A stretch of DNA of 40,300 nt. Source: an uncultured Anaerolineales bacterium (GTDB lineage Bacteria; Chloroflexota; Anaerolineae; Aggregatilineales; Aggregatilineaceae). The position numbers and the translations under genes were made by a program. Below, one piece after another: positions 1 through 40,300 of the stretch. The notes beneath the pieces were generated by a model. It had not been told where the DNA came from and ran no database searches. It saw only the letters and a list, made by a program, of their open reading frames with translations. The stretch is from positions 1 through 40,300 of the forward strand of contig CAKZOB010000064.1 of the NCBI GenBank assembly GCA_937135955.1, written 5' to 3'. The stretch's first letter is position 1, and every line of letters starts with the position of its first letter.

Positions 1-528
1 CGACACGCTCAATGCCCGTGCCGCGATGCCCTGCGCCGTCAGGTTCCCCACGGCCATCTCCGGGTAAAAATCGCGCCACCCCTCGAAACCGACGATCAGC
101 ACAGGGCCACGCCCATCGGTCAGGTCGCCCCTGGCCATGCCCTGTGGAGCGAGTAGCGGCGTTTGAATCCCGCCGAGCATGGTCGGCAGGCGCAGGTTAC
201 GCCCATCCGGGCGGGGCGGGGCGAACGGCTCGCCGATCTCGGTGGCGATCTCCTGCAACAGCGCCAGCCCACCGACCAGCGCCTCGTGCCCGGCCAGCGT
301 GTAGGGATGGTCGGGCTGTGCGGCAGCGTATGCCTGTACAGCGGACAGAACATCTCCGTCGGCGCGGTCGTATACGCTGATCCAGCCAGGGCTGACGATC
401 TGTTGCCCCCAGCCAGTGGCAATCAACCGGACGTGCGCTCCCTGTTTGGCCGCGTGAACAGCAGCCAGCAGCCCCGCCAGCCCCGCACCAATGACGATGA
501 CCTCGGCGGAACGACCGGCTTCAGCCAT
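1..528 (-). CDS. glpB: Anaerobic glycerol-3-phosphate dehydrogenase subunit B (partial)
   Basis: GlpB is the flavoprotein partner of GlpA in the membrane-associated enzyme that oxidises sn-glycerol-3-phosphate to dihydroxyacetone phosphate and passes electrons towards quinones. The visible 176 codons, open to the left edge, begin with an FAD-binding fold (VIVIGAGLAGLLAAVHAA, GxGxxG motif near residues 10-20). The later stretch on LVGGLALLQEI and PTMLGGIQTPLLAPQ fits GlpB. ATG at 528 is chosen for the GGGAGGTGAGCC site in front of it, and it overlaps the last eight bases of glpA, so the two are probably translationally coupled. The 3' end, and any glpC, lie outside the window. The assignment rests mainly on the glpA neighbour and the N-terminal fold. 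Confidence 0.85.
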   Translation of the reverse strand, partial: MAEAGRSAEVIVIGAGLAGLLAAVHAAKQGAHVRLIATGWGQQIVSPGWISVYDRADGDVLSAVQAYAAAQPDHPYTLAGHEALVGGLALLQEIATEIGEPFAPPRPDGRNLRLPTMLGGIQTPLLAPQGMARGDLTDGRGPVLIVGFEGWRDFYPEMAVGNLTAQGIAARALSVS

Positions 529-2149
529 GGCTCACCTCCCCTGCGACCTCAGCGCTGACTACAGGCGTCTGCTGGCTGACCTTCAACAACGCATCCAGCC
601 CCAGGATGCGCCGGTAGATCAGTTCGTCCAGGTAGAGCTGCCGCAGTTGATGCCCCCACAGCAAAGGCCGCACGCCCCGAAACCGCTCGTCCACGAACGC
701 GCCCAACGCTGCCACTGCCTGGGGAGCAGTCAGTTTGCGAGCGCTCTGCAACACACCTGCCGCCCGTACCCCACAGAAGCCCGCCTGACACGGCCCCATC
801 CCCAGGCGCAGGTCGCGGCGCAGGTCGTCCAGCGCCACCGGTTGATCGCCGTAGGCGGCGATAGCCGCTTCCAGTTGCGGGCGGGTGACCAGTTCGCACT
901 CGCAGATCAGTTCGCCGGGCATCTCGCCGTGCTCCAGCTTGTGCAGGCGATGATCCAGACGATGATAGCGGCGGGCGGCGGCAGCGGGAATAGGCAACAC
1001 CTCATCGGCGGTGCTGCACGGTGTGCTCACGCCAAGCTGTGCACAGGCCACATCTACCGCCTTCTCAGCCATCAGGCGGCAGGTAGTCAGCTTGCCGCCG
1101 GTGACTGTCACCAGGCCGCGCACGCCGTCGCGCTCAGCGTGATCGATCACCGAGAAAGTGCGCTTCACTTCGCGGCCCTCTGCCTCGCCGTGACCCGACT
1201 CGGGCGGCTCGTAGAGCGGGCGCACCCCCGCCCAGGCTCGCAATGCCCGCCCATGACGGATGCCCGGCACGACCACATCTGCCTCGGCCAGGATTTTCGT
1301 CACTTCCCACGGCTCGATGCGGTAGTCGTCCGGATGATCGGTCTTCACTGAGGTCGTGCCCAGCACGCACACCGTGCCCACCGGCACCAGGATGTCGCCG
1401 TCGGAGGCGGGGCGCAGGCGGTTGACGATCGTGTTGACCCAGCGCGTGTTCATGGCGATCATGGCCCCGCGGTCGAACTTGATCGTCACCTCCAGGCCAG
1501 CCAGGCCCGCTACCACCCCCGCCCAGGGGCCAGTCGCGTTGATCATGCAGGCCGCGTGCACTGTGCGGCGCTCGCCGGTGCGCGTATCTTCCAGCGTCGC
1601 GCCGACTACAGCGTCCCCCTCGCGCAGCAGGGCGATCACCCGCTGATAAATCCAGGCCTCGGCCCCGTAGGAACGCGCCGCTTCGACCAGCCCGTGAATC
1701 AGGTCGAAGGAGTCTACCGAAGCGTCCGGCACGCGGTAGACGGCGGTGATGAGTGGCGTCAGGGCGGGCACTTCGGCGCGGGCCTGCGCGGGCGTCACCG
1801 CCTCGGCAGGGATGCCCGCTTTAGCGCAGCCATCCAACCAGCGGGCAGGGAAATCGGCGGGGTCGGCGGGCGTGGCGACGAATAAGCCCCCCGTGTCCTC
1901 GATGGCAAAGGGAGCGATGCGGCGCAACACGCCGTTCTCGACAATGCACTCTTTGGCGGTTTCCAGGTCGTGCCCGGCGTAACGTCCGCCGGAATGGAGC
2001 AGGCCATGATAGCGACCTGATGTGCCGGTAGTGAAGTCAAGTTGATCGACCAGCAAAGCGCGCAGGCCGCGTCGCGCCAGATCGTAGAGGGCGGCGGCTC
2101 CGGTCGCGCCGCCGCCAATGACCAGTACATCGGTGGAGTATGTGCTCAA
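521..2149 (-). CDS. glpA: Anaerobic glycerol-3-phosphate dehydrogenase subunit A
   Basis: FAD-dependent catalytic subunit that oxidises sn-glycerol-3-phosphate. The N-terminus carries the dinucleotide-binding motif VIGGGATGAAALYDLARRG. The DAO-type core contains SGRYHGLLHSGGRYAG and VTVTGGKLTTCRLMAEK, both typical of GlpA/GlpD. The C-terminal BFD-like [2Fe-2S] region has LICECELV followed by GMGPCQAGFCG, giving the expected four cysteines. I chose the TTG at 2149 (542 residues) because a GGAG lies 7 bases upstream. An earlier in-frame TTG at 2191 would overlap the -10 box of the predicted promoter and would be upstream of its transcript start. The gene is followed by glpB with an 8-base overlap. 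Substrate and family are confident; the exact start is inferred. Confidence 0.93.
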   Translation of the reverse strand: MSTYSTDVLVIGGGATGAAALYDLARRGLRALLVDQLDFTTGTSGRYHGLLHSGGRYAGHDLETAKECIVENGVLRRIAPFAIEDTGGLFVATPADPADFPARWLDGCAKAGIPAEAVTPAQARAEVPALTPLITAVYRVPDASVDSFDLIHGLVEAARSYGAEAWIYQRVIALLREGDAVVGATLEDTRTGERRTVHAACMINATGPWAGVVAGLAGLEVTIKFDRGAMIAMNTRWVNTIVNRLRPASDGDILVPVGTVCVLGTTSVKTDHPDDYRIEPWEVTKILAEADVVVPGIRHGRALRAWAGVRPLYEPPESGHGEAEGREVKRTFSVIDHAERDGVRGLVTVTGGKLTTCRLMAEKAVDVACAQLGVSTPCSTADEVLPIPAAAARRYHRLDHRLHKLEHGEMPGELICECELVTRPQLEAAIAAYGDQPVALDDLRRDLRLGMGPCQAGFCGVRAAGVLQSARKLTAPQAVAALGAFVDERFRGVRPLLWGHQLRQLYLDELIYRRILGLDALLKVSQQTPVVSAEVAGEVSHG

Positions 2150-2190
2150 GCGCAGTCTCCGCAGTAATCCCACAGATCGAAAACGGCACA

Positions 2191-2219
2191 ATGATAAAAT
2201 ATCTTTAATCTTTTGTCAT
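2191..2219 (-). promoter_or_regulatory. Predicted glpAB promoter
   Basis: On the minus strand ATGACA (2219-2214), 17 bp, then TATCAT (2196-2191); each hexamer matches the sigma-70 consensus at five of six bases. The start of transcription would be near 2184, leaving a leader of about 35 bases before the TTG at 2149. Confidence 0.6.
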
Positions 2220-2339
2220 GCCTGGAGCTTAACATGACCCGCCTTCGCCAGATAGTTACACCTGTCACAAGTAATGGCGCGGGTCGGAAGAGGTCTTATC
2301 TGCCGAGATTTTAGGCCAAAAGGAAGGAACAGCCACATG

Positions 2340-2368
2340 AAAAGGGGGCGGCCACGACGACCGCCCCC
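2340..2368 (-). terminator. Intrinsic terminator of the SDR gene
   Basis: An 8-bp GC-only stem (GGGGGCGG/CCGCCCCC, with further G:C bases outside it) and a 9-base loop are followed on the minus strand by TTTTCA. It lies 26 bases after the SDR stop codon and before the glpAB promoter, so it separates the two units. Confidence 0.8.
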
Positions 2369-2393
2369 CCTTCCAGATGTGACCTGTAGGTCG

Positions 2394-3167
2394 CTACTGC
2401 GCGACGTAGCCCCCATCCACCAGGATTGGGTTGCCGGTCATGAACGACGCACCATCCGAGCACAGGAAGACCACCAGCTCGGCCACCTCCTCCGGATTGC
2501 CCATGCGCCCAATGGGATGAGCCGCTTCCACCTGCGCCTTGGCTTCGGGCGTCAGGCCGTCGTCTACCATGGGCGTGTGAATGAAGGCCGGGCAGACAGC
2601 CGTCACGCGGATGCCCTGCTTCGCGTACTCGATGGCCGCGTTCTTGGTCAGGCCGATCAGGCCATGCTTGGCGGCCACATAAGCCGGCGCACCAGCGAAA
2701 CCGACATGCCCCAGGATCGAGGCCATGTTGACGATAGCCCCACCACCCTGCTTGAGCATGGCCGGAATCTCGTACTTCATGCACAGAAACGCGCCGGTCA
2801 GGTTGATGCTGATCACGCGGTTCCAGCCTTCCAGCGTGTAGTCTGCGGTGGGAGCCAGGTCGCCACCGATACCAGCGTTGTTGCAGGCAAAGTCCAGCCG
2901 TCCGAACGTCGCCAGCGTCGTCTCGACCAGCGCCTTGACTTCGCTCTCCTGCGACACATCGCAGCGGACGAAGATCGCCTCGCCGCCCTGCTCTTTGATC
3001 AGGCGGACGGTCTCTTCACCGCCCGGCACGTTGACATCGCTCACCACCACCTTCACACCTTCGCGGGCGAAAGCCAGCGCCGTAGCCCGGCCAATGCCCG
3101 AACTCGCACCCGTGACGATGGCCACTTTGCCTGCCAAACCCCGGAAACCCTTGCCGTTGGTAGTCAT
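2394..3167 (-). CDS. SDR-family NAD(P)-dependent oxidoreductase
   Basis: A 257-residue classical short-chain dehydrogenase/reductase. Visible motifs are the cofactor glycine motif TGASSGIG, the NNAG motif, the catalytic Ser in NMAS, and the YxxxK pair in AYVAAKHG. The acidic residue at the end of beta-2 (VVVSDVN) favours NAD(H) over NADP(H). The C-terminus ends in VDGGYVAQ, as in FabG-like and 'glucose 1-dehydrogenase' SDRs. ATG 3167 is preceded by AAGGAGGGACATC. The gene has its own promoter and terminator, so it is a single-gene unit although it follows the 2-oxoacid dehydrogenase operon on the same strand. The substrate cannot be read from the sequence; an acetoin or butanediol link to the neighbouring operon is only a possibility. 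Confidence 0.93.
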   Translation of the reverse strand: MTTNGKGFRGLAGKVAIVTGASSGIGRATALAFAREGVKVVVSDVNVPGGEETVRLIKEQGGEAIFVRCDVSQESEVKALVETTLATFGRLDFACNNAGIGGDLAPTADYTLEGWNRVISINLTGAFLCMKYEIPAMLKQGGGAIVNMASILGHVGFAGAPAYVAAKHGLIGLTKNAAIEYAKQGIRVTAVCPAFIHTPMVDDGLTPEAKAQVEAAHPIGRMGNPEEVAELVVFLCSDGASFMTGNPILVDGGYVAQ

Positions 3168-3212
3168 GATGTCCCTCCTTGGGTCTTTGACGGCGGTTCC
3201 AGTTACAGGGAG

Positions 3213-3241
3213 ATTGTACAAAATTTCACAAATGATGCCAA
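3213..3241 (-). promoter_or_regulatory. Predicted promoter of the SDR gene
   Basis: TTGGCA (3241-3236), 17 bp, TACAAT (3218-3213) on the minus strand; both hexamers match consensus at five of six bases. The predicted start is about 40 bases upstream of the ATG at 3167. Confidence 0.75.
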
Positions 3242-3319
3242 GGGATTTGGAAAATCTGTATGCGAATAATAGCAAGACCTTTAACGCGATGGCCCTGGCC
3301 GAGCACGGCCCTGCTCCAG

Positions 3320-3360
3320 GAAAAAGACAGGGGAGAAGGCGCATTTGCCTTCCCCCCCTG
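3320..3360 (-). terminator. Intrinsic terminator of the E1-E2 dehydrogenase operon
   Basis: Long hairpin on the minus strand with arms beginning CAGGGG and ending CCCCTG and an inner AAGGC/GCCTT stem, followed by TCTTTTTCC. It lies about 35 bases after the E2 stop codon. Confidence 0.85.
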
Positions 3361-3393
3361 GCTACCAAGACCGGACGATCTAGCAGGCGACGG

Positions 3394-4716
3394 CTAGATC
3401 AACAGCCGCATGGGGTTTTCCAGCAGTTCTTTGAGCTTCTGCATGAACTGTGCAGCTTCCACGCCATCGCTCACCCGGTGATCCACGCTCAGCGTCGCCT
3501 TCATGCGCATCCCGACGCCCAGCGTGCCGTCCTCCAGCACCACCGGCACCCTCCTCGCCGAACCAACGGCCAGGATGGCTGCTTCGGGCGGGTTGATGAT
3601 GGCGATGAAGTGCTCCACGTCGAACGGCCCCAGGTTGCTCACACTGAAGGTGCTGCCCTCGATCTCGTGCGGCCTGACCTTGCCCTCGCGGGCGCGGGTG
3701 ATCATATCGCGATGATTGGCTGCCATCGTGCCCAGCGAGGTCTTGTCTGCGTCGTAGGAAGTGACGTTGACCAGGCCGCCTTCGGGCAGCGCCACGGCGA
3801 TACCGATGTTGATGCGCTTGTGCCGCACCAGTTTATCGCCGTAGTAGTGCGAGTTGAGGTTGGGGAACTCGCGCAGAGTCAGAGCCACCGCCTTGACGAT
3901 CAGATCGTTGACGGTGATCTTGCCCGCCGGATCGCTGATGCTCTCGTTGAGCTGCGCCCGCAATTCGAGCGCCCTCGCCACGTCAATCTCATTGGTGACG
4001 TAGAAGTGCGGCACGAACTGCTTGCTCTCGACCAGGCGTTGTCCGATGCGCGCCCGAATACGGCTGAGCGGGATGATCTCCACGTCTGGGCCGCTGGGCA
4101 CTTCGGTGAAGGTGGGCATGGTCGGGCGCGGCGCTTCGGGCGGGATGGGCGGCGGGACAGGTGCGGCGGGCGCCGCCGCCGGTGCGACAGGCGCGGCGGG
4201 CGCTTCTTCCACCGGGAAGTTCTCGATATCTTTCTTGGTGATGCGTCCGCCAGGGCCGGTGCCCTTCACGCGGCGCAGATCGATTCCCCGTTCGTCCGCC
4301 AGACGGCGCGCGATGGGGCTGGCCTTGATGAAGCCGTCCCCGCCCGCTTCGGCGCTGGGCTGCGGCGCAGCCTCGACCGGCACAGCAGGACGAGCAGGCG
4401 CGGCGGCAGGGGCAGCCTCCTGCTGAGGTGCAGGCGCGGCCTGTGGCGCGGGTGCACCGACGCCGGCAACCGCTTCGTCCGGCGCGCCGACATAGCCGAT
4501 GGGCGAACCTACGGCTACCACTTCGCCCGGCTGCGCCAGCAGTTGCAACACTGTGCCTTCTACCGTGGACTCGATCTCGATGGTAGCCTTGTCCGTCTCG
4601 ATCTCGGCGATCACGTCGCCCTTCTTGATCGCCTGGCCAATCTCCACCGTCCAGCGGATCAGCGTACCCTCGGCCATGTCAAAGCCGAGCTTGGGCATGA
4701 TGATGGGTTCGGCCAT
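3394..4716 (-). CDS. pdhC: 2-oxoacid dehydrogenase E2 (dihydrolipoamide acyltransferase)
   Basis: Core acyltransferase of a pyruvate- or acetoin-type dehydrogenase complex, 440 residues. Domains in order: a lipoyl domain (about 1-78) with the lipoylation motif ETDKA (Lys43); an Ala/Pro-rich linker; a peripheral-subunit-binding domain (about 131-168, SPIARRLADERGIDL and GTGPGGRITKKDI); a second Ala/Pro linker; and the catalytic domain ending in the active-site motif DHRVSDG (His about 413, Asp about 417). ATG 4716 shares its A with the TGA of the E1beta gene (TGATG) and uses AAGGAGGT inside that gene, so translation is coupled. A GTG one codon earlier is less likely. No E3 gene adjoins, so lipoamide dehydrogenase must be supplied from elsewhere. 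Confidence 0.95.
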   Translation of the reverse strand: MAEPIIMPKLGFDMAEGTLIRWTVEIGQAIKKGDVIAEIETDKATIEIESTVEGTVLQLLAQPGEVVAVGSPIGYVGAPDEAVAGVGAPAPQAAPAPQQEAAPAAAPARPAVPVEAAPQPSAEAGGDGFIKASPIARRLADERGIDLRRVKGTGPGGRITKKDIENFPVEEAPAAPVAPAAAPAAPVPPPIPPEAPRPTMPTFTEVPSGPDVEIIPLSRIRARIGQRLVESKQFVPHFYVTNEIDVARALELRAQLNESISDPAGKITVNDLIVKAVALTLREFPNLNSHYYGDKLVRHKRINIGIAVALPEGGLVNVTSYDADKTSLGTMAANHRDMITRAREGKVRPHEIEGSTFSVSNLGPFDVEHFIAIINPPEAAILAVGSARRVPVVLEDGTLGVGMRMKATLSVDHRVSDGVEAAQFMQKLKELLENPMRLLI

Positions 4717-5696
4717 CACACCACCTCCTTCACGGCCCGGATGATCTTCTCCGGGCTGGGCAGGGCCATCTGCTCGATCTCACGGGCATAGGGCAGCGGA
4801 ATGTCCATCGCCGCCACGCGCTTGACCGGCGCATCCATCCAGTCGAAGCATTCCTGCTGAATCTGCGCTGCGACCTCGGCCCCCACATTGAACATGGGCA
4901 GGCTCTCTTCCACCACCACGCAGCGGTTGGTCTTCTTGAAGCTCTCGAAGACCGGCTCCAGGTCGAGCGGGCGCAGCCAGCGCAGGTCAATGATCTCGGC
5001 CTCGATGCCTTCCTTGGCCAGTTCTTCGGCGGCGATCAGCGAATATTCCAGGCCCTTCTGGTAGGTCACGATGGTTACATCGCGCCCCTGACGCTTGATG
5101 TCGCTCTTGCCGATGGGCAACACGAAGTCTGGGTCGTCGGGCACGGGGCTGCGGCGCTGCAACATGGTGCTATGCTCGACGAAGAGCACCGGATTGTCGT
5201 CGCGGATAGCAGCCTTGAGCATCCCCTTGGCGTCGTAAGCGGTGCCGGGCACGGCGACGTAGTAGCCGGGGAAGTGCGCGAAAACCACTTCGGGGGCGTG
5301 CGAGTGCGTCGCGCCGAGTTGTTTGCCACCGCCGGTTGTGGTGCGCACCACCATGGGCACGGTGAACTGACCGTTGAACATATAGCGCACCTTGGCCATA
5401 TGGTTGACGATGGCGTCCATGGCCACGAAAGCGAAGTTGATCGTCATCAGCTCAGCGACGGGGCGCAAACCGGCCATCGCCGCGCCCACTGCCGCGCCGA
5501 CGATGACCATCTCCGAAATCGGCGTATCGCGCACGCGCTTTGCGCCGAATTCGTCCAGGAAGCCGCGCGTGACGGCGTAGGTGCCGCCCCACACGCCGAC
5601 TTCTTCGCCCATGATGAAGACGCGCTCGTCGCGCTGCATTTCCTCGCGCAGGGCAGCGCTGAGCGCCTCGCGGTACGTGATCGGTCTGTCTGCCAT
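4716..5696 (-). CDS. pdhB: 2-oxoacid dehydrogenase E1 component, beta subunit
   Basis: Transketolase-like beta subunit (326 residues) of the heterotetrameric thiamine-diphosphate E1 that decarboxylates the 2-oxoacid and loads acyl groups on E2. Visible are the N-terminal pyrimidine-binding half (VFIMGEEVGVWGGTYAVTRG, DTPISEMVIVGAAVGAA, which includes the cofactor Glu) and the C-terminal transketolase domain (DVTIVTYQKGLEYSL, IDLRWLRPLD, CVVVEES). The length is normal for the family. The start follows the E1alpha stop by 14 bases with an AAGAAGG site. It could belong to an acetoin dehydrogenase (AcoB) rather than a pyruvate dehydrogenase; sequence alone does not settle this. Confidence 0.94.
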   Translation of the reverse strand: MADRPITYREALSAALREEMQRDERVFIMGEEVGVWGGTYAVTRGFLDEFGAKRVRDTPISEMVIVGAAVGAAMAGLRPVAELMTINFAFVAMDAIVNHMAKVRYMFNGQFTVPMVVRTTTGGGKQLGATHSHAPEVVFAHFPGYYVAVPGTAYDAKGMLKAAIRDDNPVLFVEHSTMLQRRSPVPDDPDFVLPIGKSDIKRQGRDVTIVTYQKGLEYSLIAAEELAKEGIEAEIIDLRWLRPLDLEPVFESFKKTNRCVVVEESLPMFNVGAEVAAQIQQECFDWMDAPVKRVAAMDIPLPYAREIEQMALPSPEKIIRAVKEVV

Positions 5697-5710
5697 AGCT
5701 CGTGCCCTTC

Positions 5711-6694
5711 TTAGTCCACGTACACGTGACTGATCAGGTCTTCGTAGGTCGGGTCTTCGCTGTTACGGGCGAATGCGACCGCCTCGTCAATGGTCTGCAA
5801 CACTTCGGCGTCAATCCTGTCGAGCGTCTTCACGATCCCTGTGTAGGTCTCGGTCAGGTAGTTGCGGAAGCGCTCGATCGGACCGCCCTTCACATAGGCT
5901 TCGACTTCTTCCTTGGTGCGGTAGCGCTGCGGATCGCCCATGCTATGCCCTTCCAGACGATAGGTGAGCGATTCGAGCAGAATCGGGCCGTTGTGCCGGG
6001 CGTATTCCACGGCCTCGCTGACCGCTTCGTACACGGCCAGCACGTCCATGCCATCTATGCGCGGCCCCATCTTCATGCCGCTGCCATCCTCGCTGCTATA
6101 GGCCAGGGCGCGGCGCACCAGCTCTTTGGCACCGCTGGCACGCTCTACCGCCGTGCCCATGCCATACTGATTGTTTTCGATCAACCAGACGACAGGCAGT
6201 TTCCAGACCGCGCTGAGGTTGAGCGCTTCGTGGAAATAGCCGATGTTGGTCGCCCCATCGCCCATCAGGGCCAGCACCACGCTATCCTCGCCCATGTACT
6301 GGATTTTCAGGGCAATGCCCGCGGCCAGCGGCAGGTGCCCGCCCACAATGCCGTAACCGCCCCACATGTTCAGGGCACGGTCGGCCAGATGCATCGAACC
6401 GCCTTTGCCCCCGCTGACGCCGGTGCGCTTGCCCAGCATCTCGGCCATGACGCGGTTGACGTCCATGCCACGCGCCAGAGCAATGCCGTGATCGCGATAG
6501 GCGGTGATGACATGATCATCGGGACGCAAGGCCGCAACCGCGCCGACCCCCGTCGCTTCCTGCCCGATGTACAGGTGCAGGAAGCCGCCGATCAACCCTT
6601 CCTGGTACAGTTCGGCACAGCGCTCTTCGAAGCGCCGGATGAGCACCATCTGCCGGTACCAGTCAAGCAGTGTGTCTTTGTTCGGTTTTGCCAT
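5711..6694 (-). CDS. pdhA: 2-oxoacid dehydrogenase E1 component, alpha subunit
   Basis: Thiamine-diphosphate-binding alpha subunit (327 residues), first gene of the alpha-beta-E2 operon. The ThDP/Mg motif runs from GDG (145-147) to ENN (173-175). The phosphorylation-loop signatures YRLEGHS and GDPQRYR and the early motif GQEATGVG are present. ATG 6694 is chosen over a TTG at 6709 because GAGGGAAC lies at the right distance. The short length without an N-terminal extension is shared by Gram-positive-type PDH and by acetoin dehydrogenase AcoA, so the substrate is either pyruvate or acetoin. The operon starts from the promoter at 6782-6811 and ends at the terminator at 3320-3360. Confidence 0.95.
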   Translation of the reverse strand: MAKPNKDTLLDWYRQMVLIRRFEERCAELYQEGLIGGFLHLYIGQEATGVGAVAALRPDDHVITAYRDHGIALARGMDVNRVMAEMLGKRTGVSGGKGGSMHLADRALNMWGGYGIVGGHLPLAAGIALKIQYMGEDSVVLALMGDGATNIGYFHEALNLSAVWKLPVVWLIENNQYGMGTAVERASGAKELVRRALAYSSEDGSGMKMGPRIDGMDVLAVYEAVSEAVEYARHNGPILLESLTYRLEGHSMGDPQRYRTKEEVEAYVKGGPIERFRNYLTETYTGIVKTLDRIDAEVLQTIDEAVAFARNSEDPTYEDLISHVYVD

Positions 6695-6722
6695 GTGCCG
6701 TTCCCTCAAGCAGCATGAAAAT

Positions 6723-6745
6723 GGGCGTCATAGAAGACAACGCCC
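6723..6745 (-). other. Hairpin in the E1alpha mRNA leader
   Basis: On the minus strand GGGCGT and ACGCCC form a 6-bp stem with an 11-base loop, followed by ATTTTC. It lies between the predicted transcript start (about 6775) and the ATG at 6694. It could be a weak attenuator or have no role. Confidence 0.3.
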
Positions 6746-6781
6746 AGGGAGTGAATGAAGTTGCGCAGTGGCGATAGGCAG

Positions 6782-6811
6782 ATTGTACAGGATCGCACGA
6801 CCGCATGGCAA
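6782..6811 (-). promoter_or_regulatory. Predicted promoter of the dehydrogenase operon
   Basis: TTGCCA (6811-6806), 18 bp, TACAAT (6787-6782) on the minus strand. The leader to the ATG at 6694 would be about 80 bases. Confidence 0.7.
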
Positions 6812-6975
6812 GCGTGATTTACAAGAAATCTATCATGCATTTTGTGTCAATTCTTGCAGTAGCACACTCGTGTTCGTTGCGCCATTTCATCGGGAGCGCC
6901 GACCGGAACAAGCAACAGCGGAATAGCTTGCGCTGCCATCCCGCCGTTGCGTGCCCTGCTGCGCCGGACAGAGTC

Positions 6976-7695
6976 TCAGCCCGTGATCTCTTTGCTAGGC
7001 TGCCACACTTGCCAGACCTTGCCCACCAGCTCTGGGCCGGGCTTGAGCGTGGTTTTGCCCGGTTCCCAGCCGGCGGGTGTCACTTCGCCGGTGGCCCGCA
7101 CATGCTGGTAAGCCTGCACCTGCCGGATCAGTTCCCTGATGTTGCGCCCAACCGGTGGCGTCATCACTTCCATGGCCTGGATCACACCATCAGGATCAAT
7201 CAAAAAGCGGCCCCGGATATCTACGCCGGCCTGTTCATCGTATACGCCGTAAATCTGCCCAATGCGTCCGCCAGGATCGGATAGCATTGGCCAAGGTACC
7301 CCACCCTCGACCATTTTGGAGAGTTCTTCTTCCTGCCAGATTTTGTGAGTGAAGTGGCTATCGGTACTTACAGAGAGGACTTGCACATCCAGCGCCCGAA
7401 GCTGATCGTAGTGGACGGCAACTGCCGCCAGCTCGGTCGGTCAAACGAAGGTGAAATCACCGGGGTAGAAACACAAGAGCGCCCAATGACCCTTGAAGTC
7501 AGAAAGCCGGATCAGCTTGAAGCCCCCTTCATGATAGGCCATCGCCTCGAAATCCGGTGCGGGCTTGCCCACACGTGCGATCATGCGTACCTCCTCCTTC
7601 GCTGGTGCTGCGGAAACCGATCCCTCTGCTGTCGTCGGCGCAGTGACCAGCGGGCCTCGCGCCGACTGCGTACACGAAACAGGTTGTCCGGTCAT
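6976..7695 (-). CDS. Peroxiredoxin with predicted selenocysteine at the peroxidatic position
   Basis: AhpC/Prx-type thiol peroxidase that reduces hydrogen peroxide and organic peroxides. One frame runs through an in-frame TGA (7443-7441) exactly where the peroxidatic Cys belongs: [21 protein letters not shown], compared with the family motif DFTFVCPTE. The frame then continues with strong family similarity ([51 protein letters not shown]) to a TGA at 6976. A stem-loop fitting a bacterial SECIS follows the codon. The usual resolving-Cys region reads VTPAGWEPG, so that Cys is missing; this looks like a one-selenocysteine enzyme. Two starts are possible: ATG 7695 with AGAAAGGA, giving a 37-residue N-terminal tail containing one Cys, or ATG 7584 with a stronger AAGGAGGAGGT. 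With the short start the residue is U48. A TATACT -10-like box lies at 7767-7762. Confidence 0.87.
7412..7430 (-). promoter_or_regulatory. SECIS-like stem-loop downstream of the in-frame TGA
   Basis: Minus strand TGGCGGC-AGTT-GCCGTCCA: seven base pairs with a single bulged T in the 3' arm and a tetraloop with G at its second position. The loop begins 17 bases after the TGA. As I recall the bacterial SECIS model, it requires a short apical loop with G in one of the first two positions, 16-37 bases from the UGA; this element fits. Confidence 0.65.
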
Positions 7696-7826
7696 CACAC
7701 ATTCCTTTCTGTTCAGTGCCGACCAGCCAACAGCAAACAGGGAAGAACAGGCCCTAATCTCAGTATATGCGAGATCACCCTTCTTCGCAGCCATGCCCCT
7801 TTCACCATTCACCCCCGCGCGCGATT

Positions 7827-7857
7827 TTGACTGGTAGGAGAGGTTTTGCGGCATAAT
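7827..7857 (+). promoter_or_regulatory. Possible promoter of the second SDR gene
   Basis: TTGACT (7827-7832) and CATAAT (7852-7857) are good hexamers but 19 bp apart, which is longer than usual. The start codon follows 35 bases later. Confidence 0.35.
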
Positions 7858-7892
7858 CGCAGCTCACGTGACTGGCAACCAGGAGGTGAACT

Positions 7893-8663
7893 GTGGGACG
7901 GGTAACAGGCAAAGTGGCGGTGGTCACCGGCGGAGCCAAGGGCATCGGGCGGGCCATCTGCGAGTTGCTGGCGCAGGAAGGCGCGCGCGTCGCCATCACC
8001 GACATTGTGGACGAGGCGGGCGAGGCGCTGGCCGCGCAGATTCGCGCGCACGGCGGGCAGGCACGCTACTGGCACATGGACGTTTCGCGTGAGGACAGTG
8101 TGCAGCGGACCCTGGCGGACATTCATACGACCTGGGGGCGGCTGGACATCCTGGTCAACAATGCGGGCGTGGCCGGAGCAGACAAATCACCGCACGAGAT
8201 CACCGAAGCAGAATGGGACGCCGTGTTCGCCGTGGACGTGAAGGGCGTGTTCTTCTGCACCAAGCACGCTGTGCCCTATATGCGCGCGCAGGGTGGCGGC
8301 AGCATCGTCAACCTGTCGTCCATCTACGGGCTGGTCGGCGCGCCCGACATCCCGCCCTATCATGCGGCCAAAGGTGCAGTGCGCCTGATGACCAAGACCG
8401 ACGCCATTTTCTACGCCAGGGATAACATTCGCGTCAATTCGGTGCACCCCGGCACCATCATCACCGAGCTGGTTGAGGAAATGGCCCGCAATAGCCCGGA
8501 AGGCTACGAAGCCTATATGCGGGGGCGGGCGGCCATTCACCCCATCGGCCATCCAGGCGAACCGCTGGACGTGGCCTATGGTGTGCTCTACCTGGCCTCG
8601 GACGAGGCGAAGTTCGTCACTGGCGCTGAACTGGTCATTGACGGCGGTTACACAGCGCAGTGA
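7893..8663 (+). CDS. SDR-family oxidoreductase
   Basis: Classical SDR of 256 residues with TGGAKGIG (cofactor loop), NNAG, the catalytic Ser in NLSS and YHAAKGA (Tyr and Lys). Asp at the end of beta-2 (AITDIVD) favours NAD(H). The C-terminus VIDGGYTAQ closely resembles that of the SDR at 2394-3167, but the middle regions differ (GMGRAAIHPIGHPGE-like segment here: RGRAAIHPIGHPGEPLD). A cyclopentanol- or 3-alpha-hydroxysteroid-dehydrogenase-like alcohol dehydrogenase is plausible, but the substrate is not readable. GTG 7893 is the start, with AGGAGG six bases upstream. The gene is transcribed divergently from the peroxiredoxin and ends before the terminator at 8844. Confidence 0.92.
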   Translation: MGRVTGKVAVVTGGAKGIGRAICELLAQEGARVAITDIVDEAGEALAAQIRAHGGQARYWHMDVSREDSVQRTLADIHTTWGRLDILVNNAGVAGADKSPHEITEAEWDAVFAVDVKGVFFCTKHAVPYMRAQGGGSIVNLSSIYGLVGAPDIPPYHAAKGAVRLMTKTDAIFYARDNIRVNSVHPGTIITELVEEMARNSPEGYEAYMRGRAAIHPIGHPGEPLDVAYGVLYLASDEAKFVTGAELVIDGGYTAQ

Positions 8664-8843
8664 GGGGCTGCATAGGCTGGGGTGTGCAAAGTGTGCCAGC
8701 GGAGCCTACTACCAGATCATCCGGGTGTGCGATCCGCTGTGAGTGCCGGTGAGCACCATGGGGCCGAGCCACGATGAGGTCTGGCAGGGCACGCCGCTGC
8801 CGACCCTCGTCGTCGAGTGATCAGCCGTTGCTAACCGCACAAC

Positions 8844-8876
8844 ACGCCCCGGCAACTGTCGGGGCGTTTTTGTATT
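8844..8876 (+). terminator. Intrinsic terminator
   Basis: Perfect 8-bp stem ACGCCCCG/CGGGGCGT with an 8-base loop followed by TTTTTGTATTT. It closes the SDR transcript 180 bases after its stop codon and immediately precedes the next gene. The 180-base stretch before it holds no supportable gene. Confidence 0.85.
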
Positions 8877-8905
8877 TCGTCGCGAGCGGCGGGTATGCTG
8901 GGAGC

Positions 8906-9559
8906 ATGAACCCCAGACCTCCTGCTGACCTGCTGCCCGCCTGGCTGTGGCGAGTGACGGCGCTCGGCCTGACCGCCGTCCTGGCGCTGATTGGCGCGGG
9001 GGTGTGGCTCATCGGCAGCGGAGCGACCGATCCGCCAGTCGCCGGGCCGGTCGTCTGGGCAGACGAGGTGCTCGCCTGGGCGGGGGCTTCTGGCTGGGCC
9101 AGCGCACCCATTGCCCTGCCGATGCCACCCGCCGCCTTCACTGTGACGGTGCGCGCCCGCCTGCCCGCCGGAGCCGATCCAGTGGGCGCGTGGGGCGTCT
9201 GGCTGGCCGAAGCGGACGGTTCGCGTGTGGTTTATGCGATCAACGGCGCGGGCTATTGGACGATCCGCCGCTGTTCGTCAGAACATATCGTGCCAGAGGC
9301 CCTCGAAGAGTGCCCCGCCTTGCGTTCAGAGTGGCGCTGGCTGTTTCACCCGCGCCTGCGCGCCCCAGGGGAGGCCAACACGATCACCCTGCACCGCGAG
9401 CCAGACGGTGCGATCCGCCTGCGCGTCAACGGGGAACGGCTGGGCGCAGCGCCGGTGAGCATAGCCGGAACATGGGGCGTGTGGGCACGGCCCGAAGACA
9501 CACAGCTCGCCTGGGAGCGCGCCGAGTTACGGGCCAACAAAAAGGGCGGAACCTGGTAG
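8906..9559 (+). CDS. Membrane-anchored protein with a predicted beta-sandwich ectodomain
   Basis: I do not recognise a named family. The 217-residue product has one N-terminal membrane segment (about residues 17-36, ALGLTAVLALIGAGVWLIG) and an extracytoplasmic part rich in alternating beta-like stretches (FTVTVRARLPAG, GVWLAEADGSRVVYAING, NTITLHREPDGAIRLRVNG, TWGVWARPE). The pattern is reminiscent of LamG/concanavalin-like sandwiches, which often bind glycans, but this is inference. ATG 8906 has only a short-spaced GGGAG; a longer frame from further upstream would run across the terminator and is rejected. It is convergent with the next gene, 49 bases away. Confidence 0.7.
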   Translation: MNPRPPADLLPAWLWRVTALGLTAVLALIGAGVWLIGSGATDPPVAGPVVWADEVLAWAGASGWASAPIALPMPPAAFTVTVRARLPAGADPVGAWGVWLAEADGSRVVYAINGAGYWTIRRCSSEHIVPEALEECPALRSEWRWLFHPRLRAPGEANTITLHREPDGAIRLRVNGERLGAAPVSIAGTWGVWARPEDTQLAWERAELRANKKGGTW

Positions 9560-9608
9560 GGTGAGAGGCTCCGCCCGGCGTAGGGGGTGGAAGCGCAGCC
9601 TGGCCGTC

Positions 9609-10238
9609 TCAGCGACCGGCGCGCTCCAGGAACAGAGCCGCGCCAAGGATCACTAACAGCAGCGGCCATGCGCTTCCCAGGTGTAAGAAGCTGAACGACC
9701 CAATCGCAATCAGGACAACCGCCAGGAAAGCCCGGCGGCGCAGGCCCACTGTCCACCTGCGCCCGCCTCGCTGATAGCGCAGCCAGGTCTGCTGACCCAG
9801 CCGTACGCCGAGCACCATCAGCAACAAGCCCCACCAGTTGAGGTCGAGCAAGCCGATGATGCCGATCAGCGCCATCACACCGCCGAAGAGCGCCCGGTTG
9901 CGGGCGGTGCTATCCCAGGCTCCAACGCGCTGAGCGCGGTTCCAGCCGTCCAGGGCCAGCCACCCACCCAGCCCCAGCAACAGCAGCGCCCACAGGCTCA
10001 GGTGTATCGTCAGCGCGTCTTCCAGCAGGATCAACACGCCCACCCCCATCAATGCCAGCCCGGCCAGTGCCGTCCAGTTGCGCTCTTCCAGCAGTTCGTG
10101 CACGCTAACCGGCGGCACGGGCCGCCCGTCGCGCGGCGCGGACGGCGGCACGTTGTGGTCGGGGGGAAGTCCCCGCACTTCCGGCGGGGCCGGCGCATCT
10201 CCAGAAACGCGGTGAGGTTCATGCGGTTGCTGAGTCAT
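9609..10238 (-). CDS. Polytopic membrane protein, LiaI/LiaF-like transmembrane region
   Basis: The N-terminal ~60 residues are Pro-rich and cytoplasmic-like (PPEVRGLPPDHNVPP). They are followed by about six hydrophobic segments arranged as three hairpins (ALAGLALMGVGVLILLEDAL, LSLWALLLLGLGGWLALDGW, ALFGGVMALIGIIGLLDLN and so on), the last ending LLLVILGAALFLERAGR. This hairpin pattern with small polar turns is like the DUF5668/LiaF transmembrane domain, which senses or buffers envelope stress in other bacteria; a role here is not shown. The start is uncertain: ATG 10238 (209 residues) is listed, while ATG 10283 would add 15 residues, and neither has a strong ribosome site. Confidence 0.75.
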   Translation of the reverse strand: MTQQPHEPHRVSGDAPAPPEVRGLPPDHNVPPSAPRDGRPVPPVSVHELLEERNWTALAGLALMGVGVLILLEDALTIHLSLWALLLLGLGGWLALDGWNRAQRVGAWDSTARNRALFGGVMALIGIIGLLDLNWWGLLLMVLGVRLGQQTWLRYQRGGRRWTVGLRRRAFLAVVLIAIGSFSFLHLGSAWPLLLVILGAALFLERAGR

Positions 10239-10349
10239 GGGGTCTGGTCCCGTGCTGATTGAACAGCACTCGCTTTCTTCCATCAATCAATACGCGCGCA
10301 GCGAGGCGAGAGTTGCGCAGGAATTGACACGATTCTAACGCGATTCGCT

Positions 10350-10378
10350 TTGCTTTCGGCCTCGCGATTCCCTACAAT
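10350..10378 (+). promoter_or_regulatory. Predicted promoter of the ferritin-like gene
   Basis: TTGCTT (10350-10355), 17 bp, TACAAT (10373-10378). The leader to ATG 10521 is about 135 bases. Confidence 0.55.
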
Positions 10379-10520
10379 CTATAGAGTGTGGCGAGCGCAG
10401 TCGCGCCGCACATTGATAAGTGAGGGTTGGCCTGTGCCACACGCCTCCGCTGTTTCCCTCCATTGCAAGCGGCTCAGCCCCCTCTGGTGCTCAAAGTGCA
10501 TCTACCTCGGAGGTGAAATG

Positions 10521-10943
10521 ATGGACAAGCAAGCGCTGATTGATGCGTTGAATCGCGATCTGGCGGGCGAACTGCAAGCCATCATCCAGTATCTGACCTA
10601 CTCCGCCCGCGTCACCGGCCCCTGGCGGCCCCAACTGGTACAGTTCATGCAGACCGAAATCCAGGACGAGTTGCTGCACGCGCAGTTCCTGGCGGATAAG
10701 ATCGCGGCCCTGGGCGGCGAACCGACGACCACCCCGCGCCCTGTCCCGCCTGCTGCGACTCCGCGCGACATGCTCAAGGCCATCCTGGAGGCCGAGTTGC
10801 AGGCAGGCCGCGACTACACCGAACGGGCCAGACAAGCCGAAGAGTTCGGCGACAAAGGCCTGATGGTGCAGCTTGAGGATATGGTGCGCGACGAAACCAG
10901 TCACGCCGAAGAGACAGCCAAGTTGCTGAAGAACTGGGAGTAG
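10521..10943 (+). CDS. Ferritin-like di-iron protein (bacterioferritin-like)
   Basis: A 140-residue four-helix-bundle ferritin-like protein. The iron-ligand pattern is visible: E17 (GELQAIIQY), E50xxH53 (DELLHAQ), a third-helix Glu in EAELQAGRDY and the last ExxH in DETSHAEE. The length fits bacterioferritin or a ferritin-like-domain protein and is short for classical ferritin. No obvious haem Met site can be argued. Two consecutive ATGs exist (10518 and 10521); the second is better spaced from CGGAGGT. It precedes a second ferritin on the same strand, separated by a hairpin. The likely role is iron storage or peroxide-driven iron oxidation; a Dps-like role is an alternative. Confidence 0.88.
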   Translation: MDKQALIDALNRDLAGELQAIIQYLTYSARVTGPWRPQLVQFMQTEIQDELLHAQFLADKIAALGGEPTTTPRPVPPAATPRDMLKAILEAELQAGRDYTERARQAEEFGDKGLMVQLEDMVRDETSHAEETAKLLKNWE

Positions 10944-10952
10944 CCCTTTCCG

Positions 10953-10988
10953 TGCGCCGGGGTTCACACTCCGGCGCAATAATCTTTT
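10953..10988 (+). terminator. Terminator-like hairpin between the two ferritin genes
   Basis: Perfect 8-bp stem TGCGCCGG/CCGGCGCA with a 10-base loop, followed by ATAATCTTTT. The T-run is interrupted, so partial read-through to the next ferritin is possible. Confidence 0.55.
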
Positions 10989-11016
10989 CTCTGGCCGATG
11001 ATTAAGGAGGCATGCT

Positions 11017-11517
11017 ATGTTGAGCGAGAAAATGCAGGCTGCCATGAACAAGCAGATCAACGCCGAGTTGCACTCTGCTTATCTCTACCTATCCATGGCA
11101 GCGTACTTCGAGGATAAGAATCTGCCCGGCTTTGCCCACTGGATGCGCCTGCAGGCCCAGGAAGAACTGGGGCACGCCATGAAGTTCTTCGACTTCATCG
11201 TCGAGCGGCGGGGGCGGGTGTTGCTGGAGCCGGTCGCCGCTGTGCCCACCGAGTGGGCGTCGCCGCTGGCCGTGTTCGAGAATGCCCTGGCGCACGAGCA
11301 AAAGGTCACCGGCCTGATCCACGATCTGGTCAACCTGGCCATCGCCGAGAAGGATCATGCCAGCAACAGCTTCCTGCAGTGGTTCGTAGACGAGCAGGTG
11401 GAAGAAGAAGCCTCCGCCGACGCCATCGTGCAGAAGCTGAAGATGGCCGGGGACGCCGGCGTGGCACTGCTCATCCTCGATCACGAGTTGGGCGAGCGCG
11501 AGGCCGAAGAGGACTGA
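11017..11517 (+). CDS. ftnA: Ferritin (FtnA-type iron storage protein)
   Basis: Non-haem ferritin of 166 residues, the usual length. Ferroxidase-centre residues are visible: E17 ([19 protein letters not shown]), E50xxH53 (EELGHAMKF), a Glu near 94 (HEQKVTGLI) and the helix-D region [10 protein letters not shown] with the Gln/Glu pair near 127-130. It forms 24-subunit shells that oxidise Fe(II) and store Fe(III). ATG 11017 is preceded by AAGGAGG at good spacing. It lies 73 bases after the other ferritin-like gene and ends at a strong terminator. Confidence 0.95.
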
Positions 11518-11544
11518 GCGCCAGCCAACACGACACGACGTATG

Positions 11545-11572
11545 GACGTCCCCCGCAGGGGCGTTCTTTTTT
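11545..11572 (+). terminator. Intrinsic terminator after ferritin
   Basis: Hairpin of GACG-T-CCCC with GGGGCGTTC (one bulged T) followed by TCTTTTTTC. It lies 28 bases after the ferritin stop codon. Confidence 0.8.
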
Positions 11573-11577
11573 CAGTG

Positions 11578-12342
11578 TCAGGAGTCTTCGCGATAGGCCG
11601 CCGGACGGATATAGCGGGCGCGCAGGTGTTCGCTCAGCGCTTCCTTGAGCGCATCCTTCATGATGTTGCCCGACACATGTAACAGGGTGTCGCCATACTG
11701 CGGTTCAATGCCCATCGTCGCCTGGCAGGGATAGTGATGATGATGCAATCCGCCCGCCTCGACCGCATCGTCCACTGGCGTGCCACGCAATTGCTCCGCC
11801 ACATGGCGAGCGCAGCCGCAGCAGGCATCGCGCGTCACTGCCAGGGCCACGATCTGCCGCGTCTGCGAATCTACCTGGGCGCGAAAGGCGGGCTGCCCGA
11901 AGTGCCGGGCGAAGGCGCGGATGAGGGGGTCGTCGTAGGGCTGCTTGAGGCGCAGGGCGTTGAAGTGTGTCTCCGTCAGCGAGCAGAAGGGCATGGGCGT
12001 GACACAGGCAACGTCCAGGCGCTCCAGCCAGTCGCGCAGTTGGCGGGCCAACCCCACCGGCAACCAGGCCACGTTGTCAATGGGGGCGATCACCGCCCGC
12101 GCGCCAGTCATGCGGGCGATGTCGGGGATCAGCTCGGCGACACCCTTGACCTCAGCCAGTGAAAGGATCAGGTCGCTGGGCGGCAGGGCGTCGGGCAGGT
12201 AGTCTTCGGGATAATCTACGACAGGCGGCAGGACTTTAGGCGTTTCCCAGGTACGGATCGCCCAGTCGGGCGGGGCGTGCTGGCGCAGGTTATGGACGTG
12301 TCGCCAGCCGTAGTCGCCGGTGACGAGGATGAGCAGGCGCAT
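11578..12342 (-). CDS. DUF166 family protein (DfsP-like, COG1810-type)
   Basis: A 254-residue cytoplasmic protein. The start MRLLILVTGDYGWRHVHNLR, the central conserved stretch VTPMPFCSLTETHFNALR and the Cys/His-rich C-terminal part (RDACCGCARHVAEQL, then HHHHYPCQATM) match what I know of DUF166, a family of unknown function found mainly in archaea and anaerobes. From memory, the NCBI family name is 'DUF166 family (seleno)protein DfsP', meaning some members carry selenocysteine; here the motif positions are all Cys. ATG 12342 is preceded by AAGGGGAATAGATT. It lies downstream of the ferredoxin/cupin frame on the same strand, 106 bases apart, so a redox or metal-cluster role is plausible but not shown. 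Confidence 0.75.
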   Translation of the reverse strand: MRLLILVTGDYGWRHVHNLRQHAPPDWAIRTWETPKVLPPVVDYPEDYLPDALPPSDLILSLAEVKGVAELIPDIARMTGARAVIAPIDNVAWLPVGLARQLRDWLERLDVACVTPMPFCSLTETHFNALRLKQPYDDPLIRAFARHFGQPAFRAQVDSQTRQIVALAVTRDACCGCARHVAEQLRGTPVDDAVEAGGLHHHHYPCQATMGIEPQYGDTLLHVSGNIMKDALKEALSEHLRARYIRPAAYREDS

Positions 12343-12448
12343 AATCTATTCCCCTTATCCACGGGACGCCACTCTGACGGACTGCCGATTATCCAGCGGG
12401 CCGAGCATCCAGGCTCCAAGCCAACGCGGCCCCGCGCGACGCACTGCC

Positions 12449-13027
12449 CTACCCCTCGTGTCCTCTGCGCAGGAGCAACAGCAGCAGCACCAACGACGTG
12501 CGCGCGTGAACACTGTGCGGCAGGTGCGGCGGCATGTGTACCCAGGTGCCGGGGCCGGCGTTGCGCCGTTCGCCGCCCAACGTCAGGTCGGCTTCTCCTT
12601 GCAAGACCAGAAGACTGGCCGGTTGCGAAGCGGTGTGCTCGGACAGTTCCTGCCCGGCATCGAAGCCAAACAGCACGACTTTGACGTCGTCGTCGGCGTG
12701 CAGCGTCCGGCTGAGGATGCTGTTGGGCGGAATCTCCGGCACCAGATCGGTCAGGTTGGAAAAGTAGACGAACCCGTTCACGGAATCTCCTCTTGTTTTT
12801 GATCCAGGCCAGCGGTCTGTGTCCAGGGTACAGACGATATAGGGCAGAGCGATTGCGCCGGACAGACACACGTCCTCGCACGCGGCACAGTAGCTACACA
12901 GGTCGGGATACACCAGGACGGCCAGCCCCTGGTGCCTTCCCAGCGCTCCCGTCGGGCAACGTTCGATACATTCGGCGCAGCCATTACACAAGGCCGAATC
13001 GATCTGCGGAAACCAACGCTCGTCCAT
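12449..13027 (-). CDS. 2x[4Fe-4S] ferredoxin reading into a cupin domain
   Basis: The frame codes for two modules. Residues 1-70 form a bacterial-type ferredoxin with CNGCAECIERCP and CSYCAACEDVCLS, enough for two [4Fe-4S] clusters. From about residue 83 onwards there is a cupin (ADDDVKVVLFGFDAGQELSEH, LVLQGEADLTLGG, WVHMPPHLPHSVHA) with the expected metal-ligand His/Glu positions, ending in a Leu-rich tail. A GTG at 12781 sits exactly at the cupin start with its own AGAGGAG site, so cupin could be translated alone (110 residues). Either this is a true fusion or a one-base indel has merged two genes: in the next frame the ferredoxin would stop at a TGA overlapping that GTG. The N-terminal ATG 13027 has only a weak ribosome site. 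Confidence 0.8.
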   Translation of the reverse strand: MDERWFPQIDSALCNGCAECIERCPTGALGRHQGLAVLVYPDLCSYCAACEDVCLSGAIALPYIVCTLDTDRWPGSKTRGDSVNGFVYFSNLTDLVPEIPPNSILSRTLHADDDVKVVLFGFDAGQELSEHTASQPASLLVLQGEADLTLGGERRNAGPGTWVHMPPHLPHSVHARTSLVLLLLLLRRGHEG

Positions 13028-13303
13028 GCCTGTCGCTTTTCGCCACGGTTGTCCTCAAAATTCTATACCCTGATATGCTCTTCTCTCGTTGATCCAGATC
13101 AAGAAGCCCGCAACCGACTGGCGATCGGACGGGTGACAAACAGGAATATGGCGAGTGCCAGTGATCACTTGCATTCCGGGGTGCTTGACGAGATGATCGG
13201 GCGCGCAGTCGTTTATCCGGGCCGGAACGAACCATACATCATCCTTTATCTGCAACCGCCGATCCATTGATGCGCGGCACCCTGTGCCGACTGGAGGTAG
13301 ATC

Positions 13304-14425
13304 ATGTCTCGTATTCTGATAGGAGGGGTGGCGCTGGTGGTGCTCGCGCATGGCCTGATCCACCTGATGGGCTTCGTCGCCTACTGGCCGCTGGCCGAAC
13401 TCAAGGAACTGCCCTATAAGACTTCGCTCTTCGGTGGACGCTGGGAGATCGGGCGGACGGGAATGCGCCTGTATAGCATCCTGTGGCTGATCGCCGCGCT
13501 CGGCTTTGTGCTATCCGTCGGCGGCTGGCTGTCCGGTCACAACTGGTGGGCGGTGCTGATGGCGGGCGCGGCAGTGCTCTCGGTACTGCTCATCCTGGGC
13601 GACTGGTCAGCAGCCTGGCGCGGCGCGGTGATCAACGTCGTCATTCTGGCAGTGCTGGCCGTTGGCGTCTGGGGCCTGGAGGCAAAGCCCGCCCGCTTCC
13701 CGGCCTATGCCGAACCGACCCCGCCGCTGGAGCAAGTGCCCCTGCCCGATGGCCTGCCGGAGCCAGTGACGCGCTTCTACCAGGCCATCAGCGGGGAGAC
13801 GGTGCCCGTGATCAACTCGGCGGTGATCACCGGCACGGTGCGCCTGCGCTTTCAGGGGATCACTTTCAACGGGCGCTTTCGCTTCACGCACGAGGCCGGG
13901 CAGAATTACCGGCACTATATCGAGGCGACGATCTTCGGGCAACCGGTGATGAAGGTGAACGAGTGGTACCTGGATGGCAAAGGTCGCCTGGAATTGCCTT
14001 TTGGCACCACCGAGAACGAACCCGCCGTAGACCGCGCCGCCAACCTGGGCCTGTGGGGCGAATCAATCTGGCTACCTTCGCTCTTCCTCACTGACCCGCG
14101 CGCCCGCTGGGAAGCGGTAGACGCGCAGACCGCGGCCCTGTTCGTGCCCTTTGGCGAGCAGGAAGAGCGTTTCACCGTGACCTTCGACCCGCAGACAGGG
14201 TTGATCGCCCGCATGGAGGCTCTGCGCCCCAAAGGCACCGATCCGGATAAACTGACGCGCTGGATTCTCGAACCGCAGGGTTGGCAGAGGTTCAACGGCC
14301 TGTTGATCCCGTCGCCTGCAGCGGTGACGTGGGAGGACGAGGGCACGCCCTGGGCCGTTTTCACGCTGCACGATGTCGCCTACAATGTAGACGTGCGCCA
14401 ATACATCCGCGGCAAGGGGTTGTAG
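13304..14425 (+). CDS. Membrane protein with a DUF6544/DUF6920-like domain
   Basis: A 373-residue protein. Four hydrophobic helices lie in the first ~130 residues (ILIGGVALVVLAHGLIHLMGF, LYSILWLIAALGFVLSVGG, AVLMAGAAVLSVLLILGDW, VINVVILAVLAVGVWGLEA). They are followed by a soluble region starting PLPDGLPEPVTRFYQAI and containing TGTVRLRFQGITFNGRFRF, RHYIEATIFGQPVM, EWYLDGKGRLELPFG and PSLFLTDPRARWEAVD. This order is what I associate with the DUF6544/DUF6920 family; its function is unknown. ATG 13304 has GGAGGT five bases upstream. The 276 bases before it hold no clear gene. Confidence 0.85.
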   Translation: MSRILIGGVALVVLAHGLIHLMGFVAYWPLAELKELPYKTSLFGGRWEIGRTGMRLYSILWLIAALGFVLSVGGWLSGHNWWAVLMAGAAVLSVLLILGDWSAAWRGAVINVVILAVLAVGVWGLEAKPARFPAYAEPTPPLEQVPLPDGLPEPVTRFYQAISGETVPVINSAVITGTVRLRFQGITFNGRFRFTHEAGQNYRHYIEATIFGQPVMKVNEWYLDGKGRLELPFGTTENEPAVDRAANLGLWGESIWLPSLFLTDPRARWEAVDAQTAALFVPFGEQEERFTVTFDPQTGLIARMEALRPKGTDPDKLTRWILEPQGWQRFNGLLIPSPAAVTWEDEGTPWAVFTLHDVAYNVDVRQYIRGKGL

Positions 14426-14440
14426 CAGGGGCATTTAACG

Positions 14441-14469
14441 AGGGGGCGGCTCCACCAGGGCCGCCCCCT
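14441..14469. terminator. Bidirectional hairpin between convergent genes
   Basis: Perfect 10-bp stem AGGGGGCGGC/GCCGCCCCCT with a 9-base loop between the stop codons of the DUF6544-like gene (plus) and the PII gene (minus). No strong T-run follows on either side, although the minus side continues CGTTAAAT. Confidence 0.6.
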
Positions 14470-14490
14470 ATGCCCCCTGGCGCTGTTCCG

Positions 14491-14877
14491 TCAGGAGGTG
14501 ACCTTCTGGCGGCGGCGATCAATGTCGCCCTCGTAGGTGATGGCCGGACGGCCTCGCTCTCCGGTGCTGATGCGGATCACCTCTTCGACCGGATAGATGA
14601 AGATCAAGCCGTCGCCTTCGCTGCCGGTGTAGGCCGCTTTGCGGATGGCCTCGACGGTCGCCTCGACGTTATCGTCGCTCAGCACGATGTTGAACTGCAC
14701 GCGCGGCAACAGGTCTACCACATAAGAGCCGGTGCGCCATCTCAGCTTGATCCCGCCCTGACGACCTCGTCCGCGCACCTGCGTGATGTTGAGGCCGATG
14801 ATGCCGATCTCCGTCAGCGCGTCTTTGACGGCTTCCATCTTGTCTTCGCGGATGATGGCTTCGATCTTCTTGGTCAT
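14491..14877 (-). CDS. glnK: Nitrogen regulatory protein P-II
   Basis: Trimeric signal protein that binds ATP/ADP and 2-oxoglutarate and plugs or releases the ammonium transporter. The 128-residue product has the PII start KKIEAIIREDKMEAVKDAL, the T-loop region RGRGRQGGIKLRWRTGSYVVDLLPRV (retaining the tyrosine of the uridylylation position), the B-loop TGSEGDGLIFIYPVEEVIRI and the C-terminal TGERGRPAI. The C-terminus is about 15 residues longer than E. coli GlnK. It sits 22 bases after the ammonium transporter on the same strand, the standard amtB-glnK pairing though in reverse order to enterobacteria. ATG 14877 has GGAGGGACAGAGGC. Confidence 0.95.
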   Translation of the reverse strand: MTKKIEAIIREDKMEAVKDALTEIGIIGLNITQVRGRGRQGGIKLRWRTGSYVVDLLPRVQFNIVLSDDNVEATVEAIRKAAYTGSEGDGLIFIYPVEEVIRISTGERGRPAITYEGDIDRRRQKVTS

Positions 14878-14899
14878 GCCTCTGTCCCTCCACCTTGAC

Positions 14900-16348
14900 T
14901 CATTTCTCGCCAGCGGTGCCTAGCAGGTCCGCCACAGCCGGTTGCACGCCCGCGCGCGGTCTGGCATGTGGGCTGCCGGGTCTGGGTTCGGCGGGCACGC
15001 TGAAGGCGTTGGTGAACTCCGGATAGGTGACCAGGCCGTGCTCGTAAATGTCCAGGCCCAGCACCTCGGCCTGAGCGGGCACGCGCAGACCAATGGTGGC
15101 GCGGATCACGGCGAACATCACGCCCGCGCTGCTCAGCACGAAAGCCGCCACCGCTACCACACCCACCGCCTGAATGCCCAGTTGTTCCAGGCCGCCGCCG
15201 TGCAGCAGGCCAACCGGGCCGCCCGTGCTGGAATTGGCGAAGATGCCGACGGCCAGGGTGCCCCATACGCCGCCGAAGCCGTGCACCGGCACTGCGCCGA
15301 CGGGATCATCTATCTTCAGGCGCTCCAGCAGGAAGACGCCCGCATACATGATCGCCCCGCCAACCGCACCGATGATGATGCTTTCCCAGGGCGTCACCCA
15401 GGCGCAGGGGGCGGTGATGGCCACCAGGCCGGCCAGGGTGCCATTGAAGGCCCAGGGAAGCTGTGGCACGCCCGACTGCCACCAGCCCAACGCCAGCGCC
15501 ACGAACGCCCCCGCGCAGGCGGCCAGATTGGTGTTGACCATGATCAGGGAAATATCCGCGGCGGCCATGCCGGAAAGGGTGCTGCCAGGGTTGAAGCCGA
15601 ACCAGCCCAACCACAGGATGAACGTGCCCAACGCGGCGACGGTCATGCTGTGGCCGGGGATGCCCTGCGCGTTCTTGCCGAAGGACTTGCCCCGTCGCGC
15701 CCCCAGGAACAGCGTGCCCATCAGCCCCACATACGCGCCCAGCGAGTGCACCACCGTCGAACCGGCGAAGTCCCAGAAGCCCATCTTGGCCAGAAAGCCT
15801 TCGCTCTGCCAGATCCAGTGCCCGACGATGGGGTAGATCAGGCCGCTGACAATGGCGCTGTAGACCAGGTCGGCTTTGAAGCGGGTGCGCTCAGCCAGCG
15901 CGCCGGAGGCGATGGTCGAGGCGGCTGCCGAAAAGGCGAACTGGAAGAAGAAGAAGGCCAGCGTCGGGATGCCCGCGTAGGTGTCCGGAATGTCTAGCAG
16001 CAGGAAGAACTCCGTGCCCACCAGGGCACTGCCCGCGCCAAACATGATCCCGAAGCCGATAGCCCAATAGCTGATGCCGGTGATGGCTGTGTCAATGAAG
16101 TTCTCCATCAGGATGTTGCCCACGTTCTTGGCGCGGACAAAACCGGCTTCCAGGAAGCCAAACCCCGCCTGCATGAAGAACACCAGCGAGCCAGCGAACA
16201 ACACCCACACGGTGTTGATCGCCAGCGCATACGGGTCCGTCTCTCCGTCACCCTGGGCGAAGGCCCCGCCAACGTTGAGCACGCCGAGCAGCAACAACAT
16301 CAAGGTGATAACCGCGAGTTTGCGCCTGTGAGATCGCAGGATGCGCAT
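14900..16348 (-). CDS. amt: Ammonium transporter (Amt/Mep/Rh family)
   Basis: Integral membrane ammonium channel of 482 residues. A Sec-type signal peptide (RRKLAVITLMLLLLGVLNVGGAFAQ) precedes about eleven membrane helices, as in most bacterial Amt proteins. The pore signatures are visible: VVHSLGAYVGL and VPVHGFGGVWG supply the twin histidines, and MQAGFGFLEAGFVRAKN is the family motif. The C-terminal cytoplasmic tail is long and Pro/Arg-rich (PAEPRPGSPHARPRAG), beyond the EHGL motif. ATG 16348 is chosen for the GGAGGGACAGAGCC site and the signal peptide directly after it; the frame is open further upstream but that part is not family-like. It is co-transcribed with the PII gene downstream. 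Confidence 0.95.
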   Translation of the reverse strand: MRILRSHRRKLAVITLMLLLLGVLNVGGAFAQGDGETDPYALAINTVWVLFAGSLVFFMQAGFGFLEAGFVRAKNVGNILMENFIDTAITGISYWAIGFGIMFGAGSALVGTEFFLLLDIPDTYAGIPTLAFFFFQFAFSAAASTIASGALAERTRFKADLVYSAIVSGLIYPIVGHWIWQSEGFLAKMGFWDFAGSTVVHSLGAYVGLMGTLFLGARRGKSFGKNAQGIPGHSMTVAALGTFILWLGWFGFNPGSTLSGMAAADISLIMVNTNLAACAGAFVALALGWWQSGVPQLPWAFNGTLAGLVAITAPCAWVTPWESIIIGAVGGAIMYAGVFLLERLKIDDPVGAVPVHGFGGVWGTLAVGIFANSSTGGPVGLLHGGGLEQLGIQAVGVVAVAAFVLSSAGVMFAVIRATIGLRVPAQAEVLGLDIYEHGLVTYPEFTNAFSVPAEPRPGSPHARPRAGVQPAVADLLGTAGEK

Positions 16349-16445
16349 GGCTCTGTCCCTCCACTCTGGCTGCATGATGTGCAATGGTGACAATATGCCA
16401 CCTGCCAGACCAGTGTAGGCCAGAAAAGAGGACAATAATTAGTAC

Positions 16446-16459
16446 TTTTTTCGAAAAAA
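16446..16459. repeat. Perfect 14-bp palindrome upstream of amt
   Basis: TTTTTTCGAAAAAA, about 100 bases upstream of the amt start codon in an AT-rich stretch unlike the surrounding sequence. It could be an operator or an intrinsically bent promoter region. No clear -35/-10 pair was found beside it. The 16349-16693 gap holds nothing else supportable. Confidence 0.4.
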
Positions 16460-16693
16460 TCTCGCAGACTTTTTTGTGCGATATCTACATGTTTTAGGCA
16501 TATTTAACAAACAACCCATCCGTAAATTCCTGGCGCGCAGCAAGCAGCGCCCCTACAGAACCGAATTTATGGCAAAAGTCTGGGCGCGGGCGTGCGCGCG
16601 GGTCTTACCTCTGAAATCACCATCAGCAAGCGGTTGTCACAGCGGTTGGCGGGGGAAGAGAAAGCCGCGCAGGGCGCGCAGAGGGTAGGTGTG

Positions 16694-16728
16694 GCCCTGC
16701 GCAGCGGGGGATATCAACTGCGCAGGGC
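16694..16728 (-). terminator. Inverted repeat enclosing the thioredoxin stop codon
   Basis: Perfect 11-bp arms GCCCTGCGCAG/CTGCGCAGGGC with a 13-base loop that contains the TGA of the thioredoxin gene. There is no T-run after it, so it is a 3'-end stem-loop (RNA stability or factor-dependent termination) rather than a standard intrinsic terminator. Confidence 0.45.
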
Positions 16729-17430
16729 AACGTCTACCTTGCCCCGCAACAACGGTTCTGGCACTGCGCCCACGATGCGATCGATCACGCGCCCGCCCTT
16801 GAAGATCAGCAGGGTGGGGATGCCCTGCACCTGATAGCGCATGGCCGTTTGCGGGTTGTCGTCCACGTTCAGTTTGGCCACCTTCAGCCGACCGGCGTAG
16901 TCGCGGGCCACTTTCTCGACGACAGGCGCGATCATATGGCACGGCCCACACCAGGGTGCCCACAGGTCTACCAGCACGGGCAGATCGCTTTCCAACACCT
17001 CGCGCGCGAAAGTGGCATCGGTGACCGTGACCGGCGCGGCGGGGGCGTTAGCCCGTCCGCTCGTTGTGGTCGGTCGAGAACCGTTGCTCCCTGGGCGCGG
17101 CCCGCGGCCCAGCAGGTAGCTGGCATAGGCCCGCACATCGGCGGCACGAATGCCTGCCGCCCGTGTCACCTCTTGCCCGTCCTTAAATGCGAGCAGAACG
17201 GGCCATGGCCCTGCCCCTGTGCGGCTGACGATCTGCGGATTCTCGTCCGCGTTAATTTTCGCCACCAGCAGGTGTCCGGCCTCGGTGCGGGCTATGTCGC
17301 GCATGGCTGCATCCAACGCGGGGTCAAGCGGAGCGCCACCCCAAACAACGACCAAAACAGGCATCCCTGCACTCAACACGCGGTCCAGCGCCTGATCGTT
17401 GGTGGTGATCGGTGTATCTAAACGGGCCAT
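16714..17430 (-). CDS. Two-domain thioredoxin with one inactive domain
   Basis: A 238-residue protein with two thioredoxin folds joined by a Gly/Ser/Pro/Thr linker (about 109-133). The N-terminal domain keeps the fold pattern ([42 protein letters not shown]) but has no CxxC. The C-terminal domain has the full active site WAPWCGPC (Cys161 and Cys164) and the cis-Pro loop [11 protein letters not shown]. It is a cytosolic disulfide reductase, possibly the electron donor for peroxidases or ribonucleotide reductase. The inactive first domain may act in substrate binding; that is inference. ATG 17430 has GGGAGGGAAAGACC, whose G-rich part lies at the base of the hairpin at 17443-17475. Confidence 0.92.
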
Positions 17431-17442
17431 GGTCTTTCCCTC

Positions 17443-17475
17443 CCAGGGGGATAGTCTCGCTATCTTTCCCCCTGG
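17443..17475 (-). promoter_or_regulatory. Leader hairpin overlapping the thioredoxin ribosome-binding site
   Basis: On the minus strand CCAGGGGG and CCCCCTGG pair perfectly (8 bp). An inner ATAG/CTAT stem is offset by a 4-base bulge, and the loop is CGAGA. The outer arm touches the GGGAGGG ribosome-binding sequence just before the ATG at 17430, so it could control access of ribosomes. Confidence 0.5.
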
Positions 17476-17569
17476 ATTTTAGATGCAGACGACAGCCCCG
17501 GCGTTGGAGAGAGTGCATCAACATTGCGTTAGAAAGTTTGGCTGAAAAGATATTTTTGAAAAGGAATTT

Positions 17570-17598
17570 TTGACAATTTCGGCTCACTTTGCTAGGCT
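17570..17598 (+). promoter_or_regulatory. Predicted promoter of the ATP synthase Fo operon
   Basis: TTGACA (17570-17575), a perfect -35, 17 bp, TAGGCT (17593-17598). The leader to ATG 17678 is about 75 bases. It lies in an AT-rich divergent region shared with the thioredoxin gene. Confidence 0.65.
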
Positions 17599-17677
17599 TG
17601 TGCAAGAAGGCACATGCCACCAAAATAGATACAAACACTTAGCGTGCCCGACACACCCTTACGTCACCAGACGCGAG

Positions 17678-18229
17678 ATGCCCTCTATGTCGCTGCAACG
17701 TACACACCGGCTTACCCGTCAGTCTGCGCTGACAGCGGTGTTGGGCGAAGCTGGACTGTCGGCGCTGGGACCGATAGCCCTTGCCACGGGGCTGGGGCTG
17801 CTGTTAGATTTCTGGGTGACGGGGCTGCACCCGCTGTTCAGTGTCGGGTTGCTGTTGGCGAGTATCCCGCTGGCCTATGGTTGGGCGCTCTACAGGACGT
17901 TGCGCATGAACCCGAAAATCACACCGGATTACGCGCGCAACCTGGCGCTGGCGAGTGTCGCCGGGCAGGCGGGCTGCCTGACAGTGATCATCATCTTTGT
18001 GGCGCTGTTTGGGGGGATGTTCCTGGACTCCAGGCTGGACACTCACCCCATTTTCACGATCGGTCTGGTTCTGCTCAGTGTACCGGTGAGTCTGTACGCA
18101 ATGATCCGGCTGATGCTCTCTTCGGTAGCGTCGCTGCGGATGACGCCTCCCGCGCAAGGAGGACGCACCGCAGCCCAGGCATCGCCCACGCCGTCAGACA
18201 CTAGCACAACAAAGGAGAATAGCTCTTGA
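17678..18229 (+). CDS. AtpI/AtpZ-like ATP synthase accessory membrane protein
   Basis: First gene of the Fo operon. The 183-residue product has two similar hydrophobic hairpins: ATGLGLLLDFWVTGLHPLF followed by VGLLLASIPLAYGWALYRTL, and FGGMFLDSRLDTHPIFTIG followed by LVLLSVPVSLYAMIRLML. Each resembles the AtpZ/AtpI hairpin, with Gly before a LD turn and a conserved P-F/I-F after it, so this looks like an internal duplication. Family members help assemble the c-ring or act as Mg/Ca channels. The C-terminal tail (about 40 residues) is Ser/Thr/Pro-rich. ATG 17678 is chosen; ATG 17687 is possible and neither has a strong ribosome site. The stop overlaps the TTG start of subunit a (TTGA). Confidence 0.8.
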   Translation: MPSMSLQRTHRLTRQSALTAVLGEAGLSALGPIALATGLGLLLDFWVTGLHPLFSVGLLLASIPLAYGWALYRTLRMNPKITPDYARNLALASVAGQAGCLTVIIIFVALFGGMFLDSRLDTHPIFTIGLVLLSVPVSLYAMIRLMLSSVASLRMTPPAQGGRTAAQASPTPSDTSTTKENSS

Positions 18230-19539
18230 AAGGAGTGCTGATACTCTTAGGCATCATTGCCGTCAGCGTCATCTTCTGCGGCATCATCCCCTTTGTGGTC
18301 ATGCCAGGCGCTGGGGTAGCGGTGGCCCTGCCCGTGATCATGGTGCCCGGCGAAGTGGTGTGGGAAGACTTTCTGGGCATTAAGGGCCTGACGATAACCA
18401 ACACGATCATCGGCACGCTGGTCGCCGATGTCATTGTGCTGGCCTTCGCCTTCGCTGCCACGCGCCGGATGCGCATGGTGCCGGGCCGTTTGCAGGGCCT
18501 CTTCGAGGTGCTCACCGATGCCCTGTGGAGCCTGGCCAAGTCTACGGCTGGCCCCAATGCGCGGCCCATCTTCCCGCTGATGGCCACCATCTTCATCTTC
18601 CTGCTGGTCGCCAACTGGGTCAAGCTGCTGCCCGGTGCAGAGAGCATCGGGCTGATGCACTGCGCCGCGGAAGGGGTTAACGGCTATGACCGTAACGGTA
18701 TCCTGCTCAAGGTGGACAAAGCGATGGATACCGGCATCCGCGCTACCAAGGAAAACTACTACGCCTGCCATCACAAAGGCGAGCATCACGATCCGGCGCA
18801 CGATGCCGCGCTGAGCGCCGTGCTCAGTGCCGCGGCGCAGGAGCTGGGCGTCGAGTCGATCTCCCTGCGCGACGATGTGGGCAATGCCCGCAGCGTGGCC
18901 CAATATGTCGCCGAGCAGGGCGGCGATGTCGAGGCGGTGTTGGCGCGGGCGCTGGCCCTGGCCGAGGAGATGGCCGTCGCGCCTGCCGAAGGCGAAGCGC
19001 CCGCGGAAGGCGAGGGCGAGCACACCGCCGAGGCCAAATCGCCCGCCGAACTGGTGCCCGCCGTGCTGGAGGAGCCGTACTACCGCGACGACCTGTATGC
19101 CGTCACCCCCTTTGTGCGCGGCGCAGCGACCGACCTCAACCTGACCCTGGGGCTGGGTCTGCTGGCGTTCCTGGCCATTCAGTACTTCGGCGTGCGGGCG
19201 CAGGGCCTGCGCTACTTCACCAAGTTCTTCAATACGCCCGCCCTGGAGAACGTCGGCAAGAACCCGATGGGCATCATGGACTTCGTGGTGGGGTTGCTAG
19301 AGATCATCTCGGAGCTGGCGAAGATTCTCTCGTTTGGCTTCCGTCTTTTTGGCAACCTGTTCGCGGGCGGCGTGCTGCTCTTTGTGATGTCGTTCTTGCT
19401 GGCGATGCTCGTTCCGGCGGGCGTCTATGGCTTGGAACTGTTCGTGGGGTTGATCCAGGCGTTTGTGTTCGCCATGTTGCTGCTGGTCTTCAGCGCTATG
19501 GCCATGCAGGGGCATGGTCACGGCGAGGAGCACCACTAG
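18226..19539 (+). CDS. atpB: ATP synthase Fo subunit a with a large internal insertion
   Basis: Subunit a forms the proton half-channels against the c-ring. The 437-residue product is much longer than the usual 220-300. The N-terminal helices (MKGVLILLGIIAVSVIF, TIIGTLVADVIVLAFAF) and VANWVKLLPGAESIG are normal. About 145 residues (roughly 142-285) are then inserted, with a Cys/His-rich start (YYACHHKGEHHDPAHD) and an Ala/Glu-rich stretch (EEMAVAPAEGEAPAEGEGE). The family sequence resumes at RGAATDLNLTLGLGLLAF. The essential Arg is in SFGFRLFGNLFAGG (Arg373), and the C-terminus ends in a His-rich tail. The TTG at 18226 follows AAGGAG and overlaps the stop of the gene before it. Confidence 0.93.
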   Translation: MKGVLILLGIIAVSVIFCGIIPFVVMPGAGVAVALPVIMVPGEVVWEDFLGIKGLTITNTIIGTLVADVIVLAFAFAATRRMRMVPGRLQGLFEVLTDALWSLAKSTAGPNARPIFPLMATIFIFLLVANWVKLLPGAESIGLMHCAAEGVNGYDRNGILLKVDKAMDTGIRATKENYYACHHKGEHHDPAHDAALSAVLSAAAQELGVESISLRDDVGNARSVAQYVAEQGGDVEAVLARALALAEEMAVAPAEGEAPAEGEGEHTAEAKSPAELVPAVLEEPYYRDDLYAVTPFVRGAATDLNLTLGLGLLAFLAIQYFGVRAQGLRYFTKFFNTPALENVGKNPMGIMDFVVGLLEIISELAKILSFGFRLFGNLFAGGVLLFVMSFLLAMLVPAGVYGLELFVGLIQAFVFAMLLLVFSAMAMQGHGHGEEHH

Positions 19540-19586
19540 GTATGGAATCACGTTCCGCCTGAAGCGGGGCGAAAAACCGAGTATAA

Positions 19587-19841
<255 letters not shown>

Positions 19842-19862
19842 TGGCGCTCCAGGAGGCAGTCG

Positions 19863-20564
19863 GTGGACGCATTAGGGATTAATCTGGGGTTCTTCATCGC
19901 CCAACTGGTCAACTTCGGCATCATCTTCCTGCTGCTGGCCAAGTTGGTCTGGCCGCGCGTGCTGAAGATGCTCGACGAGCGCTCGGAGCGCATCGCCAAG
20001 GGCCTGGAAGACGCACGGGCGGCTGAAGAAGCGCGCGCCAACGCCGAGCGCGAGCGCGACAAGCTGCTGGCGCAGGCCCGCGCCGAAGCGCAGAAAGTGC
20101 TCGAAGAGGCGCGGCAGCGCGGCGAAGAGCAGCTCAAGCAGATGCTGCGCGAGGCGCAGGCCGAGGCCGAGAAAGTCCGCGAACAGGCGCGGGCACAGGC
20201 GGAAGAAGAGCGCAATCGCATTCTGGCCGAGGCGCGCGACGACATTGTGGCGCTGGCCCTGGCCGCCGCCGAGCGCCTGGTGGGCGAGACGCTCGATGAG
20301 AAGCGCCAGAAAGCCATCCTGAAGCGCTTCTTCGCGGGCGTGCCTGCCGAGGCGAAGGGTCTGGGCGACAAGGTGCTGGTAGTCAGCGCGGTGCCGCTGA
20401 CCGACGATGAAAAGGCCGAGGTGCTCAAGATCACCGGCGCGAAGCAAATCGAGTACAGGGTTGACCCGTCCATCCTCGGCGGGATGATCCTGCGCGCTGG
20501 CGACAAGGTGGTGGATGGCAGTGTGCGCGGCGACCTGAGCGCGCTTTCGATGGCCTTGCGCTGA
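19863..20564 (+). CDS. atpF: ATP synthase Fo subunit b fused to a delta C-terminal domain
   Basis: A 233-residue peripheral-stalk protein. Residues 1-30 hold the membrane anchor (NLGFFIAQLVNFGIIFLLLAKLVWP). Residues 32-165 form a long charged coiled coil rich in Glu, Arg and Ala. From about 170 to the end the sequence matches the C-terminal part of subunit delta (VSAVPLTDDEKAEVLKIT, IEYRVDPSILGGMILRAGDKVVDGS). The N-terminal helical domain of delta is not present, so this is b plus half of delta. GTG 19863 has CCAGGAGGC upstream. No alpha, gamma, beta or epsilon genes follow; the operon ends here at a hairpin and F1 must be encoded elsewhere. Confidence 0.93.
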   Translation: MDALGINLGFFIAQLVNFGIIFLLLAKLVWPRVLKMLDERSERIAKGLEDARAAEEARANAERERDKLLAQARAEAQKVLEEARQRGEEQLKQMLREAQAEAEKVREQARAQAEEERNRILAEARDDIVALALAAAERLVGETLDEKRQKAILKRFFAGVPAEAKGLGDKVLVVSAVPLTDDEKAEVLKITGAKQIEYRVDPSILGGMILRAGDKVVDGSVRGDLSALSMALR

Positions 20565-20599
20565 GCGTCCCGCACGACCCCGCCTTCGTTGTACCTGGC

Positions 20600-20636
20600 A
20601 GCGCCAGCGGATGTATTATCCCTGGCGCTTTGCATT
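20600..20636 (+). terminator. Probable terminator of the Fo operon
   Basis: Perfect 8-bp stem AGCGCCAG/CTGGCGCT with a 14-base loop, followed by TTGCATT. The T-run is weak. Confidence 0.5.
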
Positions 20637-20702
20637 CGGTTGGCCATTGTCACAAAAGTTCATGCTGGCTGTGCGTCGCAAGCTGAAAGGGGGGCGCAGG
20701 AG

Positions 20703-21650
20703 ATGCAGACCGTACCGCTGGGCAATACGGGTGTTCGGGTGAGCGCGCTGTGCTTGGGGGCGATGTACTTCGGCACGCGCCAGGACGAGGCGACCTCTTT
20801 TCGCCTGCTGGATCAGTACGTAGATGCGGGCGGCACGTTTCTGGACACGGCCAATATCTACGCGCACTGGGTGCCCGGCGGGCAGGGCGGCGAGAGCGAA
20901 ACGTTGCTGGGTCGCTGGCTGAAGGCGCGGGGGCATCGCGCGCGCATGTTCATCGCCACCAAAGTTGGTTTCGAGTACGGCGACGTGCCGCGCAGCCTGG
21001 CCCCGCAGCTCATCGAGGCCGAATGCGACAAGAGCCTGCGCCGCCTGGGCGTGGACGTGATCGATCTCTACTACGCGCACGTAGACGACCGCGTCACACC
21101 GCTGCGCGATTCCCTGGAAGCGCTGGCCCGCCTGGTGGAAAAAGGCAAGGTGCGCTTCATCGGGGCGAGCAATTACCGCGCCTATCGCCTGGAGCGCGCG
21201 CACGCCCTCAGCAAAGCCAACGGCTGGCCGGCGTTCTGCTGCGTACAGCAGCGCTACACGTATCTGCGCCCTCGCGCCGGGCAGACCTTCGACCCGCAAC
21301 TGGCCACCAATGACGATCTGCTCGACTATGTGCGGGCGCGCAAGGGTGAATTCACGTTGCTGGCCTATTCGGTGCTGCTCAGTGGGGCTTACACCCGCTC
21401 CGATCGCCCCTTGCCGGATCAGTACGCCGGGCCGGACAGCGACGCGCGTCTGGCGGCGCTGCGGGCGGTGGCTGCCGAAGTCGGGGCGACGCCCAACCAG
21501 GTGGTGTTGGCCTGGTTGCGTCAGAGCGATCCGCCGGTGTTGCCGCTGATCGCTGCCAGTACTCCGGAACAACTGGCCGAAAACCTGGGCGCGCTGCAGG
21601 TCACCCTGAGCGCGGAACAGATGCGTCGCCTGGACGAGGCGGGGGTATAG
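20703..21650 (+). CDS. Aldo/keto reductase
   Basis: NADPH-type aldo/keto reductase with a TIM-barrel fold, 315 residues. The catalytic set is visible: Asp and Tyr in FLDTANIY, Lys in IATKVG and His in YYAHVDD. The cofactor region GASNYRAYRLERA and the C-terminal QVVLAWLRQSDPPVLPLIAASTPEQL are typical of the AKR11/Tas-like group. ATG 20703 follows GCAGGAG. The substrate is unknown. It stands between the Fo operon and the MurE-like ligase, separated from both by non-coding sequence. Confidence 0.93.
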   Translation: MQTVPLGNTGVRVSALCLGAMYFGTRQDEATSFRLLDQYVDAGGTFLDTANIYAHWVPGGQGGESETLLGRWLKARGHRARMFIATKVGFEYGDVPRSLAPQLIEAECDKSLRRLGVDVIDLYYAHVDDRVTPLRDSLEALARLVEKGKVRFIGASNYRAYRLERAHALSKANGWPAFCCVQQRYTYLRPRAGQTFDPQLATNDDLLDYVRARKGEFTLLAYSVLLSGAYTRSDRPLPDQYAGPDSDARLAALRAVAAEVGATPNQVVLAWLRQSDPPVLPLIAASTPEQLAENLGALQVTLSAEQMRRLDEAGV

Positions 21651-21663
21651 GCGAAAAACCAGT

Positions 21664-21742
21664 TGAACCGCAAAGGCGCAGAAAGCGTTGAGAAGAAAAA
21701 AACAGGGTGAGGATTCTGCGCTCTCGGCGTCTCTCTGCGATG
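21664..21742. repeat. Imperfect inverted repeat of the 'CGCAAAGGCGCAGA' kind
   Basis: The left arm, starting ACCGCAAAGGCGCAGAAAGCG, is mirrored imperfectly by the right arm ending CGGCGTCTCTCTGCGA, around an A-rich centre. Similar REP-like elements are scattered in many bacterial genomes, usually one per intergenic space. Only one copy is in this window, so the family assignment is from memory. The rest of 21651-21855 shows only a TAGAAT -10-like box at 21805. Confidence 0.5.
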
Positions 21743-21855
21743 AAGTCTATTCTGATAGGCACTTTCCTGCGAGGAGCGACCTGTAACTTCGGGGGCGGAT
21801 CGGCTAGAATAAGGCGCACCGGAGAGGGTTCGCGCACTTCTCTCATGGAGCGCCT

Positions 21856-23421
21856 ATGCTATTCAGCCAACTGCTGGCCGACCTGCCCGGTCTACTCGCC
21901 CTGCCAGACCGCGACACAGCCATCACAGCGCCCGTCAGCGAGAACGCGGGAGCGGTCGAGCCAGGCGGAGTCTTCCTGGCGCGGCGCGGCGCTTCCGCCG
22001 ACGGGCACAACCTGATCGCGGAGGCAGTGGCGCGCGGCGCGGCGGCGGTGGTGGGCGAACGCTCGCCCCAGGCGGTGACCTGCCCCGTCCCTTATGCACA
22101 GGTGAGCGATGGGCGAGCGGCGTTGGGGCCGCTGGCCGCCGCCTACTACGGCTACCCATCGCGGAAGCTGATCGTCATCGGCGTGACGGGCACCGACGGC
22201 AAAACGACTACCTGTACCCTGCTGCACAGCATCTTACAGGCGGCGGGGGCGCGGGTTGGCTTGATCTCGACGGTGAACGCTGTGATCGGCGACGAGACGC
22301 TCGATACCGGTCTGCACGTCACCACGCCAGGCGCAGACGAGATGCAACGCTACCTGGCTCGTATGGTCGAGGCTGGCCTGACGCACGCCGTTATCGAGGT
22401 CACCTCACATGGGCTGGCGCAGGGCCGCGTCAACGGCGTGGACTTCGATCTCGCCGCCCTGACCAACGTCACCCATGAGCATCTGGATTTTCATGGCACC
22501 TGGGAGGCGTACCGCGACGCCAAAGCGAGCCTATTCCGGATGACGGCGACATCGCGGCGCAAGCTGGGCGTGCCCAAAGCTGCCGTGATCAACGCCGACG
22601 ACCCCAGCGCAGACGTGTTCCGGCAGTGGGCAGCGGGCGTGGATCGCGCCCTGACCTATGCGCTGGAAGCGCCCGCCGACTTTCGCGCCGAGGCTGTAAC
22701 CTTCGCCCCCGATGCCACGCACCTGACTATTGCCGGGCCGGATGGCCTGCGCGTACCGGTGCGCACTGCATTGGTGGGGCCGTTCAATGTCGCCAATGTG
22801 CTGGCGGCTGCGACAGCGGCCAGCGTGCTGCTGCCCGATCCAGCGACCCTGAGCGCGGCGCTGACGGAGGGCCTCGCGACCATGCCGCCGGTGCCTGGTC
22901 GGATGGAGCGCATTGACGAGGGGCAAGACTTCCTGGCAATCGTGGACTTCGCGCACACGCCCAACGCGCTGCACCGGGCGCTGGAAGCGGCGCGGACGAT
23001 GATCGCGCCGGATCGGCGGGTGATCGCTGTCTTCGGCAGCGCGGGCCTGCGCGACCGCGCCAAGCGGCGCATGATGGCCGAGATCGGTATGAAGCTGGCG
23101 GACAGGGTGGTGCTCACCGCCGAAGACCCGCGCACCGAGTCGCTGGATGCGATCCTGGCGGAGATGGCCGAGGGCTGCCGTAGCCAGGGCGGGCGCGAAG
23201 GCGAAGCCTTCTGGCGCGTGCCAGACCGCGGACGGGCGCTTGCCTTTGGCTGTTCGCTGGCGCGGCCCGGTGACCTGCTGATCGCCTGCGGCAAAGGGCA
23301 CGAACAGAGCATGTGCTTCGGGACGGTGGAGTATCCGTGGGACGACCGCGAAGCTCTGCGCGCAGCCTTGCGCGGGACGCCGCTGCTCACCCTGCCGACG
23401 GCGCAGAGCGCCGATCAGTGA
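21856..23421 (+). CDS. murE: MurE-like UDP-MurNAc-tripeptide synthetase
   Basis: Cytoplasmic ligase that adds the third amino acid to UDP-MurNAc-L-Ala-D-Glu in peptidoglycan synthesis. The 521-residue product shows the three Mur domains: the N-terminal UDP-binding domain (PGGVFLARRGASADGHNLI), the central ATPase with P-loop GVTGTDGKTTT (about residue 110) and TNVTHEHLDFHGTWEAYRDAK (carbamylated Lys), and the C-terminal domain with DFAHTPNAL and GKGHE (479-483). In the residue-3 specificity loop, the DNPR motif of diaminopimelate enzymes reads EDPR here (423-426), so the amino acid may be ornithine, lysine or another diamine. ATG 21856 follows GGAGCGCCT. It stands alone, outside a division/cell-wall cluster, 12 bases ahead of the AAA ATPase gene. 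Confidence 0.9.
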   Translation: MLFSQLLADLPGLLALPDRDTAITAPVSENAGAVEPGGVFLARRGASADGHNLIAEAVARGAAAVVGERSPQAVTCPVPYAQVSDGRAALGPLAAAYYGYPSRKLIVIGVTGTDGKTTTCTLLHSILQAAGARVGLISTVNAVIGDETLDTGLHVTTPGADEMQRYLARMVEAGLTHAVIEVTSHGLAQGRVNGVDFDLAALTNVTHEHLDFHGTWEAYRDAKASLFRMTATSRRKLGVPKAAVINADDPSADVFRQWAAGVDRALTYALEAPADFRAEAVTFAPDATHLTIAGPDGLRVPVRTALVGPFNVANVLAAATAASVLLPDPATLSAALTEGLATMPPVPGRMERIDEGQDFLAIVDFAHTPNALHRALEAARTMIAPDRRVIAVFGSAGLRDRAKRRMMAEIGMKLADRVVLTAEDPRTESLDAILAEMAEGCRSQGGREGEAFWRVPDRGRALAFGCSLARPGDLLIACGKGHEQSMCFGTVEYPWDDREALRAALRGTPLLTLPTAQSADQ

Positions 23422-23433
23422 GGAGAATCAGCC

Positions 23434-24783
23434 ATGTTGACCAGATTGCGGGCGCAGAACTTCAAATCGTGGCGGGACACGGGCGACCTGGAAATTGCGC
23501 CGTTGACAGGGCTGTTCGGCGCGAACAATTCTGGCAAGACCAGCATTCTGCAATTATTGCTGATGCTGAAACAGACTGTTGAGTCACCGGATCGGCGCAG
23601 GGTGTTGCACTTTGGCGACGAACGCTCACTGGTAGACCTGGGCACATTTTTTGATGTAGTTCATGCCCACACAACAGAGGAAGCCCTGGCGTTTTGGCTG
23701 ACTTGGGCGCTCCCCCAGCCGCTTCAGGTCGCCGATCCCGAAACAAACAGACGACTCTTCGAAATCAAGGCGTTGTCGTTTTCGACCGTTGTACACCAAC
23801 GGGACACCCGGCTGGGCGTCGAGACGTTTGTCTATCGGTTCGACGATCAACGGTTTGGCATGGCGCGGCGACCCGACGAAGAGAGGTACGATCTAATCAG
23901 CGAACCCTACCACGCCAAGCGTACGCTTGGTCGCAAATGGCCGCTTCCGCCTCCAGTGAAGTGCTACGGATTCCCCGACGAAGCGGTAGGATACTACCAG
24001 AACACTGGCTTCCTGCCCGATTTTGTTCTGGCGTTCGAGAACCTGTTTTCGGGAATCGCCTATCTGGGGCCATTGCGTGAGTATCCCAAACGCAGTTATG
24101 TGTGGGCAGGAGAGAGTCCCCTTGACGTGGGTCGGCGGGGCGAACTGGCCGTTCCCGCCTTGTTGGCATCCAGGAGTATGGGCAAAGTTATTTCACCCGG
24201 CCCTCGCAAACGGCGTCAGACGGTCGAGGAACGAGTGGGATACTGGTTGCAGCGCATGAGACTTGTTGATAGCTTCATGCTGGAACCCCTGGCCGAGAAC
24301 CGCAAAGTCTACGAGCTTCGCGTCAAGACCCGATCAGGCGGTCCACAGGTCTTGATCACTGATGTGGGTTTCGGCGTTTCGCAGATTCTGCCTGTGCTGG
24401 TGCTGTGCTACTATGTCCCCGAAGGCTCGATCATTTTGCTGGAACAGCCAGAGATTCATCTACACCCTTCGGTACAGGCTGACCTGGCTGATGTCTTGAT
24501 TGATGTCGTGAACAATCGCAACGTACAGATCATCGTCGAGAGCCATAGCGAGCACTTGCTAAGGCGTCTTCAGCGGCGTATTGCCGAAGAAGAGCTGGCA
24601 GCAGACAAGGCAGCCCTGTATTTTTGCCGAATAGAAGGTGGCGAGTCCCAGATCGAGAGGCTGCATCTGGATTTATTCGGCAACATCACCAACTGGCCCC
24701 AGGACTTTTGGGCGGATGAGATGAGTGACCGCACTGCGCAGGTAGAGGCAATGGCCAGGCGCATGGGAGCCGGAGCGCGATGA
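23434..24783 (+). CDS. AAA-family ATPase (ABC/OLD-like, DUF3696 type)
   Basis: A 449-residue ATPase of the RecF/SMC-like AAA group. It shows LRAQNFKSWRDTGDLEI, the Walker A GANNSGKTS (29-37), a Q-loop region LLLMLKQTVESPD, the signature-like VGFGVSQILPVL, the Walker B IILLEQPEIHLHP and the H-loop VESHSEHLLRRLQRR. The tail (LFGNITNWPQDFWADEM) fits DUF3696 proteins. Such ATPases are often paired with a nuclease as a defence module. ATG 23434 follows GAGGAGA 12 bases after the MurE gene. Its last four bases overlap the start of the PIN-like gene (ATGA). By eye this gene and the next are less GC-rich than their neighbours, which suggests transfer. Confidence 0.9.
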   Translation: MLTRLRAQNFKSWRDTGDLEIAPLTGLFGANNSGKTSILQLLLMLKQTVESPDRRRVLHFGDERSLVDLGTFFDVVHAHTTEEALAFWLTWALPQPLQVADPETNRRLFEIKALSFSTVVHQRDTRLGVETFVYRFDDQRFGMARRPDEERYDLISEPYHAKRTLGRKWPLPPPVKCYGFPDEAVGYYQNTGFLPDFVLAFENLFSGIAYLGPLREYPKRSYVWAGESPLDVGRRGELAVPALLASRSMGKVISPGPRKRRQTVEERVGYWLQRMRLVDSFMLEPLAENRKVYELRVKTRSGGPQVLITDVGFGVSQILPVLVLCYYVPEGSIILLEQPEIHLHPSVQADLADVLIDVVNNRNVQIIVESHSEHLLRRLQRRIAEEELAADKAALYFCRIEGGESQIERLHLDLFGNITNWPQDFWADEMSDRTAQVEAMARRMGAGAR

Positions 24784-25280
24784 TCGCCATCGTAGATACC
24801 AACGTGCCCGTTGTGGCCAATGGGCGCTCTGAGCAAGCTTCTGTAGAGAGTGTGAACGTCTGTGCGCTACAACTGAAGCAGATTACCAGGGAGGGCAAAC
24901 TGGTTCTAGACGATCGGTGGCGTATCCTGCGCGAGTACATGAAGTATCTATCCTCTAGTGGACAGCCAGGCGTCGGTGATGCGTTTTTAAAGTGGGTATT
25001 TAACAACATTGCCAATCCGGCCCGTATCGAGATAGTGCTTATCACGCCCATCAACCCCAATGATCCAGATAATGCCGATTTTCGAGAATTCCCCGACGAT
25101 CCGGCTCTGGCCAGTTTCGATCCCTCGGATCGCAAATTCGTTGCTGTTTGCCTGGCGCATTCGCAACACCCGCCTATTTTGAACGCTACCGATCGCGATT
25201 GGTGGGACTTCAGAGAGGCACTCTCTGTTCACGGGGTGCAGGTTCGATTCTTGTGCGAAGAAGGGAAGCGTCATGACTGA
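24780..25280 (+). CDS. PIN-domain-like nuclease
   Basis: A 166-residue protein with the acidic pattern of PIN nucleases: Asp6 in IVDTNVPV at the end of strand 1, Glu52 in RILREYMKYL, Asp114/Asp117 in SFDPSDRKFVAVCLAH, and Asp138/Asp140 in NATDRDWWD. Together these could bind the catalytic metals. PIN domains usually cut RNA. The start overlaps the ATPase stop by four bases and the end overlaps the next gene by eight, so all three are translated as a coupled set. It is not a standard VapC toxin: no antitoxin gene is adjacent, and the partner is an AAA ATPase. The family call is from motifs only. Confidence 0.78.
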   Translation: MIAIVDTNVPVVANGRSEQASVESVNVCALQLKQITREGKLVLDDRWRILREYMKYLSSSGQPGVGDAFLKWVFNNIANPARIEIVLITPINPNDPDNADFREFPDDPALASFDPSDRKFVAVCLAHSQHPPILNATDRDWWDFREALSVHGVQVRFLCEEGKRHD

Positions 25281-25710
25281 CCCGCGCGCCATAACTGTCC
25301 AGCAATTCCGCCAGGAGCAGGGCGCGGATAGCGTGTACATCCTGACGGCCATACAGCCGTTCACTGTCAGCCAGAATCGCTGCATGGTGGTAGTGACGGG
25401 GCGCTGTGCGCAGTTGGTATGCTGCAATAGCTGTACGCCGCGCACCTCACTGGGGCAGGGCAGCCTGCGTGAGGTAGAACCGGCGGTGCTGGAACAGTTC
25501 CTGCGCGACCTGCAGGACGCCGAACTCGCCTGGACGGGCGATGCTGTCCCTCCGCATGTGCACGACGGGGTTACCTTCACGGTAGAGCGGGCGGACGAAC
25601 ACGGCTACGACCGTGTGCGCATTGTAGACCCTGCGCCGGACGGACCCCATGCCCGCTTGCTGGCTGCCTGGCGCGAGGCATTCCCGGAGGCGCGGCGCAT
25701 GATGCGCTAG
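25273..25710 (+). CDS. Conserved-looking hypothetical protein, third gene of the AAA-PIN cassette
   Basis: I do not recognise this 145-residue protein. It has a beta-like N-terminal half (ADSVYILTAIQPFTVSQNRCMVVVTGRCAQLVCCNSC) with five cysteines, four within ten residues, which might bind a metal. A Pro/His-containing middle (WTGDAVPPHVHDGVTFTVERADEHGYDRVRI) and a helical end follow. ATG 25273 lies within the last codons of the PIN gene (overlap 25273-25280), behind GAAGGGAAG, so it is coupled to it. GC content returns to that of the surroundings, so it may belong to the host locus rather than to the ATPase-nuclease pair. Confidence 0.75.
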   Translation: MTDPRAITVQQFRQEQGADSVYILTAIQPFTVSQNRCMVVVTGRCAQLVCCNSCTPRTSLGQGSLREVEPAVLEQFLRDLQDAELAWTGDAVPPHVHDGVTFTVERADEHGYDRVRIVDPAPDGPHARLLAAWREAFPEARRMMR

Positions 25711-25774
25711 CGTCCGCTGGCCGCGTGTCGGTCGTTGGGAGTGCGCACAGTACTTCGCTATCAGAAATATGGTA

Positions 25775-25783
25775 TGCTAAAAT
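25775..25783 (+). promoter_or_regulatory. Possible extended -10 promoter of the polysaccharide genes
   Basis: TGCTAAAAT, i.e. an extended -10 (TGn before TAAAAT), in an AT-rich stretch 31 bases before GTG 25814. No good -35 is present. Confidence 0.45.
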
Positions 25784-25813
25784 CGCCTGCGCACAGAGGT
25801 AGGAGGTGCACGG

Positions 25814-26713
25814 GTGGATTTGGGGATCGTCATCGTCAACTGGAACACGCGCGATCTGCTGCGCGAGTGCCTGTGTTCGGTGCTGGCCTCGCAGGGCGAT
25901 TTCAGCTACCGCGTGGTGGTGGTGGACAACGCCTCCACCGACGGCAGCGCCGACATGGTGCGCGCGGAGTTCCCCGACGTGACCCTGATCGCCAACGCCG
26001 AGAATGTGGGCTATCCCCGCGCCAACAATCAGGGCTTTCGGGCCTTGGGGTTCGAGCAGGGCTGTGGAGCCGATGTGCCGCGCTATGCTCTGGCGCTCAA
26101 CCCGGATACGGTGTTGCCCCCCGACGCGCTGAGCGCTATGCTGGCCTATATGGATGCCGACGAGACCATCGGTGTGGCCGGGCCAAAGCTGATCCTGCCC
26201 GACGGATCACTCGACCTGGCCTGTCGGCGCAGCTTTCCGTCGCCGGAGATCAGCTTCTATCGCATGGTGGGGCTATCGAAGCTGTTTCCGCGCAGCCGGC
26301 GCTTCGGGCGGTATAATTTGACCTACCTCGATCCGGATATCGAGACCGAGGTAGACTCTGTGGTGGGGGCGTTCATGATGGTGCGCCGCGAGGCGATTCA
26401 GCAGGTGGGGTTGTTCGACGAGACGTTTTTTATGTACGGAGAGGATCTGGATTGGGCGTTTCGCATCAAGCAGGCCGGGTGGAAAGTGATGTACAACCCG
26501 CGGGTGACAGTCAGGCACGTCAAACGGGCGGCGAGCCGACAGTCGCGCCGGGCACAACAGGAATTCTACCGGGCGATGCTGATCTTCTACCGCAAACACT
26601 ACCGCCGGACGACTCCCTGGTGGCTGCACAGTCTGGTACTGATGGGGCTGGCCCTGCGGGGCGGGCGGCCTCTCTGGCGCGACCTGTGGCAGCCCGCAGC
26701 CGCTTCCAGGTAA
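25814..26713 (+). CDS. Family 2 glycosyltransferase (rhamnosyltransferase-like)
   Basis: A GT-A fold sugar transferase of 299 residues acting on the cytoplasmic face in surface-polysaccharide assembly. The nucleotide-sugar part is visible: IVIVNWNTRDLLRECL, VVVVDNASTDGSADM (the DN/DG motif), ENVGYPRANNQGF and ALNPDTVL (the DxD-like position). The acceptor part contains VVGAFMMVRREAI and FFMYGEDLDWAFRIKQAGW (ED catalytic base). The GEDLDW ending is typical of WbbL-like rhamnosyltransferases. GTG 25814 has AGGAGG seven bases upstream. Its end overlaps the start of the glycosylphosphotransferase gene. Confidence 0.94.
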   Translation: MDLGIVIVNWNTRDLLRECLCSVLASQGDFSYRVVVVDNASTDGSADMVRAEFPDVTLIANAENVGYPRANNQGFRALGFEQGCGADVPRYALALNPDTVLPPDALSAMLAYMDADETIGVAGPKLILPDGSLDLACRRSFPSPEISFYRMVGLSKLFPRSRRFGRYNLTYLDPDIETEVDSVVGAFMMVRREAIQQVGLFDETFFMYGEDLDWAFRIKQAGWKVMYNPRVTVRHVKRAASRQSRRAQQEFYRAMLIFYRKHYRRTTPWWLHSLVLMGLALRGGRPLWRDLWQPAAASR

Positions 26714-28134
26714 GCCCAACGGTTGACCGGCGAGTACGTGGCTTTCTGCGCACGGCGCTGGTGCTCAGCGATATGCTGATGCTGGCGGTGGCGTTCGTGC
26801 TCGGTTACGTGCTGCGCGCGCGCCTGCCCCTGCCCGCCGTGCCGGTCAATCCGCCGCCGCTCAGCAATTACGTGCCGATGCTGCTCGTGCACGTGTTCAC
26901 CACGCTGGTCGTCTTCTATTTCGCCCGCATGTACCATCAGCGGCGCGCTGTCAGCCGCTTCGACGAAGGCTACGCCGTGGCGCAGAACGTGTCCATCGGC
27001 ACGCTGATGGCGGTCGCCCTGGAGTCTCTGGCCTTCAAAAACAGCGCGCTGGAACTGGACTATCCGCGCGGAGTGGTGGTCTATGCCTGGCTGCTGGGCA
27101 TCGTGCTGGTGGTTGCCGGGCGAACCTTTCACCGTCAGCTCACCGTGCGGCTACGCGACTTCGGCATCGGGCGCGACAACGTGCTGATCGTCGGCTCTGG
27201 CGAGGTGGCCCGCACCATTGCTGAGAAAATCCGCTGGTCGCCCAACCTGGGACTGAACGTCGTCGGCGCGGTCAATGGTGAGGCGACGGGATCGGTGGGG
27301 GATGTGCCGATCATCGGTACGACCGACGAGCTGCCGGAGATCATAGACCGCTATGAAGTAGACGAAGTGATCATCGCCCTGCCCGAAGCTTCGCGGCACG
27401 AGCTGGTACAGTTGGTCAGCAAGTGTCAGCGCGGCAGGGTAGATATCAAGGTCTACCCGGATATCTTCGCTTACATGTCCGGCGGGCTGACGGTGGACGA
27501 TCTCAACGGAATGCCGCTGCTGTCGGTGCGCGACGTGGCCCTGCGCGGCTGGAAGCTGAGCCTGAAGCGAGCCATGGACATTGTGGGGTCGTTCATTGGG
27601 TTGGTGCTGCTCAGCCCGCTGATGACGCTGACAGCCATCGCGATCAAGCTGGAATCGCCAGGGCCGGTGTTCTTCTGCCAGGAGCGCATGGGCCTGGACG
27701 GGCACCCCTTCCCCATGATCAAGTTCCGCTCTATGCGCGCCGACGCCGAAAAAGACGGCCCCGGCTGGACGACGGAGAACGATCCGCGCGTGACGCGCAT
27801 CGGGCGCATCATGCGCCGCACCAACTGGGACGAGATTCCGCAGCTCATCAACGTCTTCTGGGGGCATATGAGCCTGGTGGGGCCACGTCCGGAGCAGCCC
27901 TACTATGTGCAGAAGTTCCGCGAATACATCCCGCGCTATATGGAGCGTCACCGCGAGAAGGCGGGCATGACTGGCTGGGCACAGGTCAACGGGCTGCGCG
28001 GCGACACCTCGATCCTGGAGCGCACCAAGTACGACCTGTGGTACGTTGAAAACTGGTCGCTGTGGCTCGATATCAAGATCGTGCTGCGCACCATCTTCCA
28101 GACCCTCTCCGGACGCAACCGGAATGCGTACTGA
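26686..28134 (+). CDS. Polyprenyl glycosylphosphotransferase (WcaJ/CpsE-like)
   Basis: Initiates exopolysaccharide repeat units by moving a sugar-1-phosphate onto undecaprenyl phosphate in the membrane. Order of parts: four N-terminal helices (ALVLSDMLMLAVAFVLGYV, MLLVHVFTTLVVFYFARMY and two more), a CoA-binding-like nucleotide domain (NVLIVGSGEVARTIAEKI), one re-entrant helix (AMDIVGSFIGLVLLSPLM) and the catalytic domain with PVFFCQERMGLDG, MIKFRSMRADAE, RRTNWDEIPQLINVFWG, MSLVGPRPEQP and YDLWYVENWSLWLDIKI. The start is uncertain: GTG 26686 (482 residues) is chosen because it begins the family-like sequence and overlaps the GT2 gene by 28 bases; its ribosome site is weak. Confidence 0.93.
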   Translation: MAARSRFQVSPTVDRRVRGFLRTALVLSDMLMLAVAFVLGYVLRARLPLPAVPVNPPPLSNYVPMLLVHVFTTLVVFYFARMYHQRRAVSRFDEGYAVAQNVSIGTLMAVALESLAFKNSALELDYPRGVVVYAWLLGIVLVVAGRTFHRQLTVRLRDFGIGRDNVLIVGSGEVARTIAEKIRWSPNLGLNVVGAVNGEATGSVGDVPIIGTTDELPEIIDRYEVDEVIIALPEASRHELVQLVSKCQRGRVDIKVYPDIFAYMSGGLTVDDLNGMPLLSVRDVALRGWKLSLKRAMDIVGSFIGLVLLSPLMTLTAIAIKLESPGPVFFCQERMGLDGHPFPMIKFRSMRADAEKDGPGWTTENDPRVTRIGRIMRRTNWDEIPQLINVFWGHMSLVGPRPEQPYYVQKFREYIPRYMERHREKAGMTGWAQVNGLRGDTSILERTKYDLWYVENWSLWLDIKIVLRTIFQTLSGRNRNAY

Positions 28135-28160
28135 GTACGCTATACATTACCCACCAGTCT

Positions 28161-28363
28161 CCCCTCACCCTTACATCCCCTCTCCCTCGCGACTGCGTCG
28201 CGGGGCGAGGGGACTGACTGTCTGTCGCGCGAGTGCGCCCCTTCTCCCGCGCTGCGGGCGAAGGGGCCGGGGGTTGAGGGCCATCGGCTCAAGATGTGGG
28301 TAATGATAAGCTCCGACGCGGAGAGGGGGCAACGAGGCGCGCCAGCGCCGAGTGGGGGTGAGG
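28161..28363 (+). repeat. Dispersed repeat, copy 1
   Basis: A ~200 bp element starting CCCCTCACCC and ending GGGGGTGAGG, with C-rich and G-rich blocks. Its core around 28260-28330 is nearly identical to the reverse complement of 33760-33850 over about 70 bases, including a GGCTCAAGATGTGGGTAATG block. It fills most of the 28135-28540 gap. It codes for nothing plausible. Confidence 0.8.
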
Positions 28364-28446
28364 TCAACCAGCAGAACACACCTGCGCTTACTTCTGCCCA
28401 TGGTTCTGCTGGCTGGTTTTGATGCGATTGCCCCGCCGGACTCCTA

Positions 28447-28475
28447 TTGCGCCCAACGGCACAAAGCAGTATCAT
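28447..28475 (+). promoter_or_regulatory. Predicted promoter of the lipoprotein gene
   Basis: TTGCGC (28447-28452), 17 bp, TATCAT (28470-28475). The leader to ATG 28541 is about 60 bases. Confidence 0.5.
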
Positions 28476-28540
28476 CATACCGTTTGCTCAGCCTTTGGGC
28501 GTGCTATGCGTAGCCGATCTGAGAGGGGAGTTCACTCACT

Positions 28541-29059
28541 ATGTCAAAGCGGTACGGACTTTTGCTGGCGGTGTTGCTGCTCACCGCGCTGGTCTTGAGC
28601 GCTTGTGGTTCGGATTCAACAGAGACGGCCAAAGATTACATGGACGCGCTGCTGAAGGGCGAGGTCGAGACTGCCCAGAAGTATGCCTGCGACTCGTTCC
28701 AGGAAGGCACCGCGGCCCTGGCCGCCCTCAGCGCGGCTTTGGCCGAACAGAATCGTCAGATTCGCGACATTGACCTGAAGTACGATATTGGCAAAGGCAA
28801 CAATGCCAAAGAAGTGATCGTCACCGGCTCCTACAACGTGGTACAACTCACCGAGGCGGGCACGGTAATCGCCGACTCCGAGGTCGAGTATGAACTGGCC
28901 GCTTCGGCCCGCGACAAGCGCGATGTGGACGGCGACGGTAACACCGAAGAGAAGATCAACACCCGCATCGTCCTGACCATGGAGCAGGACGGCGACGAGT
29001 GGTGCGTGGCCAACCTGGAGGGCGGTTACTTCTCGCCCCAGGCTGCCGAAGAAGGCTGA
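28541..29059 (+). CDS. Small lipoprotein of unknown function
   Basis: A 172-residue exported lipoprotein. The signal peptide YGLLLAVLLLTALVLSAC ends in the lipobox LSAC, with Cys22 as the lipid anchor. The mature part begins GSDSTETAKDYMDALLKGEVETAQKYAC and has the look of a small NTF2/DUF4878-like fold: a helix pair followed by beta strands (EVIVTGSYNVVQ, DSEVEYELAASAR, TRIVLTMEQDGDEWCVANL). The segment DVDGDGNTEEKI resembles a Ca-binding loop, though this may be chance. ATG 28541 has GGGGAG about ten bases upstream. The gene ends at the strong hairpin shared with the convergent DUF362 gene. Confidence 0.82.
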   Translation: MSKRYGLLLAVLLLTALVLSACGSDSTETAKDYMDALLKGEVETAQKYACDSFQEGTAALAALSAALAEQNRQIRDIDLKYDIGKGNNAKEVIVTGSYNVVQLTEAGTVIADSEVEYELAASARDKRDVDGDGNTEEKINTRIVLTMEQDGDEWCVANLEGGYFSPQAAEEG

Positions 29060-29086
29060 TCCGCGGCTGTTACACCTGGATAACCA

Positions 29087-29116
29087 AGCGCCCGGCCTGG
29101 GCACAGGTCGGGCGCT
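29087..29116. terminator. Bidirectional hairpin terminator
   Basis: Stem of 13 pairs (AGCGCCCG outer arm, then an inner GCCTG/CAGGT including one G-T pair) with loop GGCA, followed by GTTGATT on the plus strand. It lies between the convergent lipoprotein and DUF362 genes. Confidence 0.7.
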
Positions 29117-29149
29117 GTTGATTCGGCAGGCCAGAGGGCTAGCGTCGCT

Positions 29150-30379
29150 TCAAGATCGGCGGCGGTTGAGCAGGCCGCCGAGCAACCGCCCTCCCAGGAA
29201 AAGCGCCCCGCCAACCACTGCCGCCCCAGCCAAAGCCAACTTCTGCGCTTCTGCGGGGTCTACGCCGGGCAGCACCACTGTGCCATCGCCATAAGAAGCG
29301 AACAGCCGCCCCCATTTGGTCTCCAGCGCTTCCTGCACGCGCTTGCGCCCCACAAAGGGATACCAGTAGTAGTTGTGGTAGACGTTGCTCGCCATATAGC
29401 TCCACGGCACCAGCGGCGAGCGCAACAGTACCCTTTCGAAGCCCTTCAGCCAGCCGTGATAGATCATCTTCTGGCCCTTGCTGGCGAAGGTGTCGGTCTG
29501 AATGAAGCCGAAGCGCGGTAGCTCGGCTTTGTCCATGCCCACCACTTCGATCTGATCGGGGTCACCGACGCCCAGGCCGCGCTCGTGCGCCAGCCGGATG
29601 AAATCAAGCGTCATGGGGTCGAAGCCCTGGAGATAGGCGCTCATGGCGTCTATGGCCACCTGATCGGCGGAGGCCAGCAAGATGTCTTTCTCGTGCCAGT
29701 GCATGGCGCGCGGACCGGGGCCGTCACCGGCGAACGTGCCATCCATCACGGCGAAGATGCCCGTGTGAATGTCCTGCTGAATCTGCAACAGGTCTACTAC
29801 CGTCTCGTGAATGACCGCGTGCGTCCAATGCCGCTTGCGCCCCAGCAGCCCGCCGAAGGCATTCTTCATCGCGCCGGTGATGGTGGTGAAGACATGCGTC
29901 TTGACCGTGGGCAGGTGAATGATGTTGCGCCCATAGAAGACCTTGGGGATGTAGACACCTTCGGGATAGACGCGGTCGAGCACCAGGAACGGCTCTTTCG
30001 GCTCGTAGCGCACCCATTCGAATTGCGGCTCATACAGGTGCCAGTTCTCCAGGCCGTATTTGTCGGTGACGAAACGATGCTTGTTGTTGATCTCGCCCAC
30101 GCGGGCATCTACCACGACCGTGTCGTTGTGTCCGGCGATCAGGCGCGGATAGCCCGCCGCCTGCAATTCCTGGATGACGCCCTCGATCTGCCAGGGCGTG
30201 CTGGAGCAGGCCGGATACCAGGTGTCCCATGAGATATTGATCTTCAGGATGGTGTCTTTGTCCCTGGGCAGAGCGTCCTGATAGCCCGCCAGACGCATCA
30301 CCTGGCGTACGTCGTCGAGCACTGTCTCTGGCGATGTCTTGAGAATGGCGACCTTGCCTTTGCCGGCGAACTCAGCCAT
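29150..30379 (-). CDS. DUF362 domain-containing protein
   Basis: A 409-residue protein with the DUF362 pattern: ILKTSPETVLDDVRQVMRLAG, ILKINISWDTWYPACSSTPW, RNIIHLPTVKTHVFTTITGAMKNAFGGLLG (the most characteristic block), GIFAVMDGTFAGDGPGP and LLASADQVAIDAMSAYLQGFDP. No ferredoxin cysteines are fused, unlike many family members. A Gly/Leu-rich membrane-like helix (LALAGAAVVGGALFLGGRLLGGLL) and an RRR tail end the protein, suggesting membrane attachment. The family function is unknown; some members are linked to iron-sulfur or redox enzymes. ATG 30379 follows GAGGAGCAATAACCT. It is divergent from the FHA gene. Confidence 0.9.
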   Translation of the reverse strand: MAEFAGKGKVAILKTSPETVLDDVRQVMRLAGYQDALPRDKDTILKINISWDTWYPACSSTPWQIEGVIQELQAAGYPRLIAGHNDTVVVDARVGEINNKHRFVTDKYGLENWHLYEPQFEWVRYEPKEPFLVLDRVYPEGVYIPKVFYGRNIIHLPTVKTHVFTTITGAMKNAFGGLLGRKRHWTHAVIHETVVDLLQIQQDIHTGIFAVMDGTFAGDGPGPRAMHWHEKDILLASADQVAIDAMSAYLQGFDPMTLDFIRLAHERGLGVGDPDQIEVVGMDKAELPRFGFIQTDTFASKGQKMIYHGWLKGFERVLLRSPLVPWSYMASNVYHNYYWYPFVGRKRVQEALETKWGRLFASYGDGTVVLPGVDPAEAQKLALAGAAVVGGALFLGGRLLGGLLNRRRS

Positions 30380-30413
30380 AGGTTATTGCTCCTCGTCAGT
30401 ATGTGATGGGACG

Positions 30414-30442
30414 ATTGTAGCACAAACGAGATGCATTGTCTG
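30414..30442 (-). promoter_or_regulatory. Predicted promoter of the DUF362 gene
   Basis: CAGACA (30442-30437), 17 bp, TACAAT (30419-30414) on the minus strand, about 35 bases before ATG 30379. Confidence 0.6.
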
Positions 30443-30511
30443 ACGCTGTTGGCGCGATGTGTGCCGCTGTAACCTCTCTTTTTGCCCTGCACGGACTCCT
30501 GAGTTCGATCA

Positions 30512-30517
30512 TATAAT
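30512..30517 (+). promoter_or_regulatory. Probable -10 box of the FHA gene
   Basis: A perfect TATAAT 53 bases before ATG 30571. No convincing -35 is seen at 16-18 bp. Confidence 0.45.
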
Positions 30518-30570
30518 AAACCTGGGATGGACGACCGCTCGGTTGCGGCACGCTGTGGGGAGAAAGGCCA

Positions 30571-31176
30571 ATGCCCGACCAGACCTGCGAGCACTGTGGC
30601 AAAGTCAACCCTGAGAACGAAGCTTATTGCCTGGGGTGCGGACAGCTTCTGCCCGCCGGACGCGCCATGTCGACACAACGCCTGGCCGTTCCGCAACCCA
30701 AGCTGGAGTTGCGTTGGGGCACAGCTCTCTTCGACGAACACACCCTGCTACAATTCGAGGTCAAGGAGACCGGCGAGAAGATCACCTTTGAACTGCACCA
30801 GGAATGTGTGCTGGGGCGCACTCATCGGGATGTCGTCGCCGACCTTGACCTGAGTCCCTATCGGGCCATGGAGCGCGGCGTCTCGCGCCGTCATGCCAAG
30901 CTGATGCGCCAGAGCGGCACAGTGATGATTCAGGACCTTGAGAGCGCCAACGGCACATTTCTGAATGGAATGCGGTTGCTACCCCATCAACCGCGCGTGT
31001 TGCGCAACAACGACGAACTGGTGCTAGGCCGCCTGGCGTTGCGCGTATCGTTCCTGCCCACTCCGCAGACACACTCCAGCGACACCAAGCCGGTGATCAC
31101 GCCGCCGGATACATCCCCGCCGCCTGGGCCAGCACAGTCGCGCGTCAATCCGCCCCGTGACGGCCACCTTCGCTAA
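30571..31176 (+). CDS. Zinc-ribbon and FHA domain protein
   Basis: A 201-residue cytosolic protein. The N-terminus is a zinc ribbon (CEHCGKVNPENEAYCLGCG, two CxxC pairs). A beta-rich linker is followed by a forkhead-associated domain (about 85-165) with the phosphothreonine-binding signatures CVLGRTHRD, GVSRRHAKL and LESANGTFLNG. The C-terminal ~30 residues are Pro/Ser/Thr-rich and disordered. FHA proteins read Ser/Thr-kinase phosphorylation; no kinase gene is adjacent. ATG 30571 follows GGGGAGAAAGGCC. The gene ends 8 bases from the convergent membrane-protein gene, with no terminator between them. Confidence 0.92.
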   Translation: MPDQTCEHCGKVNPENEAYCLGCGQLLPAGRAMSTQRLAVPQPKLELRWGTALFDEHTLLQFEVKETGEKITFELHQECVLGRTHRDVVADLDLSPYRAMERGVSRRHAKLMRQSGTVMIQDLESANGTFLNGMRLLPHQPRVLRNNDELVLGRLALRVSFLPTPQTHSSDTKPVITPPDTSPPPGPAQSRVNPPRDGHLR

Positions 31177-31184
31177 GCGGCTGT

Positions 31185-32192
31185 TCAGCCCATCACGCCT
31201 GAGCGTAGCCGGGGTCGTGGGCGCATACGCCAGGCCAGATGCAACAGGTAGGCATCTGCAACCAGCGTCAGCGGCACCAGCGCGACGAGAGTGACGAAAG
31301 TGGAGGCGGGTTGGGTCAGCATTCCCAACGCGATCAGCACGAGTCCAGACCCTCCGTAAACCAGCGCGTAGCGCCAGAAGCGGCGCGGAGTATAGCGCAA
31401 GGGGTCGTCTGCGTGGGCGGGAGCAGTGTACCCCCGATCGGCCTGCGCGACGGCGCTCAACAACCAGATGCTCCCCACGACCCACCCCATGCCCAGCAGG
31501 AACGGCCCCCAAGCGGGCAGGGCTTCGGCATTGTAAGGCGTCAGCAGGGCGTAGAGCAGCAGGATGAGCGCCCAGACGATCCATCGCTCGCGCCGGGTGA
31601 GGGCCAGGTCAGCCGGAGACAGAAGGGGGACGCGGCGAGCCTGGCGCTCGTAGAGCCAAGCCGCGCCAGCGATGGCCAGCAGATTCAGCGGGATGCCCAA
31701 CACCGCAGATGGGACAAGCGCCGGACTTTGCAGGCTGGCGCTGTACCACAGAACCAGCGGCATGGCCAGTAGAACGCGACGCAGAGCCTGTTCGCTCAAC
31801 ACCTGACTTTGCCCGAAACAGGTCAGGGTCAGCGCAAAGGGCAGCCCCATGCTCAACCAGGTGTGCCACACCATAACGACGAAGCCCACGGCGAACACGT
31901 GCAATCCCAACAGGCGTCCGCCGTCACCGCTTTCCCAGCCGGGGTTCCAGATCACTTTGGTCAGCAGGCTTTCGGTGGTGAAGCCGACCACCAGCCCGCC
32001 GACGGCCAACGTGCGCAGGGTCAGCGCCTGCTGACGGGCCAGGTAGTCGAGGATCAACAGGTAATGCAGGCCATAGACCAGGAGCACAAAGGGGTCGGCC
32101 AGCACAATGGGCGTAGCCCACGACTGCCCTTCCGTACAGACTGTCCCGATGACGGTCACCAGCAGGTACCAGGCCCAGCGCGTTTTGCTCAT
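31185..32192 (-). CDS. Polytopic membrane protein of unknown function
   Basis: I do not recognise the family. The 335-residue product has about nine hydrophobic segments, among them WAWYLLVTVIGTVC, PFVLLVYGLHYLLILDYLA, LLGLHVFAVGFVVMVWHTW, AVLGIPLNLLAIAGAAWLY, IVWALILLLYALLTPYN, GPFLLGMGWVVGSIWLLSAV and a C-terminal pair ending in an Arg-rich cytoplasmic tail. No transporter or enzyme motif is visible. ATG 32192 follows AGGAGATGCCCC; an in-frame upstream extension lacks such a site. It lies 66 bases downstream of der on the same strand. Confidence 0.8.
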   Translation of the reverse strand: MSKTRWAWYLLVTVIGTVCTEGQSWATPIVLADPFVLLVYGLHYLLILDYLARQQALTLRTLAVGGLVVGFTTESLLTKVIWNPGWESGDGGRLLGLHVFAVGFVVMVWHTWLSMGLPFALTLTCFGQSQVLSEQALRRVLLAMPLVLWYSASLQSPALVPSAVLGIPLNLLAIAGAAWLYERQARRVPLLSPADLALTRRERWIVWALILLLYALLTPYNAEALPAWGPFLLGMGWVVGSIWLLSAVAQADRGYTAPAHADDPLRYTPRRFWRYALVYGGSGLVLIALGMLTQPASTFVTLVALVPLTLVADAYLLHLAWRMRPRPRLRSGVMG

Positions 32193-32258
32193 GGGGCATC
32201 TCCTGCTCAGGCGAAAACTATTCGGTTTTCTATCTATACGCACTGGGCCGGGGGACAG

Positions 32259-33629
32259 TCACCGATCTTGCCCTTTGCCCTTGCGGCTGCGCTCGCGCAC
32301 GCTGATACGGATCGGCGTGCCGGTGAAGGGATAGGCCTGGCGAATGCGGTTTTCCAGGTAGCGCTCGTAGGTGAAGTGTAGCAGGTTTTTGTCGTTGACG
32401 TGCAGCAGGAAGGTCGGCGGGTCAACGCGCACCTGCTGCGCCAGGAAGATTTTCAGCGGGCGCGCCTGTTTGGTCTGCGGCGGATGATTGAGCATCGCCT
32501 CGCGGATGATGCGGTTCAGTTCGCTGGTGGGAATGCGCACCAGGCGTTCTTCCTGCACGCGCACAGCGGTTTCCAGCACGGTATGGATGCGCTGCCCGGT
32601 GAGCGCGCTGATGAACAGCACCGGCGCAAAATCCAGAAAGTCCAGCTCGCGGGCGATGGTCTGCTGGAAGGCGGTCATGGTGTAGGCGTCTTTCTCGATG
32701 GCGTCCCACTTATTGACCACCAGCACCACGCTCTTGAAGGCATCGCGCACCATACCGGCGATGTGCGCGTCCTGCTGCGTGATGCCCTCTGTGGCGTCCA
32801 ACACCACCAGCACCACATCGGCCCGCTCGATGGCTTTGTGAGCGCGCAGCACGCTGTATTTCTCGATCCCTGGCGCAACCCGCCCGCGCCGCCGGATGCC
32901 CGCCGTGTCGATCAGTGTGATGGGCAGGCCATGCCAGGTGATGCGCGTGTCTATGGCGTCGCGCGTGGTGCCCGCGACGGGGCTGACGATAGCCCGCTCC
33001 TGGCCCAGCAGTCGGTTGAGCAGCGACGACTTGCCCACATTGGGCCGCCCGACGATGGCGATTTTGATCGAAGTGTCTTCGGCGTCGTGATCTTCGGGCG
33101 TGTGGAAGGGCAACGCCGCAACAATGGCGTCCAGCAGATCGCCGGTGCCCTTGCCGTGCAGCGCCGAGACCGGATACACCTCGCCCAGCCCCAATCCGTA
33201 GAACTCCAATGCTTCATCGAAATGCCCCACATGATCGGCCTTGTTGGCGGCGACCAACACCGGCTTGGCCGTGCGGCGTAGCAGCGTGGCGATCTCCTCA
33301 TCCGCGGCGGTGATGCCCTGCAAAGCATCCACCACGAAGACGATCACGTCCGCCTCCTCAATGCCGATCAGCGCCTGAGCGCGGATTTCGTCAATGAAGT
33401 GCGCGCTGCCTTCTTCCAGCGGGCTGCCTTTCGGCTGATAGACCTCCAGGCCGCCCGTGTCCACCACGTCGAAGACCACGCCGTTCCAGTCGGCCTGATC
33501 AATGATGCGGTCGCGGGTGGTGCCGGGCACTTCGGAAACGACGGCCTTGCGCATTCCAACCAGCCGGTTGAAAAGCGACGACTTGCCCACGTTGGGCCGT
33601 CCGACGAGGGCTACAAGTGGTTTACGCAT
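32259..33629 (-). CDS. der: Ribosome-biogenesis GTPase Der (EngA)
   Basis: Double-GTPase needed for 50S ribosomal subunit assembly; 456 residues, the usual size. Two G domains are visible in tandem, each with a P-loop GRPNVGKSS: the first with VPGTTRDR, DTGG and NKAD, and the second with VAGTTRDAI, DTAG and NKWD. The C-terminal KH-like domain follows (SELNRIIREAMLNHPP, KIFLAQQVRVDPPTFLLHVN, YERYLENRIRQAYPFTGTPIRI), ending in a basic tail. ATG 33629 starts directly with MRKPLVALVGRPN; the ribosome site is weak. It has its own promoter at 33667-33695. Confidence 0.97.
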   Translation of the reverse strand: MRKPLVALVGRPNVGKSSLFNRLVGMRKAVVSEVPGTTRDRIIDQADWNGVVFDVVDTGGLEVYQPKGSPLEEGSAHFIDEIRAQALIGIEEADVIVFVVDALQGITAADEEIATLLRRTAKPVLVAANKADHVGHFDEALEFYGLGLGEVYPVSALHGKGTGDLLDAIVAALPFHTPEDHDAEDTSIKIAIVGRPNVGKSSLLNRLLGQERAIVSPVAGTTRDAIDTRITWHGLPITLIDTAGIRRRGRVAPGIEKYSVLRAHKAIERADVVLVVLDATEGITQQDAHIAGMVRDAFKSVVLVVNKWDAIEKDAYTMTAFQQTIARELDFLDFAPVLFISALTGQRIHTVLETAVRVQEERLVRIPTSELNRIIREAMLNHPPQTKQARPLKIFLAQQVRVDPPTFLLHVNDKNLLHFTYERYLENRIRQAYPFTGTPIRISVRERSRKGKGQDR

Positions 33630-33666
33630 TGGTATTTCGCAGTCTCTCGATTTGGTATACGCGATG

Positions 33667-33695
33667 ATTGTAACAAAGAGCGTAGTCGGTGAGAA
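33667..33695 (-). promoter_or_regulatory. Predicted der promoter
   Basis: TTCTCA (33695-33690), 17 bp, TACAAT (33672-33667) on the minus strand, about 38 bases before ATG 33629. Confidence 0.6.
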
Positions 33696-33747
33696 GGCTG
33701 GGATGGCGGCGGGCCAGCGAGATTGCATCAAGCCGCTTGCCGCTTTA

Positions 33748-33946
33748 CCTCACCCCCGCCTCGCTTTGCTCGGCTTGCCCCCTCCCCGCGTCGGGGCTTA
33801 TCATTACCCACATCTTGAGCCGATGGCCCTCATCCCCCGGCCCCTTTTCCCGCGCCGCGGGCGAAGAGGAGCGCCTCGGCGGGAGAAAGTAAGTCCCCTC
33901 GCCCCGCGACGCAGTCGCGAGGGAGAGGGGATTGAGGGGTGAGGGG
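33748..33946 (-). repeat. Dispersed repeat, copy 2 (inverted relative to copy 1)
   Basis: The reverse complement of this stretch aligns with 28161-28363, with the strongest match over about 70 bases around 33768-33840. It begins CCTCACCCCC and ends GGGGTGAGGGG. With copy 1 it brackets a 5.4-kb segment. It occupies most of the 33696-34182 gap; the rest holds only promoter-like boxes. Confidence 0.8.
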
Positions 33947-33992
33947 CAAGGTCAATCTATTGCGGCGATCCTGGCATACCTTGCAGATGCGC

Positions 33993-33998
33993 TATAAT
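33993..33998 (+). promoter_or_regulatory. Possible -10 box of the V4R gene
   Basis: TATAAT, with a second candidate TATACT near 34092-34097 closer to the gene. Neither has a good -35, so the promoter of the gene at 34183 stays unresolved. Confidence 0.3.
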
Positions 33999-34182
33999 TA
34001 CGAGGGTGCGGGTTACACAGCACCCGGCAGGCTGCGGCCTGTGGCGACGTGCGCCGCCCGCGCCAGCATTGTGGTATTATTGTGAAATTGACGTATACTC
34101 AAGCGTAATCATCCGGTGAGGTGGTGTTGCGTGGACTCCAGTCCCGCAGAGCACCGGCACACGATGCGGAGGGTCTGGCACC

Positions 34183-34812
34183 ATGCCCCCTGAGAAGAGT
34201 GGGTTCTATTATCCGAATAAGTTCGCCCGCATCACCTTCAATGCCCTCGAAGCGGTGATGGGCAAGAACGGCTTTCACGCCATTTTGCACCTGGCGGGCC
34301 TGTCCGAATACATCAACAACTATCCGCCCGACAACCTGGAAAAGGAATTCGACTTCGCCTATTTCACCGCCCTGTGTGTGGCGCTGGAGGAAATGTACGG
34401 CCCGCGCGGGGGACGCGGCCTGGCGTTGCGCGCCGGTCGCGCGACCTTTGCCGATGCGCTGCGCGGCTTTGGGGCGTTGGCAGGTGTAGGCGATCTTGCC
34501 TTCAAGGTGCTGCCGCTGGCGGCCAAGCTGAAGATTGGTCTGCCCGCCATGGCCAACATTTTCACACAATTTTCAGATCAGATCTCCAACGTGCACGATG
34601 AAGATGACAAGTACATCTACACCCTGGAACGCTGCCCCATGTGCTGGAATCGCAAGGCCGATCGCCCAGTTTGCTATGTGGGCCAGGGCCTGCTGCAGGA
34701 AGGGCTGCGCTGGGTCTCTGGCGGGCACGAGTTCAAGGTAGACATGGCCACCTGCATCGCCAAGGGCGACGACATGGGGCGCTACTACATCTACAAAGAA
34801 CCCATCGGCTGA
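34183..34812 (+). CDS. V4R (4-vinyl reductase) domain protein
   Basis: A 209-residue cytosolic protein. The N-terminal helical part (ITFNALEAVMGKNGFHAILHLAGL, FAYFTALCVALEEMYG, RGLALRAGRATFADALRGFG) and the C-terminal Cys-containing block (LERCPMCWNR, PVCYVGQGLLQEGL, EFKVDMATCIAKGDDMGRYYI) follow the V4R fold, a small-molecule-binding domain found in bacteriochlorophyll 4-vinyl reductase, XylR-type sensors and haem-NO-binding relatives. The four Cys could bind zinc. Whether it is a sensor or an enzyme is not visible; no other chlorophyll gene is near. ATG 34183 follows GCGGAGGG. Confidence 0.8.
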   Translation: MPPEKSGFYYPNKFARITFNALEAVMGKNGFHAILHLAGLSEYINNYPPDNLEKEFDFAYFTALCVALEEMYGPRGGRGLALRAGRATFADALRGFGALAGVGDLAFKVLPLAAKLKIGLPAMANIFTQFSDQISNVHDEDDKYIYTLERCPMCWNRKADRPVCYVGQGLLQEGLRWVSGGHEFKVDMATCIAKGDDMGRYYIYKEPIG

Positions 34813-34839
34813 GCGCACACGCTGCCTTTACGGTTCACG

Positions 34840-34864
34840 CCCCCGCCCGCGCGCGGGGGTTTTT
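34840..34864 (+). terminator. Intrinsic terminator
   Basis: CCCCCG/CGGGGG stem with an 8-base GC loop followed by TTTTT, 27 bases after the V4R gene stop. Confidence 0.8.
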
Positions 34865-34949
34865 CGTGCCTGCGATGGGCGCGATCACAACTCCCTGGCT
34901 CCCTGTGCGTAATAGAATATAGTTCGAATTGTAGCGCGGGAGGAAGCCC

Positions 34950-35348
34950 ATGCACCCGTTCGACGAAACATACCTGGCGCGGCGCGAAAAGCAGATCAAA
35001 GAACTGATCGAGTTGCGCGCCATGACCTGGGCCTGCCTGGTGACCGGCGTGGCCCTGGGCGCAGCCGGCATCGCCCTGCTGAGCAGCGGTAGCGGCACAG
35101 CGGGAACCATTGTCCTGGTCTTCGCCGTGCTGTTCGGCATGGGGACGATCTTCATGACCGCCAGCTATTTCGCCCAGAAAGCAGCCGACCGCGCCATCCA
35201 GAAAGAATATGAGTTACTGGCGCTCTACGGCCTTGCGCCGGAGAAGGCCAAGCGCGCCGATCCGGGCGTTCCCCTGACCGATGACGGCGAAATCTCCCTG
35301 GACAGCCTGGCTGAAGAACCAGAGTGCCGGCGGGCACAAGACGAGTGA
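34950..35348 (+). CDS. Small two-helix membrane protein
   Basis: No family recognised. The 132-residue product has a charged N-terminus (DETYLARREKQIKELIELR), two membrane helices (WACLVTGVALGAAGIALLSS and TIVLVFAVLFGMGTIFMTASYF) and an acidic cytoplasmic tail (about 50 residues) ending SLAEEPECRRAQDE. ATG 34950 follows GGGAGGAAGCCC. It is convergent with the solute-binding-protein gene, whose terminator lies between them. Confidence 0.75.
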   Translation: MHPFDETYLARREKQIKELIELRAMTWACLVTGVALGAAGIALLSSGSGTAGTIVLVFAVLFGMGTIFMTASYFAQKAADRAIQKEYELLALYGLAPEKAKRADPGVPLTDDGEISLDSLAEEPECRRAQDE

Positions 35349-35385
35349 CCAGCGAGCCGACGCCAGGCACCCCTACCCTATCCAC

Positions 35386-35418
35386 AAAAAAACGGCGGTG
35401 CCCCGCAGGACACCGCCG
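35386..35418 (-). terminator. Intrinsic terminator of the solute-binding-protein gene
   Basis: Minus strand CGGCGGTG/CACCGCCG stem (8 bp) with a 10-base loop followed by TTTTTTT, 32 bases after the stop codon. Confidence 0.9.
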
Positions 35419-35449
35419 CTCTTCAACTACCTGGGCGAACAGTCAGCGC

Positions 35450-37210
35450 CTAGCCGCCACGGGCTGCCAGTTGCGCTTCCTGATCGATGGTGTAGTAGTC
35501 GAAGTGATTGCCACCGAACAGGCCGTCCGTCTCGATGGGGAAGGAGAACCACGGCTTCAGCAGCGAGTAACGCAGACGCATGAAGAGCGGGATAATGGGG
35601 TGCAGACCCTCAGGCCCGAAGAACAGCTCTTCGATGCGATAGTACAGCTCGATACGGGCGTCCGGATCAGACTCCACCATGGCCTGAATGATCAGGTCAT
35701 CCACCTCGGAGCACGGACGCTTCATATCATTGTGGGTTGACTCGCAGTGCAGCACGTCGTTCACCCAGTTGTTGGCATCCGGATAGTCGGGGCCCCAGCC
35801 CAGCGTCCACACATGCGGACGGTCAGCGGCCTCGTTCTGGGCAGATACCGTCTCCAGCAACACGGAGAATTCCTGCTGCTCGATGGTGAACAGGTTCGGG
35901 TCGCAGCCCAGTTCGCGCTCCAGCGCCGCAGCCAGGAATTCGGCCCAGGTGCCCGCACCGCTGTAGGTGACGAACTCCATGTTGGGCAGGCCCTGGCAGC
36001 CAGGATAGCCGGCGGCTTCCAGTTCAGCGCGGGCGAATTCTGGATCGTAGCCCACACCTACCTCGTTGATCGGCGGCGCACCGAACATGCCGGGCGGGGT
36101 GAAGTGGATCATGGGGATGCCCAAGCCAGCGCGGATCTCCTCAATGAAGGCGTTGCGATCCACGGCAGCCGAGAAAGCACGCCGGACATTCACATTGTCG
36201 GTGGGCGACTTGTCGAAGGCCAGACCGAAGTAGAAAACCACTGGCTCGGAAACCTGATGCAACTGATCGGCGTAGGCCGGATCGGCCAGGATGGACTGCA
36301 GCTCGGCGGTGGGAACGCCCACACCCTCGATCTGATTGTCCTGATACAGCGCGAAGGCCGTACCGGCGTCCTCGACCACGGTGAAGACCAAGCGCTCGAC
36401 ATTGCCAGGGCCAACCAGGTCGGCGGGGATGTGCGGATTGCGCACCAAGACGTGACGCACGCCGCGGATCCACTCATCCATCATGTACGCGCCGTTGGTG
36501 GTCAGGTTGCCGGGTTCGGTCCAGTTGTCGCCGTACTGCTCGATGATTTCGCGCGGCACCGGGCGATAGACCCACATGGGGGTTTCGCTGAGGAAGTAGC
36601 TCGCGGCGAAATTGAGGGTAACCTGCAGGGTGGTGTCGTCGAGCGCGGTCACCTGCACCAGGTCGCGATCGGCATCGGTGAAGGTCTCGGCATCCATCGC
36701 CAGCGTGTCGGCGCAACCGGCCACCACACCAGAGACCACATAGCCGTACTCGGCCAGCACGCGCGGGTCGCAGGCACGCTTGATGCCATACTCCACGTCG
36801 CCAGCGGTCACCATACGCAGGATTTTGGCCTCATCGTTGACCGGATCCCACTGCACCCAGGGCACATCGTTGCGCAGGGTGAACGTCCACACCAGGCCAT
36901 CTTCGCTGACCGACCACTCGGTGGCCAGTTCGGGGTCAATCTGGCCGGGGACCAGCGGGTTGGTGTTGGTCAGGCCCAGGAACAGGTTCTCGATGTAGTC
37001 AATCGAGACCGAGTCAGTTGCCAACTGCGGGTCGAGCGTGCTGATCTGCGAGCTTTCCAGCAGATAGGCGGTGATCGGTTCGCCCTGGCGCACCGTGCTC
37101 ACCAGGGTGACGTCCGCGGTGCTGGCGAAGGCGAAGCTCGTAGGCAGCAGCGACACGACCATCGTCAGCGCCACGGCCAGCGCAAAGGCACGATAGCTTT
37201 TCTTAAACAT
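35450..37210 (-). CDS. ABC transporter family 5 solute-binding protein (peptide-type)
   Basis: Extracytoplasmic binding protein for oligopeptides or a similar ligand; 586 residues. A Sec signal peptide (YRAFALAVALTMVVSLLPTSFAFA) lacks a lipobox Cys. The mature part has the family pattern: ISTLDPQLATDSVSIDYIENLFLGL, TEWSVSEDGLVWTFTLRNDVPW, YRPVPREIIEQYGDNW, TNGAYMMDEWIRGVRHVLVRNP, NVNVRRAFSAAVDRNAFI and WTLGWGPDYPDANNWVND. Paired cysteines late in the protein (YPGCQGLPN, RELGCDPN, LHCEST, RPCSE) could form disulfides. ATG 37210 follows AGGAGGAGCTGA. No permease or ATPase gene is adjacent: it stands alone with a strong terminator, so transport partners would be elsewhere. Confidence 0.95.
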   Translation of the reverse strand: MFKKSYRAFALAVALTMVVSLLPTSFAFASTADVTLVSTVRQGEPITAYLLESSQISTLDPQLATDSVSIDYIENLFLGLTNTNPLVPGQIDPELATEWSVSEDGLVWTFTLRNDVPWVQWDPVNDEAKILRMVTAGDVEYGIKRACDPRVLAEYGYVVSGVVAGCADTLAMDAETFTDADRDLVQVTALDDTTLQVTLNFAASYFLSETPMWVYRPVPREIIEQYGDNWTEPGNLTTNGAYMMDEWIRGVRHVLVRNPHIPADLVGPGNVERLVFTVVEDAGTAFALYQDNQIEGVGVPTAELQSILADPAYADQLHQVSEPVVFYFGLAFDKSPTDNVNVRRAFSAAVDRNAFIEEIRAGLGIPMIHFTPPGMFGAPPINEVGVGYDPEFARAELEAAGYPGCQGLPNMEFVTYSGAGTWAEFLAAALERELGCDPNLFTIEQQEFSVLLETVSAQNEAADRPHVWTLGWGPDYPDANNWVNDVLHCESTHNDMKRPCSEVDDLIIQAMVESDPDARIELYYRIEELFFGPEGLHPIIPLFMRLRYSLLKPWFSFPIETDGLFGGNHFDYYTIDQEAQLAARGG

Positions 37211-37705
37211 TCAGCTCCTCCTGTGAGCCACTTGAGATTTGAGAACAACCGCTAAGTCGTTGAACGTGTCTACTCTGTGCCGACCACCTTGCCTCGGCGA
37301 GCGGGGTCAGGTCGTTGGCGATGAGGTGTCCCTCCTTTGCTGTACCATAACACTTTTGAGCCATAAGGTTATAAAAAATAACTTCCCCTTTTGCCCATCC
37401 AAGGCCCATGATAGCGCCATCCAGTCAATGCCATCCGGCCCTGCTGGCAGAGGGAATATCGTTGGCTGGGGAATGGTCTCCGGGCATATGTAAGCAGTAA
37501 CTATTGTGTCTGATGCCTGCCCAAAATCTCCTGAGAAAATCTTCTGGAACCGCAGATGGTTCGTCATGCATATACTCTACATATACATCACATGATGCCC
37601 GTTTGGCAAGTTATTGCTGTTCGTTTAGGGCCTGTGTACCATAACGATACAGAGGGCGCGCTGGGGCTGCGTTCCCGTCTGCCCAGCTTAGAGGCCATTT
37701 GATAA

Positions 37706-37817
37706 CCCCTCACCCCGGCGCTGTGCGTCACCCCTCTCCCTCAATGGGGCGAGGGGAAAATCTGGCCTGTCTCCCCTTCGCCCCTCAGAGGGAGAAGGGG
37801 CTGGGGGTTGAGGGGGG
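37706..37817 (+). repeat. Dispersed repeat, copy 3 (shorter, diverged)
   Basis: Starts CCCCTCACCCC, contains CCCCTCTCCCTC, CCCTTCGCCCC and GGGGCTGGGGGTTGAGGGG in the same order as copies 1 and 2, but lacks the GGCTCAAGATGTGGG core. About half the length of the others. Confidence 0.65.
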
Positions 37818-38343
37818 CTTTTCAAACGGTCTCTACAGATGTGCCGCCAGGAAGACTGTCACATCCCTCTATGTATGTTACTTGTCAGCAGAAGAATCGG
37901 TTCAGTAGCGAATTCAGGTAAGGATTGGAGACCGTTCCAAAACTTCGCCCTCAGCTTCCCTGCATGGAGAGATAGTGAGCGCTTCCCCGTGTGTGGGAAG
38001 GAGATTCAGGGGTGAGGTAAAAGCTGCCGCTCAAAGCTTCTCAATGTAGTCTCCGAGAAAGTCCAGTCGTCTGGCCTTGATTTACCTCGCCCCGCCCGGC
38101 GCAGATATGCTCCGCTACCTTTTGCTGAGAGAGCGAAGCGCGGCTGGCGGCAAGGCAAACGAGCCGAACTCGCCAGGTTTTCTGAGATCATGAGCGGGAG
38201 CAAGGCCAGAAAAAAAACCAGCAGCCAGTGATCAATTGTGCCAATGAGCGCGTATAAGAGGATAAGATTTGAGGACAACGGCTGAGGCGCTGCGCGCCAA
38301 AGGCCAGCAAGCAGCCTGAATACATCCCCCTCCCCCCCACATA
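37818..38343. other. Non-coding stretch
   Basis: Together with 37211-37705 this makes a ~1.2-kb gap around repeat copy 3. I see no supportable gene. One 28-base stretch at 38265-38292 matches 37235-37262 (just upstream of the solute-binding-protein gene) at 23 of 28 positions. Confidence 0.5.
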
Positions 38344-38381
38344 GGTGCACAGATGCCACCGTTCGCCGGTATCTGTGCGCC
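38344..38381 (+). terminator. Terminator-like hairpin facing the plus strand
   Basis: Arms GGTGCACAGAT/ATCTGTGCGCC (11 pairs, one T-G) with a loop that itself can pair, followed by TTCTTTTG on the plus strand. It lies 13 bases after the stop codon of the minus-strand DJ-1/PfpI gene, where it may also act, though no T-run follows on that side. Confidence 0.5.
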
Positions 38382-38393
38382 TTCTTTTGTGGA

Positions 38394-38987
38394 TCAGGAG
38401 GGTTCCCAGCGGTACTCCATATGCCGGGCCGTCTCCAGGGCTGTCTCCTTGCCGATCAGCCGCTGCACCACATAGAGCGCCGTATCAATCCCCGCCGTGA
38501 TCCCCGCCGCGGTGATGATCTGTCCGTTGTCCACAAAACGGGCGTCGCGCACAATCTCGCAATCCGGCGCGACCGCGGCCAGTTCGTCGAAGGCGCGGTG
38601 ATGGGTCGTGGCACGCTTGCCCTGCAACAGTCCCGCTGCGCCCAACAACAGCGCGCCTGTGCACACCGAGATCACCAGTTCTGCGCCGCGCGCCTGCCGT
38701 TGAATGAACTGCACAGTGGCCGGATTGTTGCGCTCGTGCCGCGCCCCCAACCCGCCGGGCACAACCAGAATATCGGCCTGCGGCGCGTTAGCGTAGGTAT
38801 GGTAGGGAGTGACGCGCAAGCCACTGCGCGTGGTGACCGGGGGCAGTTGGCGCTCGGCGACAGTGGTGACGCTGAATGGCACCGGTCCGGTAGCTCGCTG
38901 CCCGGTGATCGAAAAGACTTCCATCGGGCCAGAAAAATCGAGCGTATCTACGTCATCAAACAACATTATTAGCACAATGCGCGCCAT
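38394..38987 (-). CDS. DJ-1/PfpI family protein
   Basis: A 197-residue class-I glutamine-amidotransferase-like protein. Visible are the start ARIVLIMLFDDVDTLDFSGPMEVF (Asp/Glu acid site), ADILVVPGGLGAR, the nucleophile elbow SVCTGALLLGAAGLLQGKRATTHH (Cys in VCTGA), and the C-terminal TAAGITAGIDTALYVVQRLIG. This pattern fits the isonitrile-hydratase/ThiJ-like branch, also seen as the sensor part of GATase-AraC regulators; here no HTH domain follows. Likely a small hydrolase, glyoxalase or isonitrile hydratase; the substrate is unknown. ATG 38987 follows GAGGAAC. Confidence 0.92.
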   Translation of the reverse strand: MARIVLIMLFDDVDTLDFSGPMEVFSITGQRATGPVPFSVTTVAERQLPPVTTRSGLRVTPYHTYANAPQADILVVPGGLGARHERNNPATVQFIQRQARGAELVISVCTGALLLGAAGLLQGKRATTHHRAFDELAAVAPDCEIVRDARFVDNGQIITAAGITAGIDTALYVVQRLIGKETALETARHMEYRWEPS

Positions 38988-39136
38988 GAAACTGTTCCTC
39001 TGCAGTCACACGAGACATCAGCCGGCAGATCAGGCGTAGATCGCCGGGCCTTCATTGTAGCCCGACACCCCTGCCCTGCAAAGAACCGGTCACCAAGACG
39101 CAGGGAAATCGTCAAACAGCCAATGGGGGACGCTGC

Positions 39137-39808
39137 TCAGCCGGTGACGGGCAGCCCATCACACGCTCCGCTGATCTGCAACCATTGCCCGTTGTTGATC
39201 GCCCAGCCCTGTTCACCGTTGGCGCGTTGCACCTGCCACCAGCTTGTGTCGGCGTTGCGCCCGATGATGGTCACCAGTTCGCCCAGCGCAAACCGCCCGC
39301 GCCGCGCCGCCGAGGTGCCCGGCCCCTCGCGGAAGTTGAGGCTATCTACCACCACCCGCCCGCTACACCCGGCCCCTGTCCCTGCCCCCGCGCCGCTGGC
39401 CACCCCGCTGACCTCTACCAGCAGCGTCGCCGGTGCGCTGGCCGCGCTGCCGTTGAAGGCCACAATCTCCAGGGTGAAGGTGCCCTGGCGGTCGGGCGTC
39501 CAGGTGAGGATGGCCTGCGCCGGGCCGGATTGTCCCGGAGGCAGGGCCTTGGTAGTGGCGACGCGCCCGCCCACGCTCATCAGGAAACTGGTGGCCGCGG
39601 AATCGGTGGCGACGGTGATGTCGAGCGGCTGATTGGCGGGCACGCGCACCCCGCTTTCCGGCGCGAGCACGCGCACGGTCGGCGCTGCGCCAGGCGCATT
39701 GATGGGCGCGGGCTGCTGCGAACTGTCCTCATCCGCACCGAAGCGCAGCGTGCAGGCGAGCGCCGCGCTCAGCAACATCGTCAGCAGCAGACCCGCCCGT
39801 CGCATCAT
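39137..39808 (-). CDS. Lipoprotein with Ig-like and SH3 domains
   Basis: A 223-residue exported lipoprotein. The signal peptide GLLLTMLLSAALAC ends with the lipobox ALAC (Cys19). An Ig-like/beta domain follows (about 45-130: APTVRVLAPESGVRVPANQPLDITV, FTLEIVAFNGSAASAPATLLVEV), as in Chloroflexi surface proteins. A Gly/Ala linker leads to a bacterial SH3 domain (SLNFREGPGTSAARRGRFALGELVTIIGRNADTSWWQVQ). SH3b domains usually bind peptidoglycan. ATG 39808 has CAGGGAGATGCTCGT upstream. It lies 27 bases behind the WD40 gene on the same strand, so the two are probably co-transcribed. Confidence 0.88.
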   Translation of the reverse strand: MMRRAGLLLTMLLSAALACTLRFGADEDSSQQPAPINAPGAAPTVRVLAPESGVRVPANQPLDITVATDSAATSFLMSVGGRVATTKALPPGQSGPAQAILTWTPDRQGTFTLEIVAFNGSAASAPATLLVEVSGVASGAGAGTGAGCSGRVVVDSLNFREGPGTSAARRGRFALGELVTIIGRNADTSWWQVQRANGEQGWAINNGQWLQISGACDGLPVTG

Positions 39809-39835
39809 ACGAGCATCTCCCTGCTGTGGAGTAGA

Positions 39836-40300
39836 TCAACCCACGCCCCACAGCAACACCGCGTCGGCAGCGCCACCAGAGGCCAACCGTGTGCCATCCG
39901 GGCTGAAAGCGACGGCTTCCACCGTGCCGCCTGTGGAAAGGACAGCTAGCTGGGCGCTGGTGCCCGTATCCCACAGGCGCAGCGCTCCGTCCGCTGAAGC
40001 GCTGGCGATCAGAGTCGCGCCAGGGCCGATCGCCAACCCGCTGATAGCATTGCCGCCGTGATTGAGCGTTGCCGCCTGGTAGCCGCTGGCGTACCACGCC
40101 CGCACCAGGTAATCCCCCGCACAGAGCGTTTCCTGGCTGCTGGCAGCAATCAATCCTGTCGCCGCATCAACCGCCAGGCGCGTGAAGGTCGGGCCTTCGG
40201 CCAGCGTTAGCAGGGCGGCGTTGGGCGTATCGAGGGTGAAAATGGACACCTCGCCCCCGCCCAGGCTGCAATCTTTGGCGGCGCTGGCAACGACCAGCGT
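39836..40300 (-). CDS. WD40-repeat protein (partial, C-terminal part)
   Basis: The frame is open to the right edge of the window, so only the last ~154 codons are seen. WD40 blades are legible: GPTFTRLAVDAATGLIAASSQ, ISGLAIGPGATLIASASADGALRLWDTGT and VEAVAFSPDGTRLASGGAADAVLLW, with the expected GH-less start, SPDG turn and WD-type ends. Upstream codons at the edge (LVVASAAKDCSLGGGEVSIFTLDTP) continue another blade. Beta-propellers serve as binding platforms. The stop is followed by the SH3 lipoprotein gene. An ATG/GTG inside (for example the GTG near 40249) is not taken as the start. Confidence 0.85.
   Translation of the reverse strand, partial: TLVVASAAKDCSLGGGEVSIFTLDTPNAALLTLAEGPTFTRLAVDAATGLIAASSQETLCAGDYLVRAWYASGYQAATLNHGGNAISGLAIGPGATLIASASADGALRLWDTGTSAQLAVLSTGGTVEAVAFSPDGTRLASGGAADAVLLWGVG

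What the first reader, a model, noticed from the sequence alone, without database searches (positions are those of the whole stretch)
23434..25280. AAA ATPase and PIN-like nuclease in overlapping genes: possible two-gene defence module
An OLD/DUF3696-type ATPase (Walker A GANNSGKTS, Walker B LLEQPEIHLHP) overlaps by ATGA with a 166-residue protein carrying PIN-type acidic residues D6, E52, D114/117, D138/140. ATPase plus small nuclease is the plan of several phage-defence systems (Septu, PARIS, Gabija-like), but those use HNH, Toprim or OLD nucleases; I know no named system with this ATPase-PIN pair. The two genes look lower in GC than their flanks. The position right behind a cell-wall ligase gene is odd for a defence island.
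Basis: partly seen in the sequence, partly recalled or inferred. Interest (0 to 1): 0.62.

Follow-up and report, generated by a model that had tools for sequence, protein, structure and literature searches.

The report
ATPase–PIN nuclease pair, HEC-03 type
Two overlapping bacterial genes encode an ATP-driven protein and a small enzyme with the fold of RNA-cutting toxins; they most likely form a little-studied virus-defence module, and in many other bacteria the same pair carries a third gene, an RNA-sealing enzyme, which hints at how it works.

Summary
Window 23434-24783 encodes a 449-aa SMC/Rad50/PtuA-like ATPase and 24780-25280 a 166-aa protein, with an ATGA overlap. The small protein matches nothing in Pfam or NCBIfam, but its AlphaFold model (pLDDT 92) has a PIN fold, and D6, D44, E52, D114, D117 and D138 are kept in 78-80 of 80 relatives. 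The claim that no named system has this plan is wrong: both genes match PADLOC's candidate system HEC-03 (HEC-03B 2e-149, HEC-03A 1.5e-34). The pair lies behind murE in three genomes of the family (a fourth nearly so), is missing from ten readable junctions, and has low GC3. Elsewhere the ATPase is directly upstream in 74 of 80 loci; some loci adjoin Hma, restriction, Druantia or BREX genes, or lie on plasmids.

New here: an Rnl2-type RNA ligase gene follows the PIN gene in 20 of 80 loci, 7 of 10 sampled Pseudomonadota carriers and both viral contigs. Five loci keep only PIN plus ligase. This suggests that the PIN cuts RNA and the ligase reseals it. The window copy has no ligase. Verdict: a member of a known candidate defence family, with a mechanistic clue I did not find in print. 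No activity has been shown.

The parts
23434..24783 (+). HEC-03B-type ATPase (449 aa), SMC/Rad50/PtuA/OLD-like ABC ATPase without a recognisable nuclease domain of its own
   Evidence: PADLOC HEC-03B 2.1e-149, residues 1-443 on 1-451 of 458; AAA_15, AAA_21, DUF3696; model pLDDT 82.7, Foldseek E 3.8e-12 to an SMC head, also Rad50, PtuA, GajA, OLD; PDB sequence hits to OLD 6p74 (3.1e-11) and PtuA (1.2e-4)
23518..23544 (+). Walker A motif GANNSGKTS (residues 29-37)
   Evidence: sequence; G29, N31, S33, G34, K35 invariant in 13 aligned homologues
24436..24468 (+). Walker B region LLEQPEIHLHP (residues 335-345)
   Evidence: sequence; L336, E337, P339, H342-P345 invariant in 13 homologues
24780..25280 (+). 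HEC-03A-type PIN-fold protein (166 aa), probable nuclease; candidate catalytic acids D6, D44, E52, D114, D117, D138
   Evidence: PADLOC HEC-03A 1.5e-34; model pLDDT 92.1; VIA Z 10.0 to VapC11; conservation in 80 homologues
24780..24783 (+). ATGA stop-start overlap of the two genes
   Evidence: the same 4-base overlap is available in 51 of 74 homologous pairs, a 1-base overlap in 9 more
21856..23421 (+). murE-type Mur ligase, left border of the insertion site (context, not part of the system)
   Evidence: Pfam Mur_ligase_M 3.9e-47; synteny in family
25273..25710 (+). 145-aa protein of unknown function, right border; overlaps HEC-03A by 8 bases but is present behind murE in relatives without the pair, so not part of the system
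   Evidence: no Pfam family

Best explanation
The pair is a chromosomal HEC-03 system: a mobile, two-component anti-virus module. The ABC-type ATPase (HEC-03B) holds and controls a small PIN-fold ribonuclease (HEC-03A). On infection the ATPase recognises a viral signal and releases or activates the PIN enzyme, which cuts an essential RNA, most likely tRNA, and stops virus production or growth of the infected cell, in the way AriA/AriB of PARIS does with a Toprim tRNase. In many bacteria the operon has a third gene, an Rnl2-type RNA ligase, that would reseal PIN-made cuts and limit self-damage; the window copy lacks it. Shown here: gene identity, PIN fold of the model, conserved acids, ATPase motifs, pairing, patchy and plasmid-borne occurrence, neighbourhoods with defence genes, ligase association. 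Inferred: that it defends, the trigger, RNA as substrate, tRNA as target, control of the PIN by the ATPase, and the role of the ligase.
For: Both proteins match HEC-03 over full length. The ATPase is directly upstream in 74 of 80 relatives, and adjacent in all 14 other Chloroflexota genomes of a 400-genome sample and all 10 Pseudomonadota genomes of a 397-genome sample that have the PIN gene. PIN and ATPase distances correlate (Spearman 0.58; best of 1000 permutations 0.26; 60 loci). 130 genes flanking 35 loci hit 156 PADLOC models at 1e-15; the 25 shown include Hma, PsyrT, Druantia, BREX, Qat and restriction-modification. 117 genes at random places in 25 of the same genomes hit 32 models; of the 25 shown, 19 are PD-T4-6 models with one member each. 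10 of 12 plasmid records with the gene are typed conjugative or mobilizable, and one viral contig has the operon directly behind a phage-type integrase gene (PF00589 1.5e-32). RNA ligase is the next gene in 20 of 80 loci, 7 of 10 Pseudomonadota carriers (the sample's centre, chosen because it has the operon, is not counted), 4 of 5 plasmids viewed and 2 of 2 viral contigs. The ligase label needs at least 4 changes on the PIN tree, so the link looks recurrent. Related ATPase-nuclease pairs cut tRNA: PARIS (passages of PMC12409363) and Septu (abstract and passages of PMC13096335).
Against: No activity, trigger or substrate is tested. No defence gene was recognised among the ten window proteins scanned around the pair, the copy has no ligase, and its genome has no PF09414 match. 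No ligase was found beside the 14 other Chloroflexota copies (in one the contig ends 99 bases after the PIN gene), so the RNA argument is carried over from relatives. PIN-fold enzymes can also cut DNA. Foldseek alone was weak (E 5.4e-3). The neighbourhood test counts families, not proteins, and its neighbour set also holds ordinary enzymes.
Confidence: 0.6

Rival explanations
1. A toxin-antitoxin-like module: the PIN protein is a VapC-like toxin and the ATPase is its antitoxin; the main effect is maintenance of the element or stress response, and any phage protection is secondary.
For: The closest folds are VapC toxins. An AAA ATPase antitoxin for an RNase-like toxin has been reported (AarT, passages of PMC10440598). 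Copies lie on plasmids.
Against: Five Burkholderiales loci keep the PIN without the ATPase but with the ligase. Neighbourhoods have many defence-gene matches. The ATPase is a large SMC/PtuA-like enzyme, not a small DNA-binding antitoxin.
Confidence: 0.2
2. A DNA-cutting defence: the Rad50/SMC-like ATPase loads the PIN/FEN-like nuclease on phage DNA ends, as a Gabija- or SbcCD-like machine.
For: The top Foldseek matches of the ATPase are SMC and Rad50 heads. Some PIN-like enzymes (FEN family) act on DNA (recalled).
Against: The best PIN matches are VapC toxins, with several RNA-processing PIN enzymes lower down. The third gene, where present, is an RNA ligase (PF09414 4.7e-34), and the PIN is kept with the ligase even without the ATPase.
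Confidence: 0.12
3. A housekeeping RNA-processing or cell-wall-linked gene pair that happens to follow murE.
For: It is co-directional with murE, with tight spacing and overlap into the next conserved gene.
Against: Absent from 10 readable murE junctions in the same family, including that of G002, whose murE is most like the window's; rare in the phylum sample (15 of 400 genomes); low GC3; not near murE in other lineages (112 loci).
Confidence: 0.04

Closest known systems
HEC-03 (Hma-embedded candidate 3, PADLOC-DB 2.0.0; the source preprint, Payne et al. 2024, is not held and was not read)
   Same: Both proteins match over full length; same gene order and overlap as relatives; HmaB and HmaC matches lie beside some relatives
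   Different: The window copy is not embedded in Hma; an RNA ligase follows the pair in 20 of 80 relatives, and none of six ligase frames scanned had a PADLOC hit
PARIS (AriA/AriB)
   Same: ABC ATPase plus small nuclease in adjacent genes; the ATPase hits an AriA model at 1.6e-27
   Different: The partner is PIN-fold, not Toprim; HEC-03B is a far better match than AriA
Septu (PtuA/PtuB) and retron I-A effectors
   Same: PtuA-like ATPase fold with a small nuclease; Septu cuts tRNA-Tyr (PMC13096335)
   Different: PIN in place of HNH; no reverse transcriptase among the genes next to the pair in the window
VapBC toxin-antitoxin
   Same: VapC-like PIN fold (VIA Z 10.0)
   Different: No VapB-type partner; the partner is a 449-aa ATPase; the PIN protein is longer, with a GQPGxGD loop kept in most homologues and a C-terminal Cys kept in 79 of 80
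DefensePredictor DS-3 and DS-5 (PMC13092281, passages seen)
   Same: PIN ribonuclease needed for phage defence
   Different: DS-3 is a single protein; DS-5 pairs the PIN with a DUF5830/AcrIF4-like protein; the passages name no ATPase partner

Membership tests
HEC-03 (PADLOC candidate) | HEC-03B-type ATPase | tested here: met
   2.1e-149, 496 bits, full length
HEC-03 (PADLOC candidate) | HEC-03A-type small protein | tested here: met
   1.5e-34, residues 1-161 on 1-153 of 159; the only PADLOC hit at E up to 1
HEC-03 (PADLOC candidate) | the two genes adjacent | tested here: met
   4-base overlap; PADLOC's own system rule file was not seen
HEC-03 (PADLOC candidate) | protects against phages | not testable with these tools
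   PMC12988326 says several HECs including HEC-06 have activity; no statement on HEC-03 in the passages seen
PIN domain superfamily | PIN fold | tested here: met
   model pLDDT 92.1; VIA Z 10.0, rmsd 3.1, 123 aligned to 6a7v_A; most rows shown are VapC/PIN; Foldseek alone E 5.4e-3
PIN domain superfamily | conserved acidic residues as in PIN active sites | tested here: met
   D6 78/80, E52 80/80, D117 80/80, D138 80/80; mapping onto a VapC active site residue by residue was not done
PIN domain superfamily | metal-dependent nuclease activity | not testable with these tools
   no biochemistry
Septu | HNH nuclease partner PtuB | tested here: not met
   the small protein hits only HEC-03A in PADLOC and models as PIN
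PARIS | Toprim nuclease AriB | tested here: not met
   partner hits only HEC-03A and models as PIN
Gabija / OLD | Toprim domain fused to the ATPase | tested here: not met
   no Toprim match in the 449-aa protein at E up to 1 in Pfam; the C-terminal match is DUF3696
VapBC | VapB-type antitoxin gene beside the PIN gene | tested here: not met
   upstream gene is the ATPase, downstream is a 145-aa protein conserved without the pair and with no Pfam family

The most novel reading that the evidence does not exclude
HEC-03 is one end of a wider class of cut-and-reseal immunity: an ABC ATPase sensor, a PIN ribonuclease that makes ends an Rnl2 ligase can join, and a dedicated RNA ligase that reverses the damage, so that cells can survive their own defence. 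Chloroflexota, including the window, would carry an irreversible two-gene form and some Burkholderiales a sensor-less PIN-ligase form.
Probability: 0.4. Interest if true: 0.75.

Novelty: new member of a known kind. Interest (0 to 1): 0.5.

Why it matters
The window locus puts HEC-03 in an Anaerolineae lineage (by the record titles of its nearest relatives) and shows it present or absent at one chromosomal site. The recurrent RNA ligase gives a direct, testable clue to a candidate system for which I found no described mechanism in the papers I could see: it points to RNA as the target and to repair as part of the system. If so, a bacterial defence would carry its own antidote for RNA damage, a job known from phages such as T4 that mend cut host tRNA (recalled).

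Tried and rejected
Pfam and NCBIfam gave nothing for the small protein. A profile search of PDB sequences with the PIN alignment gave three matches that I read as chance (best a de novo TIM barrel, E 0.00098, no stretch passing on its own), so the PIN assignment rests on the model and fold comparison, where Foldseek alone was weak. No match in 50,697 phage records. I asked whether the 145-aa protein downstream is a third component: it is present behind murE in relatives without the pair, so no. I asked whether the window genome has an RNA ligase elsewhere: no PF09414 match (other ligase families such as RtcB were not searched). The Fe-S, Nudix, luciferase-like, WD40/redoxin and unnamed ORFs at this junction in relatives differ from genome to genome. 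Paper searches: HEC-03 (one of its three papers, on osteoarthritis, was not opened), guilt-by-embedding, DUF3696 with PIN and phage, embedded immune systems, PIN with AAA ATPase, PIN with ABC ATPase and Septu, RNA ligase with PIN, RNA ligase with self-repair, DUF3696 with RNA ligase. None of the listings or passages seen described an ATPase-PIN-RNA ligase operon; most subscription papers and all preprints are not held, so absence from print is not shown. The complex could not be predicted (one protein per job).

Limits of the counts: the 80 loci are the best of 202 that encode a relative, found by one 8-residue pattern and ranked by likeness to the window, so they over-represent near kin. Two of the 80 (L086, L087) are contigs of the family genomes G001 and G008. 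The PADLOC neighbour test used 130 of 140 listed genes: six RNA ligase genes of the system, one ORF antisense to a ligase (L161), one ORF overlapping the end of the PIN gene (L114) and two far genes (L142, L146) were dropped. It covers 35 loci, after six near-duplicate cyanobacterial loci were dropped and loci with under 4 kb on a side, and those without the ATPase, were left out. Genes were called by a simple longest-ORF rule and long ones cut to 780 aa; the control has 117 genes from 25 loci. The A-B correlation used 60 of 67 full-length pairs after removing near copies. The 5 plasmid regions viewed are 5 of 12 records with a match. The Pseudomonadota sample was drawn around a genome chosen because it has the operon; with it the counts are 11 of 398 genomes and 8 of 11 with ligase.

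Full report
What is there. The first (449 aa) is an ABC-type ATPase with AAA_15, AAA_21 and DUF3696 matches; its model (pLDDT 82.7) is closest to SMC and Rad50 heads, with PtuA, GajA and OLD among the matches. The second (166 aa) has no Pfam or NCBIfam match. PADLOC names both: HEC-03B at 2.1e-149 and HEC-03A at 1.5e-34, the latter being the small protein's only hit.

The PIN fold. An alignment of 14 relatives gave a confident model of the window protein (pLDDT 92.1, pTM 0.88). VIA-align puts VapC toxins and other PIN proteins in most of the 50 rows shown, best Z 10.0 with rmsd 3.1 over 123 residues (6a7v_A); a few rows are not labelled PIN, such as 8wmm_G and RohQ. Foldseek alone gave only E 5.4e-3, again with a toxin-antitoxin complex, and a PDB sequence profile search found nothing useful. 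In 80 relatives D6 is kept in 78, D44 in 78, E52 in 80, D114 in 78, D117 in 80 (biased by the search pattern) and D138 in 80; D140 is K in 22.

The site. In this family the order murE, 145-aa protein, glycosyltransferase, sugar transferase is widely kept. The pair sits between murE and the 145-aa gene in G000, in G001 (83% and 75% identity) and, in another genus, in G008 (about 72% and 65%). In G008 it is read from two contigs whose ends overlap exactly by 87 bases, with a Nudix and an Fe-S ORF between the PIN and the 145-aa gene. In G004 the start of the ATPase gene lies at a contig end, one Fe-S protein ORF away from murE. It is absent from the junction in G002, G003, G005, G006, G007, G009, G011, G013, G016 and G017. 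G010, G012, G014 and G015 gave no readable junction of this kind. A family search found an ATPase match in 5 of 18 genomes, of which G015 has only a distant one. G002, whose murE is the most like the window's (88%), has murE and the 145-aa gene 52 bases apart with no trace of the pair. Other genes occupy the murE-to-glycosyltransferase stretch elsewhere: a luciferase-like gene in G005, a WD40/redoxin gene in G009. GC3 of the pair is 0.65 and 0.57 against 0.77-0.82 for its neighbours, and similarly low in G001 and G008. Whether the pair was inserted once and lost often, or inserted more than once, is not settled.

Spread. In the phylum sample 15 of 400 genomes have the small protein; the ATPase is adjacent in all 14 other than the window's own genome, some with broken or truncated genes. 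In a Pseudomonadota sample, besides the centre genome, 10 of 397 have it and all 10 have the ATPase adjacent; none of 14 well-known control genomes has it. A scan of genome contigs found 202 relatives, of which the best 80 were kept, from at least 15 phyla. The ATPase is directly upstream in 74 of 80, with a 4-base overlap available in 51 and a 1-base overlap in 9. The six others are one contig end (L157) and five Burkholderiales discussed below. ATPase and PIN distances correlate (0.58 against at most 0.26 in 1000 permutations). 12 of 72,556 plasmid records carry the small protein, 10 of them typed conjugative or mobilizable by PLSDB. Two viral contigs do, one with the operon directly behind a phage-type integrase gene; no phage record does.

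Defence context. Genes around 35 HEC-03 loci hit 156 PADLOC models at 1e-15; the 25 shown include HmaB, HmaC, PsyrT, Druantia, BREX, Qat and restriction-modification, but also DndA/SspA models that ordinary enzymes may match. Genes at random positions in 25 of the same genomes hit 32; of the 25 shown, 19 are PD-T4-6 models with one member each, the rest RtcR, a kinase, mad6 and MkoA. The output lists families, not proteins, so this is a contrast and not a rate, and the HEC-03 neighbours also include many ordinary enzymes. On an Acinetobacter soli plasmid the pair, with its ATPase annotated in two pieces, lies behind helicase and N-6 methylase genes, Hma-like by annotation, with an HNH gene after it. 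In the window no defence gene was recognised among ten nearby proteins scanned with Pfam.

The RNA ligase. In five Burkholderiales loci (L149, L151, L163, L164, L165) the PIN gene has no ATPase; instead an RNA ligase follows (PF09414 4.7e-34 for L149). A search of all 80 loci found the ligase as the next gene in 20, 15 of them with the ATPase too (same 20 with a broader model). All 20 keep the KxDG nucleotidyl-transfer motif. The ligase also follows in 7 of 10 Pseudomonadota carriers, in 4 of 5 plasmids viewed and in both viral contigs. It was not found beside any of the 14 other Chloroflexota copies of the phylum sample, though in G142 the contig ends 99 bases after the PIN gene. On the PIN tree the ligase needs at least 4 changes, the loss of the ATPase only 1 (quick method, weak backbone). 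PIN residue K140 goes with the ligase in 18 of 22 loci, against 2 of 58 without K140. Six ligase frames scanned against PADLOC had no hit. From general knowledge, metal-dependent PIN enzymes leave 5'-phosphate and 3'-hydroxyl ends, the ends Rnl2-type ligases join; a passage of PMC7824862 notes that metal-independent RNases leave ends that such ligases cannot use directly. Calling these ligases Rnl2-type is my reading of the PF09414 match and length, not a separate test. Together this makes RNA the likely substrate and resealing the likely role of the ligase.

How it most likely works. By analogy with PARIS, where the ATPase AriA holds the tRNase AriB and releases it on sensing phage proteins (passages of PMC12409363), and Septu, which cuts tRNA-Tyr (PMC13096335), the ATPase would sense infection and release or activate the PIN RNase. 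Fold, motifs, pairing, patchiness and neighbourhoods are shown; defence itself, trigger, substrate and control are inferred. For the window copy, without a ligase, the outcome would be growth arrest or death of the infected cell.

Known or new. The window pair is a member of HEC-03. The term was found in two papers of the library: a list of systems in rumen genomes and an osteoarthritis paper not opened. PMC12988326 says several HECs, including HEC-06, have tested activity. DefensePredictor notes that a PIN domain was recently validated elsewhere and cites the HEC preprint among four references, but I could not see whether that is HEC-03. The ligase link was in none of the listings or passages seen.

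A second pair. G001 and G015, from the same family, carry another ATPase followed by a different small PIN-like protein. The ATPase is best matched by NsnB (1.3e-56 and 3.9e-59); the small protein has no PADLOC hit at 0.001. It recurs in 7 of 400 genomes of the phylum, with the ATPase beside it in 6 of the 7, and aligns weakly to the HEC-03A profile (hhalign probability 59%, E 9e-5). It may be a second, unlisted ATPase-PIN family.

Noticed in passing
L149, L151, L163, L164, L165 (Aquabacterium / Burkholderiales): HEC-03A-type PIN gene followed by an RNA ligase gene with no ATPase in the locus: a possible stand-alone PIN-ligase module.
   Followed up: partly
L083:4435-6298 (G001) and L084:4177-6045 (G015); relatives L220-L226: A second ATPase plus PIN-like pair in Chloroflexota; the small protein has no PADLOC match and no Pfam match above a family cut-off.
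   Followed up: partly
window 21856-26713 and the same junction in relatives (L042-L051, L087): The murE-to-glycosyltransferase stretch is variable: Fe-S protein, Nudix, luciferase-like and WD40/redoxin genes occur there in different genomes.
   Followed up: partly
window 25273-25710: A 145-aa protein kept behind murE in many members of this family, with no Pfam family.
   Followed up: partly
window 18226-19539: ATP synthase subunit a gene of unusual length (437 aa), its best Pfam stretch being residues 293-422.
   Followed up: no
window 19863-20564: ATP synthase b (PF00430) and delta (PF00213) matches in one 233-aa protein, apparently a fusion.
   Followed up: no
L064, L065, L066, L070: HEC-03 genes split or shortened in some Chloroflexota genomes (split ATPase frames; PIN frames of 73 and 101 aa): decay, or assembly errors and contig ends.
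   Followed up: no
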